Assembly (NCBI RefSeq): GCF_035918235.1
Contig: NZ_CP109485.1
Span: forward strand, 4,712,001-4,776,000
Origin: Streptomyces sp. NBC_01445
GTDB lineage: Bacteria > Actinomycetota > Actinomycetes > Streptomycetales > Streptomycetaceae
Direction of reading: 5' to 3'
DNA: 64,000 nt
Shown: one piece after another, positions 1 through 64,000 of the stretch
Layout: each line of letters opens with the position of its first letter
How positions within the stretch are numbered: position 1 is the stretch's first letter
Notes under the pieces: model-generated
Databases searched by the model: none
Told to the model about the DNA's origin: nothing
Seen by the model: the letters and a program-made list of their open reading frames with translations, nothing else
Translations under genes and position numbers: made by a program

Positions 1-2753
1 AGGACCTGTCCCGGGTTCATTCGGGACGGCACACCCAGCGGGTTGAGGATGATGTCGACCGGAGTTCCGTCCTCGAGGAACGGCATGTCCTCGATCGGAA
101 GGATCTTCGAGATAACACCCTTGTTGCCGTGGCGGCCGGCGAGCTTGTCACCGTCCGTGATCTTGCGCTTCTGCGCCACGTAGACACGAACCAGCTGGTT
201 CACGCCCGGCGGCAGCTCGTCGCCCTCTTCACGGTCGAAGACGCGGACGCCGATGACCTTGCCGATCTCACCGTGCGGCACCTTCAGCGAGGTGTCGCGC
301 ACCTCGCGCGCCTTCTCACCGAAGATCGCGCGGAGCAGGCGCTCCTCCGGCGTCAGCTCGGTCTCACCCTTGGGCGTGACCTTGCCGACGAGGATGTCGC
401 CGGCGACGACCTCGGCACCGATACGGATGATGCCGCGCTCGTCGAGGTCGGCGAGGACCTCTTCGGAGACGTTCGGGATGTCCCGGGTGATCTCCTCCGG
501 GCCGAGCTTGGTGTCACGGGCGTCGACCTCGTGCTCCTCGATGTGGATCGAGGAGAGGACGTCGTCCTGCACGAGGCGCTGCGACAGGATGATCGCGTCC
601 TCGTAGTTGTGACCCTCCCACGGCATGAACGCCACGAGCAGGTTCTTGCCGAGCGCCATCTCGCCGTTCTCGGTCGCGGGACCGTCGGCCAGAACCTGGC
701 CCTCGATCACGCGGGCGCCCTCGTCCACGACAACCTTCTGGTTGACGGAGGTGCCCTGGTTGGAGCGCGAGAACTTCGCGAGGCGGTACGTGGTGTACGT
801 GCCGTCGTCGTTGGCGGTGGTGATGTAGTCCGCGGAAACCTCCTGGACCACACCGTCCTTCTCCGCCTTGAGCACGTCGCCCGCGTCAGTGGCGCAGCGG
901 TACTCCATGCCCGTGCCGACGAGCGGCGCCTCGGACTTGATCAGCGGCACGGCCTGACGCATCATGTTCGCGCCCATGAGGGCACGGTTGGCGTCGTCGT
1001 GCTCGAGGAACGGGATCATCGCGGTCGCGACCGACACCATCTGGCGCGGCGAGACGTCCATGTAGTCGACGTCGTCGCCCGGGATGTAGTCGATCTCGCC
1101 GCCACGACGGCGGACCAGGACGCGGTTCTCGGTGAACCGCATGTCCTCGCCGAGGCCGGCGTTGGCCTGGGCGATCACGAAGCGGTCTTCCTCGTCCGCG
1201 GTCAGGTAGTCGACGTCGTCGGTGACGACACCCTCGACGACCTTGCGGTACGGCGTCTCGACGAAGCCGAACGCGTTGACGCGACCGTAGGAAGCCAGCG
1301 AACCGATCAGACCGATGTTCGGGCCTTCAGGCGTCTCAATCGGGCACATACGGCCGTAGTGGGACGGGTGCACGTCACGGACCTCGAAGCCGGCCCGCTC
1401 ACGGGAGAGACCACCCGGGCCAAGCGCCGACAGACGGCGCTTGTGGGTGAGACCCGACAGCGGGTTGTTCTGGTCCATGAACTGCGACAGCTGGCTGGTG
1501 CCGAAGAACTCCTTGATGGAGGCGACGACCGGCCGGATGTTGATCAGTGTCTGCGGCGTGATCGCCTCGACGTCCTGAGTCGTCATGCGCTCGCGGACGA
1601 CGCGCTCCATACGAGCCAGACCCGTGCGGACCTGGTTCTGGATGAGCTCGCCGACGTTACGCAGACGACGGTTGCCGAAGTGGTCGATGTCGTCGGTCTC
1701 GACGACAATCGAGACACCGCTGTCGCCAACGGTCTCGGTCTCACCGGCGTGCAGCTTCACCAGGTACTTGATCGACGAGATGATGTCCTCGACGGTCAGG
1801 ACGCCGGCGTCCAGCGGGGCTTCGCCGCCCAGCTTCTTGTTCACCTTGTAGCGGCCGACCTTCGCGAGGTCGTAGCGCTTCGGGTTGAAGTAGAGGTTCT
1901 CGAGCAGCGTCTGCGCGGCCTCACGGGTCGGCGGCTCGCCCGGACGCAGCTTGCGGTAGATGTCGAGGAGCGCGTCGTCCTGGCCCTGGGTGTGGTCCTT
2001 CTCCAGAGTGGCGCGCATGGACTCGTACTCGCCGAACTCCTCGAGGATCTGCTCGGTCGTCCAACCGAGAGCCTTGAGGAGAACGGTGACGGACTGCTTG
2101 CGCTTGCGGTCGATGCGGACACCGACCATGTCGCGCTTGTCGATCTCCATCTCGAGCCAGGCACCCCGGGACGGGATGACCTTGGCCGAGAAGATGTCCT
2201 TGTCGGACGTCTTGTCGATCGAGGAGTCGAAGTAGACGCCCGGCGAGCGGACGAGCTGCGACACAACGACACGCTCGGTGCCGTTGATGACGAAGGTGCC
2301 CTTGTTGGTCATGAGCGGGAAGTCGCCCATGAAGACCGTCTGGGACTTGATCTCGCCGGTCTCGTTGTTGGTGAACTCGGCGGTGACGAAGAGCGGGGCG
2401 CCGAACGTGAAGTCGCGCTCCTTGCACTCGTCGATCGAGTTCTTCGGTGGCTCGAAACGGTGGTCGCGGAACGTCAGGGACATCGACCCTGAGAAGTCCT
2501 CGATCGGGGAGATCTCCTCGAAGATCTCCTCCAGACCGGACTTCCTGGGGACGTCCTGTCCGCTGTCCAGAGCCGCCTCGACACGAGCCTTCCACGCGTC
2601 GTTGCCGAGCAGCCAGTCGAAGCTTTCGGTCTGCAGCGCAAGAAGGTTCGGAACCTCGAGGGGCTCCTTGATCTTTGCAAAGGAAATGCGCAGCGGGGCG
2701 GTGCTGGCGCCGTTGTTCGTATTCGCGGTCGAGGCAGTGCGCGAGGCGGCCAA
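1..2753 (-). CDS. rpoB: RNA polymerase beta subunit, 5' three quarters (runs off the window start)
   Basis: Beta subunit of DNA-dependent RNA polymerase; with beta' it forms the catalytic cleft. About 917 of the roughly 1160 codons usual in Streptomyces are present. The start is TTG at 2753, preceded by GGAAGGA seven bases upstream, and the protein opens [18 protein letters not shown], then the conserved [12 protein letters not shown]. The rifampicin-resistance region lies at about 1390-1510 and reads [20 protein letters not shown] followed by [16 protein letters not shown]. The Asp, His and Ser positions most often mutated in resistant strains are all wild type, so a rifampicin-sensitive enzyme is predicted. 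The gene has its own promoter in the gap after rplL; rpoC should follow outside the window. The frame is open throughout. Confidence 0.98.
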
Positions 2754-2936
2754 GAGGGGGTCCTTCCGAGGGCTCGGACTCACTACGCGCGTACCGGTCC
2801 CAAGCTGGCACGGAGGCAGAAGCTTCCCGAATCGGCCCGTGAGGGCCAGGTCAGGACGGTTTCAGTCCAAGGTGCTGGAGCGAGGGCATGCCCCTGGTGA
2901 CGGGCAGGGAGCAGCTAACAGGCAGCGCAAAGGGTC

Positions 2937-2965
2937 AGTGTAGCCACTTGGCTCACTGATGTCCA
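2937..2965 (-). promoter_or_regulatory. Candidate rpoB promoter (housekeeping sigma type)
   Basis: On the minus strand a -35 hexamer TGGACA (2960-2965) and a -10 hexamer TACACT (2937-2942) are separated by exactly 17 bases. The start point would be near 2930, giving a leader of about 175 nt before the TTG start. An inverted repeat CACTG...CAGTG (2955-2969) overlaps the -35 box. A separate rpoBC promoter after the rplL terminator is known in Streptomyces; assignment here is by motif only. Confidence 0.7.
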
Positions 2966-2980
2966 GTGCGGGTTTTTTGA

Positions 2981-3029
2981 GACCCTCGTTGTCCTCAACG
3001 ACCCTCGTCAGACCCTCGTTGTTCTCAAC
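2981..3029. repeat. Direct repeats upstream of the rpoB promoter
   Basis: A 19-bp unit GACCCTCGTTGTCCTCAAC at 2981-2999 recurs at 3011-3029 with one change (C to T). A third partial copy of its first nine bases sits between them at 3000-3008. The array lies just upstream of the -35 box, where activators or UP-like elements act. Function unknown. Confidence 0.7.
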
Positions 3030-3328
3030 AGCTGCAACACGTCACCACGTCACTCGTGGCGCGCACATCCTTACTGCCCTCTTCGTCGTCGATCCATGCC
3101 TCGGATCCGGATCGTTGTGACGACGCGTCCTGAGAATTGCGCGCTGCGTGCGGTTCGTCAAGGCCCCGTCCTGTGCGAACGGGGCTGCCCCGACCCCGCA
3201 CTCACCAGCAGGCACCCGCAGGCACCGGCTCCAGGCACCGGTTCCAGGCACAACGAAGATCACCATACTCGTCGGGACCGTCAGTGCAAGGCAGCCGAAC
3301 TGGAGCGCCGAGCGGCCGTCCGAAAAGC

Positions 3329-3366
3329 CTGAAGGGCGACCACCCAGTTGGGTGATCGCCCTTCAG
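3329..3366 (-). terminator. Intrinsic terminator after rplL
   Basis: A 17-bp stem (3329-3345 with 3350-3366, one wobble pair in the RNA) closes on a 4-nt loop. On the minus strand it is followed by GCTTTTC. It lies 62 bp beyond the rplL stop and would end or attenuate rplJL transcription before the separate rpoB promoter. About 360 bp between this hairpin and the promoter region hold no recognisable gene. Confidence 0.85.
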
Positions 3367-3427
3367 TACGTTCGCGTTACAGCCCTACGCGAGAGCCGCT
3401 CAGCAAGGAGTCAGCAGACTCCCGAGG

Positions 3428-3811
3428 TCACTTGACCTCGACGGAGGCGCCGGCGCCCTTGAGGGACTCGGCAGCCTTCTCCGCGGCGTCCTTCGCGACC
3501 TTCTCGAGGACGGGCTTCGGGGCGCCGTCGACGAGGTCCTTGGCCTCCTTGAGGCCCAGGGAGGTGAGCTCGCGCACGACCTTGATGACCTGGATCTTCT
3601 TCTCGCCGGCGCCGGTGAGGATGACGTCGAACTCGTCCTGCTCCTCGGCAGCCTCGGCGGCCGGGCCACCGGCGGCGGGGCCGGCAACGGCGACGGCCGC
3701 GGCGGCGGTGACGTCGAACTTCTCCTCGAAGGCCTTCACGAACTCGGAGAGCTCGATGAGGGTCATCTCTTCGAACTGCGCGAGCAGGTCGTCCTGGGAC
3801 AGCTTCGCCAT
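3428..3811 (-). CDS. rplL: 50S ribosomal protein L7/L12
   Basis: Stalk protein of the large subunit; dimers bind L10 and recruit translation GTPases. The 127-residue product has the family plan: an N-terminal dimerisation helix ([20 protein letters not shown]), an Ala/Gly/Pro-rich hinge at about residues 35-55, and a C-terminal domain with the conserved [20 protein letters not shown] stretch. It is in the same direction as rplJ, 111 bp downstream of it, and followed by a strong terminator. Length and every segment match the family. Confidence 0.98.
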
Positions 3812-3922
3812 GATGGCGTCCTTCCACTAATTCGGCAGGTGCCGGAGTTACATGTAGGCGGGCGTACGTTCGGCCCGCTGCGACCGTCGCCCTGGCGGGC
3901 AGCGATCATTGCGCGAGCCGAG

Positions 3923-4453
3923 TTACTCGGCACCGCCCTGCTCGTCGCGCTTGACGCGAAGCGCCTCCGCAGTGCGGACGAACTTCGACGGGAGCGCCTG
4001 GAAGACCTGAGCAGCCTGAGTCTGCTTGCCCTTCATGGCGCCCGCCAGCTTGGCGAGCAGAACCTCGCGGGACTCGAGGTCCGCGAGCTTCTTGATCTCA
4101 TCGGCGGACAGCGCCTTACCGTCAAGGACACCGCCCTTGATGATGAGGTTGGGGTTGTCCTTGGCGAAGTCACGAAGACCCTTCGCCGACTCCACCGGGT
4201 CACCGGTGACGAAGGCAACCGCTGTCGGACCCGTGAACAGGTCGTCCAGCGTGTTGATCCCGGCCTCGTTGGCCGCGATCTTGGTCAGCGTGTTCTTCAC
4301 CACGGCGTACTCGGAGTTCTCACCGAGAGAACGGCGCAGCTGCTTGAGCTGGGCCACGGTGAGACCCCGGTACTCGGTCAGCACGGCGGCGTTCGAGCTG
4401 CGGAACTTGTCCGTGAGCTCGGCTACCGCGGCAGCCTTGTCGGGCGTCGGCAT
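3923..4453 (-). CDS. rplJ: 50S ribosomal protein L10
   Basis: Base of the ribosomal stalk; binds 23S rRNA and L7/L12 dimers, and as a complex with L12 represses its own mRNA. The 176-residue product opens [20 protein letters not shown], with the conserved [14 protein letters not shown] and VVKNTL segments; the Ala-rich C-terminal helix that carries L12 follows. ATG at 4453 is preceded by GGAAGGAGG ten bases upstream. A long leader with L10-binding features and a terminator-like hairpin precedes it, so rplJL is probably autoregulated. Confidence 0.98.
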
Positions 4454-4700
4454 AGAGCGTCGGCCTCCTTCCGGGTGATGAGGACCGCTCAGAAGGGGCT
4501 GTACAAAACAAAACGCCCCGGCGCAGGCGCACGGGGCGTAGCTCTACCGGAACGAGTCCGGGAACTTTCCACAGTCACCTGCGCAGGTCGTCCGCTTTCA
4601 GCAGATCCTTCGGTCACCGGTTCCTCTTGCGAGGGCACGGCAACGACCAGCGGTCTTTGGCTTCCTGAGGAGATTACGTGACGGGGTCCGCCTCAGGCAA
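4454..4700 (-). promoter_or_regulatory. rplJ promoter and L10 leader with attenuator-like hairpin
   Basis: A -35 TTGCCT (4695-4700) and -10 TAATCT (4671-4676) spaced by 18 bases would start RNA near 4664, giving a leader of about 210 nt. It contains a structured block at about 4555-4660 resembling the actinobacterial L10 leader family, where L10(L12)4 binds. Next comes a GC hairpin with arms 4513-4520 and 4532-4539, followed on the minus strand by TTTTGTTTTG, as in an attenuator. The ribosome-binding site lies after it. Family assignment is from memory and secondary-structure logic, not a covariance search. Confidence 0.75.
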
Positions 4701-4784
4701 ATCCGCCCTTGTCGGCCCCCCGCCGGGGCACTCAACCGCTGGTCGCGCGCGGTCCGCTCGCCTTGGCCGTCGCCCTCTTCCCTG

Positions 4785-5504
4785 TCATGCAGTGGGCTTT
4801 CGACCGACGACGTCCTTGAAGTCGACCGTGTCCCGCGCCGGCGGGCGCTCGGCCGAGGCGCGGGCGCCGTAGTCGGCGTAGTGCACGGTCCCGGAGAAGG
4901 CTCCGGAGTCCGTACGGGCCCGCTGGACGCGCTTGACCAGTAGGTGTCCGCGGTCGATCCAGACGTCGACGCGCTGCCCGTCGGCCGTGCCCGTGTAGTG
5001 CGTGGCGCGGACGCCGCGCACGGTCTCCCGGCCCACCTCGCGCGCGTTCCCCGAGGACAGCAGCAGTTTCAGGGAGGCCGCCGGTGAGAGGTCGGCCCCG
5101 GGGTCGTACGGGTATCGGATCCAGTGCTTGCCGTCCGACAGCGCGGCGAACTTGTCGGTCATGCGCGTGTAGTACGCGTCCGGCAGGAAGCGGGACTGGG
5201 ACGGGGAACCGCCCATGAGCCGGGTCGTCGACGCCATCGAGCCGCCGGTCGCTGTCACCCTCAGGGTGCCGCGCAGCCCGCCCGACCAGCGCAGGACGCC
5301 CACGCTCCGCGAGGACAGGCTGGTGCCCGTACTGCTCGTCGCCTCGATCCTGGCGGACCCGGCGGCGGCGACCTCTGAGCGGGCGGCCCGCAGCGCCCCG
5401 GTGACGCTCTCGTCGCCCTTGGGTGCCTCGTGCGAGCCGCAGGACACCAGGCCGGCCACCGCCAGGCAGACCGTCGCGTGCCGCACCCATGTCCTGCCGT
5501 TCAT
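4785..5504 (-). CDS. Putative lipoprotein of unknown function (LppX/LolA-like size)
   Basis: Predicted surface lipoprotein of 239 residues. The chosen ATG (5504) gives MNGRTWVRHATVCLAVAGLV followed by the lipobox Cys (LVSC); a longer frame starting 17 codons upstream would bury the signal, and GGGGGGAG sits just upstream of this ATG. The mature part is rich in beta-strand-like segments with a VDVWIDRGHLLVKRV stretch, reminiscent of LppX/LolA-fold lipoproteins that carry lipids, but no catalytic motif is seen. It sits between rplA and rplJ on the same strand; rplA has its own terminator, so it is probably a separate unit. Function unknown. Confidence 0.8.
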   Translation of the reverse strand: MNGRTWVRHATVCLAVAGLVSCGSHEAPKGDESVTGALRAARSEVAAAGSARIEATSSTGTSLSSRSVGVLRWSGGLRGTLRVTATGGSMASTTRLMGGSPSQSRFLPDAYYTRMTDKFAALSDGKHWIRYPYDPGADLSPAASLKLLLSSGNAREVGRETVRGVRATHYTGTADGQRVDVWIDRGHLLVKRVQRARTDSGAFSGTVHYADYGARASAERPPARDTVDFKDVVGRKPTA

Positions 5505-5588
5505 ACGCTCCCCCCGCCGAACCCCAGGTCGACCCCGCACGCTAGCGGAGCCCACCGGTGCCCGGAGGGGTTAGCGGGAAAACGGGAA

Positions 5589-5620
5589 CGGGCCCCGCAC
5601 CTCGAAAGGTGCGGGGCCCG
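5589..5620 (-). terminator. Intrinsic terminator after rplA
   Basis: A perfect 14-bp stem (5589-5602 with 5607-5620) with a 4-nt loop, followed on the minus strand by TTCCCGTTTTCC. It lies 26 bp past the rplA stop codon. Confidence 0.9.
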
Positions 5621-5645
5621 AGCCGACTTGGCCGAGCTGTCAGGC

Positions 5646-6374
5646 TCAGACCGCAGCCGGGTCCTCCTCGACGAGGAGGTTGCGGGTGCGGTTCGGGTCG
5701 AGCGGAACGCCGGGGCCCATCGTGGTGGCGATGGCGGCCTTCTTGATGTAGCGACCCTTGGCGGCGGACGGCTTCAGACGAAGGATCTCGTCCAGGGCCG
5801 CGCCGTAGTTCTCCACCAGCTGGGTGTCGTCGAAGGACACCTTGCCGATGATGAAGTGGAGGTTCGAGTGCTTGTCGACGCGGAACTCGATCTTGCCGCC
5901 CTTGATCTCGTTCACGGCCTTGACCACGTCCGGGGTCACCGTGCCGGTCTTCGGGTTCGGCATGAGGCCACGGGGGCCGAGCACGCGGCCGAGGCGGCCG
6001 ACCTTGCCCATGAGGTCCGGGGTGGCGACAACGGCGTCGAACTCGTTCAGGCGGTTGCCCTTGGAGATCTCGTCGATGAGCTCGTCGGAGCCGACGATGT
6101 CGGCGCCAGCGGCTTCCGCGGCCGCAGCACGGTCACCGGTCGCGAAGACCAGGACCCGGGCGGTCTTGCCGGTGCCGTGCGGGAGGTTCACGGTGCCACG
6201 GACCATCTGGTCGGCCTTGCGCGGGTCGACACCCAGACGCATGGCGACCTCGACGGTGCCGTCGAACTTCGTCGCGGAGGTCTCCTTGGCGATACGGACG
6301 GCCTCGAGCGGGGCGTAGAGCTTGTCCCGGTCGATCTTCGCGTCCGCAGCGCGGAGAGTCTTGCTGCGCTTCAC
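5646..6374 (-). CDS. rplA: 50S ribosomal protein L1
   Basis: L1 protuberance protein of the large subunit; in many bacteria also represses translation of the rplK-rplA mRNA. The 242-residue product opens [20 protein letters not shown] and carries the L1 signature around [19 protein letters not shown] and the [20 protein letters not shown] segment. It lies 83 bp after rplK in the same direction and ends at a strong terminator. No anomalies. Confidence 0.98.
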
Positions 6375-6457
6375 TTCTACTCCTGGATTCAGGGATGGAG
6401 TTCGTGGTCCGGGCCGGCGCTGGCCCTGCCACTGGAGGTCTTACGGGGTGGAGGGGT

Positions 6458-6892
6458 TCAGCCCTCGACCGTGACGCCCATGGAACGCGCGGTACCGGCG
6501 ATGATCTTCGCGGCGGCGTCCAGGTCGTTGGCGTTCAGGTCGGCCATCTTGGTGGTGGCGATCTCGCGGACCTGCGCGTCGGTGATCTTCGCGACCTTGG
6601 TCTTGTGAGGCTCGCCGGAGCCCTTCTCGATGCCCGCGGCCTTGAGGATCATCTTGGCGGCCGGGGGCGTCTTGGTGATGAAGGTGAAGGAGCGGTCTTC
6701 GTAGACCGTGATCTCCACCGGGATGACCCAGCCACGCTGCGACTCGGTCGCGGCGTTGTAGGCCTTGCAGAACTCCATGATGTTGACGCCGTGCTGGCCC
6801 AGCGCGGGACCAACCGGCGGGGCCGGGTTGGCGGCACCGGCCTGGATCTGGAGCTTGATAAGCCCCGTGACCTTCTTCTTCTTGGGAGGCAT
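6458..6892 (-). CDS. rplK: 50S ribosomal protein L11
   Basis: Binds the GTPase-associated centre of 23S rRNA and, in actinomycetes, is linked to the stringent response and to thiopeptide action. The 144-residue product opens [19 protein letters not shown], with the proline-rich [20 protein letters not shown] motif and the C-terminal RNA-binding domain ([12 protein letters not shown]). In S. coelicolor, changes in this protein are known to affect antibiotic production. It follows the nusG terminator; a hairpin in its leader is listed separately. Confidence 0.98.
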
Positions 6893-6955
6893 TGCTCTCT
6901 CCGGGTCCTAGTGAGAGTTTTCAGCCAACCACCCGGTCATCCGGATGGAGGCATA

Positions 6956-6986
6956 CCGCACAACGATAACGGGTATCCGTGTGCGG
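6956..6986 (-). promoter_or_regulatory. Inverted repeat in the rplK leader
   Basis: Arms CCGCACA (6956-6962) and TGTGCGG (6980-6986) flank a 17-nt loop, immediately downstream of the nusG terminator and about 64 bp before the rplK start. It could be part of an rplK promoter or a leader hairpin such as an L1-binding site, but no specific L1 motif could be confirmed. Confidence 0.4.
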
Positions 6987-6988
6987 CT

Positions 6989-7033
6989 AAAAACCGAGCA
7001 GGTCAGACAGGCTGTGAGAGCCCGTCTGACCTG
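6989..7033 (-). terminator. Intrinsic terminator after nusG
   Basis: CAGGTCAGAC arms (stem 6999-7013 with 7020-7033) followed on the minus strand by CTCGG and a run of five T residues (6989-6993). It separates secE-nusG from rplKA. Confidence 0.88.
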
Positions 7034-7069
7034 TTCGGAAGTGCTTGTTCCAGAAGGTGCCGGAAGGGG

Positions 7070-7978
7070 CTAGTTCTTCTGGATCTGGTCGAAGCTGAGC
7101 TCGACCGGGGTCTCCCGGCCGAAGATCTCGACGAGGCCCTTGACCTTCTTCGAGTCGGCGTTGATCTCGTTGATCGTCGCCTGCAGCGTCGCGAACGGGC
7201 CGTCGGTGACGGTGACCGAGTCGCCGACCTCGAAGTCCAGGACCTGGACCTCGACCTTGCGGGACGGAGCCGGCCTGCCCTCGGCCTCGGCGGCCTCACG
7301 GGCGGCCTTCTCCTCGGCCTCCGGGGCGAGCATCTTGACGATCTCGTCCAGGGTCAGCGGATACGGGTCGTAGGCGTTGCCCACGAAGCCGGTGACGCCG
7401 GGGGTGTTGCGGACGACGCCCCAGGACTCGTTCGTCAGGTCCATGCGCACCAGCACGTAGCCGGGGAGCTTGTTCTGACGGACGGTCTTGCGCTCGCCGT
7501 TCTTGATCTGCGCGACCTCTTCCTGCGGCACCTCGGCCTGGAAGATGAAGTCCTCGACGTTCAGCGAGACGGCGCGCTGCTCGAGGTTGGTCTTCACGCG
7601 GTTCTCGTAACCGGCGTACGTGTGGATGACGTACCACTCGCCGGGCAGCGTGCGCAGTTCCTCGCGCAGGGCGACGATCGGGTCGACCGGCTCGGACTCC
7701 TCGGCGGCTTCCTCGACGGACTCCTCGTCGGCCTCGGCCTCGGGGGCGTCCTCGGCGGACTCCTCGTCGGCGTCGTCCTCGGCGGCGTGCTCGAGGGACT
7801 CCTCGGCGGCTTCGACCTCGTCCTCGACGTGCGCGTCAGCCTCAGTGGCTGCCTCTTCGGCAGCCTCGGCCTGGACCGTGTCCTCGGCGTTCTCGGCGTC
7901 CGCCGCCTCGACAATGTCGAGCTCGTCCTCAGCGGACTCGACGGGCTCGATCGCCTCGTTCAGGTTCGGGTCAGACAC
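7070..7978 (-). CDS. nusG: Transcription elongation/antitermination factor NusG
   Basis: Universal elongation factor that bridges the RNA polymerase clamp and Rho or the ribosome. The 302-residue product has a long acidic Glu/Ala-rich N-terminal extension (residues about 1-110, characteristic of Streptomyces). The NGN domain follows, with the [14 protein letters not shown] motif, and the protein ends in a KOW domain containing [19 protein letters not shown]. It follows secE by 77 bp with a GC hairpin between them. The acidic extension explains the extra length over the roughly 180 residues of enterobacterial NusG. Confidence 0.97.
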
Positions 7979-8022
7979 TGTGGCTGCTTCTTCCTGGATA
8001 CATAGGGGTGGAACACGCGAAA

Positions 8023-8045
8023 GGGGCGCCGGGTACGGCGCCCTT
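8023..8045 (-). terminator. GC hairpin between secE and nusG
   Basis: Stem 8023-8031 with 8036-8045 and a GGTA loop, followed on the minus strand by CCCCTTTCGCG. Weak U-tract, so it may attenuate rather than end transcription, letting secE-nusG remain an operon. Confidence 0.5.
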
Positions 8046-8055
8046 CGCTCTCGGC

Positions 8056-8343
8056 TCAGCCGAAGATGTACTTGACGGCGTGGTTGAAGCCATAGTCAAT
8101 CACGGTCACCAGACCGATCATGATGACGACGAACACAATCACCACGCTGGTGTAGGTGGTGAGCTGGTTCCGAGTCGGCCAGACAACCTTGCGGAGTTCC
8201 GCGACGATCTGGCGGTAGAAGAGCGCGAGACGGCCGAAGGGGCCCTTCTTTCCGCGCTTGCCACCCTTACGGGGCTTCTTCTGGGACTCCGGCGCCTCAT
8301 CCTGGGCATCAGGCATGTCGATGGAGCCCACGGCGTCCGTCAC
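8056..8343 (-). CDS. secE: Preprotein translocase subunit SecE
   Basis: Small essential subunit of the SecYEG channel. The 95-residue product starts at GTG 8343 (GAGG nearby), has a basic Lys/Arg stretch ([13 protein letters not shown]), the conserved cytosolic amphipathic helix with [13 protein letters not shown], and one C-terminal membrane segment ([19 protein letters not shown]). This is the single-span form found outside enterobacteria. It sits between tRNA-Trp and nusG, the usual actinobacterial order. Confidence 0.97.
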
Positions 8344-8452
8344 GCGTCCTCACCTGAATTCCGGGTCGTGGCCGTGCCGCGCCCGGTTGAGCCGCACGGC
8401 GGTGCATTTGCAGTACGTACATGCGCACACGTCCTGGCGAAGGAGTGTGTAG

Positions 8453-8525
8453 CAGGGCCGGAGGGACTTGAACCCCCAACCGCTGGTTTTGGAGACCAGT
8501 GCTCTACCAATTGAGCTACGACCCT
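8453..8525 (-). tRNA. tRNA-Trp (CCA anticodon)
   Basis: Complete cloverleaf on the minus strand. The acceptor AGGGTCG pairs with CGGCCCT, the D-arm is GCTCAATTGGTAGAGC, the anticodon stem-loop CTGGTCTCCAAAACCAG has anticodon CCA, and the T-arm contains GGTTCAAGTCC. The 3' CCA is not encoded. It lies just upstream of secE. Confidence 0.97.
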
Positions 8526-8715
8526 TTGTCTGCCCCAACGTACCGCATCCTTCCGACTGCACGTTGTGTGCCGGAAGAGAGCGGCCGGTGAAGGCCAACG
8601 AGCAGTGAGTGTACGTGTTCCGCGGCCCTCCGTCGAACAGAAAGAAGCGGGCCAGTCGTTGATCGTCCGTGAAACCCGTGTGCCGGCCGGGTTTCCGGTC
8701 TGGAACGATGGGGTT

Positions 8716-9954
8716 ATGAGCGCTGCTGCTACTCCTTCCTCTTCGCCCACCGAGCGCCGGGTCTCCGCCCGTATCGGCGCGATCTCCGAGTCCGCGACCC
8801 TCGCCGTCGACGCCAAGGCCAAGGCCCTCAAGGCCGCCGGGCGTCCGGTCATCGGTTTCGGCGCGGGCGAGCCCGACTTCCCGACCCCGGACTACATCGT
8901 CGAAGCGGCCATCGAGGCCTGCAAGAACCCGAAGTACCACCGGTACACGCCCGCCGGCGGTCTGCCCGAGCTGAAGGCCGCGATCGCCGCGAAGACGCTG
9001 CGCGACTCCGGCTACGAGGTCGACTCCTCGCAGGTCCTGGTGACCAACGGCGGCAAGCAGGCCATCTACGAGGCCTTCGCCGCGATCCTCGACCCGGGCG
9101 ACGAGGTCATCGTCCCGGCGCCGTACTGGACGACGTATCCCGAGTCGATCCGTCTCGCCGGTGGTGTCCCGGTCGAGGTCGTGGCCGACGAGACGACCGG
9201 GTACCGCGTCTCCGTGGAGCAGCTGGAGGCGGCGCGCACCGAGCGCACCAAGGTCGTCCTGTTCGTGTCGCCGTCGAACCCGACGGGCGCGGTCTACAGC
9301 GAGGCCGACGCCGAGGCGATCGGCCGCTGGGCCGTCGAGCACGGCCTGTGGGTTCTCACGGACGAGATCTACGAGCACCTGGTCTACGGGGACGCCAAGT
9401 TCACGTCCCTGCCGGCGCTCCTGCCCGAGCTGCGCGACAAGTGCATCGTCGTCAACGGCGTCGCCAAGACGTACGCCATGACCGGCTGGCGCGTCGGGTG
9501 GATCATCGGCCCGAAGGACGTCGTGAAGGCCGCGACCAACCTGCAGTCGCACGCCACGTCGAACGTGTCGAACGTCGCGCAGATCGCCGCGCTCGCCGCC
9601 GTGTCCGGTGACCTGACGGCCGTCGCGAAGATGCGCGAGGCCTTCGACCGCCGCCGCAAGACCATCGTGCGGATGCTGAACGAGATCGACGGCGTGTTCT
9701 GCCCCGAGCCCGAGGGCGCCTTCTACGCGTACCCGTCGGTGAAGGAGCTGCTCGGCAAGGAGATCCGCGGCAAGCGTCCGCAGGACTCCGTCGAGCTGGC
9801 CGCGCTGATCCTGGAGGAGGCCGAGGTCGCGGTCGTCCCGGGTGAGGCCTTCGGCACGCCGGGCTACCTGCGTCTGTCGTACGCCCTGGGCGACGAGGAC
9901 CTGGTCGAGGGTGTCTCGCGGATCCAGAAGCTGCTCGCCGAGGCGCGCGACTGA
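8716..9954 (+). CDS. aspC: Aspartate aminotransferase (PLP-dependent class I)
   Basis: Interconverts aspartate/2-oxoglutarate and oxaloacetate/glutamate in the cytosol. ATG 8716 gives 412 residues ([20 protein letters not shown]). Family motifs are [13 protein letters not shown] near residue 55, [11 protein letters not shown], the Asn-Pro of [10 protein letters not shown], the DEIYEHLVY Asp, and the PLP lysine at about residue 251 in [13 protein letters not shown]. It starts 190 bp from the divergent tRNA-Trp and ends in a strong terminator. A ribosome-binding site is weak; a leaderless or poorly led message is possible. Confidence 0.95.
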
Positions 9955-9972
9955 CGCGTCTTCCGCGTGATG

Positions 9973-10010
9973 CGGGCCGTCTCCGGGATTCCCGGGGGCG
10001 GCCCGTTTTT
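9973..10010 (+). terminator. Intrinsic terminator after aspC
   Basis: Outer stem CGGGCCG (9973-9979) with CGGCCCG (9999-10005), inner CCGGG/CCCGG pairing, then five T residues (10006-10010). Confidence 0.9.
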
Positions 10011-10036
10011 CGTCCGGACCGTCGTCCGGACCTTGG

Positions 10037-10084
10037 GTCGGTTCTTCGGCCGGTTCTTCGGTCGGTTCTTCGGTCGGATCTTCG
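10037..10084. repeat. Four tandem 12-bp repeats
   Basis: Unit GTCGGTTCTTCG repeated four times without gaps (10037-10048, 10049-10060, 10061-10072, 10073-10084), with single changes in copies 2 and 4. It lies between the aspC terminator and the adenosine deaminase start. The period is a multiple of three but no gene spans it convincingly. Confidence 0.85.
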
Positions 10085-10151
10085 TTCGGACAAGGCCACG
10101 AAGGGAGAAAGCCGCTTCCCGCGCGGCGGGTGTGTGCGGCAAGATCCTGGA

Positions 10152-11180
10152 ATGGAGCGTGTACCACGTGATGTAAGGCAGCTGCCCAAGGCCCATCTTC
10201 ATCTGCACTTCACCGGGTCGATGCGGCCCACGACCCTGCTCGAACTCGCCGACAAGTACGGCGTCAGGCTGCCGGACGCCCTGACCGGGTCCGAGCCGCC
10301 GAAGCTGCGTGCCACCGACGAGCGCGGCTGGTTCCGCTTCCAGCGGCTGTACGACGCCGCGCGGTCCTGCCTGCGCGAGCCCGAGGACATTCAGCGGCTG
10401 GTGCGCGAGGCCGCGCTGGAGGATCTCGCGGACGGGTCGGGGTGGCTGGAGATCCAGGTCGACCCGACGTCGTACGCGCCGCGGCTCGGAGGGCTGATCC
10501 CCGCCCTGGAAGTCATCCTGGACGCCGTCGAGACCGCCTCGCGCGACACGGGTCTCGGCATGCGGGTCCTGGTGGCCGCGAACCGTATGAAGCATCCGCT
10601 GGACGCGCGCACTCTGGCCCGCCTCGCCGTGCGGTACGCGGACCGCGGCATCGTCGGCTTCGGGCTCTCCAACGACGAACGGCGGGGCATGGCGCGGGAC
10701 TTCGACCGCGCGTTCGCCATCGCCAGGGAGGGCGGGCTCCTGGCCGCGCCGCACGGCGGCGAGCTGACCGGGCCCGCCTCCGTACGCGACTGTCTGGACG
10801 ACCTGGAGGCGACGCGGATCGGGCACGGAGTGCGGGCCGCCGAAGACTCCCGACTCTTGAAGCGTCTCGCGGACCGGCAGGTGACCTGCGAGGTCTGCCC
10901 GGCGTCCAATGTCGCGCTCGGCGTCTACGAGAAGCCGGAGGATGTACCCCTGCGCACTTTGTTCGAGGCAGGGGTGCCGATGGCGCTCGGCGCCGACGAC
11001 CCGCTCCTGTTCGGCTCGCGTCTGGCCGCCCAGTACGAGATCGCGCGCCGTCACCACGACTTCGACGACGCCGAACTGGCCGAGCTGGCGCGGCAGTCGG
11101 TGCGCGGTTCGGCGGCGCCGACGGACATCAAGGCGAAGCTGCTGTCAGGGGTCGACGACTGGCTGACCGCCACCCCCTGA
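10152..11180 (+). CDS. Adenosine deaminase family protein
   Basis: Zinc-dependent purine nucleoside deaminase (adenosine to inosine by family). ATG 10152 gives 342 residues (MERVPRDVRQLPKAHLHLHF); no strong ribosome-binding site is seen. Metal and catalytic positions are retained: HLHLHFTGS near the N-terminus, the His and Glu of PHGGE, RIGHGVRA, and GADDPLLFGS with the C-terminal Asp pair. A GFGLSNDE segment replaces the usual substrate-contact sequence, so substrate preference could differ from adenosine. It is convergent with the thioredoxin-like lipoprotein 18 bp downstream. Confidence 0.9.
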   Translation: MERVPRDVRQLPKAHLHLHFTGSMRPTTLLELADKYGVRLPDALTGSEPPKLRATDERGWFRFQRLYDAARSCLREPEDIQRLVREAALEDLADGSGWLEIQVDPTSYAPRLGGLIPALEVILDAVETASRDTGLGMRVLVAANRMKHPLDARTLARLAVRYADRGIVGFGLSNDERRGMARDFDRAFAIAREGGLLAAPHGGELTGPASVRDCLDDLEATRIGHGVRAAEDSRLLKRLADRQVTCEVCPASNVALGVYEKPEDVPLRTLFEAGVPMALGADDPLLFGSRLAAQYEIARRHHDFDDAELAELARQSVRGSAAPTDIKAKLLSGVDDWLTATP

Positions 11181-11198
11181 GCAGGCCCGGTGCGTCTG

Positions 11199-11924
11199 TC
11201 ACTCCGGCAGGGTCGACGTCATGACCGCCAGCGGAACGTACTTGGGGTCGAACATCAGGTTCCACCGGTCCTCGCTCATGAGGGTGCCGTTCACCGCGAA
11301 GGCCGGGGTGCCGGGCGCCTTGTCGGCCTCGTAGGCCTTCTCGGAGGCGGTGACGAAGGAGTGGTACTTCATGCCCTTCACCGCCGCGTCGAACTCGGCG
11401 CCGCGCAGGCCCTTCACCCGCGAGGCCATGCGGAGCAGGAACGCGTCGGTGTAGCCGTCGACGGCCTCCTCGGGCTGCTCCTGGAAGAGGAGGTCGTGGT
11501 ACTCGACGAACTTCCCCTTTTCCAGCGCGGCCCGCAGCGCGTTGGCCGCCTTCTTCGAGCCCTTGCCGCCGAGCCGGTCGTCGAGGAACGACGCCAGGGT
11601 GTACTCGGCCCTGACCTCGCCGTGAAGGGTCATCTTCCGCAGCGCGCCGGCGCCGCCGTCCTCCTCGAAGTCACGGCAGACGGGGCAGCGCAGGTCCTCG
11701 TAGAGCCGTACGACGGTGTCCGCCTTCGATGACCCGACGACGACCGTCGTACCGTCGGCCGCGAGGTGTTCGGGCAGCTGCCCGGAGCTCGCAAACCGCT
11801 CGGGCTTCCTGGCGTCGGTCGCGTCCCCGCCGGACGGTCCCCGGCCGCACCCCGCGGCGAGTACTCCCGTCAGCGCCGCCACCAGTACCGGTATGGCGGC
11901 CCGGCGCCCTCTTCCACGCAGCAT
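11199..11924 (-). CDS. Thioredoxin-fold (DsbA-like) lipoprotein
   Basis: Exported disulfide oxidoreductase candidate, 241 residues. A signal peptide with lipobox (LAAGC) anchors it outside the membrane. The mature domain carries the redox centre CPVC within LYEDLRCPVCRDFEED, then a helical insertion and the cis-proline region PGTPAFAVNGTL, matching the Thioredoxin_4/DsbA family. GGGAGGG precedes the ATG. It follows the tetR-like gene by 31 bp in the same direction, so the two may be cotranscribed. Confidence 0.88.
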   Translation of the reverse strand: MLRGRGRRAAIPVLVAALTGVLAAGCGRGPSGGDATDARKPERFASSGQLPEHLAADGTTVVVGSSKADTVVRLYEDLRCPVCRDFEEDGGAGALRKMTLHGEVRAEYTLASFLDDRLGGKGSKKAANALRAALEKGKFVEYHDLLFQEQPEEAVDGYTDAFLLRMASRVKGLRGAEFDAAVKGMKYHSFVTASEKAYEADKAPGTPAFAVNGTLMSEDRWNLMFDPKYVPLAVMTSTLPE

Positions 11925-11955
11925 GATCTTGCCCTCCCCAGAAAGAATGGGGACT

Positions 11956-12552
11956 CTATGCGATCCCTGTGAGCAGGGTGCGGGCGAGGCCCGCGGCGAA
12001 CTCGTCCAACGGCTGCGGAGGCTTGCGGTCGGGGGCCATGTCGTACGCGAACGCGCGCTGGGCGCAGGCTCCGAGGAGGAGTGACGCGGCGGCGTAGGTG
12101 TCGGCGTCGCGGCTGACGCGGCCCGCGTCCTGCTCGGATCTGAGGTAGGCGTCCAGACCCTGGATCGGTCGGTGGGGGCCCGTGCCCATCTCGCGCAGCG
12201 CCTCCTCGTGACGGCGCTTGAGCTGGGGTTCCGCGTACAGGGAGGCGGCCATCGGGAACGTCTGCTCGTAGAAGAGGGCGGCCTCGCGGGCGATCTCCGT
12301 GAGGTTCTCCTCGACGCTCTTCGCGCCCGGCTTCCTGGTGAGCTCGGTCAGGAGCGGTCCGAGCTTGGGCAGCCGCTCGCTGAGAACGGTCACGAACAGC
12401 TCTTCCTTGTTCGCGAAGTACTTGTAGAGCGCTGCTTCCGAACAGTCCGCCGCTTTGGCGATCTCCTTGGTGGTGGCGCGGGCGAGGCCGATGCTCAGCA
12501 TGAGTTCATGGGCGGCGTCGACGATGCGGACGCGGGCCGGCTTCTGATGCAT
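11956..12552 (-). CDS. TetR family repressor
   Basis: DNA-binding repressor, 198 residues. The N-terminal HTH reads ATTKEIAKAADCSEAALYKY followed by FANKEELF, typical TetR; the C-terminal helical ligand domain has no recognisable specificity. It is divergent from an NAD(P)-binding protein gene at 12641, with a 20-bp palindrome in the gap, so it likely represses that gene and itself. The thioredoxin-like lipoprotein gene lies directly downstream. Confidence 0.92.
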   Translation of the reverse strand: MHQKPARVRIVDAAHELMLSIGLARATTKEIAKAADCSEAALYKYFANKEELFVTVLSERLPKLGPLLTELTRKPGAKSVEENLTEIAREAALFYEQTFPMAASLYAEPQLKRRHEEALREMGTGPHRPIQGLDAYLRSEQDAGRVSRDADTYAAASLLLGACAQRAFAYDMAPDRKPPQPLDEFAAGLARTLLTGIA

Positions 12553-12602
12553 GCGGACTCCAACCGAGCTTGACGAGCAGGTGCGTATCCACTCACTCTA
12601 GG

Positions 12603-12622
12603 GGGTGAGTGAACACTTACCC
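12603..12622. promoter_or_regulatory. Palindromic operator for the divergent TetR/oxidoreductase pair
   Basis: GGGTGAGTGAACACTTACCC is a 20-bp palindrome with a single mismatched pair, midway between the TetR start (12552) and the oxidoreductase start (12641). A second overlapping inverted repeat, CACTCAC (12590-12596) with GTGAGTG (12605-12611), shares its left half. The form (GTnAGTG core, 2-bp centre) is typical of TetR sites. Confidence 0.8.
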
Positions 12623-12640
12623 ACCCTAGGAGGGTGTGCC

Positions 12641-13273
12641 ATGAGGATCACTGTCTTCGGCGCGACCGGCGGTATCGGCCAGGAAATCGTCCGGCAGGCA
12701 CTGGCATCAGGACATCAGGTCACCGCGGTGGTCCGTGACCCCGCGCGGTTCACGGTGACGGGTGCGGACCTGGAGGTGTTCCGGGCGGATGTGCGGGACC
12801 CCGAGGTGCTGCGCCCCGCGGTCGCCGGGCGGGACGCGATCCTGTCCGGGCTCGGCGCCCGCAGGCGCGCGGACGCGGGCATCACGGCCGAGCTGACCCG
12901 GTCGGTGCTGGGGGCGGTGGAGGCCGAGAGCGTACGGCGTCTGCTCGTCGTCAGCGCGGCGCCGGTCGGCCCCGAGCCGGAGCGCTCACCGCTCCTCGAC
13001 CGCGCCATGATCGGCGCCATCAGTTCGCTGCTCAAGCCCGTCTACGACGATCTGCGGGCCATGGAGGGCGAGCTCGCGGCCAGCGCCACGGACTGGACCT
13101 CCGTGCGCCCGCCGAAGCTCACGGACAAGCCGCTCACGGGCACGTACCGGACCGTGGTCGGCGGGAATCCGCGCAGCGGCCGGAGCATCTCGCGGGCCGA
13201 CGTGGCCCACGCGATGCTGGCGATGATCGACGACCCGGCGACGGTGAAGCAGGGCGTGGGGGTCGCCTACTAG
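12641..13273 (+). CDS. NAD(P)-binding oxidoreductase (atypical SDR, NmrA-like)
   Basis: Short protein of 210 residues with a Rossmann nucleotide motif at the N-terminus (MRITVFGATGGIGQE) and the atypical SDR pattern LLVVSAAPVG and WTSVRPPKLTDKPLTG. ATG 12641 is chosen over a frame extended by 12 codons because AGGAGGG lies eight bases upstream. Such proteins act as NAD(P)H-dependent reductases or flavin/biliverdin reductase-like enzymes; the substrate is unknown. Its operator and the divergent TetR suggest induction by a small molecule. Confidence 0.88.
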   Translation: MRITVFGATGGIGQEIVRQALASGHQVTAVVRDPARFTVTGADLEVFRADVRDPEVLRPAVAGRDAILSGLGARRRADAGITAELTRSVLGAVEAESVRRLLVVSAAPVGPEPERSPLLDRAMIGAISSLLKPVYDDLRAMEGELAASATDWTSVRPPKLTDKPLTGTYRTVVGGNPRSGRSISRADVAHAMLAMIDDPATVKQGVGVAY

Positions 13274-13310
13274 CGGGTCGCCTGGTCAGAAGGTCAGGTG
13301 GTCAGGAGGG

Positions 13311-14366
13311 TCAGAGAGTCACGCCCACCGTGACCGGCTCGTTGACCAGCGTCACGCCGAAGGCGTCGTGGACGCCGGCCACGACCTCGCGGGCGAGCGC
13401 GAGGAGGTCGTCGGTGGTCGCCTCGCCGCGGTTGGTGAGGGCGAGCGTGTGCTTGGTGGAGATGCGCGCGGGCCCGCTGCCGTAACCCTTCGTGAAGCCC
13501 GCCTTGTCGATGAGCCAGGCCGCCGAGGTCTTCACGCGGGCCTCGCCGGCCGGGAAGGCGGGCGGGGCGGTGTCGGGGCCGAGACGGTCCGCCACGCGCG
13601 CGTGGAAGGCGGCGAACTCCTGCTCGGTGAGGATCGGGTTGGTGAAGAACGACCCGGCCGACCAGGTGTCGTGATCCTCGGGGTCGAGCACCATGCCCTT
13701 GCCCGCGCGCAGCTTCAGGACAGTCTCGCGGGCAAGGACCGCGGGGACCCGGTCGCCCGCCTCGACACCGAGGGTGCGGGCGGTCTCGGGGTACTTGATG
13801 GGGGCGCTCATGCCGCCCGCGTCCTCGAGCCCGAACCGCACCCGCAGCACCACGAAGCGGTCGGGATCGGCCTTGAAACGGCTGTGCCGGTACGAGAACG
13901 CGCACTCCTCGTTCGGAATGGTGACCGTCTCGTCGGCCTTCCGGTCGTACGCGATCACTTCGGTGATCGTCGACGAGACCTCCTGGCCGTACGCGCCCAC
14001 GTTCTGGATCGGCGTGGCGCCGGCGGAGCCCGGGATTCCGGCGAGGCACTCGATGCCCGCGAGACCGGCCTCGACCGTGCGGGCGACCGCGTCGGTCCAC
14101 ACCTCGCCGGCCGCGAGCTCAAGGTTCGTACCGTCGAGCGAGAAGCCCTTCGTGGCGATCCGCAGGGCGGTGCCCGCGAAGCCCTTGTCGCCGATGACCA
14201 GGTTGCTGCCACCGCCGACGATCAGCAGCGGGGTGCCCGCCGCGTCGGCCTCACGGACGGCGGCGATCACCTCGTCGTCGGTCGTCGCCGTCAGCAGCCG
14301 GGCCGCGGGGCCGCCGAGACGGAAGGTGGTCAGGGGGGCGAGGGGGGCGTCGTGGAGTTCCTGCAC
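13311..14366 (-). CDS. murB: UDP-N-acetylenolpyruvoylglucosamine reductase
   Basis: FAD enzyme that reduces enolpyruvyl-UDP-GlcNAc to UDP-MurNAc in peptidoglycan synthesis. GTG 14366 gives 351 residues. An N-terminal FAD-binding PCMH-type domain contains TFRLGGPAARL, LIVGGGSNLVIGDKGF and IPGSAGATPIQNVGAYGQEV; the C-terminal domain has YRHSRFK, the catalytic Ser of AGSFFTNPIL and KTSAAWLIDKAGFTKGYG. Its frame extends 133 codons upstream but that part lacks homology and spans a terminator hairpin, so the short start is preferred. Cytosolic. Confidence 0.95.
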   Translation of the reverse strand: MQELHDAPLAPLTTFRLGGPAARLLTATTDDEVIAAVREADAAGTPLLIVGGGSNLVIGDKGFAGTALRIATKGFSLDGTNLELAAGEVWTDAVARTVEAGLAGIECLAGIPGSAGATPIQNVGAYGQEVSSTITEVIAYDRKADETVTIPNEECAFSYRHSRFKADPDRFVVLRVRFGLEDAGGMSAPIKYPETARTLGVEAGDRVPAVLARETVLKLRAGKGMVLDPEDHDTWSAGSFFTNPILTEQEFAAFHARVADRLGPDTAPPAFPAGEARVKTSAAWLIDKAGFTKGYGSGPARISTKHTLALTNRGEATTDDLLALAREVVAGVHDAFGVTLVNEPVTVGVTL

Positions 14367-14383
14367 GCGCTCAAGAGTACGAG

Positions 14384-14413
14384 AACGGCCCCGCCGGTCG
14401 TGGCGGGGCCGTT
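14384..14413 (-). terminator. Hairpin upstream of murB (end of the preceding gene)
   Basis: Perfect 12-bp stem AACGGCCCCGCC (14384-14395) with GGCGGGGCCGTT (14402-14413), followed on the minus strand by CTCGTACTCTT. Likely the terminator of the 14474-14854 gene. Confidence 0.75.
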
Positions 14414-14415
14414 CG

Positions 14416-14460
14416 TCTCCTTCAATACCTGGCGAGTCTTCTCCTTCGATACCTGGCGAG
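14416..14460. repeat. Two 21-bp direct repeats, period 24
   Basis: TCTCCTTCAATACCTGGCGAG at 14416-14436, less its last base, recurs at 14440-14460 with one change (A to G). It lies between the terminator hairpin and the next gene. No function evident. Confidence 0.75.
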
Positions 14461-14473
14461 CTCGCCTCACGGC

Positions 14474-14854
14474 TCATGTCAGGCGCCGCAGCGCCTCCGC
14501 CCAGTCGAGCGGCAGCTCGTCCGTGGTGGTCTGCCAGCGCACGAACTTCGCGTCCTTCATCTGTGAGCGCAGACCACCAGCCGCCGGGCCGTGGGGCGCC
14601 GAGCCCGCGAAGCGCTTCAGCGCGTCCGGCGACTCCCAGGCGGACAGGGTCCAGAAGGTCCGCCGCAGGGGAGCCGCCTTCACCGAGGCTCCGTACGCGC
14701 CGGGCGCCTTGCTCACCTGGCGCCAGACAGAGGGGGTCTTCGCGAAGAAACGGAGGGCTCCCCACAGGGTGCGGGTCTCGAAGCGGGAAGCCATGACGTG
14801 GGCCTCGGCGCCGGCCGGCGGGGTGTTCGGGACGGTCCAGGGCAGTGTGGGCAT
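14474..14854 (-). CDS. Small DUF3291-like protein
   Basis: Product of 126 residues opening MPTLPWTVPNTPPAGAEAHV, with SRFETRTLWGALRFF and RRTFWTLSAWESPDALKRFA. Aromatic-rich strands of this type occur in DUF3291 and antibiotic-biosynthesis-monooxygenase-like alpha/beta-barrel proteins, often proposed to bind or modify small ligands. Family assignment is from recall of the N-terminus and pattern, not a search. It lies 43 bp downstream of the MFS exporter in the same direction, so it may belong to the TetR-controlled unit 16343-14474. Confidence 0.7.
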   Translation of the reverse strand: MPTLPWTVPNTPPAGAEAHVMASRFETRTLWGALRFFAKTPSVWRQVSKAPGAYGASVKAAPLRRTFWTLSAWESPDALKRFAGSAPHGPAAGGLRSQMKDAKFVRWQTTTDELPLDWAEALRRLT

Positions 14855-14897
14855 GACGGGCTCCTTCGAAGAGTGCCGGTTCGGTGCGGGGCCGATC

Positions 14898-16343
14898 TCA
14901 GTTCGACGCGGTCTCCAGGACAGGGGCGGATCGGGGCTCGGGCTCGCTCCTGGGGCCCTCGGCCGCGCGCCGGCGGGAGGGGATGAACAGGGCCGCGGCT
15001 CCGGCGACGGCCACCGTGGCCGCGCCCACCCACAGCGCGGGCTGGATGCCGTCCACGAAGGTCTGCGCGGAGTCGTAGCCGCCCTGCGCCGCGAAGATCG
15101 ACGACATCACGGCGATACCGAGCGCTCCGCCCACCTCGCGCAGCGCGTTGTTCGCGCCGGACGCGATGCCCTGCTCCTGCGGGCTGACGCTGGACATGAC
15201 CAGGTTGGACGCGGGGGCGAAGTAGAGGGACATCCCGATGCCGCTGATGATCAGGGCGGGCAGCTGCGCGGTGTACGAGGCGTCGGCGGCGACCACGGAG
15301 GCGTAGTAGGCGAGGCCCGCGGCCTGAAGGAAGAGGCCGGTGGCGACGACCAGGCGGCCGCCGATCCGGTCGGACAGGTACCCCGCGATCGGCGAGACGA
15401 GCATCGGCATGCCGGTCCAGGGCAGCATCCGCAGGCCCGCCTCGGTGGGCGAGTAGCCGAGGACGCCCTGCATGTACTGGCTGAGCAGGAAGATCGAGCC
15501 GAACATCCCGAGGAACATCAGCAGGCTGGCCGCGTTGATCCCGGCGAAGGCGCGGGAGCGGAAGAGGCGCATCGGCAGCATCGCGTTCCTGGCGCGGGTG
15601 CCGTGCAGCGCGAAGGCGACGAGCAGGGCGCCGCCGGCGGACAGGCCCAGCAGGACGAGTCCGCTGGTCCAGCCGTCGCGGGGCGCGCGGACCAGGGCGT
15701 ACACGATGCCGAAGAGGCCACTGCTGGCGAGCACTGTGCCGACCAGGTCGAGCCGGGCGCCGGTGCCGTACGACTCGCTGAGGCGCAGCCGGGCGAGCGG
15801 GAGGAGGGCGAGGCCGAGCGGGACGTTCAGCCAGAAGATCCAGTGCCAGGAGACGTGTTCGGTGAGGCTGCCGCCGATCAGCGGCCCGCTCGCGACCGCG
15901 AGCCCGTTGACGGCGCCCCAGATCCCGTACGCCATCCCGCGCTTCGCCGCCGGGACGGCCGCAGTGAGCAGAGTGAGCGTCAGCGGCATCATGATCGCGG
16001 CGCCGACGCCCTGGACCGCGCGGGCGGCGATCAGCGAGTCGATGCCGGGCGCCATGGCCGCGGCGGCGGAAGCGCCGGCGAAGACGGTGAGACCGACGAG
16101 GAAGAGCCGGCGGCGGCCGAACCGGTCCCCCAGGGCCGCGCCGAACATCAGCAGCACGGCGAAGGTGAGCGTGTAGGCGCTGACCGTCCACTCCAGGTCG
16201 TCGAGCGCGCCGCCGAGGTCCTTGCGGATGGAGGGCAGAGCGGTGGTGACGACGAGGTTGTCGAGGGCCGCCATGAACCCGGCGACGCTGGTGATGACGA
16301 GGGCCCAGACGGCTCCCCCGCGGCGTGCTGTCTGCTGTGACAT
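14898..16343 (-). CDS. MFS drug exporter, DHA2 (EmrB/QacA) type
   Basis: Membrane transporter of 481 residues with about 14 hydrophobic spans. It has the family motif A region (FGAALGDRFGRRRLFLVGL), motif C-like GPLIGGSLTEHVSWHWIFWL and LDNLVVTTALPSI in the first span. Proton-driven export of hydrophobic drugs is the usual role. A tetR-family gene lies directly upstream in the same direction; 20-bp palindromes of one consensus lie in front of both genes, so the exporter is very likely induced when that regulator binds a ligand. Confidence 0.93.
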   Translation of the reverse strand: MSQQTARRGGAVWALVITSVAGFMAALDNLVVTTALPSIRKDLGGALDDLEWTVSAYTLTFAVLLMFGAALGDRFGRRRLFLVGLTVFAGASAAAAMAPGIDSLIAARAVQGVGAAIMMPLTLTLLTAAVPAAKRGMAYGIWGAVNGLAVASGPLIGGSLTEHVSWHWIFWLNVPLGLALLPLARLRLSESYGTGARLDLVGTVLASSGLFGIVYALVRAPRDGWTSGLVLLGLSAGGALLVAFALHGTRARNAMLPMRLFRSRAFAGINAASLLMFLGMFGSIFLLSQYMQGVLGYSPTEAGLRMLPWTGMPMLVSPIAGYLSDRIGGRLVVATGLFLQAAGLAYYASVVAADASYTAQLPALIISGIGMSLYFAPASNLVMSSVSPQEQGIASGANNALREVGGALGIAVMSSIFAAQGGYDSAQTFVDGIQPALWVGAATVAVAGAAALFIPSRRRAAEGPRSEPEPRSAPVLETASN

Positions 16344-16361
16344 CGTTCCCCCAGAACGTTG

Positions 16362-16381
16362 GTTAGTTATTGATGACTAAC
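16362..16381. promoter_or_regulatory. TetR operator in front of the MFS exporter
   Basis: GTTAGTTATTGATGACTAAC, a near-palindrome 18 bp upstream of the exporter start. Its reverse complement matches the site at 17053-17072 at 15 of 20 positions, sharing GTTAGT-2-TCAAT-1-ACTA-1-C. Both sites would bind the regulator encoded at 16475-17044. Confidence 0.8.
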
Positions 16382-16474
16382 TTTCAAGGGTAGGAAGATG
16401 CCAAGGACCTCCCCGGACACCCACCCCTGGTTCACATGCTCAGTTGCCGATTACTGCTGGTGCTGCAGTTACCG

Positions 16475-17044
16475 CTAGTGCTCCAGGCTCCCCATGGCGC
16501 GAGCCGAGGGGTACAGCCCTTCCCAGATCCGGTGCTCCGGGGGGAAGCCCATGGAGACCAGAACATTGATCAGCATTCCGTAGGCCATGAAGGTCGTCGT
16601 CGTGTCCACGTCCGCCCCCAGAGGCAGATGCGCCGCCTCCCAGAGCTTCATCCACTCAGCGCGGACCGCCTCGCCGAACTCGCGGTCACCGGCAGCCTCC
16701 GCGGCGGCGACCGCGACGTACACCTGCATCTGCATCATGAGCCGCTCGGGGTCCTTGGCGATGACGTCGGTGTACGCGTTCGCCATGGCGTGCAGGGCCT
16801 CCTCGCCCTCCAGACCTTCGGAGGCCTCGGCGAAGAGCCGCGTCGCGTCCTGCACACAACGGGTCGCCGCCGCGAGGAAGATGGCCTTCTTCCCCGGGAA
16901 GAGCCGGAACAGATACGGCTGCGAGACACCCACCCGCTTGGCGATCGCCTCAGTAGAGGTGCCGTAGTAACCACCCCTGGCGAACTCGCTCATCGCCGCG
17001 CGGATGACGCTCTCGCGTCGCTCGTCTGCGCTCATCCTGACCAT
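16475..17044 (-). CDS. TetR family repressor of the adjacent exporter
   Basis: Repressor of 189 residues. The HTH is YYGTSTEAIAKRVGVSQPYL followed by FRLFPGKKAIF; the remainder is a helical ligand-binding domain. It is 131 bp upstream of the exporter on the same strand. Palindromes that share a consensus lie in front of both genes (16362-16381 and 17053-17072), supporting autorepression plus control of the pump. ATG 17044; a second in-frame ATG at codon 4 is possible. Confidence 0.92.
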   Translation of the reverse strand: MVRMSADERRESVIRAAMSEFARGGYYGTSTEAIAKRVGVSQPYLFRLFPGKKAIFLAAATRCVQDATRLFAEASEGLEGEEALHAMANAYTDVIAKDPERLMMQMQVYVAVAAAEAAGDREFGEAVRAEWMKLWEAAHLPLGADVDTTTTFMAYGMLINVLVSMGFPPEHRIWEGLYPSARAMGSLEH

Positions 17045-17052
17045 GCGGCTAA

Positions 17053-17072
17053 GTTAGTGGTCAATCACTACC
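17053..17072. promoter_or_regulatory. TetR autoregulatory operator
   Basis: GTTAGTGGTCAATCACTACC begins nine bases upstream of the tetR ATG (17044). It contains TAGTG/CACTA arms around GTCAAT and matches the exporter operator. A position so close to the start suggests a short leader with repression by blocking initiation. Confidence 0.8.
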
Positions 17073-17124
17073 TATGTCAAGCGTCACATCTCGACTCCCG
17101 CGAAGGCGTACGAGTCCTGCCTAC

Positions 17125-17163
17125 GAGTAAGGGGCACCCCGCAATGGAGGGTGCCCCTTACTC
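17125..17163 (-). terminator. Hairpin after the MaoC gene pair
   Basis: Perfect 15-bp stem GAGTAAGGGGCACCC (17125-17139) with its complement at 17149-17163. There is no clear U-tract on either strand; still the likely end of the rpmG-MaoC transcript. Confidence 0.65.
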
Positions 17164-17183
17164 AGGTTCCTACGGAGCAGCCG

Positions 17184-17612
17184 TTACGCCAGCTGCACAA
17201 CCGCCCGCGACATGCCGAGCACTTTCTGGCCCGCGCTCGTCGCGACGAGGTCGACGCGGACGCGACCGTCGTCGAGCTTGGCGGCGACCTTGCCGCTGAC
17301 CTCGATCGTCGCACCCTTGTCGTCGTTCGGGACGATGACGGGCCTGGTGAAGCGCACGCCGTACTCCACGACAGCGGCCGGGTCGCCGACCCAGTCGGTC
17401 ACGACGCGGATCGCCTCGGCCATGGTGAACATGCCGTGGGCGATGACGTCCGGGAGCCCGACCTCGACCGCGAACTTCTCGTTCCAGTGGATCGGGTTGA
17501 AGTCACCGGAGGCGCCCGCGTACTGCACGAGCGTGGCGCGGGTCACGGGGAACGTCTGGGCCGGCAGCTCCGTGCCGATCTCCACATCCGCGTACTGAAT
17601 CGTCGTCGTCAT
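17184..17612 (-). CDS. MaoC-like (R)-hydroxyacyl dehydratase, catalytic partner (HadB-like)
   Basis: Hotdog-fold hydratase of 142 residues. The hydratase-2 motif is present as GDFNPIHWNEKFAVEVGLPD followed by VIAHGMFTM, with the Asp and His expected to be catalytic. ATG 17612 is preferred: GAGGGGG lies seven bases upstream, whereas a GTG at 17618 overlaps the previous gene (GTGA) with almost no spacing. It directly follows the HadA-like gene. In mycobacteria the equivalent pair sits next to rpmG and tRNA-Thr/Met and acts in fatty-acid elongation; here the substrate chain is not known. Confidence 0.9.
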   Translation of the reverse strand: MTTTIQYADVEIGTELPAQTFPVTRATLVQYAGASGDFNPIHWNEKFAVEVGLPDVIAHGMFTMAEAIRVVTDWVGDPAAVVEYGVRFTRPVIVPNDDKGATIEVSGKVAAKLDDGRVRVDLVATSAGQKVLGMSRAVVQLA

Positions 17613-17614
17613 GG

Positions 17615-18067
17615 TCACGCCCCCTCGGCCGCGCGCGACACGAGCTTGGTGTGGGCGGTCACGACGTGCTCGCCGGTCTCGTCGTGGACCTCGCCGCGGA
17701 TGTCCAGGATGTCGTTGCCCGCCAGGGACTTGATCGCCTCGATGGTCGAGGTCACGGTGAGCCGGTCACCGGCGCGCACCGGGCGCGCGTACACGAACTT
17801 CTGGTCACCGTGCACGACGCGGCTGTAGTCGAGGCCCAGCTGCGGGTCCTCGATCACCTGGCCCGCGGCCTTGAACGTGATGGCGAACACAAAGGTCGGC
17901 GGAGCGATCACATCGGGGTGGCCGAGCGCCTTGGCCGCCTCCGGATCGACGTAGGCGGGATTGGTGTCCCGCACCGCCTCCGCGAATTCACGGATCTTCT
18001 CCCGGCCGACCTCATAGGGGTCGGTGGGCGGGTAGGACCGTCCCACGAAGGACTGGTCGAGCGCCAT
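17615..18067 (-). CDS. MaoC-like dehydratase, non-catalytic partner (HadA-like)
   Basis: Hotdog-fold protein of 150 residues opening MALDQSFVGRSYPPTDPYEV, with DTNPAYVDPEAAKALGHPDV in place of the catalytic D-x-x-PIH motif, as in HadA subunits. These pair with a catalytic HadB/HadC subunit to dehydrate 3-hydroxyacyl-ACP. It lies downstream of rpmG on the same strand and overlaps or abuts the HadB-like gene by 0-4 bp depending on the start, which fits equimolar expression of a heterodimer. Confidence 0.9.
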   Translation of the reverse strand: MALDQSFVGRSYPPTDPYEVGREKIREFAEAVRDTNPAYVDPEAAKALGHPDVIAPPTFVFAITFKAAGQVIEDPQLGLDYSRVVHGDQKFVYARPVRAGDRLTVTSTIEAIKSLAGNDILDIRGEVHDETGEHVVTAHTKLVSRAAEGA

Positions 18068-18145
18068 GGACTCGGCACCTCCTGGATTTGCGCTGTTGCC
18101 GGATGTTGCCGGATCTTACGGCCGGCCGCCCACACGCGATAACGA

Positions 18146-18181
18146 CATGAGGCCGCCCCCTCGAAAGGGGACGGCCTCATG
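18146..18181 (-). terminator. Hairpin between rpmG and the MaoC pair
   Basis: 16-bp arms (18146-18161 and 18166-18181, two non-matching positions) around a CGAA loop, directly after the rpmG stop. No U-tract; may process or attenuate the transcript. Confidence 0.6.
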
Positions 18182-18193
18182 TACGAGCCTGAG

Positions 18194-18358
18194 TCAGCGC
18201 GTTTCGCGGTGCGCCGTGTGCTGGTTGCAGCGCGGGCAGTGCTTCTTCATCTCAAGACGGTCCGGGTCGTTACGCCGGTTCTTCTTGGTGATGTAGTTCC
18301 GCTCCTTGCACTCCACGCAGGCCAGCGTGATCTTCGGGCGGACGTCGGTGGCAGCCAC
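18194..18358 (-). CDS. rpmG: 50S ribosomal protein L33 (zinc-ribbon form)
   Basis: Ribosomal protein of 54 residues starting at GTG 18358 with AAGGAGC upstream. Two CxxC pairs are intact ([12 protein letters not shown] and [12 protein letters not shown]), so this is the zinc-binding (C+) version; many Streptomyces also carry a cysteine-free paralogue used under zinc limitation. It lies immediately downstream of tRNA-Met and tRNA-Thr, the usual actinobacterial arrangement, and upstream of the MaoC pair. Confidence 0.96.
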
Positions 18359-18445
18359 GTGAGTGCTCCTTGGACGGACGGTTGACGGATGAACGCATGA
18401 ATAGTAGCCGACCGGAGGACCGACCCCACAATCGGCTACTGTGTG

Positions 18446-18518
18446 TAGCGGTGACCGGACTTGAACCGGTGACACAGCGATTATGAGCCGCTTGCTCTAC
18501 CGACTGAGCTACACCGCT
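18446..18518 (-). tRNA. tRNA-Met (CAT anticodon, elongator)
   Basis: Minus-strand cloverleaf with acceptor AGCGGTG paired to CACCGCT, D-arm GCTCAGTCGGTAGAGC, anticodon stem-loop AGCGGCTCATAATCGCT and T-arm CCGGTTCAAGTCCGG. The first acceptor pair is a standard A-U, which does not discriminate by itself; the genomic place between tRNA-Thr and rpmG fits elongator Met. Confidence 0.95.
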
Positions 18519-18563
18519 TTGATGCGATGCCCCTCACCCGAAGGTGAGGGAACTTCACACCAG

Positions 18564-18636
18564 AGCCCCAATACGGAATCGAACCGTAGACCTTCTCCTT
18601 ACCATGGAGACGCTCTACCGACTGAGCTATTGGGGC
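18564..18636 (-). tRNA. tRNA-Thr (GGT anticodon)
   Basis: Minus-strand cloverleaf with acceptor GCCCCAA/TTGGGGC, anticodon stem-loop TCTCCATGGTAAGGAGA (anticodon GGT) and T-arm ACGGTTCGATTCCGT. It is first in the tRNA-Thr/tRNA-Met/rpmG unit and 12 bp from a good promoter. Confidence 0.96.
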
Positions 18637-18647
18637 GAGCGATGAAG

Positions 18648-18677
18648 ACATTACACGCTCGCCCGCCGATCGCCCAA
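18648..18677 (-). promoter_or_regulatory. Promoter of the tRNA-Thr/tRNA-Met/rpmG unit
   Basis: -35 TTGGGC (18672-18677), 18-base spacer, -10 TAATGT (18648-18653) on the minus strand, 11 bases from the tRNA-Thr 5' end. The remaining upstream stretch to 18944 holds only the 21-bp tandem repeat at 18781-18822. Confidence 0.65.
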
Positions 18678-18780
18678 ATCCGTTTCGCGGCCGCCCCCCA
18701 GGGGCAGGACCACGGCCGTTCCGGAGCCGCAACAACCGCCCACGACCGCCTCATCGGCACCACGCACCACAGCAGTACGA

Positions 18781-18822
18781 CTATTGCGCTCCTCCGCGAA
18801 GCTATTGCGCTCCTCCGCAAAG
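18781..18822. repeat. Tandem 21-bp duplication upstream of tRNA-Thr
   Basis: Two adjacent copies (18781-18801 and 18802-18822) of a unit starting CTATTGCGCTCCTCCGC, differing at one base. It lies in the 308-bp gap between the divergent tRNA-Thr and the amidohydrolase-like gene. No other feature is seen there besides the tRNA promoter. Confidence 0.8.
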
Positions 18823-18944
18823 CGGGCCTGCCGCAGCTCTAGGCTCGACCCGCGCTGCGTGATCTTGTGCGCCCCTTCCGGCCCGCCTCCGGTCCGGGGC
18901 GGCCCCCGCCCACGCGGCCGCCGCCCCCGAACCCCAGGAGCGCG

Positions 18945-20207
18945 ATGCCCGACAGCCAGCCGCAGCACCCCCGCTCCCCCGGCAACGACTCCGCCGCCGA
19001 GAGCACCGCCCTCCTCCTGTGCGGTGCCCGGCTCACCGACGGCCGGACCGTGGACGTGCGGCTCGACGACGAGCGCATCGAGGCCGTCGGCACGGCCGGC
19101 AGCCTCACCGCCCCCTCCGCGCGCGTGGACCTCGGCGGCTACCTCCTGCTCCCTGCCCCCGCCGAACCCCACGCCCATGGCGACACGGCGCTGTCCGAGG
19201 AGACGGAGGGGCCGGTGTCGTACGACGGGCCCGACGTGCAGCGGCGGGCCACCGAGGCCGCGCTGCTCCAGCTCGGGCACGGGGCCACCGCGCAGCGCGC
19301 GCATGTGCGGATCGGAGATCTGCAGGGCCTCGGCCCGATGGAGGCGGTGCTCCAGGCGTGGCGGTCGCTGCGCGGCCTGGCCGATCTGCGGACCGTGGCG
19401 ATGCCCCGGCTCCTGACGGGCCTCGCGGGGGCCGACGGCCTGTCGATGCTGCGGGACGCGGTGAAGATGGGCGCGTCCGTGGTGGGCGGGTGCCCGGATC
19501 TCGACCCCGACCCGACCGGCTACGTGGAGGCGGTCCTCGAGGTCGCGGCGGAGCACGGCTGCGCGGTGGATCTGCATACGGACGGCGGTGATCCGGCACG
19601 GCTCGGGCGGATCGCGACGATGGCCGGAGGGCTGCGGCCCGGCGTCACGATCGGGCCGTGCGGCGGGCTCGGGCGGCTGCCGCGCGAGGTCGCCGCGCGC
19701 ACCGCCGACCGACTCGCCGCCGCGGGCGTCACGGTGGTCTGCCTGCCGCAGGGCGGCTGCGCGGGCGTCGACCGTCGCGGCACGGCTCCCGTACGGCTCC
19801 TGCGTGCGGCCGGCGTGCGGGTCGCGGCGGGCAGCGGGGCGCTGCGCGACATGGCGAACCCGGTGGGGCGCGGCGATCCGTTGGAGGCCGCGCACCTGCT
19901 GGTCTCGCGCTACGGGCTGCGCCCCGAGGAGGCGTACGACTGCGTCAGCGGGGCAGCGCGGGCAGCGCTCGGGCTGCCCGAGGTGCGGGTGGAGGCGGGC
20001 TTCCCCGCGGAGCTCGTCGCCGTGCGCGGCGACCGGCTCGCGGGTGCGCTCTCACTCGCGTACAGCCGGATCGTGGTGCACCGGGGGCGGGTGGTGGCGC
20101 GCACCAGTGCGGTGCGGGAGTACTGCGACTCGGCGTCGGCGCTCGATCTGCCGCGGCAGGGGCGAGCGGGGATGCCGATGGAGGGCGGGGGCTGCGGGCA
20201 GGAGTGA
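18945..20207 (+). CDS. Cytosine-deaminase-like amidohydrolase with degenerate active site
   Basis: Amidohydrolase-fold protein of 420 residues; ATG 18945 has CAGGAG four bases upstream and removes a Pro-rich out-of-family extension. The first metal motif EPHAHGDTAL aligns with EPHIHLDTT of CodA, and the DLHTD His is kept. The catalytic Glu (HCDE in CodA) is Gly here (HTDGGD), the next His (SH.T) is replaced in IGPCGGL, and the Asp of the HDD motif is absent in GSGALRDMANP. The fold is therefore clear but classical deaminase chemistry looks lost. The role could be structural, ligand-binding or a different reaction. Alignment was made by eye. Confidence 0.8.
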   Translation: MPDSQPQHPRSPGNDSAAESTALLLCGARLTDGRTVDVRLDDERIEAVGTAGSLTAPSARVDLGGYLLLPAPAEPHAHGDTALSEETEGPVSYDGPDVQRRATEAALLQLGHGATAQRAHVRIGDLQGLGPMEAVLQAWRSLRGLADLRTVAMPRLLTGLAGADGLSMLRDAVKMGASVVGGCPDLDPDPTGYVEAVLEVAAEHGCAVDLHTDGGDPARLGRIATMAGGLRPGVTIGPCGGLGRLPREVAARTADRLAAAGVTVVCLPQGGCAGVDRRGTAPVRLLRAAGVRVAAGSGALRDMANPVGRGDPLEAAHLLVSRYGLRPEEAYDCVSGAARAALGLPEVRVEAGFPAELVAVRGDRLAGALSLAYSRIVVHRGRVVARTSAVREYCDSASALDLPRQGRAGMPMEGGGCGQE

Positions 20208-20209
20208 AA

Positions 20210-20231
20210 GGGCCCGCCCGCACGCGGGCCC
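20210..20231 (+). terminator. Hairpin after the amidohydrolase-like gene
   Basis: GGGCCCGC (20210-20217) pairs with GCGGGCCC (20224-20231), followed by CCTTGACT. It starts three bases after the stop codon; modest U-tract. Confidence 0.65.
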
Positions 20232-20285
20232 CCTTGACTCCTGTGAAGCCCATCTGCCGCCCTCCCCCGGGGCGTTGACCAACTG

Positions 20286-21359
20286 TCAGAAGCCGCCCAT
20301 CGGGGTGCCCATCATGAACGGGTTGCCGCCCGCGAGCTCGCCGAGCGGGACCTCGGTCGCGCCGGACGGTGCGCTGATGTCGCCCGCCTTGCCGAACTTG
20401 AGCACCAGCGGGACCTTGGCGCCCTTCTTGCCGTCGGCGAGGGTCGCGAGGTCGAAGGAGATCTTCGACAGCGTGCCGTTGGTGATGGAGAAGTCGACGG
20501 CCACCTTCTTGGCGGGGGCGTCCTTGAGGTCCTTGGCGGTGGGAAATCCGGCGCCGGGCGGCAGTTCGTCCTTCAGGGGGCCGAGCTTGTCGAAGAGGTC
20601 CGTCAGGAGCTCGCGGAAGGACGCCTTGGCGACGATGCGCTCCGTGCCGTCCTTGGTGCCGGCGCTGCGGAGCGTGACGTCGTCGGCGATGACGCCGCGC
20701 AGGGCCTTGAGGACCTTCCGCTGAGTCTTCTCGTCCACGCCGCCGGAACGCTTGGAGTTCTCGCCCGACGTGCTCTTCCGGACGTCCGAGACGTCCACCT
20801 TGACCCACTCGCCTTCGAGGGCCTTCGCGAGCCCCTCCTCACCCTTCGGGAGGTCCTTCGACGAGGGGAGGGGGAAGCCCATGAGCTCCGACGACTTCTG
20901 CATGTCGAGGCGGAAGTAGACGAAGTCTCCGGCGAACCGGTACTCGGCCAGGGTGCCGCCCTTGACCGACACCTTCGCGCCCATCCCGACGAAGTCCTTC
21001 TCGCCTGAGTCGGACAGCGGCTTCTTCGACCGTACGGAGAAGGTGACGTGGGCACCGGCGAACGCCTTGGCGATCGTCGGCGGCATGGCCTCGTCGCCCT
21101 GTCCGCCGGCCAGCTCCATGAGCGCGTCCGGCTTCGCGTCGAGGCCCAACTCGAAGGACAGCGACTTCTGTTCGCCGAGCTTGTCGGCGGCCTTGTCGAT
21201 CTTCTGACCGGCCGTCAGGTTCTCGACGGTGCCGCAGGCGGAGGTGGTCGCGAGCAGCAGGGCGGCGCAGGCGGCCGCGGTGAGGGTGGTGGTGCGTATG
21301 GCGCTGATGTCTGTCTCCCGCAGAGGTCCGATGAGAGACCCGGCGGCCGTCGGCGGCAC
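20286..21359 (-). CDS. Putative lipoprotein (LppX/LolA-like) with uncertain start
   Basis: Exported lipoprotein of about 340-357 residues. The signal region IRTTTLTAAACAALLLATTS ends in lipobox Cys (SACG). The mature protein has repeated beta-rich stretches and DUF-like segments (VTFSVRSKKPL, WVKVDVSDV, KKVAVDFSITNGTLSKISFD) similar in style to mycobacterial LppX/LprG lipid-carrier proteins. GTG 21359 is the nearest canonical start but has no ribosome-binding site; an ATC at 21308 lies six bases after GGGAG where an ATG would be expected. It is divergent from the SDR gene at 21436. Confidence 0.75.
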   Translation of the reverse strand: MPPTAAGSLIGPLRETDISAIRTTTLTAAACAALLLATTSACGTVENLTAGQKIDKAADKLGEQKSLSFELGLDAKPDALMELAGGQGDEAMPPTIAKAFAGAHVTFSVRSKKPLSDSGEKDFVGMGAKVSVKGGTLAEYRFAGDFVYFRLDMQKSSELMGFPLPSSKDLPKGEEGLAKALEGEWVKVDVSDVRKSTSGENSKRSGGVDEKTQRKVLKALRGVIADDVTLRSAGTKDGTERIVAKASFRELLTDLFDKLGPLKDELPPGAGFPTAKDLKDAPAKKVAVDFSITNGTLSKISFDLATLADGKKGAKVPLVLKFGKAGDISAPSGATEVPLGELAGGNPFMMGTPMGGF

Positions 21360-21435
21360 GGGTCGCTGATGAGACCCACGAGGCGCCCGCAAGGTTGCGC
21401 GGCGAACGGGGTCGGCCCGGCGTACGGTCGGAAGC

Positions 21436-22092
21436 ATGCGCATTGTCATCGCTGGTGGTCATGGTCAGATCGCGCTGCGGCTCGAGCGTCTGCTCGCCGC
21501 ACGCGGAGACGAGGTCGCGGGCGTCATCCGCCGCGCCGAGCAGGCGGACGACCTGCGGGAGGCCGGGGCCGAGCCCCTTGTGTGCGACCTGGAATCGGCG
21601 TCCGTGGAGGAGGTCGCCGGGCTTCTGGAGGGCGCGGACGCGGCGGTGTTCGCGGCCGGCGCGGGGCCGGGCAGCACGGCCGGGCGCAAAGACACGGTGG
21701 ACCGCGGGGCGGCCGTGCTGTTCGCGGACGCGGCGGAGCGGGCCGGGGTCCGGCGGTACGTCGTGGTGTCGTCGATGGGCGCGGACCCGGCCCATCAGGG
21801 TGACGAGGTCTTCGACGCGTATCTGCGGGCCAAGGGCGAGGCGGACGTGTCCGTACGGGCCCGGTCCGGTCTGGACTGGACGATCCTGCGTCCCGGGATG
21901 CTCACGGACGACGCGGGCACCGGACTCGTACGTCTGGAGGCGTCCACCGGGCGGGGTCCGGTGCCGCGGGACGATGTGGCGGCGGTGCTCGCGGAGCTGG
22001 TGGACACCCCCGCCACCGCGGGGCTGACGCTGGAGCTGATCTCCGGGTCGGCGCCGGTGATGGTGGCGGTCAAGTCGGTCGCGGGGAACTGA
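21436..22092 (+). CDS. NAD(P)-binding protein, atypical SDR
   Basis: Product of 218 residues with a Rossmann start MRIVIAGGHGQIALRLERLL and the atypical SDR features YVVVSSMGAD and YLRAKGEADVSVR plus LDWTILRPGML. Such proteins (SDR_a5 type) reduce flavins, quinones or unknown ketones, or sense NAD(P)H. No partner is evident; a small Cys-containing protein gene is convergent 7 bp downstream. The gene starts 76 bp from the divergent lipoprotein. Confidence 0.88.
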   Translation: MRIVIAGGHGQIALRLERLLAARGDEVAGVIRRAEQADDLREAGAEPLVCDLESASVEEVAGLLEGADAAVFAAGAGPGSTAGRKDTVDRGAAVLFADAAERAGVRRYVVVSSMGADPAHQGDEVFDAYLRAKGEADVSVRARSGLDWTILRPGMLTDDAGTGLVRLEASTGRGPVPRDDVAAVLAELVDTPATAGLTLELISGSAPVMVAVKSVAGN

Positions 22093-22099
22093 GCGCGGT

Positions 22100-22324
22100 T
22101 CAGAAGAGCGGGAGCTGGCCGGGCACTGTCGGGACCACGTAGCCGTCGAGGGACGGCTGCGCGGCGCCGAGCTGCGCCGGCCTGCGGGAGCCGGGGCAGG
22201 ACACGAGTTCGCCCGCGCTGCGGGCCCCGGGCGGGTCGTGGCGGGCGAAGCGGCCGGCCACGACGGCGATGTCGCGGCGGCACTCGGGGCAGTTTCTGCG
22301 GCGAGACGCCGACGGTACGGACAT
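22100..22324 (-). CDS. Small conserved-looking protein with CxxC motif
   Basis: Product of 74 residues, [20 protein letters not shown] at the start and ending [11 protein letters not shown]. One CxxC pair (CPEC) and a third Cys (VSCPGS) suggest a zinc knuckle or incomplete ribbon. The ribosome-binding site is weak. It is convergent with the SDR gene. Not recognised as a named family; kept because codon use is typical for the genome and the ORF fits the gap exactly. Confidence 0.55.
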
Positions 22325-22399
22325 GGGATCAGTCTGCGCCACGGGGCGTCCGAGGATCCGAAGAAGCCCTCTCCGGACGGCGATGTCACGGTCCGCGGG

Positions 22400-22440
22400 G
22401 CTTCCTGAGGCTTCCCTGAGGGCTTCCCTGGGAGCTTCCC
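22400..22440. repeat. Degenerate GCTTCCCTGAGG repeats upstream of nadE
   Basis: Three to four imperfect copies of GGCTTCCCTGAG in tandem. Together with repeated CGTCCCGTCCA units at about 22475-22500 they occupy the 262-bp gap before nadE; no gene is seen there. Confidence 0.55.
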
Positions 22441-22586
22441 GCCATGTGGCGGCGCCGGACTCACAGCCTGCCTCGTCCACGTCCCGTCCACGTCCCGTCC
22501 CGGCGCATCCCGCGCCCCCTGGCCTCCCGGGTACCCCCAGTAGGGTGGGCGCGACAGCACCCCATGAACCGGAGCAAGGAGCAGAC

Positions 22587-23417
22587 GTGAGCGAGTCGGC
22601 GTCTAACGACCTGCAGCAGGAGATCGCCCGGGAGCTCCAGGTCGCCGAGACCTTCGAGGCCGAGCGTGAGATCGAACGGCGGGTGGCCTTCCTCACCGAG
22701 CGGCTGACCTCCACCGGCCTGCGCTCCCTCGTGCTCGGCATCAGCGGCGGTGTCGACTCCACCACCGCCGGCCGGCTGTGCCAGCTCGCCGTGGAGCGGG
22801 CCCGGGCCGCCGGACACGAAGCGCGGTTCTACGCGATGCGGCTGCCCTACGGGATTCAGGCCGACGAGCACGACGCCCAGCTCGCGCTCTCCTTCATCCG
22901 GGCCGACCACGTACTGACCGTGGACATCAAGCCCGCCAGCGACGCCGCGATCGAGGCCGCACTGGCCGCCGACGTGAGCTTCCGCGACGAGGGCCACCAG
23001 GACTTCGTGCACGGCAACATCAAGGCCCGGCAGCGCATGGTCGCCCAGTACGCGGTGGCCGGCGCGCACAACGGCCTGGTCGTCGGCACCGACCACGCCG
23101 CCGAGGCCGTCTCCGGCTTCTTCACGAAGTTCGGCGACGGCGCCGCCGACCTGGTCCCGCTGACCGGCCTGACCAAGCGCCGGGTGCGCGCCGTCGCGGA
23201 CTCGCTGGGCGCACCCGCCGAGCTGGTGTGGAAGGTCCCCACGGCCGACCTGGAGACCCTCGACCCGGGCAAGGCCGACGAGGACGCGCTCGGGGTCACC
23301 TACGACGACATCGACGACTTCCTGGAGGGCAAGCCGGTCGACGGGCGGGCCTTCGAGACGATCGTCCACCGCTACCGCCTCACCGACCACAAGCGCCAAC
23401 TCCCCATCGCGCCCTAG
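22587..23417 (+). CDS. nadE: NH3-dependent NAD+ synthetase
   Basis: Last step of NAD biosynthesis: deamido-NAD + ATP + NH3 to NAD+. GTG 22587, with AAGGAG five bases upstream, gives 276 residues. It has the ATP-pyrophosphatase P-loop [14 protein letters not shown], then [10 protein letters not shown], the [20 protein letters not shown] substrate segment and a C-terminal [12 protein letters not shown] motif. It is the ammonia-only form of about 275 residues without a glutaminase domain. A perfect terminator and then the left end of an integrative element follow. Confidence 0.97.
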
Positions 23418-23442
23418 AAGGCTCTGCTCGCCGGGGATGCAA

Positions 23443-23486
23443 AGAACCCCCTCCGAACTGCGTTTCCGCAGTTCGGAGGGGGTTCT
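23443..23486 (+). terminator. Strong bidirectional-type hairpin after nadE
   Basis: A perfect 20-bp stem (23443-23462 with 23467-23486) with a TTTC loop. Its end is seven bases from the left 48-bp attachment repeat, so it marks the original chromosomal junction. Confidence 0.9.
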
Positions 23487-23492
23487 CCACTA

Positions 23493-23540
23493 TGTGGCGG
23501 CGCCAGGATTCGAACCTGGGAAGGCTGAGCCGGCAGATTT
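23493..23540. repeat. Left attachment site (48-bp direct repeat)
   Basis: Identical over 48 bp to 29858-29905, with the next base differing and CAGTC again shared. On the minus strand it reads as the 3' half of tRNA-Tyr (variable arm, T-arm GGTTCGAATCC, acceptor end). No 5' half follows, so it is the displaced original tRNA end rather than a tRNA gene. Confidence 0.92.
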
Positions 23541-23633
23541 GCAGTCCCCACAGGCGAGTGGGTCTGACCTGGCCCTTTTCTGAGGGACTAGCGCGTTGCC
23601 CCACGCTGGCCCCGCTAGGGCGTGTCCGGCGCT

Positions 23634-23702
23634 ATGGATGCGGTCGAGGCGATGGCTGATCCGGAGGGCCGGGCTAAGGCGATCTGTGAGGTGCTGGCCT
23701 AG
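23634..23702 (+). pseudogene. 22-codon remnant next to the left attachment site
   Basis: ATG 23634 opens MDAVEAMADPEGRAKAICEV and stops after 22 codons at TAG. The Ala/Glu-rich start resembles N-termini of small DNA-binding proteins of actinobacterial elements, but that is only an impression. The stop overlaps the end of the convergent secreted-protein gene. Low confidence. Confidence 0.3.
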
Positions 23703-24238
23703 ATGTCGCCGACGGCGAACTGCTCGATCGTCGCGCCGTAGTCGGTGAGGCCCCCGACCACGCAACGGGCGCCGAGCTCGGTCAGGTTGCTGGTGGTGCG
23801 GCCGCTGCCACGTGCGGTGCCTCCCGCGAAGGCGCCGGTGGCGATGGAGCCGCCTTCCAGGGAGAAGGACTGCGTGTCGCCGCGGAACGTCGTCTGGTCG
23901 ATGACCGTGCGGGTTCCGTCGTTCCAGTAGATCGTCGCCTTGGCGTAGCCGGGCCCGATGGGGCCGGGGCACTGGGCGGGAAGGCTGGCTTGGAATTGGA
24001 TCGAGCCGCCGGTGATCTTCGGGTGGGATTTGGATGTGCAGTTGCCCATGTCGCCATTGGCGGACAGCTGCAACGTCTTCTTGGCGAAGGTGATGCCGGG
24101 GTTGTACTGCACGCTGAGGGCGCCGCCATTGCAGACGACATGGCCGATGTCGGCCGGGGCTGCGGCCGATGCCTGGCCGAGGGGGGACAGAGCGATCGCC
24201 GCGGCGGCAACAGCCGCCGACATGAGGGGACTACGCAC
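23699..24238 (-). CDS. Secreted protein of unknown function with four Cys
   Basis: GTG 24238 (GAGG seven bases upstream) gives 179 residues: signal peptide with PLGQASA-A cleavage region, then a mature domain of about 150 residues. It has four cysteines (HVVC, MGNC, PAQC, GARC), likely two disulfides, and beta-rich sequence such as ITGGSIQFQASLPAQCPGPI. No enzyme motif was recognised. It lies inside the integrative element in a region of lower GC, near two other exported-protein genes; such cargo may act at the cell surface or on competitors, but this is speculation. Confidence 0.75.
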   Translation of the reverse strand: MRSPLMSAAVAAAAIALSPLGQASAAAPADIGHVVCNGGALSVQYNPGITFAKKTLQLSANGDMGNCTSKSHPKITGGSIQFQASLPAQCPGPIGPGYAKATIYWNDGTRTVIDQTTFRGDTQSFSLEGGSIATGAFAGGTARGSGRTTSNLTELGARCVVGGLTDYGATIEQFAVGDI

Positions 24239-24414
24239 GTGAGGGCCTCGTTCCAACTAGCTGGATGGGGCGAACACGGGAAGCGAATCCGATTTCGCAT
24301 GGGCCAGCCCGCGCCGCACCATCGGGCCGTCACAACGCCACCCGACCGGAGCACGCACCGCAACCGTGCAGGTCAGGCGCCCGGCAGCGAGGCCGGGCAC
24401 CTGCTTCCACTTCG

Positions 24415-24443
24415 GCGGTCGCCAGCCCTGGCTCGGCGACCGC
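24415..24443 (-). terminator. Hairpin downstream of the secreted-protein gene at 24576
   Basis: GCGGTCGCC (24415-24423) pairs with GGCGACCGC (24435-24443). It lies in the 337-bp gap between two secreted-protein genes; the rest of this gap shows no ORF with genome-like codon use. No strong U-tract. Confidence 0.4.
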
Positions 24444-24575
24444 GCCGCTCAGTCAATTTCCACGATGAGCGGTACGCCCCCGCGTCAGGCCCAGTTCGCA
24501 CATGCGGCCTGATCGCACAGGTACTCAGTATCGAGCTAAGCCGATAGACCGGTTAGTGACCCACGAGTGGTGTGA

Positions 24576-24995
24576 CTAGAGGACGGCGACGGTGAACGTG
24601 ACGTCAACCGGCTGGTGGTTGTCGCTGTAGACGCTGGTTACCGAGATGATGTCGGTGCCGCGGGGGCAGCCAGTCACACCGTATCCGGCAGTCCGCACGG
24701 TGACGCTGGCGCCGCCGTTGTTGGCTGTGGCGAGGATCGCCGCATTCTGCAGGTCGTCGATGTCCGGGTCCGACACCTTGAGGCAGTACGTCCCTACCTT
24801 GGGGTGCGTTACCTCGGAGATGTTCTTGGCTGCCAGGAGCGTGCCGGGCTCGTGGACCATCGCGGCCGCGCGGGCGTAGGGGGCGTACATGTCGGCCGGT
24901 ACCGCGTTCGCCGTGCCGGCCAGGACGGGAACCGACACCAGGGCGGCGACCGTGACGGCGATGGCGCGACTGCGCCTGGTGATGCTGTGAGACAT
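24576..24995 (-). CDS. Small secreted protein, intact member of a tandem pair
   Basis: ATG 24995 with AAGGAAG upstream gives 139 residues: basic start, hydrophobic core AIAVTVAALVSVPVLAG, cleavage near ANA-VPA. The mature domain of about 107 residues has two cysteines (GTYCLKV, VTGCPRG) and ends DVTFTVAVL. The next gene upstream (25103-25529) encodes a clear paralogue with matching landmarks (YA.A.A, K.I..VT.P.VG.YC, ..C....D...V, DV.F....). Family not recognised; a small beta-sandwich exported protein is likely. Confidence 0.8.
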   Translation of the reverse strand: MSHSITRRSRAIAVTVAALVSVPVLAGTANAVPADMYAPYARAAAMVHEPGTLLAAKNISEVTHPKVGTYCLKVSDPDIDDLQNAAILATANNGGASVTVRTAGYGVTGCPRGTDIISVTSVYSDNHQPVDVTFTVAVL

Positions 24996-25102
24996 GGGAG
25001 TACTTCCTTCTTGTCGGCTGCGTTGCCCCGGAGGTTGCCGGGGAGCGGCCAGGTTGCCCTGGGACGGGCGGTCCCCGGGTCCCTGCTGTTCGGACGGGAT
25101 GA

Positions 25103-25529
25103 TCAGGGGACGAGGAGCATGAAGGGCACGTCGACGTAACTGCCGCTGGCGGTGCCGATGTAGACGGTCACCGTGTCGTCCGCGTTCGAGCACTCGGGGG
25201 ACGGGGTGGTGCGCACCAGCGCAGCTGCAAAGGGCGAGCTGCCCGCAGCTACCAGGGTCACGACCGGGGTGCTGCGACTGACGTCGATCTTCGTGGCGTC
25301 GTCGAAGGTCACGCAGTACAGGCCGACACCGGGTTTGGTGACTGACTTGATTCCCTTGGACTGGGCGCGGGTTCCGTCCGCGTTGATCTGAGCGGATGCC
25401 TGCGCGTAGCTTGGCCTTGATGGGTGAATCGTCCGCGATGGCCACACCCCCGAGGACTCCTGCGGACACGAGGGCCACCGCTACGGCTGTCCCGATGACT
25501 CCCCGGCGGGTCCTGGCGGTCTTGATCAT
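25103..25529 (-). pseudogene. Frameshifted paralogue of the adjacent secreted protein
   Basis: ATG 25529 has GGAAGGA upstream and encodes a good signal peptide (MIKTARTRRGVIGTAVAVAL...GGVAIADDSPIK). About 40 codons in, near 25405-25420, the homologous reading moves to another frame, which continues SYAQASAQINADGT to DVPFMLLVP and stops at 25103. Joined, the two parts give an export protein of about 140 residues aligned end to end with the 24576-24995 product. A one-base indel (real or a sequencing error) explains the break. It is the first gene after the palindromic operator. Confidence 0.8.
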
Positions 25530-25572
25530 GATTTCCTTCCCTGACTGGGCGTGATCGCCATGGCGACAGGAT

Positions 25573-25604
25573 CACTGTCTGTGTATATATGGATACAGAC
25601 AGTG
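25573..25604. promoter_or_regulatory. Large palindromic operator upstream of the secreted-protein genes
   Basis: Perfect 10-bp arms CACTGTCTGT (25573-25582) and ACAGACAGTG (25595-25604) around a 12-bp AT-rich centre (GTATATATGGAT). It lies 44 bp before the start at 25529, where it would cover the promoter, and about 250 bp before the plus-strand genes. Such sites are bound by GntR-type regulators (KorSA/Pra-like) of actinobacterial elements, though no such regulator gene remains here. Confidence 0.75.
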
Positions 25605-25850
25605 ACTAGCAGCCGGCGGGCAAATCACTCACCCAAAGAGATCAAGAACGGCCCTTTCCGGGAGGAAGGTCAACGGCAGCTGCACCGGCGCCTGCCCCCA
25701 CTGCCGGCCTGACACCGAGCTAGGCATTCAGGACTGAGAGAAGCCTGGCCGGAAGGAAGGGATGGAGACCGGGCGGGGCTCCGCGGAAATCCTCCGAGGC
25801 CAACACCCGTACCGCATGCACGCACCGGCCATTCGGGTGACCATGGACGC

Positions 25851-26063
25851 ATGGCGACGGCGCCGATAGTCGTGCACCCGCCGCTCGGCACGGGCGGCCG
25901 GCGGGTAACCGCGCGCGGACAGATCCTCGGCCTCGCCTACTCAGATGGGGACGTCATCGAGTTCCTGCGCCGCGCGGGCCTGCCGGACGGGGAGGACCTG
26001 CTTGAGGATCCGTCGTGGGTGAAGTGGCACGGCGGCCGGGCGCACCACTACGAGGCTGCATAA
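25851..26063 (+). CDS. Small conserved protein of actinobacterial integrative elements
   Basis: Product of 70 residues, MATAPIVVHPPLGTGGRRVT at the start, then GQILGLAYSDGDVIEFLRRA and a C-terminal WVKWHGGRAHHYEAA. I recall closely similar small proteins in pSAM2-like elements upstream of replication genes; function unknown. No clear ribosome-binding site. It is separated from the palindrome at 25573-25604 by 246 bp that contain no other gene. Confidence 0.65.
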   Translation: MATAPIVVHPPLGTGGRRVTARGQILGLAYSDGDVIEFLRRAGLPDGEDLLEDPSWVKWHGGRAHHYEAA

Positions 26064-26194
26064 GAGGCAGCGCGCTGGAACCAACCGGTACGCGTGGGAG
26101 AGATCGTTTCCTGCCATGGGGCGTCCACGGTGGGCACCTGGGGCCGATGCGCTCCGCGAACGCCGTACGCCCCGGCGTCGACATCAAGTCTCGT

Positions 26195-26638
26195 ATGTCC
26201 TACACCCGTTGGCTCGGCATCGGCACCGGCACCGGCACCGGCACCATGGCGCCCCTGCCGCTGGCCGTCCTGGCCCTGGTCGAGAGGGAAGAGACCACCG
26301 CCCCCGCCCGGGGGGAGGTGGTCTCTTCCCTCCCCAGGCGCGCGACATGGGATGGGGCCGTGGCCACCGGCTGCCGCCACACAGAGAAGTACGTCCGCAC
26401 CGGCCTCGAACGCGGACTGGCCCTGGTGAGGTCCCGTCCCGAATCCGGCGCGGCCTCGCAGGCGTTCGGGGTGGCCCAGTTCCTCGCCAAGCAGCACGCC
26501 CAGTGCCCCGGCCCCTGCGGCCTGGACGCGCTCGGGCAAGAGGTCATCGCCGCGGCTGTCTCCGTTGGGGTCCCCGAGCCGTATGCGGCCCGCGCGATCG
26601 GCAACGGGCTCAACGCCGATGCGGGGAGGGCAGCATGA
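26195..26638 (+). CDS. Replication-module protein, probably a C-terminal remnant of a primase-polymerase-like gene
   Basis: Open frame of 147 residues to 26638. Only the C-terminal part (from about residue 50: VATGCRHTEKYVRTGLERGL through GVPEPYAARAIGNGLNADAG) looks like a protein domain; it resembles the helical C-terminal region of bifunctional primase/polymerase proteins of such elements. The N-terminal part runs through four GGCACC repeats and a large inverted repeat and is probably not original coding sequence. The end overlaps the next gene by ATGA. True start unclear; the N-terminal catalytic domain is missing. Confidence 0.5.
   Translation: MSYTRWLGIGTGTGTGTMAPLPLAVLALVEREETTAPARGEVVSSLPRRATWDGAVATGCRHTEKYVRTGLERGLALVRSRPESGAASQAFGVAQFLAKQHAQCPGPCGLDALGQEVIAAAVSVGVPEPYAARAIGNGLNADAGRAA
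26284..26332. repeat. Perfect 16-bp inverted repeat
   Basis: GAGGGAAGAGACCACC (26284-26299) and its exact complement (26317-26332) surround a 17-bp GC-rich loop. RNA or single-stranded DNA of either strand would form a very stable stem. It lies at the 5' end of the remnant replication gene. Could be an origin or transfer-origin relic, a terminator, or a deletion junction. Confidence 0.8.
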
Positions 26639-26964
26639 GCCCTCACCCCCGCTCCCCGCGTGCCGCCGAGCGACGGCACCTGCGGCTGGTCGTGGGCGAC
26701 CGAGAGGGCGTCGCCGAAGGCGTCCCCATTGCTGTTCGCCCTGACCCGCAGACGAACGACGGATACCAGCCCCGGTCCGTTCTGCACGTCGTGGCGCCCC
26801 CGGACTGGCACGTGGCCCCGTCAGCCCACTCGTGGTGCTCCTGCGGCCGTGAACGCCAAGCCATCGGCCGCGCCGCCGTACTGCGCCTCGTGGCCGCCCA
26901 CAACGAACACCGCGACACCTGCCCGCAGCTCGCCACCACCAGGGAAGGAGGCAAGGCCGTATGA
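26635..26964 (+). CDS. Small zinc-finger-like protein of the element
   Basis: Product of 109 residues opening MSPHPRSPRAAERRHLRLVV; the C-terminal half has HSWCSCGRERQAIGRAAVLR and HNEHRDTCP, a C-x-C...H...C arrangement that could bind zinc. It overlaps both neighbours by 4 bp (ATGA at 26635-26638 and 26961-26964), so it belongs to a translationally coupled replication operon typical of pSAM2-like elements. Function unknown; appears intact. Confidence 0.65.
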   Translation: MSPHPRSPRAAERRHLRLVVGDREGVAEGVPIAVRPDPQTNDGYQPRSVLHVVAPPDWHVAPSAHSWCSCGRERQAIGRAAVLRLVAAHNEHRDTCPQLATTREGGKAV

Positions 26965-27580
26965 GCATCCCCAACGACATGAGCCCCGACCTGTGGGAGG
27001 GGCTCGATCACATCGCCCCCGAGCAGATCACCGGACCCGCGTGGGACGAACCCGTCCCGCTCAAGGCCCGCCCGCCCCTGCCCGCCTTCCCCGTCGACAC
27101 CCTCCCGCCTGGCTCGGGGACATGGTTCGAGGCGTCGCCGAGGAAACCCAGACCCCCATCGACCTCGCCGGATGCCTCGCCCTCGCGGTCATCGCCACCG
27201 CCGCCGGCGGGCGCGTGAAGGTCTGCGTGCGCGGCCACTGGCGCGAGCCAGTGAACATCTACACCGCCGTGGCTCTGGACCCCGGAAACCGCAAGAGCGC
27301 CGTGTTCGACCTCATGGTGCGCCCCCTGCTCGACGCCGAGAAGGCACTCATCGAGCTGTCCGGGCCCGTGCGGGCCGAGGCCGAGACCCTGGCCCGCCTC
27401 GCCAAAGCAGCCGCAGAGAAGGCCGCACAGAAAGCCGGAGCGGCCGAGCCAGGGTGCTCGCCTTCCAGAAGGTCACCGAGGCCCGACTGGGGCAGGACGG
27501 AAGCTTCGCTCCGATCGTCAAATGGGCGTCCAAGCGGGACGGGGCCGTGGCACGGATCGCGGGCCTGCAACCCCCTCCCA
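26961..27580 (+). pseudogene. DUF3987-like primase-helicase gene, frameshifted and internally deleted
   Basis: ATG 26961 opens MSIPNDMSPDLWEGLDHIAP. Near 27108 (CTCCCGCCTGG) the homologous reading shifts frame: LPP then continues WLGDMVRGVAEETQTPIDLA in another frame, including a Walker-A-like ALDPGNRKSAVF. At about 27450 the frame shifts again and the sequence jumps to a C-terminal-like block (WASKRDGAVARIAGL), implying loss of several hundred codons. The remains match DUF3987-type proteins that replace a helicase in element replication. It cannot be functional as read. Confidence 0.75.
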
Positions 27581-27581
27581 A

Positions 27582-27671
27582 GAGGTTCTGTCAGGTTTTA
27601 GTTCAGTTCTGTCAAAGATCCCGACCCGTCCATACATGCAGGTCAGAGGCCATGCGTCGAGGTTCTGTCAG
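27582..27671. repeat. Direct repeats at the junction of two truncated genes
   Basis: GAGGTTCTGTCAG occurs at 27582-27594 and again at 27659-27671, with another GTTCTGTCA between them near 27605. The repeats lie where the DUF3987-like C-terminus and the excisionase N-terminus should be, and may mark the recombination that truncated both. Confidence 0.6.
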
Positions 27672-27800
27672 TCCGCCTTCTACCGCATGCGCGCCCGCGG
27701 CCAAGCCCCCCGCCTCCAGAGGCTGCCCAACGGGCACCTCCGTGTCAGCCGAGACGACCTCGATGCCTGGTGGGCTGCCTGCGAGCAGCGCGCTGCCTGA
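27659..27800 (+). pseudogene. N-terminally truncated excisionase
   Basis: The frame to TGA 27800 ends SAFYRMRARGQAPRLQRLPN followed by GHLRVSRDDLDAWWAACEQ, matching the second half of the MerR-like HTH_17 excisionases (recognition helix, then the PNG-x-x-R-x-S-x-x-x-L-x-x-W motif). The first helix (about 20 residues of LT..E...L.VS type) is missing and is replaced by unrelated repeat-containing sequence. Excision is therefore unlikely to be supported. It lies directly upstream of the integrase, as usual. Confidence 0.75.
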
Positions 27801-27813
27801 CATCGCCCTTTGA

Positions 27814-27845
27814 GCCCGCCCCGGATCTCCGGGGCGGGCCCTTTT
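27814..27845 (+). terminator. Terminator between excisionase and integrase remnants
   Basis: Perfect 11-bp stem (27814-27824 with 27829-27839), ATCT loop, then CCTTTTGATTTT. It sits 15 bp before the integrase ATG. Confidence 0.85.
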
Positions 27846-27859
27846 GATTTTGGAGAAGC

Positions 27860-29219
27860 ATGGGCACGACGTACGACGTCCGCATCTGGGCTGTCCGGCA
27901 GCACAAAGACCGTAAGCAAGCCTCAGCAGAGCTGCGTTGGAGGACAGGCGACACTCCGCACTCTCAGACGTTCCAGACCAAGACACTGGCCGAAGGCCGC
28001 CGCGCCGAACTTCTTCGCGCGGTGCACGCTGGCGAGCCGTTCGATGAGGGAACGGGCGTACCGGTCAAGGAGCTTCGGGACCGCAACGACGTGAGCTGGT
28101 ATCAGCATGCCCTCGACTACATCGCGATGAAGTGGCCCCACTCCCCCGGGTCGACCCGCCGCACGCTCGCAGAAGCGATGGCCACCGTCACCCCTGTGCT
28201 CGTGAAAGACACCAAGAGCATGACCGATGCCAGGACAGTGCGCGCAGCCTTGTACGGCTAGGCTTTCAACATGAACCGCCGCGGCGAGGAACCCCCCGCC
28301 GACGTGGCCAAGGTGCTCGACTGGTTCGAGCGGAAGTCACTCCCCAGATCGGCGCTGTCCGACCGGATGCGCGTACGGACAGCACTCGATGCGCTCACCA
28401 AGAAGCTGGACGGTACGACGGCCGCTGCGAGCACCATTCGCCGGAAGCGGGCCATCTTCCACAACGCCCTTGGCTACGCGGTCGACGCCGATCGCCTCGC
28501 CGCCAATCCGCTACCCCAGGTCCGGTGGAAGGCACCCGAGCAGGTCTCGGACGAGGTGGATCCCGCCTGTGTGCCGAGACCGCGCCAAACGGCGACACTG
28601 CTCAGTGCCGTGCGTGCACAGGGCCCGAGGGCGCCGCATGGTCGCCTTCTTCGGATGCATGTACTTCGCGGCGGCACGGCCGGCGGAGGCGATCGGGCTC
28701 CGCTTGGCAGACTGTGACCTCCCACGCCGTGGATGGGGCACGCTGCGGCTGCGCGAGACGCGCCCCCGCTCTGGGTCCGCGTGGACCGACACGGGCGAGT
28801 CTCACGACAGGCGGGGACTGAAGCACCGGCCGCGCAAGGCGGTCCGAGTGGTCCCCATCCCCCCGGACCTGGTCGCGCTGCTCCGCTGGCACGTCACGGC
28901 GTACGGGGTGTCACCCGACGGCCGTCTGTTCCGCACGCTGAGAGGCGGCATCATCCAGGACACCGGCTACGGCGATGTGTGGGCCGAGGCTCGCCGGCGG
29001 GCGCTCTCTCCAGCGCAGTACGTGTCTACGCTGGCCAAGCGCCAATACGACCTTCGTCATGCCGCCGTGTCGACATGGCTGAGTTCCGGAGCCTAGCCAC
29101 AGGCGGTCGCGCAGAGAGCGGGGCACAGCGTGGCCGTCCTGTTCCGCGTCTACGCGAAGTGCCTGGACGGTGCGGAGGCCACAGCCAACGCTCGGATCGA
29201 GGCCGCGTTGAAGGGCTAG
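27860..29219 (+). pseudogene. Tyrosine-recombinase integrase with two TAG codons and a frameshift
   Basis: ATG 27860 (GGAGAAGC upstream) begins an integrase of about 450 codons. Amber codons interrupt it at 28259-28261 (after ALYG, before AFNMNRR) and 29094-29096 (after WLSSGA, before PQAVAQRAGHS). A frameshift near 28620-28632 joins LLSAVRAQG to RRMVAFFGCMYFAAARPAEA. The catalytic set is otherwise still readable: Arg in AARPAEAIGL, YDLRHAAVSTW, RAGHSVAVLFRVYAK with the final Tyr. It targets the adjacent tRNA-Tyr. Both stops could derive from CAG by one C-to-T change. Recently inactivated. Confidence 0.88.
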
Positions 29220-29693
29220 TGCCGCATCAGGCAACGTTCGCCCTGGTGAGGAACCAAGCCAACACAGCCACGCCGATGGGCAACGCAACAAGGTAGCCGA
29301 CGAGGATACCGACGCCCGGATCAGCCAGCGCAGGAAAGACCCAGTTCACTGCTGCAGCCACGAGCAGTCTCACCGTTGCCAGCGCAAGGAGAGCGGCGAC
29401 AACAGCAAGCCGACGCGGCGGACCCGCCCCGCGATACAACTCAGCCGCAGGCCCGATCGCGATCAGGCCCGTCACGAGGAGGACGAAACCAGTGTCGGGC
29501 AGCCACCCGAACGGCCACCCCACCAGAGCGACCAACCCGGAGACAGCGAGGCCGCCCAGCTCCAGCGCGACGGTGGCCACTACCGGGTGGTCCCACGAGG
29601 GGCCTCGGATCGAGCCGCTCCCACTGTCCTTCTCATCGGCCACGTCGTCAGAGTAGCCATCGACAGGGCGAACGTTGCCTGATGCGGCACTAG
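29216..29693. mobile_element. 478-bp insertion with 30-bp terminal inverted repeats (MITE-like, with passenger ORF)
   Basis: The first 30 bp (29216-29245, starting CTAGTGCCGCATCAGGCAAC) are repeated exactly in inverted orientation at 29664-29693. CTAG at the outer ends could be a 4-bp target duplication (CTAG is favoured by some IS families, for example the YTAR preference of IS701) or part of the repeat. The interior holds one reading frame for a small membrane protein and no transposase. Its left edge coincides with the integrase TAG stop. A transposase acting from elsewhere in the genome would be needed for mobility. Confidence 0.75.
29227..29643 (-). CDS. Small membrane protein inside the 478-bp insertion
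   Basis: GTG 29643 gives 138 residues opening VADEKDSGSGSIRGPSWDHP, then about four hydrophobic segments (GGLAVSGLVALVGWPFGW, TGFVLLVTGLIAIGPAAELY, LAVVAALLALATVRLLVAA, VGILVGYLVALPIGVAVLAW). The last five codons (RANVA) and the stop lie within the left terminal repeat, so the gene and the repeat evolved as one unit. No family recognised; start uncertain. Could be a real passenger or a chance frame, but the hydrophobic pattern argues for a real protein. Confidence 0.6.
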   Translation of the reverse strand: MADEKDSGSGSIRGPSWDHPVVATVALELGGLAVSGLVALVGWPFGWLPDTGFVLLVTGLIAIGPAAELYRGAGPPRRLAVVAALLALATVRLLVAAAVNWVFPALADPGVGILVGYLVALPIGVAVLAWFLTRANVA

Positions 29694-29807
29694 TAGCAGC
29701 CCATGGGGCGCCCCACAGGTGCCCCACACGCACTGGTCAGCACGCGACACAGGGTGAGACACAGTGGGGCAATACGCCTAAAGCGGATCTGCCGTCCGAG
29801 GAAACGA

Positions 29808-29853
29808 CGAGAGGGCCCGTTCCCAGCGTATTTGCTGGTCACGGACCCTCTCG
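29808..29853 (-). terminator. Terminator of tRNA-Tyr
   Basis: CGAGAGGGCCCGT (29808-29820) pairs with ACGGACCCTCTCG (29841-29853), with additional CCAGC/GCTGG pairing inside; minus-strand tail CGTTTCC. It starts five bases beyond the attachment repeat. Confidence 0.7.
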
Positions 29854-29857
29854 GTCG

Positions 29858-29905
29858 TGTGGCGGCGCCAGGATTCGAACCTGGGAAGGCTGAGCCGGCA
29901 GATTT
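29858..29905. repeat. Right attachment site within tRNA-Tyr (48-bp direct repeat)
   Basis: Second copy of the 48-bp core; it contains the acceptor 3' strand, T-arm, variable arm and part of the anticodon arm of tRNA-Tyr, so integration restored a full tRNA on this side. The distance between copies is 6,365 bp. Confidence 0.92.
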
Positions 29906-29941
29906 ACAGTCTGCTCCCTTTGGCCGCTCGGGCACACCGCC
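29860..29941 (-). tRNA. tRNA-Tyr (GTA anticodon), target of the integrative element
   Basis: 82-nt type II tRNA on the minus strand: acceptor GGCGGTG paired with CGCCGCC, D-arm GCCCGAGCGGC, anticodon stem-loop CAGACTGTAAATCTG (anticodon GTA), long variable arm, T-arm CCAGGTTCGAATCCTGG. Intact and presumably functional. Confidence 0.95.
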
Positions 29942-30157
29942 ATGGGTTTGCTGCTTTGGATCTCCGCTGTGGGGCGGTGCTCCGTGGCAACGACGTAAAC
30001 GATACCTGATGGACGGGGGTGCTTCGCCACCCGATTGATCGGTACTCGGGGGCGGGGTGATGGCTAGGCTTTGCGGATGCGGCCCAGGGAGCCAGGGCCG
30101 TGGATGACGCATCCAGACGCAAGCCGTTTCACAACCCGATACAAGGAGCCACAGGAC

Positions 30158-30646
30158 ATGGCCGACTCCAGTTTCGACATCGTCTCGAAGGTCGAGCGGC
30201 AGGAGGTCGACAACGCCCTCAACCAGGCCGCCAAGGAGATCTCGCAGCGCTACGACTTCAAGAACGTCGGCGCCTCGATCTCGTGGTCCGGCGAGAAGAT
30301 CCTGATGGAGGCGAACTCCGAGGACCGCGTCAACGCGATCCTCGACGTCTTCCAGACCAAGCTGGTCAAGCGCGGGATCTCGCTGAAGGCGCTGGACGCT
30401 GGAGAGCCGCAGCTCTCCGGCAAGGAGTACAAGATCTTCGCCTCCATCGAGGAGGGCATCTCGCAGGACAACGCCAAGAAGGTCGCGAAGCTCATCCGTG
30501 ACGAGGGCCCCAAGGGCGTCAAGGCGCAGGTCCAGGGCGAGGAGCTGCGGGTCAGCTCGAAGAGCCGCGACGACCTCCAGGCCGTGCAGGCGCTGGTCAA
30601 GGGCCACGACTTCGACTTCGCGCTGCAGTTCGTGAACTACCGGTAG
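30158..30646 (+). CDS. YajQ family nucleotide-binding protein
   Basis: UPF0234/YajQ protein of 162 residues from ATG 30158 (AAGGAG nine bases upstream). It begins [20 protein letters not shown] and has the family blocks [49 protein letters not shown] and ends ALQFVNYR. Homologues bind nucleotides, and in Xanthomonas cyclic di-GMP, but the role in actinobacteria is unsettled. It starts 217 bp from tRNA-Tyr and is convergent with the YccF gene. Confidence 0.95.
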
Positions 30647-30717
30647 GAACAGCGGGTCAGGACAGCGGGTTACCGCAACTGTCGCCGAAGCAGGCGCAAT
30701 CGCCCTGACGTGACGGT

Positions 30718-30796
30718 CTGCCGCCGCTCCCGGTGCGAGGCCGGTGGGACTGGAGTCCCACCGGCCACAAGGCACTCCAGGTTGTTGCGGCGGCAG
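30718..30796. other. Nested hairpin in the yajQ/YccF convergent gap
   Basis: An inner stem GGCCGGTGGGAC (30739-30750) with GTCCCACCGGCC (30755-30766) sits inside outer arms CTGCCGCCG (30718-30726) and CGGCGGCAG (30788-30796). ACTCCAGG at 30774-30781 can alternatively pair with CTGGAGT of the inner loop. No U-tract on either strand. Probably a convergent terminator region, possibly a structured RNA. Confidence 0.5.
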
Positions 30797-30863
30797 AACC
30801 CACGCGGTCAGCGCAGGTTCCACCCTCGAAGTCCGGTGAGGGACCCCCGGCATGCGCTCCCGG

Positions 30864-31256
30864 CTACCGTGATGCGAACGGCTGGTCCGTACGGACGATT
30901 TCGCGGCCGAGCGGCATCAGGGAGACCGGGATCAGCTTGAAGTTGGCGATGCCCAGGGGGATGCCGATGATCGTGATGCACTGCGCGATGCCCGTCACGA
31001 TGTGGGCGAGGCAGAGCCACCAGCCGGCCAGGATCAGCCACAGCACGTTCCCGATACAGGACGGGGCGCCCGCGTCGTGGCGCTCGACCGTCGTATAGCC
31101 GAACGGCCACAGCGCGTACACGCCGATCCTGAACGCCGCGATGCCGAACGGGATTCCAATGATCGTGATGCAGAGGATCAGGCCCGCGAGCAGGTAGCCG
31201 AGGAACAGCCAGAAGCCGCTCAGCACTAGCCAAATGATGTTGAGGATTGTCTTCAC
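30864..31256 (-). CDS. YccF domain membrane protein, two-fold repeat
   Basis: Product of 130 residues from GTG 31256. It is an internal duplication: [20 protein letters not shown] then [14 protein letters not shown] recurs as [20 protein letters not shown] then [14 protein letters not shown], matching the two YccF domains of the family, each with hydrophobic segments. YccF proteins are inner-membrane proteins of unknown function. The gene overlaps htpX by GTGA, so it is coupled to this envelope protease and may act in the same membrane stress response. Confidence 0.92.
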
Positions 31257-32116
31257 GAGTGACGACCTGCCATCTGCTCGAGCCGGGCGATGCGCTCCGC
31301 CATCGGCGGATGCGTGGAGAACATCTTGGACATGCCCTGCCCGGGGCGGAAAGGGTTCGCAATCATCATGTGGCTTGCGGTCTCGATCCGCGGCTCCGGG
31401 GGGAGCGGCAACTGCTTGGTGCCCGCGTCGAGTTTGCGCAGGGCGCTCGCCAGAGCCAGCGGGTCGCCGGTGAGCTGGGCGCCCGACGCGTCCGCCTCGT
31501 ACTCCCTGGAGCGGCTGATGGCGAGCTGGATGACCGTGGCCGCGAGCGGGCCCAGGATCATGATCATCAACATGCCGAGCAGGCCCGGACCGTCGTCGTC
31601 GCTCGACCGGCCGATGGGGATCAGCCAGGCGAAGTTGACCAGGAACATGATCACCGAGGCGAGGGCGCCGGCGACGGACGAGATCAGGATGTCGCGGTTG
31701 TAGACATGGCTCAGCTCGTGCCCGATGACACCGCGCAGCTCGCGCTCGTCGAGGATCCGCAGGATGCCTTCGGTGCAGCACACCGCGGCGTTACGGGGAT
31801 TGCGCCCCGTCGCGAAGGCGTTGGGGGCTTCCGTCGGCGAAATGTACAGCCGGGGCATCGGCTGGCGGGCCTGCGTCGACAGCTCGCGGACCATGCGGTA
31901 GAGCGCGGGGGCCTCGAACTCGCTCACGGGGCGCGCACGCATCGCGCGCAGGGCCAGCTTGTCGCTGTTCCAGTACGCGTACGCGTTCGTCGCGAGGGCG
32001 ATGCCGAGGCCCACGATCAGCCCCGTACGACCGAAGAAGCTGCCGATGACGATGATGAGGGCGGACAGTCCCCCGAGGAGTACGGCGGTCTTCAGCCCGT
32101 TGTGCCGGCGGTGCAC
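31253..32116 (-). CDS. htpX: Membrane zinc metalloprotease HtpX
   Basis: M48B endopeptidase of 287 residues that degrades damaged membrane proteins. GTG 32116 has GGAGGG six bases upstream. It has two N-terminal membrane segments, the active site [11 protein letters not shown] (HExxH), two further hydrophobic spans and the third zinc ligand Glu in [15 protein letters not shown]. The C-terminal [19 protein letters not shown] is conserved. It is followed by the coupled YccF gene. Confidence 0.96.
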
Positions 32117-32300
32117 GGTACGCCCTCCATGTGGTGCGGCAGGGGAACCCTCTGCTTGCTGGTGCTGGGTGCTTCCACGGTCCAGTGGACCCTCCTGTAC
32201 TGGTCAACGCCAGACGAGGAGGACGAGTTCCCTTGTGCGCGCGGAGGGCGAGGAGGGCGCGTGTAGGCCGTACGGGTGGGGGGTGGCCCGCCGGCCAGGG

Positions 32301-32756
32301 TCAGCGCTGTTCGGGGAGCCCGGCGAGCGCGAGGGCCTCGGGGTCGGCCTTGAGCTCGCTGGTGCAGTGGGAGCAGCGGGTGGCGATCGCGGGGATCTGG
32401 CTGAAACAGCGCGGGCAGTCGCGCAGGGCGGCCTTGATGTCGACCGGCTTGCCGCGGTCGAGGCGGGCCTGGAACTTCATCATCGGGACGACGACGAGGA
32501 AGTAGAGCACCGCCGCCGTGATCACGAAGGCGATCGCCGCGGCGACGAACTTGCCGTACGGGAAGTCCGTGCCCTCGACCTGGAAGTGCGCCTTGCTGAA
32601 GTCGCCGGTCGAGCTCGTCGCGAGGCCGATGAGCGGGGCGATGAACGCCGTGCTGAAGCCCGTGACGACGGCGGTGAAGGCGGAACCGACGGCGAGGCCG
32701 ATCGCCATGGTCACGATGTTCCCGCGAAGGATGAAGTCCTTGAACCCGCTCAGCAC
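32301..32756 (-). CDS. mscL: Large-conductance mechanosensitive channel with C-terminal zinc ribbon
   Basis: Homo-oligomeric osmotic safety valve, 151 residues. GTG 32756 has AGGGAGAC upstream; a longer frame of 24 codons lacks family sequence. The first transmembrane helix (LRGNIVTMAIGLAVGSAFTA) and second (VAAAIAFVITAAVLYFLVVV) are typical. The usual C-terminal helical bundle is followed by a CPRC...CSHC ribbon (RDCPRCFSQIPAIATRCSHC), which is absent from E. coli MscL and could bind zinc. It is monocistronic between htpX and the nuo operon. Confidence 0.93.
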   Translation of the reverse strand: MLSGFKDFILRGNIVTMAIGLAVGSAFTAVVTGFSTAFIAPLIGLATSSTGDFSKAHFQVEGTDFPYGKFVAAAIAFVITAAVLYFLVVVPMMKFQARLDRGKPVDIKAALRDCPRCFSQIPAIATRCSHCTSELKADPEALALAGLPEQR

Positions 32757-32805
32757 GGCAGTGTCTCCCTGGTGTACGACGTTTGGGGGGTCGCTATGAG
32801 GGTGC

Positions 32806-34353
32806 CTAGAAGAGGCCCGTCGAGGCAAAACGGAGCACCATCTGAGGTGCGCCCGACAGGGCGACCCCGATGACGGCGGTGAGCCCGATCGCCGCGGTGA
32901 GCGGGGCCGGGATCCGCTGTAGCGCCTGCTCGCCCTCGGCGGGGCGGAACAGGGTCGCCGTCCACTGAAGGTAGTAGTAGAGCGCGATCACGACGTTGAC
33001 GGCCATGACGACGGCGAGCCAGCCGAGGCCCGCGTCGACGGCCGCCGAGAAGACGGTGACCTTCGCGAAGAGGCCGATGATGCCGGGCGGCAGGCCCGCG
33101 AGGCAGAGCAGGAAGAAGCCGAGGACCAGGGCGGCCAGCGGCCTTGACCGGTACAGGCCGCGGTAGTCGCTGATGCGGTTCAGGGGCTTCGTACGGGCGA
33201 CGAGTGCGGCCACGGCGAAGGCGCCGAGGTTCACGGCGGCGTACATGAGGGCGTACGCGACGGTGGAGCCGATGGCCTTGTCGGCGTCCTTGGAGTAGGC
33301 GGCCGCCGCGATCGGGACGAGGAGGTAGCCGGCCTGGCCCACCGAGGACCAGGCGAGCAGGCGTACCGCGCTGTACGCGCGCGTGGCCTGCTGGCGCAGG
33401 GCCGCCACGTTGCCCACGGTCATGGTGAGCGCGGCGAGCGCGGCGAGCGCCGGACCCCACACATCGGCGTAGGACGGGAAGGCGACGACGGTGACGAGGA
33501 TGATCCCGGAGAAGCCGACCGCCTTGCCGATCACCGACAAGTAGGCGGCGATCGGGAGAGGGGCTCCTACGTAGGTGTCGGGCACCCAGAAGTGGAAGGG
33601 GACGGCGGCGGTCTTGAAGGCGAAGCCGACGAGGGTGAGGGCGACGCCCGCCTGAGCCAGGGTGTGGAACTGCCCGTCGACCTGCGTCAGGGCGGTGGCG
33701 ATCCTCGTGAGGTGCAGGGTGCCCGTCGTCGCGTAGACGAAGCTCACGCCCAGGAGGGTGACCGCGGTCGCCGTGACCGAGGACAGGAAGAACTTCAGGG
33801 CAGCTTCGGAGGAGCGCCGGTCGTCACGCTTGATGCCGACGAGGGCGAACGCCGGCAGGGACGCCACTTCCAGGGCGACGACGAGGGTGGCCAGGTCGCG
33901 TGAGGCGGGCAGCAGGGCGGCGCCCGCGGCGGAGGACAGGAGCAGGAACCAGAACTCCCCCTCGGGGAGCGGCGCCTTGGCTGGCGTGTTCTTCGCGTCC
34001 TTGATGCCGGTGATGGACAGCAGCGCGGTCAGCAGGGCGCCGGCCAGGACGAGGAACTGGATGACGAGCGTGAAGTGGTCGGCCGTGTAGCTGCACGCGG
34101 CCTGCTCGCCCTTGAGCGTCTTGAGGCAGAAGGTCGAGCGGTCGCCGTCCAGGAGCGGCAGCAGCGCGAGCGCGGCGGCGGCCAGACCCGCGACGGAGAC
34201 CCAGCCGAGCAGCGCCTTCCTGCGCTCGCCGAGGAACAGGTCCGCGACGAGCACCACGAGGCCGACGACCGCCGCGATGGTGGGCGGCGCGATCGCGAGC
34301 CAGTCGACGGACTGGACGAGGGACGCCACGGACGGCGCGGCGACGGCGGTCAC
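32806..34353 (-). CDS. nuoN: Complex I subunit N (antiporter-like)
   Basis: Proton-pumping membrane subunit of 515 residues with about 14 hydrophobic spans. GTG 34353 overlaps the nuoM stop (GTGA). Landmarks are LEVASLPAFALVGI with the conserved Glu, FKTAAVPFHFWVPDTYVGAP with the Lys of the proton channel, and LLAWSSVGQAGYLLV. It closes a ten-gene nuo operon and is followed by a 49-bp gap to mscL. The extended frame upstream of the GTG is nuoM antiparallel noise and is not part of the protein. Confidence 0.95.
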   Translation of the reverse strand: MTAVAAPSVASLVQSVDWLAIAPPTIAAVVGLVVLVADLFLGERRKALLGWVSVAGLAAAALALLPLLDGDRSTFCLKTLKGEQAACSYTADHFTLVIQFLVLAGALLTALLSITGIKDAKNTPAKAPLPEGEFWFLLLSSAAGAALLPASRDLATLVVALEVASLPAFALVGIKRDDRRSSEAALKFFLSSVTATAVTLLGVSFVYATTGTLHLTRIATALTQVDGQFHTLAQAGVALTLVGFAFKTAAVPFHFWVPDTYVGAPLPIAAYLSVIGKAVGFSGIILVTVVAFPSYADVWGPALAALAALTMTVGNVAALRQQATRAYSAVRLLAWSSVGQAGYLLVPIAAAAYSKDADKAIGSTVAYALMYAAVNLGAFAVAALVARTKPLNRISDYRGLYRSRPLAALVLGFFLLCLAGLPPGIIGLFAKVTVFSAAVDAGLGWLAVVMAVNVVIALYYYLQWTATLFRPAEGEQALQRIPAPLTAAIGLTAVIGVALSGAPQMVLRFASTGLF

Positions 34354-35924
34354 TGGATGCCTCCTGCGAGGAGCTTCTGCACGGCCGGGTCGGTGAGGCC
34401 GATCAGGGCCGCGGGCCAGAGCCCGCCGACGACGGTGAGGGCGACGAGCGGGGTCCAGGCGGCGAACTCGTAGCCCTGGACGTCGGCCAGCTTCGGCGCC
34501 TCGGCCTCGTGCGGGCCCATGCAGACGCGGCGGACGACGGCGAGCATGTACGCGGCGGTGAGCAGGGTGCCGAACGCGGCGATCGCCATGAACGTGAGGA
34601 ACGCGGGGCGGCTCAGGCCGGCGGCCGGCTTGAACGCTCCGAACAGGGCGAGCATCTCGCCCCAGAACCCGGCGAGGCCCGGCAGCCCGAGGGACGCGAC
34701 GGCGGCGAAGGCGAGGAGGCCGCCGAGGCGGGGCGCCTTGCCGTAGAGCGCCATGCCGCCCTGCTGGGCGAGTGTGTCCAGGTCCGTGCTGCCCGTGCGG
34801 TCCTTGAGGGCGCCGACGAGGAAGAACAGCAGGCCGGTGATGAGGCCGTGGGCGATGTTCGCGAAGAGCGCGCCGTTGACGCCGGTCGGGGACATCGTCG
34901 AGATGCCTAGCAGGACGAAGCCCATGTGCCCGACGGACGAGTACGCGATGAGGCGCTTGAGGTCGCCCTTGGCGCCGGGCCGTGCGAGGGCCAGGCAGGC
35001 CAGGGACCCGTAGATGATCCCGACGACGGCGAACGCGGCGAGGTACGGCGCGAAGGTGCGCATGCCGTCGGGTGTGATCGGCAGCAGGATCCGCACGAAT
35101 CCGTACGTGCCCATCTTCAGCAGCACGCCGGCGAGGAGGACCGAGCCGACGGTGGGCGCGGCGGTGTGGGCGTCCGGCAGCCAGCTGTGCAGCGGCCACA
35201 TCGGCGTCTTGACCGCGAGCCCGATCCCGATCGCCAGAACGGCGGTGACCTGCACGGACGTGCTCAGGCCCCGGCCGTTGTCAGAGGCGAGTGCCACCAT
35301 GTCGAATGTGCCGGACTTGAGTCCGATGAGGAGGAGGCCGAGCAGCATCACGACGGAGCCGAGGAGCGTGAAGAGGATGAACTTCCAGGCAGCCTTGGCC
35401 CGTTGCTCACCGCCCCAGCGGGCGATGAGGAAGTACATCGGGATGAGGACCATCTCGAAGGCGAGGAAGAACAGCAGCAGATCGAGCACGGCGAAGGTCG
35501 CGAGGGTGCCGGACTCGAGGACGAGGATCAGCGCGACAAATGCCTTGGGGGACGGGCCTGTCGGCATTTTGAAATAGCTGTACAGCGCGCAGAGGAAGGT
35601 CAGCAGCGCGGTCAGGACCAGGAGGGGGAGCGAGATGCCGTCGATGCCGAGGTGGATGCGCACGTCGAGTGCGGGGATCCAGCTGATGTCGGTCGTGGCC
35701 TGCATCTTTGACGGGTGGTCATGGTCGAAGCCCAGCGCGAGGACGATCGCGGCGATGAGGATCACGCCGGTCACGGTCACGCCGTGGCGGAGCACGGCCT
35801 GGTCCGGGGACTTTCCCTTCAGCCCGGGCGGGGCCGGGAGAAGAGCGGCGGCGGCGCCGATGAGCGGGCCGGCGACGATCAGTGCGAGAAGGAACTGCAT
35901 CACGGATTCGCTGATATCGATCAC
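34350..35924 (-). CDS. nuoM: Complex I subunit M (antiporter-like)
   Basis: Membrane subunit of 524 residues. Conserved elements are LAFEMVLIPMYFLIARWGGE with the channel Glu, VKTPMWPLHSWLPDAHTAAP with Lys, and LIAYSSVGHMGFVLLG. GTG 35924 gives VIDISESVMQFLLALIV; an ATG eight codons later is an alternative, and neither has a strong ribosome-binding site. It is separated from nuoL by 6 bp and overlaps nuoN by 4 bp. Part of the quinone-proximal pumping arm. Confidence 0.95.
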   Translation of the reverse strand: MIDISESVMQFLLALIVAGPLIGAAAALLPAPPGLKGKSPDQAVLRHGVTVTGVILIAAIVLALGFDHDHPSKMQATTDISWIPALDVRIHLGIDGISLPLLVLTALLTFLCALYSYFKMPTGPSPKAFVALILVLESGTLATFAVLDLLLFFLAFEMVLIPMYFLIARWGGEQRAKAAWKFILFTLLGSVVMLLGLLLIGLKSGTFDMVALASDNGRGLSTSVQVTAVLAIGIGLAVKTPMWPLHSWLPDAHTAAPTVGSVLLAGVLLKMGTYGFVRILLPITPDGMRTFAPYLAAFAVVGIIYGSLACLALARPGAKGDLKRLIAYSSVGHMGFVLLGISTMSPTGVNGALFANIAHGLITGLLFFLVGALKDRTGSTDLDTLAQQGGMALYGKAPRLGGLLAFAAVASLGLPGLAGFWGEMLALFGAFKPAAGLSRPAFLTFMAIAAFGTLLTAAYMLAVVRRVCMGPHEAEAPKLADVQGYEFAAWTPLVALTVVGGLWPAALIGLTDPAVQKLLAGGIQ

Positions 35925-35930
35925 GGCTGC

Positions 35931-37925
35931 TCACGCTCCGGCGGTGGCGACGAGGACGACGGCGATCGCCAGGACGACGGTCCCTGCGAGCAGGGCGCTG
36001 AGATAGGTCTGCACGTTGCCGGTCTGGGCGCGGCGGACGGCCCGGCCCAGCCAGTTGGGTACGGCGGCGGCGCCGCGGACATAGGTCTCGACGACCTCGC
36101 GGTCGAGGAAGCGGACCAGTGAGGCCGCGGCCAGGACGGGCCGGACGAACAGGACCGCGTAGACGGCGTCCAGGTGGAAGCCGGTGGCCGCGTGGCGGTG
36201 CAGCGGGCCGAGCAGGAGACGGCCCGGGTCCGCCGGGTCGGGGGCGTAGGCGATGTCCCCGTACGCGGCCGTGTGGGTGGCGATGGCCTCGGCCTCGACG
36301 AGGCCGCCGTCCGCGTCGGGGTGGGCGGCGACGGCGCCGAGCGGGACACGGGCGGCGAGGGCCGTGGTGTGGCGCCAGGCCGCGTAGGTGACGATCCCGC
36401 CGACGAGGGCGACGCCCGTGCCGAGGACGGACGTGGTGAGGGTCGGGGTCAGCGAGCGGCCGTCGAACCAGTCGGGCAGGACGCCCACGGTGAGGCCGAA
36501 GGCGAGCGAGGGGATCGCCAGGACCCACAGGACGGCGTTCATCGCGACGGGCTGCCTGCCGTGGTCCGGGGCCTCGGCTCCGTGGCCGCGGAAGGCCAGG
36601 AGCCACAGGCGCGTGGCGTACGCGGCGGTGAGCAGGGCCGTGAGGAGGCCGGACACGAGGACGATCCAGCCCGCGGAGGACGGGATCGCCTCGGCGTGGC
36701 CGGTGGCCGCGTGCTCGGCGGAGCCGAGGACGGCCTCCTTGGAGAAGAAGCCGCTGAACGGCGGGATCGCGGCGAGCGCGAGGAGCGCCACGGTCATCGT
36801 CCAGTAGGCGTCGGGGACGCGGTCGCGCAGGTCCTTCATGCGGGACATGGCGGCGAGCGAGTTCGTGCCGGCGGCGTGGATGACCACGCCCGCCCCGAGG
36901 AACAGCAGCGCCTTGAAGGCGCCGTGCGACAGGAGGTGGAAGACGGCGGCGCCGCGGTCGCCGACGGCGAGGGCGCCGGTCATGTAGCCGAGCTGACCGA
37001 TCGTCGAGTACGCGAGGACGCGCTTGATGTCGTCCTGCGCGAGGGCGGCGAGCGCCGAGCCGGTCATCGTGACGGCGGCCATGACGGCGAGGACGACCAG
37101 GGCGGCGCCGGAGGCGGCGAAGACGGGGAGGAGCCTGGCGACGAAGTAGACACCGGCGGCGACCATCGTCGCGGCGTGGATCAGCGCGGAGACCGGCGTG
37201 GGGCCGGCCATCGCGTCGGGCAGCCAGGTGTGCAGTGGGAACTGCGCGGACTTGCCCGCCACACCGGCGAGGAGCAGCAGGGCGATCAGCGTGGGGTGGT
37301 CGAGGCCGCCGCTCGCGACGGCACCGAGCACCGTCGTGATGCGGAAGGACCCGGCGTCCACGGCGAGCGCGAACAGGCCGATCAGGAAGGGGACGTCGCC
37401 GAGCTTGGTGACCAGGAACGCCTTGAGGGAGGCGGCGCGCGCCTCCGGGGTCTCCCAGTAGTGACCGACGAGGAAGTACGAGCAGATGCCCATGACTTCC
37501 CAGCCGACGAGCAGCACCATCAGGTCGCCCGAGTAGACGACGAGGAGCATCGCGGAGGTGAAGAGCGAGACGAGCGCGGCGTACGAGGGGTAGCGCGGGT
37601 CGTCGCGCAGGTAGGCCGTCGAGTAGATCTGCACGCACGACGCGACGACGCAGACCAGTACGGCGACGAGCGCGGCGAAACCGTCGATGTGCAGGGCGAG
37701 CTCGATGGGAACCGAGCCCGTCGGGGTGAGTTCGGTGGCCGAGTCGATGCTCCGGCCGCCGCCCTGGCGCACGGCGACGAGGACGGCGAGGGCGAGCGCC
37801 GCGAGGGTCGGCAGTACGGCGAGGGGCCGTACGAAGCCGGGGGCGGTGCGGCCCAGGAGCAGTCCCGCCGCGGCGGCGAGGAACGGGAGGAGGGGGACGA
37901 GTACGGCGAGGGTCGTGGTGGTCAC
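35931..37925 (-). CDS. nuoL: Complex I subunit L (antiporter-like)
   Basis: Largest membrane subunit, 664 residues. It has [20 protein letters not shown] with the channel Glu, [20 protein letters not shown] with Lys, [20 protein letters not shown], and a long C-terminal region ending in a final hydrophobic span as expected for the lateral helix anchor. GTG 37925 overlaps the nuoK stop (GTGA). It is in the canonical K-L-M-N order. Confidence 0.96.
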
Positions 37926-38338
37926 GCGGTGGCCTCGGCCTTCTCGTCCGTCGCGGCCCCGGCGCCGGCGTCCGCTGCGGATCCGTCCGGTGCAGAGCCG
38001 TCGGGTCCGCCGTCGTCCGGGGACTCGGCGGTGTCGCGGAGCTTGTCGATGTCGGAGGTGCCGCGGCCGCGGTACACGGCGAGCACGATCGCCAGACCGA
38101 TGCCGATCTCTGCGGCGGCGATGGCGATGGTGAAGAGGGTCAGCGCCTGGCCGGAGTGGAGGGTGTCGCGGGCCGCCTTGCTGAGCCAGACGTCGAAGGC
38201 GACGAGGTTGAGATTGACGGCGTTGAGCATCAGCTCGACGGACATCAGAACCAGGATCGCGTTGCGGCGGGCCAGCACTCCGTACAGGCCCGTGCAGAAG
38301 AGCAGGGAGGAAAGGACGGCGGGATAGGCGAGGTGCAT
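37922..38338 (-). CDS. nuoK: Complex I subunit K
   Basis: Small membrane subunit of 138 residues starting [20 protein letters not shown] at ATG 38338, in TGATG overlap with nuoJ. Three hydrophobic spans carry the conserved Glu residues of the proton path ([18 protein letters not shown] and [19 protein letters not shown]). An Asp/Ala/Gly-rich hydrophilic tail of about 40 residues ([20 protein letters not shown]) exceeds the usual length of about 100 residues. Confidence 0.95.
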
Positions 38339-38937
38339 CAGCGGTTCCCCTCCCGGGCCTTGGAGTTCATGTCCTGTGCCTTGGCGGTCTTGCGGGAGAG
38401 GACGATCGCGCCGACGAGGGCCGCGAGGAGCAGGACCGAGAGGGCCTCGAAGGGGAGCACCCAGTGCTGGAAGAGGATCGATCCGGTCACCGCGGTGGTG
38501 CCCTGGGGAGCGCCGTCGAGGTCGACCCACGTGGTGCGGAAGGCGTCCACGACGACCCAGACGAGGGCGGCGGCCGCGGCGACGGCGACCGTCAGCGCGG
38601 CCCACCGGTTGCCCGAGTCGGCGTCCGGGGAGCGGCCGATGGGCGCCCGCGTGAGCATCAGCCCGAACAGAAGGAGGACGACGACGGAGCCGACGTAGAT
38701 GAGGACCTGCATCCAGGCGATGAACTCGGCGGTGAGCAGCAGGTATTCGACGGCGAGGCCGCCGAGGGCGACGACCAGCCACAGGGCCGCGTGCACGAGC
38801 TGCTTGGTGGTGACGGTGACGATCGCGGCGCCGAAGGTGACCAGGCCGACGAGGAGGAACGCGATCTCGACGCCGGTCGGCGAGAGGAAGCCGTGGGTCT
38901 GCGTGGCCGCGGTGGCGGCCGCTGCGATGAGGCTCAC
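38338..38937 (-). CDS. nuoJ: Complex I subunit J
   Basis: Membrane subunit of 199 residues with five spans; GTG 38937 overlaps the nuoI stop (GTGA). It contains [20 protein letters not shown] then VLLLFGLML, the characteristic TM3 region with the pi-bulge glycine ([14 protein letters not shown]). A basic C-terminal tail ends [15 protein letters not shown]. It is coupled to nuoK by one-base overlap. Confidence 0.95.
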
Positions 38938-39557
38938 GCGGGTCCCTCCTCTCCGGGGGCGGGTTCGTCGGGGGCGGGTTCCTCAGAGGCGGAGGCGGGT
39001 GCTTCCGAGGCCGGTGCCTGGGCGGCTGCGGCCTGAGCGGCGGCCAGCTTGTCGGCGGCCTTGCGGGCGGCGGCGAGTTCCTTGGGTTCCTCGGCCGCCG
39101 GGTCGAGCGCGGGCGGGGCCGGGACCGTCCACATCCACTCGCGCAGCCGGTCGCGCTCGTGGGTGAGTTCGTGGATGTCCGTCTCCGCGTACTCGAACTC
39201 CGGGGACCAGAACAGCGCGTCGAAAGGACACACCTCGATGCAGATACCGCAGTACATGCACAGGGCGAAGTCGATGGCGAAGCGGTCGAGGACGTTGCGG
39301 CTGCGCTCGCGGCCGCCCTCGACGGCGGCCGGCACCGTCTCCTTGTGGGAGTCGATGTAGATGCACCAGTCGGGACACTCGCGGGCGCACAGCATGCAGA
39401 CCGTGCAGTTCTCCTCGAACAGGCCGATGACGCCACGGGTGCGGGGCGGCAGTTCGGGCTGGACGTCCGGGTACTGCTCGGTGACGGTCTTACGCGTCAT
39501 CGTGCGGAGGGTGACGGCGAGGCCCTTGGCGAGACCTGCGCCTGGGATCGGAGCCAC
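38934..39557 (-). CDS. nuoI: Complex I subunit I (two 4Fe-4S clusters)
   Basis: Ferredoxin-like subunit of 207 residues that carries electrons toward the quinone site. It has two complete ligand sets, [12 protein letters not shown] and [15 protein letters not shown] 39557 gives [20 protein letters not shown] and shares bases with the nuoH stop TAG. An Ala/Pro/Glu-rich C-terminal tail of about 60 residues is an actinobacterial extension. In this operon, lacking nuoE, F and G, NuoI is the likely electron entry point, for instance from ferredoxin. Confidence 0.95.
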
Positions 39558-40525
39558 TAGTTGATCGCCACCTTCACGATTCCGGTGAGCGCGATCTGCG
39601 CGAGTGCGAGGGGGACGAGGAGGGTCCAGGAGAGCTTCTGAAGCTGGTCCTCGCGGAGACGGGGGTAGGTGACGCGCAGCCAGATCACGACGAACGCGAG
39701 GACGGCCGTCTTCAGCAGCGTCCAGACCCAGCCGAGGCCGTCGGCGCCCCACGGCCCGTGCCAGCCGCCCAGGAACAGGACGGTGGTGAGGCCGCACAGG
39801 ACGACGATCCCGGCGTACTCGGCGAGCAGGAACAGGGCGAAGCGCAGGCCCGTGTACTCGGTGTACGCGCCGAAGATGATCTCGGAGTCGGCGACCGGCA
39901 TGTCGAAGGGCGGGCGCTGGAGTTCGGCGAGGCCCGCCACGAAGAAGACGAGGGCGCCGACGATCTGCCACGGCACCCACCACCACTCGAACGCCTCGAT
40001 GATGCCGGGCAGCGAGACGGTGCCGGCGGCCATCGCGACCGAAGCGGCGGCGAGCAGCATCGGCAGTTCGTAGGCGAGGAGCTGAGCGGCGGTGCGCAGG
40101 CCGCCCAAAAGGGAGAACTTGTTGGCCGATGCCCAGCCCGCCATGAGCGAGCCGAGCACTCCGACGCCCATGACGGCGAGCACGAAGAAGATGCCGGCGT
40201 CGACGACCTGGCCGACCGCGCCCTCGCTCGGGCCCACGGGGATGGCCAGCAGGACGAGGAGGTACGGCAGGAGGGCGACAGCGGGCGCGAGCTGGAAGAT
40301 GCGGCGGTCCGCGTCGGCGGGAACGATGTCTTCCTTCTGCGCGAACTTCACGCCGTCGGCGACGAGCTGGGCCCACCCGTGGAAGCCGCCCGCGTACATG
40401 GGGCCGAGGCGGCCCTGCATGTGCGCCATCACCTTGTGCTCGGTCTGGCCGACGACAAGGGGCAGGACGAGGAAGGCGACGAAGACGACGATGAGCCGCA
40501 GAGCGACGTCGAGCACGTCGTTCAC
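39557..40525 (-). CDS. nuoH: Complex I subunit H (quinone-site membrane subunit)
   Basis: Membrane subunit of 322 residues with about eight spans, linking the Fe-S arm to the pumps. Its conserved segments are [80 protein letters not shown] and [20 protein letters not shown]. It overlaps nuoC by 4 bp; in standard operons nuoD, E, F and G would lie between C and H. Confidence 0.96.
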
Positions 40526-41676
40526 TCCGTTCCTCCTGAGGGGGTTTCGGGGGTGTCGGGGGTGGCGTCGGGGGTTTCTTCGGCATCCGGGGTTTCGGGG
40601 GTGGCCGGTGCCTCCGGTGCCGTCTCCGGGGTGGCCGGTGCCTCAGGCGTGGGCTCCTCCGGGGCGGCCGGTGCCTCAGGCGTGGGCTCCTCCGGGGCGG
40701 CCGGTGCCTCAGGCGTGGGCTCCTCCGGGGCGGCCGGTGCCTCAGGCGTGGGCTCCTCCGGCGCGGCCGGTTTCGGCTCGTCGAAGGCCGGGCGGGCGTG
40801 GTGCCAGGGCGCGTCGCCGGTGGCGCCGGGCTTGCCCGCGGCGTCCGGCTTGGGCGCGGCAGGGGTCTCAGGCGCCGCAGGGGCCCCAGGAGTTGCAGGT
40901 GTCTCAGGAGTTGCCGGCGTCTGCGAAGCCGACCCCTGCGACGCACTCCGCGAACGCCTCGGCGGCGCGGCAGCCGCCGCATCCGTGCCCGGCGTGGCGG
41001 CCTGACTGGCCGACCCCTCCCCCGCCGTGCGCGTCCGCCGCACCGGACGGTCGCCCGCCGCGCGGCCCGCGCCACGGGCCGGACGGGCCGGGGCGGGCGG
41101 AAGCTGGCCCTTCAGCGGACCCCACTCGTTCGGATCCGGAACACCCGGCGGCAGCATCTGCCGCCGCTTCGGCCCACCGTGCCCCGCACCCGCCGCGGGC
41201 TCACCCGGCTCCTTGGCCCCCGGCCACGCTTTCACGACGCGCGCCGCAAGCACGAAGTCCTTGCGCAGCGGGTGGCCCTCGAAGCCGTCGGGAAGGAGGA
41301 GCGGCACCAGGTGCGGGTGGCCCTCGAAGCGGACGCCGAACATTTCGTGCGTCTCGCGCTCGTGCCAGCCGGCGCCCGCGTACACGTCGACCGCGGTGGC
41401 CAGGACGGGGGCGTCGTGCGGCACGGTGGTGCGCAGGAGCAGGCGGCGTACGGGAGACAGGGCGACGACGTGCGCGCAGACGTAAAAGCCCGTGCCGGGC
41501 TCGTCGACCGCGCTCAGCCAGTCGAAGTAGGTGCAGCCCAGCGTGGTGCGGGCCGTTTCGAGGGCGGCGATCCAAGTGTCCGCGGGAACGTCGACGGTGA
41601 GGACCTCGTACGACTCCTCGGCCGTGGCGTCCGGGCCGAAGAGCTCCTCGACGGGTCGGGGCAGCCAGCCGGTCAC
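40522..41676 (-). CDS. nuoC: Complex I subunit C with a long Pro/Glu/Ala repeat tail
   Basis: The 30-kDa subunit occupies the first 155 residues or so: [40 protein letters not shown] and [12 protein letters not shown] are the family signature, usually placed against NuoD. The remaining 230 residues are low complexity (Ala, Pro, Glu, Thr) and include four exact copies of an [11 protein letters not shown] unit encoded by a 33-bp repeat. Total 384 residues, about twice the normal length. It overlaps nuoB and nuoH by 4 bp. nuoD is missing although NuoC normally pairs with it. Confidence 0.9.
40637..40768. repeat. Four 33-bp tandem repeats inside nuoC
   Basis: Units at 40637-40669, 40670-40702, 40703-40735 and 40736-40768, essentially identical, starting GGTGCCTCAGGCGTGGGCTC on the plus strand and coding for [11 protein letters not shown] on the minus strand. 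A diverged partial unit precedes them near 40604. The in-frame period permits copy-number change without frameshift. Confidence 0.9.
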
Positions 41677-42305
41677 CGCTCACCCTCCCCGGATTCGTCG
41701 CGCGTGGGGACCGGCGGCTTCACGAGACCGCTGCTGAGCGCGGCCGCCGAAGGCCGCCCGGCCGCCGTGTCAGCCGAGGCGTACCGCTCGCCCAGCGACT
41801 CGCGCGCGATCTTCTCCTGAAGCTTCAGAATCCCCTGGAGCAGCGCTTCCGGCCGGGGCGGGCACCCGGGCACGTACACGTCGACCGGAATGATCTGGTC
41901 GACGCCCTTGGTGACCGAGTACGAGTCCCAGTACGGGCCGCCGCAGTTGGAGCAGGCGCCGAACGAGATGACGTACTTGGGCTCGGGCATCTGCTCGTAC
42001 AGGCGCTTCACGGCCGGGGCCATCTTGTCCGTGACCGTGCCGGAGACGACCATCAGGTCGGCCTGGCGCGGGCCCGGCGCGAAGGGGATGACGCCGAGGC
42101 GGATGAAGTCGTGCCGCGCCATGGACGCCGCGATGAACTCGATGGCGCAGCAGGCCAGGCCGAAGTTGAAGACCCAGAGCGAGTAGCGGCGGCCCCAGTT
42201 GAGGACCACCTTCATCGGCTCGGGGGCCAGGCGGGACAGCACGCCCAGCTTCTTCGGGCTGACGGGATCCGGCAGGAGCACGGGCTCCGAGGGGGTCACG
42301 TCCAT
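41673..42305 (-). CDS. nuoB: Complex I subunit B (N2 cluster)
   Basis: Fe-S subunit of 210 residues that holds the terminal cluster next to the quinone site. The cluster ligands are present: the double Cys in [10 protein letters not shown], the Cys in [12 protein letters not shown] and [13 protein letters not shown] 42305 overlaps nuoA by 10 bp and gives [20 protein letters not shown], so the longer frame upstream is nuoA shadow. A basic/Ser-rich C-terminal extension of about 30 residues is present. nuoC overlaps its stop. Confidence 0.96.
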
Positions 42306-42688
42306 GTGAGGACGCCCTTCTTGTATGCGTACAGCAGGCCCACGGCGAGGAAGCCGAGGAAGATGAACATCTCCACGAGCGTCGCCGCGCCGAACTGCGG
42401 ATCGGCGAAGACGGTCGCCCACGGGAAGAGGAAGATCGAGTCGACGGCGAAGATCACGTAGAGGAATGCGTAGACGTAGTAGCGGACCTGGGTGTGGGCC
42501 CAGCCGTCGCCGACGGGGTCGACGCCGCACTCGTACGTCAGGAGTTTCTCGGGGGTCGGCACCACCGGCCGCAGCAGCCGTCCCGCGCCGAAGGCGACGG
42601 CCACGAACAGGACGCCCACGACGGCGAGCACGCCGACGACGGAGTACGTCTGGAAGTAGTCCGCGGCGATCATGGTCGGTTCCGGCAC
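42296..42688 (-). CDS. nuoA: Complex I subunit A
   Basis: Three-span membrane subunit of 130 residues at the quinone-site junction, with the conserved [20 protein letters not shown] loop and [18 protein letters not shown] 42688 has GAGGGGC upstream. First gene of the nuoABCHIJKLMN operon; about 165 bp separate it from the divergent sensor-kinase gene. No convincing promoter could be fixed for it in that gap. Confidence 0.95.
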
Positions 42689-42781
42689 GTCCGCCCCTCG
42701 CTCCGTGGTGTTCGACGATCTGTACGCACGGGAGTCTAGGGCCTGTTAAAGAGACGGTAAGCAGGCGTCCAGGGTTGAGGT

Positions 42782-42794
42782 GGGGTTATCCCCC
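42782..42794. promoter_or_regulatory. GGGGTTATCCCCC motif upstream of sensor kinase 1
   Basis: Short palindrome-like motif 60 bp before the first kinase and about 95 bp from nuoA. Its reverse complement contains GGGATAACCCC, matching GGGAAAACCCC at 44050-44060 in front of the second kinase at 10 of 11 positions. Candidate binding site for the cognate response regulator. Confidence 0.45.
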
Positions 42795-42853
42795 GTCGGG
42801 TCCGGCAGCCCGCCTCATGGCGCCCCGGCGCCGCGCCGGGCACGCTGTCGCAT

Positions 42854-44032
42854 ATGACCGCTCGCATCGTCACCACAGAGCCGGACGCGGACCGCCCGCC
42901 GGCCCCGCGCTTCGCCTTCGGCCGGCACACCTGGAAGGAGATCGCGTATCTCCTCAGCAATCTGCCGGTCGCCGTGCTCGGCTTCACGTATGTCGTGACG
43001 ATGCTGGCCATCGGCGTCGGCCTGGCCGTGACGGTGATCGGCCTGCCCGTGCTCGCGGCCGGTCTGCTCGGCGCGCGTCAGCTCGGGAAGGCGGAGCGCG
43101 GGCGGGCCCGCGCGCTGCTCGGGCTGCGCATCGAGGAGCCGAGCCCGCTGCCGCGCAGGCGCGACGAGGGCTTCTTCGGCCGGCTGTGGTCCGGCCTCAA
43201 GGACCCGGTGGGCTGGCGGGCGATGCTGTACGAGTTCATACGGCTGCCGTGGGGCGTGCTCACGTTCGCGATCACACTGACCGGGCTCTTCGTGCTGTGG
43301 CCGGTGCTTCCGTTCATCGTGCGGGGGCTGACCAACGCGGACCGGGCGATGGCGCGGGCGCTCCTGTCACCCTCGGACGAGCTGGAGCGGCGGATCGCCG
43401 AGCTGGAGTCGGACCGCGGCGTCGTCGTCGACACGGCCGCCGCCGACCTGCGCCGCATCGAGCGCGACCTGCACGACGGCGCGCAGGCCCGCCTGGTCAA
43501 TCTCGCGATGGGCCTCGGCCTCGCGAAGGAGAAGCTGCTCGAGGACCCGGACGCCGCTGCCGCCATGGTCGACGAGGCACACGGCGAGGTGAAGCTGGCA
43601 CTCCAGGAGCTGCGCGATCTGGCCCGCGGCATCCACCCGGCCATCCTGACCGACCGCGGCCTGGACGCGGCCCTGTCCTCCGTGGCCTCGCGCTGCACGG
43701 TCCCGGTGAAGGTCACGGCCGACCTGCCTACGCGGCCCGCCGCGGCGATCGAGGGCATCGCGTACTTCACGGTGTCCGAGCTGCTCCAGAACGTCAGCAA
43801 GCACAGCAGGGCGCGGTCGGCCTCGGTCGACGTGTGGCGCTCCGGGGACCGGCTGCTGATCCAGGTGGGGGACGACGGGCACGGCGGCGCGAGCCTCGAC
43901 AAGGGCACGGGCATGTCGGGCCTCGCGGACCGGCTCGGCGCGGTGGACGGTCTGTTCGTCGTGGACTCGCCGGAGGGCGGCCCGACGACGGTGACCGCCG
44001 AGCTGCCCTGGCGCGACCGCACGCCTGCCTGA
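42854..44032 (+). CDS. Sensor histidine kinase 1 (NarL/HisKA_3 class)
   Basis: Product of 392 residues. The N-terminal sensor domain (about residues 25-175) has two pairs of hydrophobic segments without a large outside loop, of the PF13796 sensor type seen in actinobacterial intramembrane-sensing kinases. HisKA_3 follows with the phospho-His at about residue 207 (RIERDLHDGAQARLV), then HATPase_c with the N box ELLQNVSKHSRA and G box GTGMSGLADRLGAVDG. A paralogue follows 123 bp downstream and the response regulator after that. Signal unknown; membrane or cell-envelope stress is usual for this type. Confidence 0.93.
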   Translation: MTARIVTTEPDADRPPAPRFAFGRHTWKEIAYLLSNLPVAVLGFTYVVTMLAIGVGLAVTVIGLPVLAAGLLGARQLGKAERGRARALLGLRIEEPSPLPRRRDEGFFGRLWSGLKDPVGWRAMLYEFIRLPWGVLTFAITLTGLFVLWPVLPFIVRGLTNADRAMARALLSPSDELERRIAELESDRGVVVDTAAADLRRIERDLHDGAQARLVNLAMGLGLAKEKLLEDPDAAAAMVDEAHGEVKLALQELRDLARGIHPAILTDRGLDAALSSVASRCTVPVKVTADLPTRPAAAIEGIAYFTVSELLQNVSKHSRARSASVDVWRSGDRLLIQVGDDGHGGASLDKGTGMSGLADRLGAVDGLFVVDSPEGGPTTVTAELPWRDRTPA

Positions 44033-44042
44033 GCGGCACCAC

Positions 44043-44061
44043 GGGGGTAGGGAAAACCCCC
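44043..44061. promoter_or_regulatory. GGGGGT/ACCCCC palindrome upstream of sensor kinase 2
   Basis: GGGGGTAGGGAAAACCCCC: arms GGGGGT and ACCCCC around AGGGAAA, 95 bp before the second kinase. It shares GGGAWAACCCC with the site at 42782-42794. Could be a regulator site or a weak terminator of the first kinase. Confidence 0.45.
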
Positions 44062-44155
44062 GGCCCAAGACGCCGACCGGCTCCATGGCCGCGAGGCGCC
44101 GCCGCGAGGAGTCTGGAAGTACCAGGCGGACGAGCAGAACGGACGGACCCCACCG

Positions 44156-45505
44156 ATGATCACGCCCACGCAGTACGGACAGGGACATGGCTACCGCGAC
44201 GACGCGGTGGCCGGGGAACGGCGTCACCTTCTCCCGGCCGGGCTGCGCGCGCCGTTCGAGGGCCGTACGTTCCGCGAGTTCGGCTATCTGCTCCTGAGCC
44301 TCCCGATCAGCATCATCACGTTCGTGTACGCGGTGACGATGGTGTCGCTCGGCGCCGGCCTGCTGATCACGTTCCTCGGCATCCCCGTGCTGGCCGGCGC
44401 CCTCGCCGGGGCGCGCGGGTTCGCCGCGATGGAGCGGGCCAGGGCGCGCGCGCTGCTCGGCATCGACGTCGGCACCCCGGCTCCGCTGCGGCCCCGCGCC
44501 CACGGCCCGATGGCGTGGATGGGCGCCCTCCTCAAGAGCGGCGAGTCCTGGCGCAACCTGCTGTACACGGTCGTGCACTTCCCGTGGGCGGTCTTCGCGT
44601 TCAACGTCGCGCTGGTCTTCTGGACGGTCGGCTGGTCCCTGCTCACGTATCCGCTGTGGCAGTGGGTCTTCCCCATGTACGCGGGCCAGGGCGGCATCCA
44701 GTTGTACGGCGACGGCGCGCACAACGTGTACCTGGACAACCCCTTCGAGATCACCGTCACCGCGGCGGTCGGCCTGCTGATCACGCTCGCGACGCCGTGG
44801 ATCATCAGGGCGCTGGCCTCCGTGGACCGGGCGCTGGTGAGCGGGCTGCTCGGCCCCTCACGGCTCGCCACGCGCGTCGTGGAGCTGGAGTCGGACCGCG
44901 GCGTCGTCGTCGACACGGCCGCCGCCGACCTGCGCCGCATCGAGCGCGACCTGCACGACGGCGCACAGGCCCGTCTGGTCAGCCTCGCGATGGACCTGGG
45001 TCTCGCCAAGGAGAAGCTGACGGAGGACCCGCGGGCGGCGGCGCGCATGGTGGACGAGGCGCACGGCGAGGTGAAGACGGCACTCCAGGAGCTGCGGGAC
45101 CTGGCCCGCGGCATCCACCCGGCCATCCTGACCGACCGCGGCCTGGACGCGGCCCTGTCCTCCGTGGCCTCGCGCTGCACGGTCCCGGTACAGATCGAGG
45201 TCGACCTGCCCGCACGGCCCGCGCCGGCCATCGAGGGCATCGCCTACTTCACGGTCAGCGAGCTCCTGCAGAACGTCAGCAAGCACAGCCGGGCGACCCG
45301 CGCCACGGTCGACGTGTGGCGGGTCGAGGACCGGCTGATGCTCCAGGTGATGGACAACGGCGTGGGCGGCGCCGACGCCTCCGCCGGTTCCGGCCTCGCG
45401 GGGCTCGCCGAGCGGCTCGACGCCGTCGACGGGATCCTCCTGGTGGACTCGCCGACGGCGGGCCCTACGCGGATCACGGCCGAACTGCCGTGGCGGCGCG
45501 CCTGA
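44156..45505 (+). CDS. Sensor histidine kinase 2, paralogue of the first
   Basis: Product of 449 residues with the same plan: PF13796-like sensor region (residues about 35-235, longer than in kinase 1 with an extra loop WQWVFPMYAGQGGIQLYGDG), phospho-His at about residue 267, then HATPase_c ending RLDAVDGILLVDSPTAGPT. Two stretches of 83 and 89 bp are identical in DNA to kinase 1, far above the general similarity. ATG 44156 has only a weak ribosome-binding site. A strong terminator follows, so the response regulator may have its own promoter. Confidence 0.92.
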   Translation: MITPTQYGQGHGYRDDAVAGERRHLLPAGLRAPFEGRTFREFGYLLLSLPISIITFVYAVTMVSLGAGLLITFLGIPVLAGALAGARGFAAMERARARALLGIDVGTPAPLRPRAHGPMAWMGALLKSGESWRNLLYTVVHFPWAVFAFNVALVFWTVGWSLLTYPLWQWVFPMYAGQGGIQLYGDGAHNVYLDNPFEITVTAAVGLLITLATPWIIRALASVDRALVSGLLGPSRLATRVVELESDRGVVVDTAAADLRRIERDLHDGAQARLVSLAMDLGLAKEKLTEDPRAAARMVDEAHGEVKTALQELRDLARGIHPAILTDRGLDAALSSVASRCTVPVQIEVDLPARPAPAIEGIAYFTVSELLQNVSKHSRATRATVDVWRVEDRLMLQVMDNGVGGADASAGSGLAGLAERLDAVDGILLVDSPTAGPTRITAELPWRRA

Positions 45506-45516
45506 CGACCAGCTCC

Positions 45517-45559
45517 CGCGTGTGCGGTGCACCCTTCCCCGGGGCGCACCGCACACGCG
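45517..45559 (+). terminator. Terminator after sensor kinase 2
   Basis: Perfect 14-bp stem CGCGTGTGCGGTGC (45517-45530) with 45546-45559, then TGTCCTCCCTCTTCCC. Confidence 0.85.
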
Positions 45560-45680
45560 TGTCCTCCCTCTTCCCGGCGAATCCCGGCACCACTGCCCAG
45601 GACCGTCCGGATGCTGGGATGCTGATGACTGTTGAACGGGTGGGACGGGCTGTGGGGGGCCGAGAAACGTGGAGGACAGA

Positions 45681-46340
45681 GTGCGAGTGGTCATCGCCGA
45701 GGATTCAGTGCTGCTCAGGGAGGGCCTGACCCGGTTGCTGACCGACCGCGGGCACGACGTGGTGGCGGGCGTGGGCGACGGGGACGCGCTGGTCAAGACC
45801 ATCACCGACCTGGCCGCGCAGGACGCGCTGCCGGACGTGGTGGTCGCCGACGTGCGGATGCCGCCGACGCACACCGACGAGGGCGTGCGCGCCGCGGTCC
45901 TGCTGCGCAAGAAGCACCCGGGGCTCGGGGTGCTGGTCCTTTCGCAGTACGTGGAGGAGCAGTACGCGACCGAGTTGCTCGCCGGTTCCAGCCACGGCGT
46001 TGGCTATCTGCTCAAGGACCGGGTGGCCGAGGTGCGCGAGTTCGTGGACGCGGTGGTGCGAGTGGCGCAGGGCGGTACGGCGCTCGACCCCGAGGTGGTG
46101 GCCCAGCTCCTGGGGCGCAGCCGTAAGCAGGACGTGCTGGCGGGGCTGACTCCGCGTGAGCGCGAGGTGCTGGGCCTGATGGCCGAGGGCCGGACGAACT
46201 CGGCGATCGCGCGTCAACTGGTCGTGAGCGACGGCGCGGTGGAGAAGCACGTCAGCAATATCTTCCTGAAGCTGGGGCTGTCCCCGAGTGACGGGGATCA
46301 CCGGCGTGTTCTGGCGGTGCTCACCTACCTGAACTCGTGA
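45681..46340 (+). CDS. NarL/LuxR-type response regulator
   Basis: Product of 219 residues. The receiver domain starts VRVVIAEDSVLLREGLTRLL with the phospho-Asp at about residue 57 (VVVADVRMPP) and the Lys of YLLKDRVAEV; the C-terminal LuxR HTH is LTPREREVLGLMAEGRTNSA with KHVSNIFLKL. GTG 45681, five bases after GGAGG, is preferred to the GTG four codons upstream. It follows two HisKA_3 kinases, either of which could be its partner. Confidence 0.93.
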   Translation: MRVVIAEDSVLLREGLTRLLTDRGHDVVAGVGDGDALVKTITDLAAQDALPDVVVADVRMPPTHTDEGVRAAVLLRKKHPGLGVLVLSQYVEEQYATELLAGSSHGVGYLLKDRVAEVREFVDAVVRVAQGGTALDPEVVAQLLGRSRKQDVLAGLTPREREVLGLMAEGRTNSAIARQLVVSDGAVEKHVSNIFLKLGLSPSDGDHRRVLAVLTYLNS

Positions 46341-46410
46341 CGACCTGACACCCTGTCAGATATGGCGGGAATCGACCGGTGGACTCCGGGGCGCTCCGGG
46401 GCCGGCTTCC

Positions 46411-46442
46411 GGGTCGACTCGGAGTCGACCCGAAGTCGACCC
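46411..46442. promoter_or_regulatory. GTCGAC palindrome and repeat upstream of korA
   Basis: GGGTCGACT-CGG-AGTCGACCC is a perfect inverted repeat (46411-46431), and AGTCGACCC recurs directly at 46434-46442. It lies in the 321-bp gap between the response regulator and korA. The rest of the gap holds an ATGAC...GTCAT dyad near 46514 but no ORF of its own. Could be a terminator or a regulator site for korAB. Confidence 0.45.
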
Positions 46443-46661
46443 GGATTCGGTCCTAGAACCAAAGGATGAGTGGGCGCGTCTTCGAACAGGGGGCCATGGG
46501 GGTGGGTAAATCATGACAAACAAGGTCATCAGGGTGTCTCATTGTCGCGTCCACCATGCGAACCACCCAGGGAAGGCGACCCTTACCGACGTAGGGTGGG
46601 CCATGGAGAGGCCGGTCGGCCGGCCACTCCCGCAGAGCCGCCTCGAGGGAGGTCCAGTTCA

Positions 46662-48585
46662 GTGACCAGCCAGGTCAGTAGCCCGGCCGAGCAGGCCGAT
46701 GGGGCAGTGGTCCGAGAGCAGCGCAGACACGCGAACGGCAAGGACGTACGGCGTCTGGACCGGGTCATCATCCGGTTTGCGGGTGACTCGGGCGACGGGA
46801 TGCAGCTGACGGGTGACCGGTTCACCTCGGAGACTGCGTCGTTCGGGAACGACCTGTCCACGCTGCCGAACTTCCCCGCCGAGATCCGAGCGCCCGCAGG
46901 GACACTGCCGGGCGTTTCTTCGTTCCAGCTGCATTTCGCGGACCACGACATCCTCACGCCGGGCGACGCGCCGAACGTGTTGGTGGCGATGAACCCGGCC
47001 GCGCTGAAGGCGAACATCGCGGATGTGCCGCGCGGCGCGGAAATCATCGTCAACACGGACGAGTTCACCAAACGGGCGATGCAGAAGGTCGGTTACGAGA
47101 CCTCCCCGCTGGAGGACGGTTCGCTGGACGGGTATCACGTCCATCCGGTGCCGCTGACGACGCTCACGGTCGAGGCGCTCAAGGAGTTCGAGCTGTCCCG
47201 CAAGGACGCGGGCCGCTCGAAGAACATGTTCGCGCTGGGTCTGCTGTCGTGGATGTACCACCGGCCCACCGAGGGCACGGAGCGGTTCCTCAAGTCGAAG
47301 TTCGCGAAGAAGCCGCAGATCGCCGCGGCGAACATCGCCGCTTTCCACGCGGGCTGGAACTTCGGTGAGACGACGGAGGACTTCGCGGTCTCCTACGAGG
47401 TCGCGCCCGCCTCGTCCGCGTTCCCGACCGGCACCTACCGCAACATCTCCGGGAACCTGGCCCTGTCCTACGGGCTGATCGCGGCGTCCCGGCAGGCGGA
47501 CCTGCCGCTGTATCTGGGCTCGTACCCGATCACTCCGGCCTCCGACATCCTGCACGAGCTGTCGAAGCACAAGAACTTCGGCGTGCGCACGTTCCAGGCG
47601 GAGGACGAGATCGCCGGGATCGGCGCGGCGCTGGGCGCGTCGTTCGGCGGCAGCCTCGCCGTCACGACCACCTCCGGCCCCGGCGTGGCCCTGAAGTCGG
47701 AGACGATCGGACTGGCCGTCTCCCTCGAACTGCCGCTGCTGGTGGTGGACATTCAGCGCGGTGGCCCCTCCACCGGGCTGCCCACCAAGACGGAGCAGGC
47801 GGACCTGCTCCAGGCGATGTACGGGCGCAACGGTGAGGCGCCGGTTCCGGTGGTCGCGCCGCGCACGCCCGCCGACTGTTTCGACGCGGCGATCGAGGCG
47901 GCCCGGATCGCGATCACGTACCGCACCCCGGTCTTCCTCCTCTCCGACGGCTACCTGGCCAACGGCTCGGAGCCGTGGCGCATCCCCGAGATCGACCAAC
48001 TCCCCGACCTGCGCACCCAGTTCGCCTCCGGCCCGAATCACACCGAGGCCGACGGCACCGAGGTGTTCTGGCCCTACAAGCGCGATCCGCAGACGCTGGC
48101 CCGTCCGTGGGCGATCCCGGGCACGCCGGGTCTTGAGCACCGTATCGGCGGGATCGAGAAGCAGGACGGCACGGGCAACATCTCCTACGACCCGGCCAAC
48201 CACGAGCTCATGGTCCGCACCCGCCAGGCCAAGATCGACGGCATCGAGGTCCCGGACCTGGAGGTCGACGACGCCTCGGACGAGGCCAACACCCTTGTCC
48301 TCGGTTGGGGTTCGACCTACGGACCCATCACCGCCGCCGTACGCCGGCTGCGCACCACCGGCGAGCACATCGCGCAGGCCCATCTGCGCCATCTGAACCC
48401 GTTCCCGCGGAATCTGGGCGAGGTCCTGAAGCGTTACGAGAAGGTGGTGATCCCCGAGATGAACCTCGGCCAGCTCGCCACCCTCGTCCGGGCGAAGTAC
48501 CTGGTGGACGCCCACTCGCACAACCAGGTCAACGGCATGCCGTTCAAGGCTGAGCAGCTCGCCACGGCTCTCAAGGAGGCCATCC

Positions 48586-48593
<8 letters not shown>
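46662..48593 (+). CDS. korA: 2-oxoacid:ferredoxin oxidoreductase, alpha subunit
   Basis: Fused gamma-alpha subunit (643 residues) of a CoA-dependent 2-oxoacid:ferredoxin oxidoreductase, most likely for 2-oxoglutarate. The N-terminal gamma domain holds RFAGDSGDGMQLTGDRF; the alpha/PYR domain starts near SGNLALSYGLIAASRQADLP with YLGSYPITPASDILHELSKH. GTSG-like TTTSGPGVALKSETIGLAVS and the PSTGLPTKTEQADLL block follow. GTG 46662 has GGGAGGT eight bases upstream; 64 codons of open frame before it are not family sequence. It overlaps korB by 8 bp. The enzyme yields reduced ferredoxin, tying the TCA cycle to respiration. Confidence 0.94.
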
Positions 48594-49665
<1,072 letters not shown>

Positions 49666-49686
49666 GCGGACCGCCCGACGACACAG

Positions 49687-49713
49687 CCCGCGCCCCTTAT
49701 GGGGCGCGGGTTT
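49687..49713. terminator. Bidirectional terminator between korB and the HxlR gene
   Basis: CCCGCGCCCC (49687-49696) pairs with GGGGCGCGGG (49701-49710), then TTT. The stem includes the last codons of the convergent HxlR gene, so it can serve both strands. Confidence 0.85.
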
Positions 49714-50071
49714 CGTCGTATGCCGCCCTGGCCTCCGTCACCGCTTCCATGCGGCGTTCCGTCCACATCGCGAGCGTTCTCACCTGTTCCGCCGCCTCGC
49801 GGCCGAGATCGGTGAGCGAGTAGTCCACGCGTGGCGGGATGACCGGCTTCGCGTCGCGGTGCACCATTCCGTCACGCTCCAGGGTCTGGAGCGTCTGCGT
49901 GAGCATCTTCTCGCTGACGCGGCCGATCTCCCGGCGCAGCTCGCTGAACCGGTACGAGCGCTCCTCAAGGGCGATCAGGACGAGGACGCCCCAGCGGCTG
50001 GTGACGTGTTCGAGCACGAGCCGGTACGGGCACAGCTCTTCGCCGTCGGCGCCCCACTTACTTACCGCCAT
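49697..50071 (-). CDS. HxlR family regulator 1
   Basis: Winged-HTH regulator of 124 residues. It has the HxlR signature: CPYRLVLEHVTSRWGVLVLI, RFSELRREIGRVSEKMLTQT and LERDGMVHRDAKPVIPPRVD then YSLTDLG. A Cys sits at CPYR, the position used for thiol or quinone sensing in several HxlR proteins. It is divergent from an NmrA-like oxidoreductase, with a palindrome in the 92-bp gap, which suggests control of quinone or electrophile detoxification. Confidence 0.93.
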   Translation of the reverse strand: MAVSKWGADGEELCPYRLVLEHVTSRWGVLVLIALEERSYRFSELRREIGRVSEKMLTQTLQTLERDGMVHRDAKPVIPPRVDYSLTDLGREAAEQVRTLAMWTERRMEAVTEARAAYDETRAP

Positions 50072-50074
50072 GCC

Positions 50075-50099
50075 AGTACCTTACTTCAAAGTGGGTACT
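50075..50099. promoter_or_regulatory. HxlR operator (AGTACC/GGTACT)
   Basis: AGTACC (50075-50080) and GGTACT (50094-50099) are perfect 6-bp arms 13 bp apart, directly upstream of the HxlR start and in the divergent promoter region. Spacing of this size is common for HxlR dimers. Confidence 0.7.
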
Positions 50100-50163
50100 T
50101 TCCAATAGTTAGCGCCCGGCGTAAGCTCAGCGCCATAACCAGTCACCAAGGGAGATTTCAGAC

Positions 50164-51021
50164 ATGAGCATCGTCGTCACCGGAGCCACCGGACGCCTCG
50201 GCCGTCTCGTCATCGACGGCCTCCTTGCCGCCGGCGTCCCGGCGGAGAGCGTCGCCGCCGTCGTCCGCGACAAGGACAAGGCCGCCGGCCTCGCCGCCCG
50301 CGGCGTCGAGCTGCGGATCGCCGACTACAGCGCGCCCGGGACGCTGGCCGGCGCCTTCGCCGCCGGGGACCGGGTCCTGCTGATCTCCGGCAGCGAGGTC
50401 GGGCAGCGCGTGGCGCAGCATCAGGCCGTGATCGACGCCGCGAAGGGCGCAGGCGTCGCGCTGCTCGCGTACACCGGCGTCCTCGGCGGGCCCGAGGCCG
50501 ACTTCGACCTGGCGGCCGAGCACAAGGTGACCGAGCAGGCGATCCTGGACTCCGGTCTGCCGTACACGTTCCTGCGCAACGGCTGGTACCACGAGAACTA
50601 CACCGAGAACCTCGCCCCGGTCCTGGAACACGGCGCCGTCACCGCCTCCGCGGGCGAGGGCCGCGTCGCCTCCGCCTCCCGCGCCGACTACGCCGCCGCC
50701 GCGGTCGCCGTCCTCACCGGCGAGGGCCACGAGAACCAGGCGTACGAACTGAGCGGCGACGTCGCCTGGTCCTTCGCCGAGTACGCCGCCGAGCTGTCGA
50801 AGCAGACGGGCCGCACGATCGCGTACAACTCCGTCACGCCCGAGCAGAACCGCGAGATCCTGCTCGGCGCCGGACTGCCCGCACCCTTCGCCGACATCCT
50901 CGTGGGCGTCGACACCGCCATCGAGCAGGGCCTGCTCGCCACCACCAGCGGCGACCTGTCCCGGCTGACCGGCCGCCCCACGACCCCGCTCGCGGACGCG
51001 ATCAAGGCCGCGCTCGCCTGA
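50164..51021 (+). CDS. NmrA-like NAD(P)H-quinone oxidoreductase
   Basis: Atypical SDR of 285 residues resembling E. coli QorB (YtfG). It has the Rossmann motif MSIVVTGATGRLGRLVIDGL, then RVLLISGSEVGQRVAQHQAV, LLAYTGVLGGP, TFLRNGWYHENYTENLAPVL and YELSGDVAWSFAEYAAEL. These enzymes reduce quinones with NADPH. The divergent HxlR gene and its operator point to induction by quinone or thiol stress. GGGAGA precedes the ATG. Confidence 0.9.
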   Translation: MSIVVTGATGRLGRLVIDGLLAAGVPAESVAAVVRDKDKAAGLAARGVELRIADYSAPGTLAGAFAAGDRVLLISGSEVGQRVAQHQAVIDAAKGAGVALLAYTGVLGGPEADFDLAAEHKVTEQAILDSGLPYTFLRNGWYHENYTENLAPVLEHGAVTASAGEGRVASASRADYAAAAVAVLTGEGHENQAYELSGDVAWSFAEYAAELSKQTGRTIAYNSVTPEQNREILLGAGLPAPFADILVGVDTAIEQGLLATTSGDLSRLTGRPTTPLADAIKAALA

Positions 51022-51155
51022 GAAACGGACGGTCTCCCACCTGCACGGACGTCCTGTCATGACCGTATAGAGATACGGACATGACAGCCGGTGCCCCGCG
51101 GCGCTACCTTCATGAGTGGCCGCCACGGGGCGTCCGCGTGGGTGAAGGAGGGGCC

Positions 51156-52187
51156 GTGGAGGCTGGGCAGTCGAGGAGCGAACAGCGCACAGGACTGTTG
51201 AACGGCATCGCGGCCTATGGGATGTGGGGCCTGGTGCCCCTGTTCTGGCCCCTGCTCAAGCCCGCCGGCGCCGGTGAGATCCTCGCCCACCGCATGGTGT
51301 GGTCGCTGGCCGTGGTCGGCATCGCCCTGCTCTTCGTACGCCGCTGGGCCTGGGCCGGTGAGCTGCTGCGCAACCCGCGCAGGCTGGCGCTCGTCACGGT
51401 CGCCGCGGCCGTCATCACGGTCAACTGGGGCGTCTACATATGGGCCGTGAACGCGGGCCATGTCGTCGAGGCGTCACTCGGCTACTTCATCAATCCGCTG
51501 GTCACCATCGCCATGGGCGTCCTGCTCCTGGGCGAGCGGCTGCGGCCCGCGCAGTGGGCGGCGGTCGGCGTCGGCCTCGCCGCGGTCCTCGTCCTCGCCT
51601 TCGGATACGGGCAGCCGCCCTGGATCTCCCTCTGCCTCGCGTTCTCCTTCGCCACGTACGGCCTGGTGAAGAAGAAGGTGAACCTCGGCGGTCTGGAGTC
51701 GCTCGCCGCCGAGACCGCGATCCAGTTCGTGCCCGCGCTCGCCTATCTGCTGTGGATCGGCTCGCAGGGCGAGTCCACGTTCGGCAACGGCGCGGGCCAC
51801 GCCACGCTGCTCGCGGCGACGGGCCTGGTCACCGCGATCCCCCTGGTCTGCTTCGGCGCCGCCGCCATCCGCGTACCGCTGTCGACGCTGGGGCTGCTCC
51901 AGTACCTGGCGCCGGTCTTCCAGTTCCTGCTCGGCATCCTGTACTTCCACGAGGCGATGCCCGCCGAACGCTGGGCGGGCTTCGCTCTCGTCTGGGTGGC
52001 GCTCACGCTCCTGACGTGGGACGCCCTGCGGACGGCCCGGCGGGGGCGGATCGCGCTTGCCGAGCAGGAGGCGCGGGTGACGGCTCCGGAGTCGGTACCG
52101 GAGTCGGTACCGGAGTCGATTCCGCAGACGCAGGTTCAGCCGCAGACGCAGCCTGAGACGGATCCGCGGCGCGAGCCGGCCGCCTGA
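51156..52187 (+). CDS. rarD: RarD-type EamA transporter
   Basis: Ten-span drug/metabolite transporter of 343 residues. GTG 51156 follows AAGGAGG closely; 25 upstream codons are not family sequence. It has the RarD signature NGIAAYGMWGLVPLFWPLLK, AHRMVWSL, NWGVYIWAVNAGHVVEASLG and YFINPLVTIAMGVLLLGERL. The tail carries three PESVPES-type repeats. The substrate is unproved; the E. coli name derives from chloramphenicol sensitivity. The last 185 bp overlap the 3' end of the convergent MFS gene. Confidence 0.92.
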   Translation: MEAGQSRSEQRTGLLNGIAAYGMWGLVPLFWPLLKPAGAGEILAHRMVWSLAVVGIALLFVRRWAWAGELLRNPRRLALVTVAAAVITVNWGVYIWAVNAGHVVEASLGYFINPLVTIAMGVLLLGERLRPAQWAAVGVGLAAVLVLAFGYGQPPWISLCLAFSFATYGLVKKKVNLGGLESLAAETAIQFVPALAYLLWIGSQGESTFGNGAGHATLLAATGLVTAIPLVCFGAAAIRVPLSTLGLLQYLAPVFQFLLGILYFHEAMPAERWAGFALVWVALTLLTWDALRTARRGRIALAEQEARVTAPESVPESVPESIPQTQVQPQTQPETDPRREPAA

Positions 52188-53538
52188 TCCCGCGCGCCGA
52201 CACGAGCGCGCCCAGCGTCACCATCACCACCGGCACCACGAGGGCCGCGCGGAAGGCGGAGAGCGTGTCGGCCGCGCCGGCCCCCTTCGAGGCGAGCCCG
52301 TACACGGCTGTCACCGCCGAGATGCCGAGCGCCGAACCGAACTGCGTCGACGTGTGGAGCAGCCCGCCCGCGAGCCCCTGCTCCTCCTCCGCGACCCCGT
52401 CCGTCGCCGCGATGGTCAGCGGACCGTAGGCGAGCGCGAACGCGGTCCCGGCGAGGATCAGGGTCGGGAACATGGCGGCGTACGTCCAGTCCATGCCGAC
52501 CGGCAGGAAGAGCCCGTACGCGAGGATCGCCAGCAGGAAGCCGCCGAGGACGACGCGCGCGTTGCCGAAGCGCCCGACCAGGCGCGGGGTGAGCGTCGGC
52601 GCGAGGACCGCGTCGCAGCCCATCACGACGAGCGCGATCGCCGTCTGCAGGGACGACCAGCCGCGCAGCTCCTGGAGGTACAGGGTCAGCACGAACTGGA
52701 ACCCGAAGAACGCGCCGACGAACAGCAGTGCCCCCAGGCCGGCGCGGACCACCGTCCCCGTACGGAAGATGCCGAGCCGCACGAGGGGCGCCCCGCTGCG
52801 CCGCTCCACGGCGACGAAGACGCCGCCGAGCGCGAGCCCCAGGGCGACGGCGGCGGCCGTCAGCGGCCAGTCCGTGAGCCCGTGTTCGAGCCGCACGACG
52901 CCATAGGCGACCAGCAGCATGGCGCCCGCCGCCGCGGCCGCTCCGGCCATGTCGAAGCCGCTGCGCCGCCGCCCGGGCGCGGCCTGCGCGGGAATCAGCC
53001 GCACCGCGGCGGCCAGGATCGCCCCGGCGAGCAGCACGGGCGCGAAGAACACCCACCGCCAGCCGAGCTCGGTCAGCAACCCGCCGACGACGAGCCCGAG
53101 GGAGAAGCCGCCCGCGGCCGTTCCCGCGAAGACGAGGAGCGCCTTGTTGCGCTGCGGCCCCTCGGCGTACGAGGTGGTGATGAGCGACAGCGCGGCCGGC
53201 GTCATGAACGCGGCGGAGGCGCCGGTGACGAAGCGCGCGACGATCAGCATCCACCCCTCGGTCGCGAAGCCGCCGAGCCCGGAGAAGGCCAGGAAGACGG
53301 CCAGCCAGAACAGGAACATCCGGCGCCGCCCGAGCAGATCGGCCGCCCGGCCGCCGAGCAGGGTGAATCCGGCGTAGCCGAGGACGTAGGCGCTCATGAC
53401 CCACGCGGCCGTTCCGGTGCCGAGCCCCAGATCGGACCGGATCGAGGGGATCGCGACGGCGAGCATGGCTACGTCGACGCCCTCCAGAAAGATCGTTCCG
53501 CAGAGGACCAACAGCAGTGCCCAGGCGCGAGTACCCAT
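52003..53538 (-). CDS. MFS exporter, DHA2-like, controlled by HxlR 2
   Basis: Transporter of 511 residues with about 14 spans, opening MGTRAWALLLVLCGTIFLEG, then VDVAMLAVAIPSIRSDLGLG, motif A-like LLGGRAADLLGRRRMFLFWL and a motif C-like FSLGLVVGGLLTELGWRWVF. ATG 53538 lies ten bases after GAGGAG. The last 60 residues or so are a Pro/Ser/Ala-rich tail with PTPVPTPEP repeats that overlaps rarD antisense. It is divergent from an hxlR gene with a strong palindrome between, so it is probably induced by a toxic compound. Confidence 0.92.
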   Translation of the reverse strand: MGTRAWALLLVLCGTIFLEGVDVAMLAVAIPSIRSDLGLGTGTAAWVMSAYVLGYAGFTLLGGRAADLLGRRRMFLFWLAVFLAFSGLGGFATEGWMLIVARFVTGASAAFMTPAALSLITTSYAEGPQRNKALLVFAGTAAGGFSLGLVVGGLLTELGWRWVFFAPVLLAGAILAAAVRLIPAQAAPGRRRSGFDMAGAAAAAGAMLLVAYGVVRLEHGLTDWPLTAAAVALGLALGGVFVAVERRSGAPLVRLGIFRTGTVVRAGLGALLFVGAFFGFQFVLTLYLQELRGWSSLQTAIALVVMGCDAVLAPTLTPRLVGRFGNARVVLGGFLLAILAYGLFLPVGMDWTYAAMFPTLILAGTAFALAYGPLTIAATDGVAEEEQGLAGGLLHTSTQFGSALGISAVTAVYGLASKGAGAADTLSAFRAALVVPVVMVTLGALVSARGIRRPARAADPSQAASAAEPASAESTPVPTPVPTPEPSPAPPARQARSAPAGPSAGRPTSGA

Positions 53539-53572
53539 GACGAGTCGGCTCCTCAAGTCGTATACAGGGATG

Positions 53573-53614
53573 GGTGGTTACGCGACAGAGGGTCGGTTCC
53601 CTCTTGTAACCACC
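53573..53614. promoter_or_regulatory. Nested palindromic operator between MFS and HxlR 2
   Basis: Outer arms GGTGGTTAC (53573-53581) and GTAACCACC (53606-53614) and inner arms AGAGGG (53587-53592) and CCCTCT (53599-53604) share nearly one centre. It occupies the 102-bp divergent gap and would control both genes. Confidence 0.75.
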
Positions 53615-53640
53615 TCGATCCTGCGGCAGCATCGACGGGC

Positions 53641-54123
53641 ATGGAAGAAGGCACTTCGAAGTCACCGAGTAACTGCGCGAGCACCGCCTCCGGCGCCGGC
53701 TACGGCGACGCGGACCCCTTCCAGTGGGACACCCGCGAGGACTGCGAGGTGCGCCAGATCCTCGACCGGGTCGCCGACAAGTGGTCCCTGCTCGTCATCG
53801 CGCTCCTCGAACACCGCCGGCTGCGCTTCACGCAGCTGCGCCGCGAGATCGACGGGATCAGCCAGCGGATGCTGACGGTCACGCTGCGGCAGTTGGAGCG
53901 GGACGGCCTGGTGAAGCGGACGGTGCACCCGGTGGTGCCGCCCCGGGTCGAGTACGAACTGACGCCGCTCGGCGGCACGCTGCACGAGACGATCCGGTCC
54001 CTGGTGACGTGGACCGAGCACCACCAGGGCGAGATCGCCGCGGCCCGCGCCGCGTACGACACCCGGGCGCAGGAGGAGGCAGCGGCAGCCGCCGGAGCGA
54101 CGGTCGGCACGAGCGCTCCCTGA
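53641..54123 (+). CDS. HxlR family regulator 2
   Basis: Regulator of 160 residues opening MEEGTSKSPSNCASTASGAG, then the HxlR wHTH: WDTREDCEVRQILDRVADKW, SLLVIALLEHRRLRFTQLRR, EIDGISQRMLTVTLRQLERD and HPVVPPRVEYELTPLG. The Cys in REDCEVRQ matches the sensing position of the family. The start is chosen at ATG 53641, since the long upstream frame is antisense to the MFS gene. Ala-rich C-terminal tail. Confidence 0.92.
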   Translation: MEEGTSKSPSNCASTASGAGYGDADPFQWDTREDCEVRQILDRVADKWSLLVIALLEHRRLRFTQLRREIDGISQRMLTVTLRQLERDGLVKRTVHPVVPPRVEYELTPLGGTLHETIRSLVTWTEHHQGEIAAARAAYDTRAQEEAAAAAGATVGTSAP

Positions 54124-54215
54124 GCCGTGGGCGGGCCCCCTGGACGAAATTACTTGCGCATGCATAAACTGCACATGCAGGTAATCGGCGCGACCAACCG
54201 ACCCCGGAGTGCCCC

Positions 54216-54803
54216 ATGTCCCGCACGTTCCTCTTTCTGCTCGGCAGCAGCCGCGGCGAAGGCAACACCGAGATCCTGGCCCGCAAGGCCGCCGAGCAGC
54301 TCTCCCCCGAGGTCGGGCAGCGCTGGATCGACCTCGCCGCGCACCCGCTCCCCGACTTCGAGGACCTTCGCCACGACAGCGACCACACCCGGCCCGCCGG
54401 CGACAACACGGCGCTGCTCCTGGACGCGACCCTGGAAGCCACCGACATCGTCATCGCGTCGCCGCTGTACTGGTACTCCGTCTCGGCCCCCACCAAGCGC
54501 TACCTCGACTACTGGTCGGGCTGGCTGCGCACCCCCGGCATCGACTTCAAGGCGACGCTCCAAGGGCGCACCCTGTGGGGCGTGACGGCGCTCGCCCACG
54601 AGGAGCAGGTCGTCGCGGACCCGCTGGTCGGCACGCTGCGCAACTCGGCCGCGTACATGGGCATGCGCTTCGGCGGTGTCCTGCTCGGCAACGGCAGCAA
54701 GCCCGGCGACGTACTCAAGGACGAGGAGGCGCTGCTGCGCGCCAAGACGTTCTTCGCGCCCGAACGGCAGCCGGAGATCGCCCGTTTCCCGTACGACGCG
54801 TAG
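54216..54803 (+). CDS. NADPH-dependent FMN reductase family protein
   Basis: Flavodoxin-fold oxidoreductase of 195 residues. It has the phosphate-binding loop FLLGSSRGEGNTEILARKAA, the second flavin loop ASPLYWYSVSAPTKRYLDYW and C-terminal helices. Such proteins bind FMN and use NAD(P)H to reduce quinones, nitro compounds, azo dyes or metals. An imperfect inverted repeat (TTACTTGCGCATGC with GCACATGCAGGTAA) lies at about 54149-54183. It is convergent with the ABC permease 15 bp away. Confidence 0.9.
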   Translation: MSRTFLFLLGSSRGEGNTEILARKAAEQLSPEVGQRWIDLAAHPLPDFEDLRHDSDHTRPAGDNTALLLDATLEATDIVIASPLYWYSVSAPTKRYLDYWSGWLRTPGIDFKATLQGRTLWGVTALAHEEQVVADPLVGTLRNSAAYMGMRFGGVLLGNGSKPGDVLKDEEALLRAKTFFAPERQPEIARFPYDA

Positions 54804-54818
54804 CAGTGCGGCAGTCGG

Positions 54819-55724
54819 CTACGCCGTGACGTCCTTCGTCGTGAAGCGCGCCCACGCCGCCGAGCCGAACACGGCCGCGTACAGGCCCTGCAGGCCCAGG
54901 TTCTTGAGCAGGTCGTCCCAGTAGACCGGCTCGCGCATCAGGTCGGCGAAGGACAGCCAGTGGTGCGAGAACAGATACGGCTGGATCGCGTGCAGCTGGG
55001 GGATCTGGTCGAGGATCTGGACGGTGATGAGCAGGCCCACCGTCGTCGCCATCGCCGCGATCCCGCTGTTCGTGAGCGTCGAGACGAACAGTCCGAGCGC
55101 GGCGATCCCCACGAGTGACGCGGCCACGACGAGGGCGATCAGCAGAGCCCGTACGAGACCCTCGCCGAAGCCGATCCGGGTACCGGAGATCGTAACGAGG
55201 TCGCCGAGCGGGAAGAGCAGGGCACCCGTGGCGAGCGCCGTCGCCGCCACGACCAACGTCGCGACCAGGCAGAACGTCATCGTGGTCGCGTACTTGGTGA
55301 GGAGCAGGCGGGTGCGGCCCGCGGGGGCGACGAGCAGATAGCGCAGCGTCCCCGCGTTCGCCTCGCCGGCGATCGCGTCGCCCGCGATCACCCCGACGGC
55401 CATCGGCAGGAAGAACGGGAGCGTCGCGGCGAGCGAGGTGAAGACCAGGAACAGGCCGTTGTTGGTGATCTGCGCGATGAACGCGGGCCCTCCCCCGCCG
55501 CCGCCCGCGGCCGGTGAACCACCGCTCGTCTCGATCTTCACGGCGATCCCGACGAGGATCGGCACCCCGGCCAGGACCGCGAGCAGGGCGATCGTCCGCC
55601 AGCGGCGGAACGTGGTGACCAGCTCGCTGCGGAACAGGCCGAGCGTCCAGATCCTCTTCCGCACGGGCGCCGCGTCCTCGGCGGCGGCGACGGTGGTGGC
55701 GGCCGTGGCCTCAGCCTGCGACAT
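54819..55724 (-). CDS. ABC-2 type transporter permease
   Basis: Membrane subunit of 301 residues with about six spans: IALLAVLAGVPILVGIAV, LFLVFTSLAATLPFFLPMAV, TMTFCLVATLVVAATALATG, VRALLIALVVAASLVGIAAL and others. The GVIAGDAIAGEANAGTLRYL then LVAPAGRTRLLLTKY block is typical of NatB/ABC-2 permeases. It overlaps the ATPase gene by 14 bp. The substrate could be lipids, peptides or drugs; nothing in the sequence decides. Confidence 0.92.
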   Translation of the reverse strand: MSQAEATAATTVAAAEDAAPVRKRIWTLGLFRSELVTTFRRWRTIALLAVLAGVPILVGIAVKIETSGGSPAAGGGGGGPAFIAQITNNGLFLVFTSLAATLPFFLPMAVGVIAGDAIAGEANAGTLRYLLVAPAGRTRLLLTKYATTMTFCLVATLVVAATALATGALLFPLGDLVTISGTRIGFGEGLVRALLIALVVAASLVGIAALGLFVSTLTNSGIAAMATTVGLLITVQILDQIPQLHAIQPYLFSHHWLSFADLMREPVYWDDLLKNLGLQGLYAAVFGSAAWARFTTKDVTA

Positions 55725-56667
55725 CGAATCCCTCTCCCGTCAGGGCCACGAACGCGTCCTCCAGCGAAGCCCGTTCGAGTCCGAAGCCGCGGACGCGGAC
55801 GCCCGCGGTGACCAGGGCGGCGTTCAGCTCGGCGAGGTCGGTGCCGGGACCGGGCGGCTCGCCCGTCACCTGGTCGTCCGTCACGGTCAGGTCCGCGATG
55901 CCCCGCTCCTTCAGGACGCGCGCCGCGTCGCCCGGGTCGGGGGTCGTGACCACGAGCCGGCCGCGGGCCCCCGCCGCGAGCTCGGCGACCGGGCCCTGCG
56001 TGATGAGCCGGCCGCGCGCCATCACGGCCGCGTGCGTGCAGACCTGCTCGATCTCGTCGAGGAGGTGCGAGGAGAGGAAGACGGTCGTGCCGTCCGACGC
56101 CAGCTCCCGTACCAGGGAACGGATTTCGCGCATGCCCTGCGGGTCGAGGCCGTTCGTCGGCTCGTCGAGCACGAGGAGCTTGCGGGGCTGGAGCAGCGCG
56201 GCGGCGAGCCCGAGGCGCTGCTTCATGCCGAGCGAGTACGCCTTCGCCTTCTTGCCCGCGGCTGCCGTCAGGCCCACCCGGTCCAGAGCGGTGGCGACGC
56301 GGGCACGCCGGGTGCGGGGGTCGGCGGCCGGGTCGGCGGAGTCGTACCGGATCAGGTTGTCCCGGCCGGACAGGAACCCGTACAGGGCGGGGCCCTCGAT
56401 GAGCGCGCCGACGTGCGGGAGGACCGCGCGGGTCGCGCGGGGCATGGGGCGGCCTAGGACGCTGGCCGCGCCGGACGTCGGCTCGATCAGGCCCATCAGC
56501 ATGCGGATGGTGGTGGTCTTGCCCGAGCCGTTCGGCCCGAGGAAGCCGAAGACGCTGCCGGCGGGGACGGTGAGGTCGAGGCCGTCGACCGCCGGCTGGG
56601 CGCCGCCGTAGCGCTTGGTGAGGGCCCGCGTCTCGATCACGGACTCCTCGGCAGTGCTCGCCGCCAT
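55711..56667 (-). CDS. ABC transporter ATP-binding protein
   Basis: ATPase of 318 residues from ATG 56667 (GGGAG just upstream; the frame extends 23 codons further without family sequence). It has Walker A GFLGPNGSGKTTTIRMLMGL, signature YSLGMKQRLGLAAALLQ, Walker B KLLVLDEPTNGLDPQGM and the His switch VFLSSHLLDEIEQVC. The C-terminal DUF4162-like region is intact. It is the DrrA/NatA type partner of the overlapping permease. Confidence 0.95.
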   Translation of the reverse strand: MAASTAEESVIETRALTKRYGGAQPAVDGLDLTVPAGSVFGFLGPNGSGKTTTIRMLMGLIEPTSGAASVLGRPMPRATRAVLPHVGALIEGPALYGFLSGRDNLIRYDSADPAADPRTRRARVATALDRVGLTAAAGKKAKAYSLGMKQRLGLAAALLQPRKLLVLDEPTNGLDPQGMREIRSLVRELASDGTTVFLSSHLLDEIEQVCTHAAVMARGRLITQGPVAELAAGARGRLVVTTPDPGDAARVLKERGIADLTVTDDQVTGEPPGPGTDLAELNAALVTAGVRVRGFGLERASLEDAFVALTGEGFDVAG

Positions 56668-56767
56668 CTCGCTCCCGTCGTGCCCGTCGGTTCTGGTGGA
56701 GTGCGGGAGTGGAGGCACCGGCACCGGCGCCTCCACTCCTGACTGCCAACTCTCGTGGCGCGTACGG

Positions 56768-58033
56768 CTACTGCGCCGCGTTCGCCGCCTTCACGAGCGC
56801 GTCCTTGGTGACCGCGCCCGCGTAGACCTTGCCGTCGTCCGTGATCAGCGCGTTGACCAGGCGGGTCGAGAAGACCGTGCCCGAGCCGAACTTGCCCGTC
56901 ACATGGTCGCCGAGCGCATCCATGAACTTCTGCGCCTCCGGCGGGACGTCGCCCGAGCCCGAGCCGCCCGTCGGCAGACCCTGCCCGCCGGGCAGCTTCA
57001 GCTCGGCGATGGACGTCCAGCCCTCACCGATGACCTTCATGTCGTTCATGCCGCCGCCCTGAGCGTCCTTCAGCTCCTTGGGCATCCCCTTGGGGAGGTC
57101 CTTGGGCAGGTCCTTCGGCGCGTGGGACTTGTCCTGCGCCTTGAGGTCGTCGCCCTCGGTGACCTTGGTGCCCTTCGGCGGGGTGAAGTCGAACGTCGAA
57201 GCGGCCGGCTTGGCGAAGTCCACCTTGGTGAAGCCCGCGTCCACGACCGCCTTGCCGCCGCCCGCGGGCGTCAGCGTGAACTTCAGCGGCACACCGGTCT
57301 TCGCGTCCACCGAGATGGTGATCCCGCCGACCGTCGAACCGGCCTGCTTCGGCTTGACGAGCAGCTTGTACGCATCACGCCCCGCGACCTGCGAGGTTCC
57401 CTCCACCGAGATCGACGTCGTCTTGCCGGACGCCTTCAGGACCTCGTCCGCGAGCTCCTTGGGCGTGGCCGGGACGCCCTTGGGCGTCTCGCCCTTGCCG
57501 TGCTTCTCGGCCCGGTCACCGGCGGCAGCGGCGCCCTTGGAGTGGTACGCCTCGTTCGACGCACTGTCGTAGGCCCAGACCTCGTCGCCGTTGTGGATCA
57601 CGCTGTACTCGGCCGCGTTGTCCAGGACCGACAGCTTGTGCCGGTCCGGGCCGTCCGCCGCGACGCGCAGCGTGTGCGTGCCGGAGGCGAGCTCCATCAG
57701 CTTGGACTGCGGGTCGGCGGAGGAGCCCCCCTTGCCGTCCACACCGTCCGAGGAGCCGCCGGCGCCCGGGGTGAAGCCGCCCGCCATACCGCCCAGGGAC
57801 GGGAGTCCGAGATCCGTGGAGATCTTCACCGTGCCGGACATCTGCTGCACGTCCGACTTGGCGATCTTCTCGATGAGTTGCTGCGCGCTGAGCTTCGGCA
57901 GATCGGGGTTCCCGGAGTCGGCCAGCGCGGGGACGAGCCCGATCGTCGCCGCGGCCACCCCCACCACCGCGACCGGGACCACATAGCGGGTCGCCTTGCG
58001 ACGACCGGCGCTTTCGGATTCGTACGGTGCCAT
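56768..58033 (-). CDS. LolA-like exported protein (DUF2092-type)
   Basis: Product of 421 residues with an N-terminal signal or anchor (RYVVPVAVVGVAAATIGLVP, cleavage after ALA-DS). The mature protein has lipoprotein-carrier features (KLSAQQLIEKIAKSDVQQMS, VWAYDSASNEAYHSK, ITISVDAKTGVPLKFTLTPA, DFTPPKGTKV), a Lys/Asp/Pro-rich linker near residue 310 with three DLPK-type repeats and a C-terminal FSTRLVNALITDDGKVYAGA domain. It lies 100 bp upstream of the ABC ATPase on the same strand and may act with it at the envelope. Confidence 0.85.
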   Translation of the reverse strand: MAPYESESAGRRKATRYVVPVAVVGVAAATIGLVPALADSGNPDLPKLSAQQLIEKIAKSDVQQMSGTVKISTDLGLPSLGGMAGGFTPGAGGSSDGVDGKGGSSADPQSKLMELASGTHTLRVAADGPDRHKLSVLDNAAEYSVIHNGDEVWAYDSASNEAYHSKGAAAAGDRAEKHGKGETPKGVPATPKELADEVLKASGKTTSISVEGTSQVAGRDAYKLLVKPKQAGSTVGGITISVDAKTGVPLKFTLTPAGGGKAVVDAGFTKVDFAKPAASTFDFTPPKGTKVTEGDDLKAQDKSHAPKDLPKDLPKGMPKELKDAQGGGMNDMKVIGEGWTSIAELKLPGGQGLPTGGSGSGDVPPEAQKFMDALGDHVTGKFGSGTVFSTRLVNALITDDGKVYAGAVTKDALVKAANAAQ

Positions 58034-58212
58034 GTTGTTGCCCTACCTCCGTGTTGGGCGGCGGCCTACCGTCCTTGCTCGTCTGTCCACCCCAAGCCGC
58101 CATTCTCACCCGAACTGGTCGGGAGTGGTGCTATCAATCTGACCAAATCGGCCGGGCGGAAGCGTCAGACCCCAGGATCAACTCCGCGTACTCCCGCGGT
58201 ATGACACGAGAG

Positions 58213-58249
58213 GGCGGCGCCTCCCCCATCCCGTAGGGGAGACGCCGCC
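58213..58249 (-). terminator. Terminator after the CHRD gene
   Basis: GGCGGCGCCTCCCC (58213-58226) pairs with GGGGAGACGCCGCC (58236-58249) apart from one pair; minus-strand tail CTCTCGTGTC. It lies 16 bp past the stop. Confidence 0.7.
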
Positions 58250-58264
58250 GGTTCCGCGGGTCGG

Positions 58265-59278
58265 TCAACGCTGTACGAACACGTAGTCGGCCCGGTACGG
58301 CACGCCGACGACCGTGCCGGGGTCGCAGCTGCCCGCCGGGGCGACTCCGCCGACCGTGTTCAGGCGCAGGATCTCGGCGGTGCCGGAGAGCAGCCCGTGC
58401 CGCTTGCCGGTCTGCGTGGCCCTGAGGTCCAGCTCAGGGATGTTCCCGTCACCGTTCGGGGTCTTGCTGATGAGCTTGCCGGTGACGGCGCTGCGGTCGG
58501 GCGCGATCCACTGCGGCGTACCGGAGTTGGGCGCCGTGAAGGTGTGGGCGATGTTGCCGCCGAGTACGGCGCGCACGTCGCGCTGCGCGAAGGCGTACGC
58601 GCCTGACCCGTCGTCCGCCTTCCGGCACTGATAGATCTGCCGGCCGCGCACGACCGAGGCCTGTACGTGCGAGAGCGCGTCGCGGAAGGCGAAGTCCGTG
58701 CTGACCTTGTGGAGCCGACCCCGGACGGCGCCGCCCGGGAACTCGGCGGTGTGCAGATTGGCGTAGAACCCGCCGGGGTTCTTCGTCAGGCGGCCGAGCA
58801 GGGCGCGGTCCTTGACGGTGACGGAGCCGGTGACCTGGTGGTTCCTGATCCTGCCGAGGAGGCCGGTGAAGTCGACCTTCACCCCGCCGTTCGTGCCCTT
58901 CGCGCCCTCGTGGATGTGGAGCATGGTGGGCTTCGCGGTGCCCCGCCACTTGACCGCGACCGACACCCGGTCGCCCTTGACCTTGATGAACTCGAGGGCC
59001 GCGCCGTCCTTGTCGCCCACGGCGGGGCCGCCCTTGACCGGTACCTCCGCCGCGCCCCTGAGACCGGCCGCGAAGAGCGCGCCGCCCCGCCCGCCGGAGA
59101 GCGAGCCGTGGGCGTCGAGAGACTGGACGCCGTGCGCCGCGTGGCCGGAGCCCTCGCGCTCGCCGTTGTCCGCGACGGCCGGCAGAACGGCCGCCGTCAC
59201 GCCGGCTGCGGCAGCGGCCGCCACCCCGGCGAGCACGAGGGTCTTGCGCCGCTTCGAAATCGTTCCGAGAGTGCCCAT
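58265..59278 (-). CDS. Exported CHRD-DUF3455 fusion protein
   Basis: Product of 337 residues from ATG 59278. A Sec-type signal (KTLVLAGVAAAAAAGVTAAV, cut after AVADN) is followed by a CHRD domain (about residues 60-175) with the MLHIHEGAKGTNGGVKVDFT and GFYANLHTAEFPGGAVRGRL signatures. A DUF3455 domain then runs to the end: QIYQCRKADDGSGAYAF, HTFTAPNSGTPQWIAPDRSA, GNIPELDLRATQT, RLNTVGGVAPAGSCDPGTVV and VPYRADYVF. CHRD domains occur in extracellular proteins of uncertain function; the combination with DUF3455 is not one I recall as common. Confidence 0.85.
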   Translation of the reverse strand: MGTLGTISKRRKTLVLAGVAAAAAAGVTAAVLPAVADNGEREGSGHAAHGVQSLDAHGSLSGGRGGALFAAGLRGAAEVPVKGGPAVGDKDGAALEFIKVKGDRVSVAVKWRGTAKPTMLHIHEGAKGTNGGVKVDFTGLLGRIRNHQVTGSVTVKDRALLGRLTKNPGGFYANLHTAEFPGGAVRGRLHKVSTDFAFRDALSHVQASVVRGRQIYQCRKADDGSGAYAFAQRDVRAVLGGNIAHTFTAPNSGTPQWIAPDRSAVTGKLISKTPNGDGNIPELDLRATQTGKRHGLLSGTAEILRLNTVGGVAPAGSCDPGTVVGVPYRADYVFVQR

Positions 59279-59495
59279 GATCGTTGTTCCCCCTGTCGGA
59301 GCCGGCACCCCCTGCGCCGGCTTCCAGGCATGAGTACGGAACGAATCTCATCTTGGACTCAATCCAATAATGTGACCTGCGCCACACCACGATCCGGTCG
59401 AGTGGAACCCGCAAGGACCACGGTCCCGGGGTCGAGCAGCAACGGCCACTGACCTCACCGGCCCGCGCGCGGCGGCCCGGTGAGGCGGAAGGGCA

Positions 59496-60506
59496 TCAGC
59501 CCGCCCGGTGCACCACCGCGTCGCACAGCTCCAGGAGAGCCGCCTTCGCGCCGCACTCGGGCAGCGGCGCGAGGGCCGCCCGCGCCTCCTCCGCGTACCG
59601 CACCGTGTCCTTGCGGGCCTGCTCCAGGGCGGGGTGGACGCGCAGTCGCGCGAGCGCCTCGGCGTGGCGCGCGTCGTCCGTCAGGTCGGAGTCGAGGAGC
59701 TCGCACAGGGCGCGGTCCTCGGGCAGGCCGAGCTGCTCGGCGCGCTCGCGCAGCCGAAGGACCGGCAGCGTGGGGATGCCCTCGCGCAGGTCGGTGCCGG
59801 GGGTCTTGCCGGACTCGTGCGAGTCGGAGGCGATGTCCAGGACGTCGTCGGCGAGCTGGAAGGCGACACCGAGCCGCTCGCCGTACTGGGCGAGGACATC
59901 CACGATGCGCTCGTCGGCGCCCGACATCATCGCGCCGAACCGCACGGCCACGGCGATCAGCGAGCCGGTCTTGCCGCCCAGGACGTCGAGGTAGTGGTCG
60001 ACCGGGTCGCGGCCGTCGCGCGGTCCGGCCGTCTCCAGGATCTGCCCGGTGACGAGGCGTTCGAAGGCCTCCGCCTGGATGCGGACGGCCTCGGGCCCGA
60101 GGTCGGCCAGCATGTGCGAGGCGCGCGAGAAGAGGAAGTCGCCGGTCAGGACCGCGACGGAGTTGCCCCAGCGGGTGTTGGCGCTGTCGACGCCGCGGCG
60201 CACGTCGGCCTCGTCCATCACGTCGTCGTGGTAGAGCGTCGCGAGATGCGTGAGCTCGACGACGACGGCGGCGGGCACGACACCCGGCGCGTACGGATCG
60301 CCGAACTGCGCGGCGAGCATCGCGAGGAGGGGCCTGAAGCGCTTGCCGCCCGCACGGACGAGATGCTGCGCGGCCTCCGTGATGAAGGGGACCCCGCTCT
60401 TCGTCGCCTCGAGCAGACCCTCCTCGACAGCCGCCAATCCGGCCTGGACATCGGCTTCGAGAGCCTGGTCCCGCACGCTAAGACCGAAAGTCCCGACGAC
60501 GGTCAC
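59496..60506 (-). CDS. Long-chain polyprenyl diphosphate synthase (probably menaquinone side chain)
   Basis: Trans-prenyltransferase of 336 residues from GTG 60506 (GGAG eight bases upstream). It has both Asp-rich motifs: DDVMDEADVRRG (first Asp at residue 94, preceded by small side chains, consistent with a long product) and QLADDVLDIASD. GGKRFRPLL and GKTGSLIAVAVRFGA are also conserved. Streptomyces menaquinone carries a nonaprenyl chain, so that role is the likely one; chain length cannot be read from sequence with certainty. Its proximity to the nuo and kor loci fits respiration. Confidence 0.92.
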   Translation of the reverse strand: MTVVGTFGLSVRDQALEADVQAGLAAVEEGLLEATKSGVPFITEAAQHLVRAGGKRFRPLLAMLAAQFGDPYAPGVVPAAVVVELTHLATLYHDDVMDEADVRRGVDSANTRWGNSVAVLTGDFLFSRASHMLADLGPEAVRIQAEAFERLVTGQILETAGPRDGRDPVDHYLDVLGGKTGSLIAVAVRFGAMMSGADERIVDVLAQYGERLGVAFQLADDVLDIASDSHESGKTPGTDLREGIPTLPVLRLRERAEQLGLPEDRALCELLDSDLTDDARHAEALARLRVHPALEQARKDTVRYAEEARAALAPLPECGAKAALLELCDAVVHRAG

Positions 60507-60730
60507 GAGAGGTTCTCCTGTCTGCTGACGATCACATGGCGAACTCGGTCGATCATTTGGTCGATGACACGGTTTGTCGATGTGTCGCTGCCATCACTCA
60601 AGTCAGCGTATCCGGTCGCGTTTCGATCACAGTGGGGGCCTGCCCGCACAGACCAGGCCGAGCGGCCCACGAACACCCCCGGTATGTTCTTGATCAGCTC
60701 ATACGACCGAGAAGACCGGGAGTCTCGCTT

Positions 60731-62245
60731 TTGTCCCGCACCACGGCCGAGGCCGAGCCGAACGAACCGCTGAGCGACCAGCCGCCGCCGGGCGACGACC
60801 ACGCGTTCTTCGGCCAGCCTCGCGGCCTGCTCACACTGTCGGGTCTCGAGGTCTGGGAGCGTTTCTCGTTCCTCGGCATGCAGGCCATCCTCGTCCTCTA
60901 CTTCGCGGACACGGTGGCACACGGTGGCCTGGGCATGTCCGCGGGGACGGCGGCCTCCGTATCGGCAGCGTACGGAACGCTCGTCTACCTCGTCTCGGTG
61001 GGGGGCGGCTGGCTCGCCGACCGGATCCTCGGCTCGTACCGCGCGGTCCTGTACGGCGGCATCCTGATCGCCTGCGGCCACTACGCGATGGCGGTGCCGA
61101 CGGCGGCCATGACCTGGGTCGGCCTCGGCCTGATCAGCGCGGGAACCGGCCTGGTCAAACCCAATGTCGCCACCATGGTCGGCAAGCTCTACCGCACCGA
61201 CGACGAGCGCCGCGACGCCGGCTTCGCGCTGTACTACATGGGCATCAACATCGGCGCCTTCGCGGGCCCGTTGGTCACCGGCTGGCTCGGCGACCACAAG
61301 GGCTGGCACTGGGGCTTCTCGGCCGCCGCGATCGGCATGACGTTCGGACTCATCCAGTACGTCGCCGGGCGACGTCACCTGGCCGGGCGCAAACACGCCG
61401 CCGAGTACGCACTGCCGCCCGAAGGGATGCGACGCGCGGTTCGGATGATGATCGCGGGCGCGGTCGTCGTCGCCGTACTCGCCGTGATCCTCGTATGGGC
61501 CGGCTGGCTGACGATGGACCGCTTCGTGGACGTCCTCACGGTCATCTCGGTCATCGCGCCGGTCGTGTACTTCGCGGTCATGTTCCGCAGCCCTCGCGTG
61601 AGCGCCGAGGAGCGCGGCAGGCTCAAGCCGTACGTCGTGCTCTTCCTGGCCTCCGTGGTCTTCAACTTCATCCTGTTCCAGGCGTACTCGACGATGATCC
61701 TGCTGGCCTCGACGAACGCCAGGACCGAGATCCTCGGCTTCCACTTCCCCGCCAGCTGGTACGCGTCCGCGCTCGGCGCCTTCGAGGTCGCGCTCGCCCC
61801 CGTGGTGGCCGGCCTGTGGGCCCGGATGGGACCGCGCCAGCCGCACGCCTCCAACAAGATCGCGTTCGGTGTGATCCTGGGCGGTCTGTCGTTCCTGCTC
61901 ATGGTCATCCCCACCTCGGGCCACAGCGGGGACACGTACAAAATGGCCGCCTGGTGGATCGTCGGCTCGTATCTGCTGCTCGGCCTCGGCGACATCCTCC
62001 TGGAGACCTCCGGCATGTCGGCGACGACGAAGCTCGCTCCGAAGGCCTTCTCCAGCCAGACCATGTCCCTGTGGTTCCTGTCGCTCGCCCTCGCCAACGG
62101 CATCCAGGCACAGACCGTGAAGCTCTACGGCGAGGTCTCCAATCCCGCGTACTTCGGTGTCAACGGCGCCATCGCCGTCGTCATCGGCCTGGCCGTGATC
62201 GCGCTCGCGCCGTGGCTGCGCAGGACCATGCACCCCGTTCACTGA
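60731..62245 (+). CDS. POT (PTR2) family peptide:proton symporter
   Basis: Oligopeptide transporter of 504 residues with about 14 spans. TTG 60731, eight bases after GGGAG, gives LSRTTAEAEPNEPLSDQPPP, then FFGQPRGLLTLSGLEVWERF with the POT-specific ExxERFxxxG-like pattern (EVWERFSFLGMQAILVLYF), GTGLVKPNVATMVGKLY and FALYYMGINIGAFAGPLVTG. The open frame upstream overlaps the divergent prenyl synthase region and is rejected. A CocE/NonD hydrolase gene follows 10 bp downstream, so peptide uptake and cleavage are probably coupled. Confidence 0.93.
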   Translation: MSRTTAEAEPNEPLSDQPPPGDDHAFFGQPRGLLTLSGLEVWERFSFLGMQAILVLYFADTVAHGGLGMSAGTAASVSAAYGTLVYLVSVGGGWLADRILGSYRAVLYGGILIACGHYAMAVPTAAMTWVGLGLISAGTGLVKPNVATMVGKLYRTDDERRDAGFALYYMGINIGAFAGPLVTGWLGDHKGWHWGFSAAAIGMTFGLIQYVAGRRHLAGRKHAAEYALPPEGMRRAVRMMIAGAVVVAVLAVILVWAGWLTMDRFVDVLTVISVIAPVVYFAVMFRSPRVSAEERGRLKPYVVLFLASVVFNFILFQAYSTMILLASTNARTEILGFHFPASWYASALGAFEVALAPVVAGLWARMGPRQPHASNKIAFGVILGGLSFLLMVIPTSGHSGDTYKMAAWWIVGSYLLLGLGDILLETSGMSATTKLAPKAFSSQTMSLWFLSLALANGIQAQTVKLYGEVSNPAYFGVNGAIAVVIGLAVIALAPWLRRTMHPVH

Positions 62246-62255
62246 GGTAACTCCC

Positions 62256-64000
62256 ATGTCAGAAACCCCGGCCATCACCATCCGCACCTCCTTCCCCTAC
62301 GAGACGACCCGCGAGGACGTTCGCGTACCCCTGCCGGACGGCACCACACTGTTCGCCCGCATCTGGCGTCCGGTGACCGACGAGCCGGTGCCCGCCATCC
62401 TCGAGTACCTCCCGTACCGCCTCAGCGACTGGACAGCGCCGCGCGACTGGCAGCGCCACCCCTGGTACGCGGGCCACGGCTACGCCTCCGTACGTGTCGA
62501 CGTACGCGGGCACGGCAACTCGGAGGGCCTGCCCGGCGACGAGTACGACACGACGGAGCTCGCGGACGGGGTCGCCGTCGTCAACTGGCTGGCCGAACAG
62601 CCCTGGTGCAGCGGCAAGGTCGGCATGTTCGGCATCTCCTGGGGCGGCTTCAACTCCCTCCAGATCGCGGCCCTCGCGCCCGAGCCGCTCAAGGCGGTCG
62701 TCACGGTCTGCTCGACGGACGACCGCTATGACAACGACGTGCACTACATGGGAGGTTCCGTCCTCGCGGTGGACATGCACGCGTGGGCGGCGACCATGCT
62801 CGCCTTCGTGTCGCGGCCGCCCGACCCCCAGTTCGTCGGCGAGGGCTGGCGCGACATGTGGCTGGAGCGCCTCGAAGCGGTCGACCCGTTCATCCACACC
62901 TGGCTCGGCCACCAGACGCGCGACGCCTACTGGCAGCACGGCAGCGTCTGCGAGGACTACACCGCCGTACGCGCGGCCGTCCTCGCGGTGGGCGGCTGGC
63001 ACGACCCGTACCGCGACACCGTCCTGCGCCTCGTCGAGAACCTGCCCGACCAGCAGGTGCGCGGGATCATCGGCCCCTGGTCGCACCAGTACCCGGACCG
63101 CGGCCTGCCGCCGGGCCCCGCGATCGGCTTCCTCCAGGAAACCCTCCGCTGGTGGGACCACCACCTCAAGGGCGCCGACAACGGCGTCATGGCGGAGCCC
63201 AAACTCCGCTCCTGGATCAGCGACTCGCACCCGCCCGCCACCGTCTACCCGACGCTGCCCGGCCACTGGGTCGGCGACCCGTCCTGGCCGTCCCCGAACG
63301 TCGCGCCTCTCGCGTACGCCCTTCAGGGCCCGCCCGTGATCGTGAAGTCACCCCAGCAGACGGGCCTGGACGCCGGCCGCTTCTTCCCCTTCGGCAACGA
63401 CGCGGACCTGCCGCCGGACCAGCGGGACGAGGACGCGAAGTCGGCGTGCTTCGAGTTCGAGGTGCCCTCGGATCTGCAGGTCCTCGGCCGGCCGCAGGTG
63501 ACGCTGCGGATCACCAGCGAGGTACCGCGCGGGCAGGTCGCCGTCCGGGTGTGCGACGTGGCGCCGGACGGCTCCTCGACGCTCGTCACACGCGGCGTCC
63601 TGAACTTCTCCTCTCGCGAGGGCCGGGACAAGGCCGTCGCCTGGCCCCCCGGCACCACGGACGAGGTCTCCTTCGAGCTGAACGGGATCGGTCACACCTT
63701 CCCGGCCGGGCACCGCATCCGCCTCGCGGTGTCGTCCGCTTACTGGCCGTGGATCTGGCCGCAGCCCGGATCCGAGGCCGGCTTCACCCTCGACCCGGCG
63801 GGCAGCACCCTCGAACTGCCGGTCAGGATGGTCGACGCCGAGAACGGCGCCGACATCGGCTTCGAGCCACCCGAACAGTCCGAGCCCATGGGTGTCGTCT
63901 ACCCGGCCACCCTGGACGAACAGCGCCCCGAGCGCCTCTGCGTCCGCGACGTCGCCAAGGGCGAATGGCGCCTCGAGGTCGACCCGCGCTACGGCGGCAC
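62256..64000 (+). CDS. CocE/NonD family hydrolase (X-Pro dipeptidyl-peptidase-like), runs off the window end
   Basis: At least 581 codons from ATG 62256 (GAGG eight bases upstream). It is an alpha/beta hydrolase with the nucleophile in MFGISWGGFN (Ser about residue 128), acid in VGGWHDPYRD (Asp about 250) and His in GPWSHQYPDRG (about 277). A jelly-roll C-terminal domain follows (RPQVTLRITSEVPRGQVAVR then VCDVAPDGSS, and GHRIRLAVSSAYWPWIWPQP). The family includes X-Pro dipeptidyl-peptidases and cocaine esterase; coupling to the POT transporter favours peptide or acyl substrates. No signal peptide, so cytosolic. Confidence 0.92.
   Translation, partial: MSETPAITIRTSFPYETTREDVRVPLPDGTTLFARIWRPVTDEPVPAILEYLPYRLSDWTAPRDWQRHPWYAGHGYASVRVDVRGHGNSEGLPGDEYDTTELADGVAVVNWLAEQPWCSGKVGMFGISWGGFNSLQIAALAPEPLKAVVTVCSTDDRYDNDVHYMGGSVLAVDMHAWAATMLAFVSRPPDPQFVGEGWRDMWLERLEAVDPFIHTWLGHQTRDAYWQHGSVCEDYTAVRAAVLAVGGWHDPYRDTVLRLVENLPDQQVRGIIGPWSHQYPDRGLPPGPAIGFLQETLRWWDHHLKGADNGVMAEPKLRSWISDSHPPATVYPTLPGHWVGDPSWPSPNVAPLAYALQGPPVIVKSPQQTGLDAGRFFPFGNDADLPPDQRDEDAKSACFEFEVPSDLQVLGRPQVTLRITSEVPRGQVAVRVCDVAPDGSSTLVTRGVLNFSSREGRDKAVAWPPGTTDEVSFELNGIGHTFPAGHRIRLAVSSAYWPWIWPQPGSEAGFTLDPAGSTLELPVRMVDAENGADIGFEPPEQSEPMGVVYPATLDEQRPERLCVRDVAKGEWRLEVDPRYGG

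Follow-up and report, generated by a model that had tools for sequence, protein, structure and literature searches.

The window analysed here is a stretch of 64,000 nucleotides from the genome of Streptomyces sp. NBC_01445. An exact 48-bp repeat (23493-23540 = 29858-29905) brackets 6.4 kb of it; in its extended form, with one mismatch, the repeat is 54 bp long at a spacing of 6365 bp. The features of the repeat site are as follows.

23443..23486, no strand assigned: hairpin with 20-bp perfect arms, the native tRNA-Tyr terminator, which adjoins the tRNA at the empty site of genome G163
23493..23540, + strand: left att copy, an orphan tRNA-Tyr 3' end (repeat comparison)
29858..29905, + strand: right att copy, supplying the 3' end of the tRNA (as the 54-bp form with one mismatch it reaches 29911; repeat comparison)
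29859..29941, - strand: intact tRNA-Tyr with anticodon GTA, the integration target (ARAGORN)

An earlier, sequence-only reading of this DNA had described an integrative element in a tRNA-Tyr gene, with an exact repeat around it, an intact tRNA completed by the right copy and an orphan 3' half at the left. Repeat comparison confirmed the repeat, and ARAGORN called the tRNA at the right copy and not at the left. Within the 11.47-Mb genome, the left att copy used as query matches at just the two att places (E 0.001). Across 219 genomes searched, 159 have a match and 25 of these hold at least two copies, counted anywhere in the genome. Since other genomes hold one copy or at least two, and one empty site could be aligned, the repeat is not a product of chance. 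That empty site is in another species (G163), where left-flank homology, terminator and tRNA are contiguous, whereas the sole same-species genome compared, Streptomyces sp. CB01635 (G161), has a larger element at its tRNA-Tyr. The expected empty site was found, but outside the species; together with the more complete related element that occupies this tRNA in CB01635, it bears out integration here. Genome G040 was rejected as an empty site because its wider region has an integrase relative near the tRNA. Placement of nadE (22269-23417) between att relics was likewise rejected, the 13-nt match to the att start being judged too short.

The right half of the segment contains remnants of three mobility genes.

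26961..27568, + strand: remnant of a DUF3987 helicase-type replication gene (comparison with CB01635)
27663..27800, + strand: excisionase remnant, HTH_17 below the Pfam cut-off (comparison with CB01635)
27860..29219, + strand: tyrosine integrase pseudogene with two internal stops, one on each side of a frameshift

Comparison with CB01635 upheld the proposal that all three genes, for integrase, excisionase and replication, are broken. The intact integrase there has 453 aa and 96% DNA identity to the window pseudogene, and matches PF00589 at E 3.3e-4 (below the curated cut-off) and PHROG 1 at E 2.6e-24. Relative to CB01635, the excisionase remnant lacks about 112 bp, including the front of the helix-turn-helix, and the replication remnant has a frameshift, has lost about 556 bp internally and lacks its 3' end through a further deletion of about 529 bp. 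Any one lesion might be a sequencing error; the two stops and three deletions of more than 100 bp oppose that overall.

The CB01635 element lies on two contigs separated by an unassembled stretch, and its integrase, DUF3987 helicase and FtsK/SpoIIIE-like genes are open. Its FtsK-like protein matches PHROG 1358 (E 1.7e-32) and, weakly, FtsK (E 0.064), whereas neither Pfam nor NCBIfam gives a match at E 0.01. This protein has no match in 23401-30000 at E 0.001, so the segment is a remnant rather than a working AICE. Because window 23633-26654 is not colinear with the CB01635 element, the latter is a relative and not a direct ancestor.

The AICE assignment draws on att direct repeats at a tRNA 3' end and a tyrosine integrase (here a pseudogene) beside the right att copy; the FtsK/SpoIIIE-type transfer protein, without a match in the segment, is present in the relative, which like AICEs combines an integrase with a replication gene, here of helicase type, and an FtsK-like protein. 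The replication remnant is of DUF3987 helicase type, which is not among the three classes (RepSA, RepAM and Prim-Pol) named in the portions of PMC3218068 covered; the name DUF3987 is absent from the main text of that paper. A similar site is found in Streptomyces coelicolor, where, according to the portions of PMC1934918 covered, an islet labelled 'Possible SLP1 insertion' lies beside a Tyr-tRNA GTA with a 112-bp repeat containing 1 mismatch. The window element resembles SLP1 in tRNA, anticodon and a repeat at the tRNA, compared by site and repeat rather than integrase sequence, and differs in its repeat of 48 to 54 bp.

Alternatively, the compact element might be an undecayed satellite that relies on full AICEs at the same site for its integrase, excisionase and replication functions. 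In favour of this, neither att copy is damaged, the species has a related element whose integrase is intact, and PMC9513070, in the parts covered, proposes possible cis mobilisation of remnants of this sort following accretion. However, the broken genes are leftovers of a full element's own genes rather than a streamlined set, and none of the loci compared, bar the window's own, has the same compact element, so we regard a satellite as quite improbable. The AICE remnant in tRNA-Tyr is one more case of already-known AICE decay. Decayed AICEs of a Streptomyces population, and elements accreted in series at a single tRNA, are described in PMC9513070; in the parts of that paper covered, decay is illustrated by an element in a glycosyltransferase gene and accretion by a case in tRNA-Arg, and no insertion of a cassette such as the one in this remnant is described.

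Upstream of the replication remnant are six further genes.

23699..24256, - strand: open gene for a secreted-looking protein (ORF reading; signal peptide by eye)
24576..24995, - strand: open gene for a secreted-looking protein (ORF reading)
25103..25529, - strand: third secreted-protein gene, related to its neighbour and frameshifted, with signal peptide and mature part out of frame
25851..26063, + strand: 70-aa ORF matching PHROG 17005 (function unassigned)
26195..26638, + strand: open element gene, function unassigned (ORF reading)
26635..26964, + strand: small ORF preceding the replication gene, with 84.5% identity to the CB01635 counterpart

The first two secreted-looking proteins have matches in 7 and 21 of 295 genus genomes, respectively, their own genome included, and none in CB01635. 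Neither belongs to a family in Pfam, NCBIfam or PHROGs; the second has one sub-threshold, chance-like Pfam match. The 70-aa ORF has relatives at four further places in its own genome, and a relative of 26195..26638, 81% identical, adjoins a replication gene in CB01635 (G161:C38). An open relative of the frameshifted gene is present in G065.

According to the sequence-only reading, cargo had outlived the mobility functions, with two secreted and two small proteins still open. The mobility genes are indeed lost and the ORFs open, but the cargo was not kept as a set: one of the three secreted-protein genes is broken, the open ones have no match in the sister genome, and one of the genes counted as cargo (29227..29643) belongs to a separate insertion. 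The open secreted-protein genes have dN/dS values of 0.55 to 1.19 against their homologues, by a method that is crude at the GC content of these genes, and dN/dS was rejected as proof of selection; as judged from these alignments, it shows no clear constraint.

The separate insertion lies at the end of the integrase pseudogene.

29216..29693, no strand assigned: putative IS630-type mobile insertion cassette of 478 bp, at the CTAG holding the integrase stop codon
29216..29245, + strand: left 30-bp inverted-repeat arm (repeat comparison)
29664..29693, - strand: right 30-bp inverted-repeat arm, 100% complementary to the left (repeat comparison)
29227..29643, - strand: passenger gene for a 138-aa hydrophobic protein, probably with four membrane spans (by eye), whose last codons and stop lie inside an arm

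The unit is flanked by CTAG on both sides. It is absent from the homologous CB01635 element, where a single CTAG represents the empty form of the site, and from the corresponding position in related elements of other species, seven in all (L007, L008, L012, L013, L015, L016 and L024). A few bases next to the CTAG differ between the window and CB01635. A 97% copy is found elsewhere in the CB01635 genome, likewise between CTAGs, and further species hold copies too. The copies in MZ04 and NBC_01446 have different flanking bases, with arms identical at 60/60 positions and interiors at 95.9% and 94.7%; the G141 copy, in yet another flank, has arms at 59/60 and an interior at 71.8%. The arms are not invariably the best-preserved part: in G207 they are at 53/60 against an interior of 92.8%, and those of G177 and S. 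violaceoruber are at 53/60 and 54/60. A single old insertion accounts for the copy in G177 (L136, identical in place to L251) and the one in S. violaceoruber (L252), which have a common left flank.

The unit could also be read as an invertible or regulatory segment, since a single gene between perfect 30-bp arms is compatible with inversion or with a strong hairpin. The filled and empty forms of one site, the copies between CTAGs at other sites in several genomes, and the IS630 transposase genes that end in the same arms all argue against this, and we consider it very improbable. The whole 6.4 kb, 29227-29643 included, could be one AICE remnant whose cargo was kept by selection after mobility was lost, as the open secreted-protein and 138-aa genes, the occurrence of the secreted pair in other species, and the nine full-length, stop-free copies of the 138-aa gene (window's included) might suggest. 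Against this stand the frameshift in the third secreted-protein gene, the dN/dS range given above, and the presence of the 138-aa gene in a unit missing from the homologous element and found at other places, and selection on the cargo appears unlikely. For the 138-aa gene, dN/dS between the window and the eight other copies is 0.40 to 0.65, and among the others up to 1.05. Its protein has no family in Pfam, NCBIfam or PHROGs. We rejected the gene as AICE cargo, since the CB01635 element lacks the unit and has a single CTAG. From these comparisons, the segment 23493-29905 is very probably an AICE remnant plus an inserted IS630-type cassette.

Of 295 Streptomyces genomes, 52 have a near-perfect copy of the 30-bp arm. 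What lies between such arms may be a transposase, a transposase plus passengers, or a passenger alone, and paired arms enclose varied genes (glyoxalase, mycothiol transferase, phosphotransferase and others). One transposase between such arms (L176:1249-2379) matches NF033545 (IS630) at 160 bits, with a cut-off of 100, and the DDE_3 domain; the IS5 family was rejected as the owner of the arms, since the transposase between them is of IS630 type. Among plasmid records with the arm, it sits in a gene annotated as IS630 transposase in five of nine. The search required a near-perfect arm that includes the AG of CTAG, and the pairing arm includes the whole CTAG, so tallies of CTAG and TA are not independent of the search. 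Pairing allowed up to 5 mismatches per arm and less than 3.3 kb, and gave no pair at 39 of 73 loci; plain IS copies, with their more diverged second arm, are under-counted among the pairs.

Mobile insertion cassettes (MICs) are known from MIC231 of Bacillus cereus and mic-qnrD (PMC3913671; ISsaga, PMC3129680). As in the MICs described in the parts of those papers covered, the unit has two IS-type ends, a passenger, no transposase and a target duplication, with movement presumed to occur in trans. Its 30-bp terminal inverted repeats are those of elements with an IS630 transposase, no transposase gene lies inside, and the CTAG on both sides is joined by different flanks in CB01635, MZ04, NBC_01446 and G141. 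The 478-bp unit thus appears to be a transposase-less MIC, an IS630-ended variant of a known cassette type. MIC231 is moved by IS231, of the IS4 family. Unlike MIC231, the cassette here has IS630 (Tc1/mariner-like) ends and a target TA in CTAG, and the same ends occur with many different passengers. A preference for TA in CTAG was reportedly described by Tenzen and Ohtsubo in 1991, going by the title as cited in PMC2170065. The transposase family and TA duplication are shared with ISY100 and IS630 (PMC2170065, in the parts covered); those have a single transposase gene, whereas many Streptomyces paired-arm elements hold extra genes.

In the history proposed here, a tyrosine integrase would have inserted an AICE at the tRNA-Tyr 3' end, which would have been rebuilt from the element's own DNA (right copy), with the original 3' end and native terminator displaced to the far side (left copy). 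The comparisons show separate lesions in the integrase, excisionase and replication genes, and no match to the transfer gene. We infer that the remnant is now unable to leave by itself, and its att copies could allow another tRNA-Tyr integrase to move it. The cassette, with its two perfect IS630-family arms, one small hydrophobic protein gene and no transposase, would have arrived at the CTAG of the integrase stop codon. An IS630-family transposase acting in trans may have recognised the arms and inserted the unit by cut-and-paste into the TA within CTAG. Present mobility of the cassette is doubtful, as no full-length match to the arm-associated transposase was found in G000 or the draft CB01635 genome.

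The cassette matters more than the remnant, because a gene counted as element cargo arrived separately, its transposon being small enough that just the passenger appears in a gene list. We tentatively suggest, at a little under an even chance, that one IS630-type (Tc1/mariner-like) end lineage serves as a general single-gene vehicle across Streptomyces. The same 30-bp arms, at the TA of CTAG, would carry many unrelated small detoxification-type enzymes or unassigned membrane proteins, with or without a transposase, in a pool that travels among AICEs, plasmids and chromosomes, as a transposon-based equivalent of integron cassettes that involves no integron. If the same ends regularly capture and spread single genes, they would provide a simple route for detoxification- or resistance-type genes among soil actinomycetes; the 30-bp arms make such cassettes easy to find and the route testable. 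Among the papers listed from one literature collection, none is about IS630 cassettes in Streptomyces, going by title and abstract start. Identity of cassette versus core was rejected as proof of cross-species transfer, as the results were mixed. In MZ04, the cassette (95.8%) against two core stretches (87 and 92%) favours transfer, which is unsupported in NBC_01446 (95.4 against 94 and 96) and S. longispororuber (87.9 against 88 and 93). Two of the arm loci, L171 and L172, appear to be one insertion duplicated together with its surroundings.

The repeat bracketing the element (23493-29905) is exact over 48 bp, or 54 bp with one mismatch allowed, and its right copy (29858-29905) supplies the end of a complete tRNA-Tyr. 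Repeat comparison and tRNA search thus bear out what the sequence-only reading had proposed. The 11.47-Mb genome, searched with an 81-bp query spanning the left copy (23493-23540), matched at the two att places only, and GC content within the element shows no departure that stands out. A tRNA-region query had matches in 293 of the 295 genus genomes, and from these matches 30 loci were compared and 20 wider regions retrieved. The empty tRNA-Tyr site suggested for a relative was seen in another species (G163), where left-flank homology continues to about 22308, followed by approximately 135 bp, the terminator, and then directly the tRNA-Tyr. The left hairpin of the window is this same terminator, now adjoining the orphan 3' end, which is where insertion of an element into the tRNA would leave it. 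The repeat with up to three mismatches, a pattern that does not cover genomes whose tRNA diverged, was found in 159 of 219 genomes searched, 25 of which hold at least two copies anywhere in the genome. PMC9513070 already describes AICE decay leaving cargo and repeats, and PMC1934918 an SLP1-type islet at the same tRNA.

We compared the element with that of Streptomyces sp. CB01635 (G161), which a classification tool assigned to the same species. Its tRNA-Tyr holds an array rather than a single element.

Order of the G161 tRNA-Tyr array, and open G161 genes
Array: left flank; secreted-protein gene; second terminator and att copy; integrase fragment; third att copy; long element
Integrase: 453 aa, open
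DUF3987 helicase: 515 aa, open (E = 1.6e-97)
FtsK/SpoIIIE-like protein: 730 aa, open (PHROG, E = 1.7e-32)

The long element reaches the end of contig C56 and resumes at the end of contig C19, with approximately 21 kb visible. Unmatched tails on these contig ends, between the excisionase and integrase genes, indicate unassembled DNA there. The left end of the window element aligns with the third att unit. On C56 (L077:5742-11396), two more att copies, together with secreted-protein genes, are stacked at the same tRNA; one of the genes encodes a glycine-rich protein bearing RTX repeats, and a related second copy is also present. The stacked att copies are an accretion of several remnants. Related elements occupy tRNA-Tyr in other species; their integrases share 70 to 89% identity with the G161 integrase (L034 to L041) or, in G040, 53%.

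Relative to G161, the integrase, excisionase, and replication genes are all broken, as had been read from the sequence. The integrase carries 50 substitutions in about 1360 bases and one 2-base gap, with an internal stop on each side of the gap. Matches to the replication gene fall in different frames, indicating a frameshift; about 556 bp are lost internally, and another deletion, spanning about 529 bp, removes the 3' end. The excisionase has lost the front of its helix-turn-helix to a third deletion, of about 112 bp. The G161 transfer protein had no match within 23401-30000. Colinearity with G161 is absent across 23633-26654, and 26136-26754 matches, at 84% DNA identity, another G161 element (L080), which lies near tRNA-Ser and encodes relatives of both the replication and the transfer protein. 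On this sequence evidence the window element is a mosaic remnant.

The proposal that cargo outlived mobility stands insofar as two secreted-protein genes are open (23699-24256 and 24576-24995), but a third, 25103-25529, has its mature part and signal peptide in different frames, and dN/dS for the open genes is 0.55 to 1.19. We read the secreted-protein cargo as decaying rather than protected as a set. In the 295-genome search, the first protein had matches in 7 genomes (own genome counted) and the second in 21; neither matched G161. The 24576-24995/25103-25529 pair is also adjacent in G065 and in G179. A 70-aa ORF (25851-26063; PHROG 17005) recurs in related form at four further places in its own genome (protein identity up to 97%, one partial); relatives of the integrase, replication, and transfer proteins of G161 were not found in any of these regions.

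In both the window and G161, a gene that we take to be nadE, NAD synthetase-like (22269-23417 in the window), separates gene 21436-22092 from the native tRNA-Tyr terminator. Among 37 tRNA-Tyr loci, drawn from 27 genomes of other species, none matched it; several of these loci are about 3 kb and too short to reach it. This gene may represent an older islet of the same hot spot.

The small-protein gene 29227-29643, previously counted as element cargo, instead lies in a separate insertion absent from the homologous G161 element. This unit (29216-29693) ends in two perfect 30-bp inverted arms with 418 bp between them and is a mobile insertion cassette (MIC), a class already known from PMC3913671 and PMC3129680. 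In G161 the sequence continues through one CTAG, which the integrase gene's final bases and stop codon make up. The two strains differ at a few adjacent bases, so the target duplication was judged by the CTAG at either side. CTAG is present 28 times in the whole window, where base composition predicts about 174, which makes the cassette's target a rare one; here it coincides with a stop codon. Loss elsewhere would also explain the difference from G161, but the cassette is absent at that place in seven related elements of other species (L007, L008, L012, L013, L015, L016, and L024), making gain the simpler reading, and we prefer insertion in the window's lineage on these alignments.

G161 has a 97% copy elsewhere, between CTAGs and immediately downstream of another integrase-like gene near tRNA-Arg. 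Copies in MZ04 and NBC_01446 have different flanking bases and arms identical at 60/60 positions; in G141 the interior is only 71.8% identical, yet the arms match at 59/60. Contrary to this pattern of well-kept arms, G207 has a 92.8% interior and 53/60 in the arms, and G177 and S. violaceoruber share one old insertion with 53/60 and 54/60. Matches to the 138-aa passenger occur in 11 of 295 genomes (own and sister counted), two of them partial. In G108 and G248, the homologues lack arms even with up to 9 mismatches allowed, and may represent the chromosomal source of the passenger.

The arm pattern occurs in 52/295 genomes, and a reversed control pattern in none of the 295. Of 73 arm loci examined, 34 yielded 35 inverted pairs, with TA at both outer positions in 28 and CTAG in 25, tallies that are biased by the search. 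Sequence for at least 300 of 377 IS630 transposase residues, some in pieces, lies inside 21 pairs; five enclose a shorter part and nine none. Transposase between arms passes the NCBI IS630 model (160 bits, cut-off 100), and in five of nine plasmid records with an arm, the arm falls within a gene annotated as IS630 transposase. A Pfam search covered 19 candidate passengers, 6 of which had no match and 1 only a weak one. Those in paired arms include glyoxalase, mycothiol-S-transferase (two loci), APH-type phosphotransferase, hexapeptide repeat protein, SMI1/KNR4, an alcohol dehydrogenase that by eye adjoins a regulator, and an alpha/beta hydrolase scoring below the curated cut-offs. Methyltransferase, cupin, cytidine deaminase, and NAD-binding NmrA-like passengers are less certain, having a single arm or a worse second arm. 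Titles and abstract openings listed by searches of one open-access library held no report of IS630-type cassettes with varied passengers in Streptomyces.

At L176, L213, and L217, the transposase is flanked by a good arm and a more diverged one, with a third arm at the far end of the extra DNA. Such an arrangement is consistent with a pair of inverted copies flanking a gene, one transposase being lost later, and the window cassette with loss of both. We infer a possible route from two inverted copies to a transposase-less cassette. No full-length transposase match was found in the window's own genome or in the G161 draft, so the cassette is probably stranded today. Elsewhere in the genus, an IS630-type element with a 172-aa passenger is itself flanked in G166 by another transposase-like gene in two inverted copies, an arrangement present at two places in that genome (L171 and L172).
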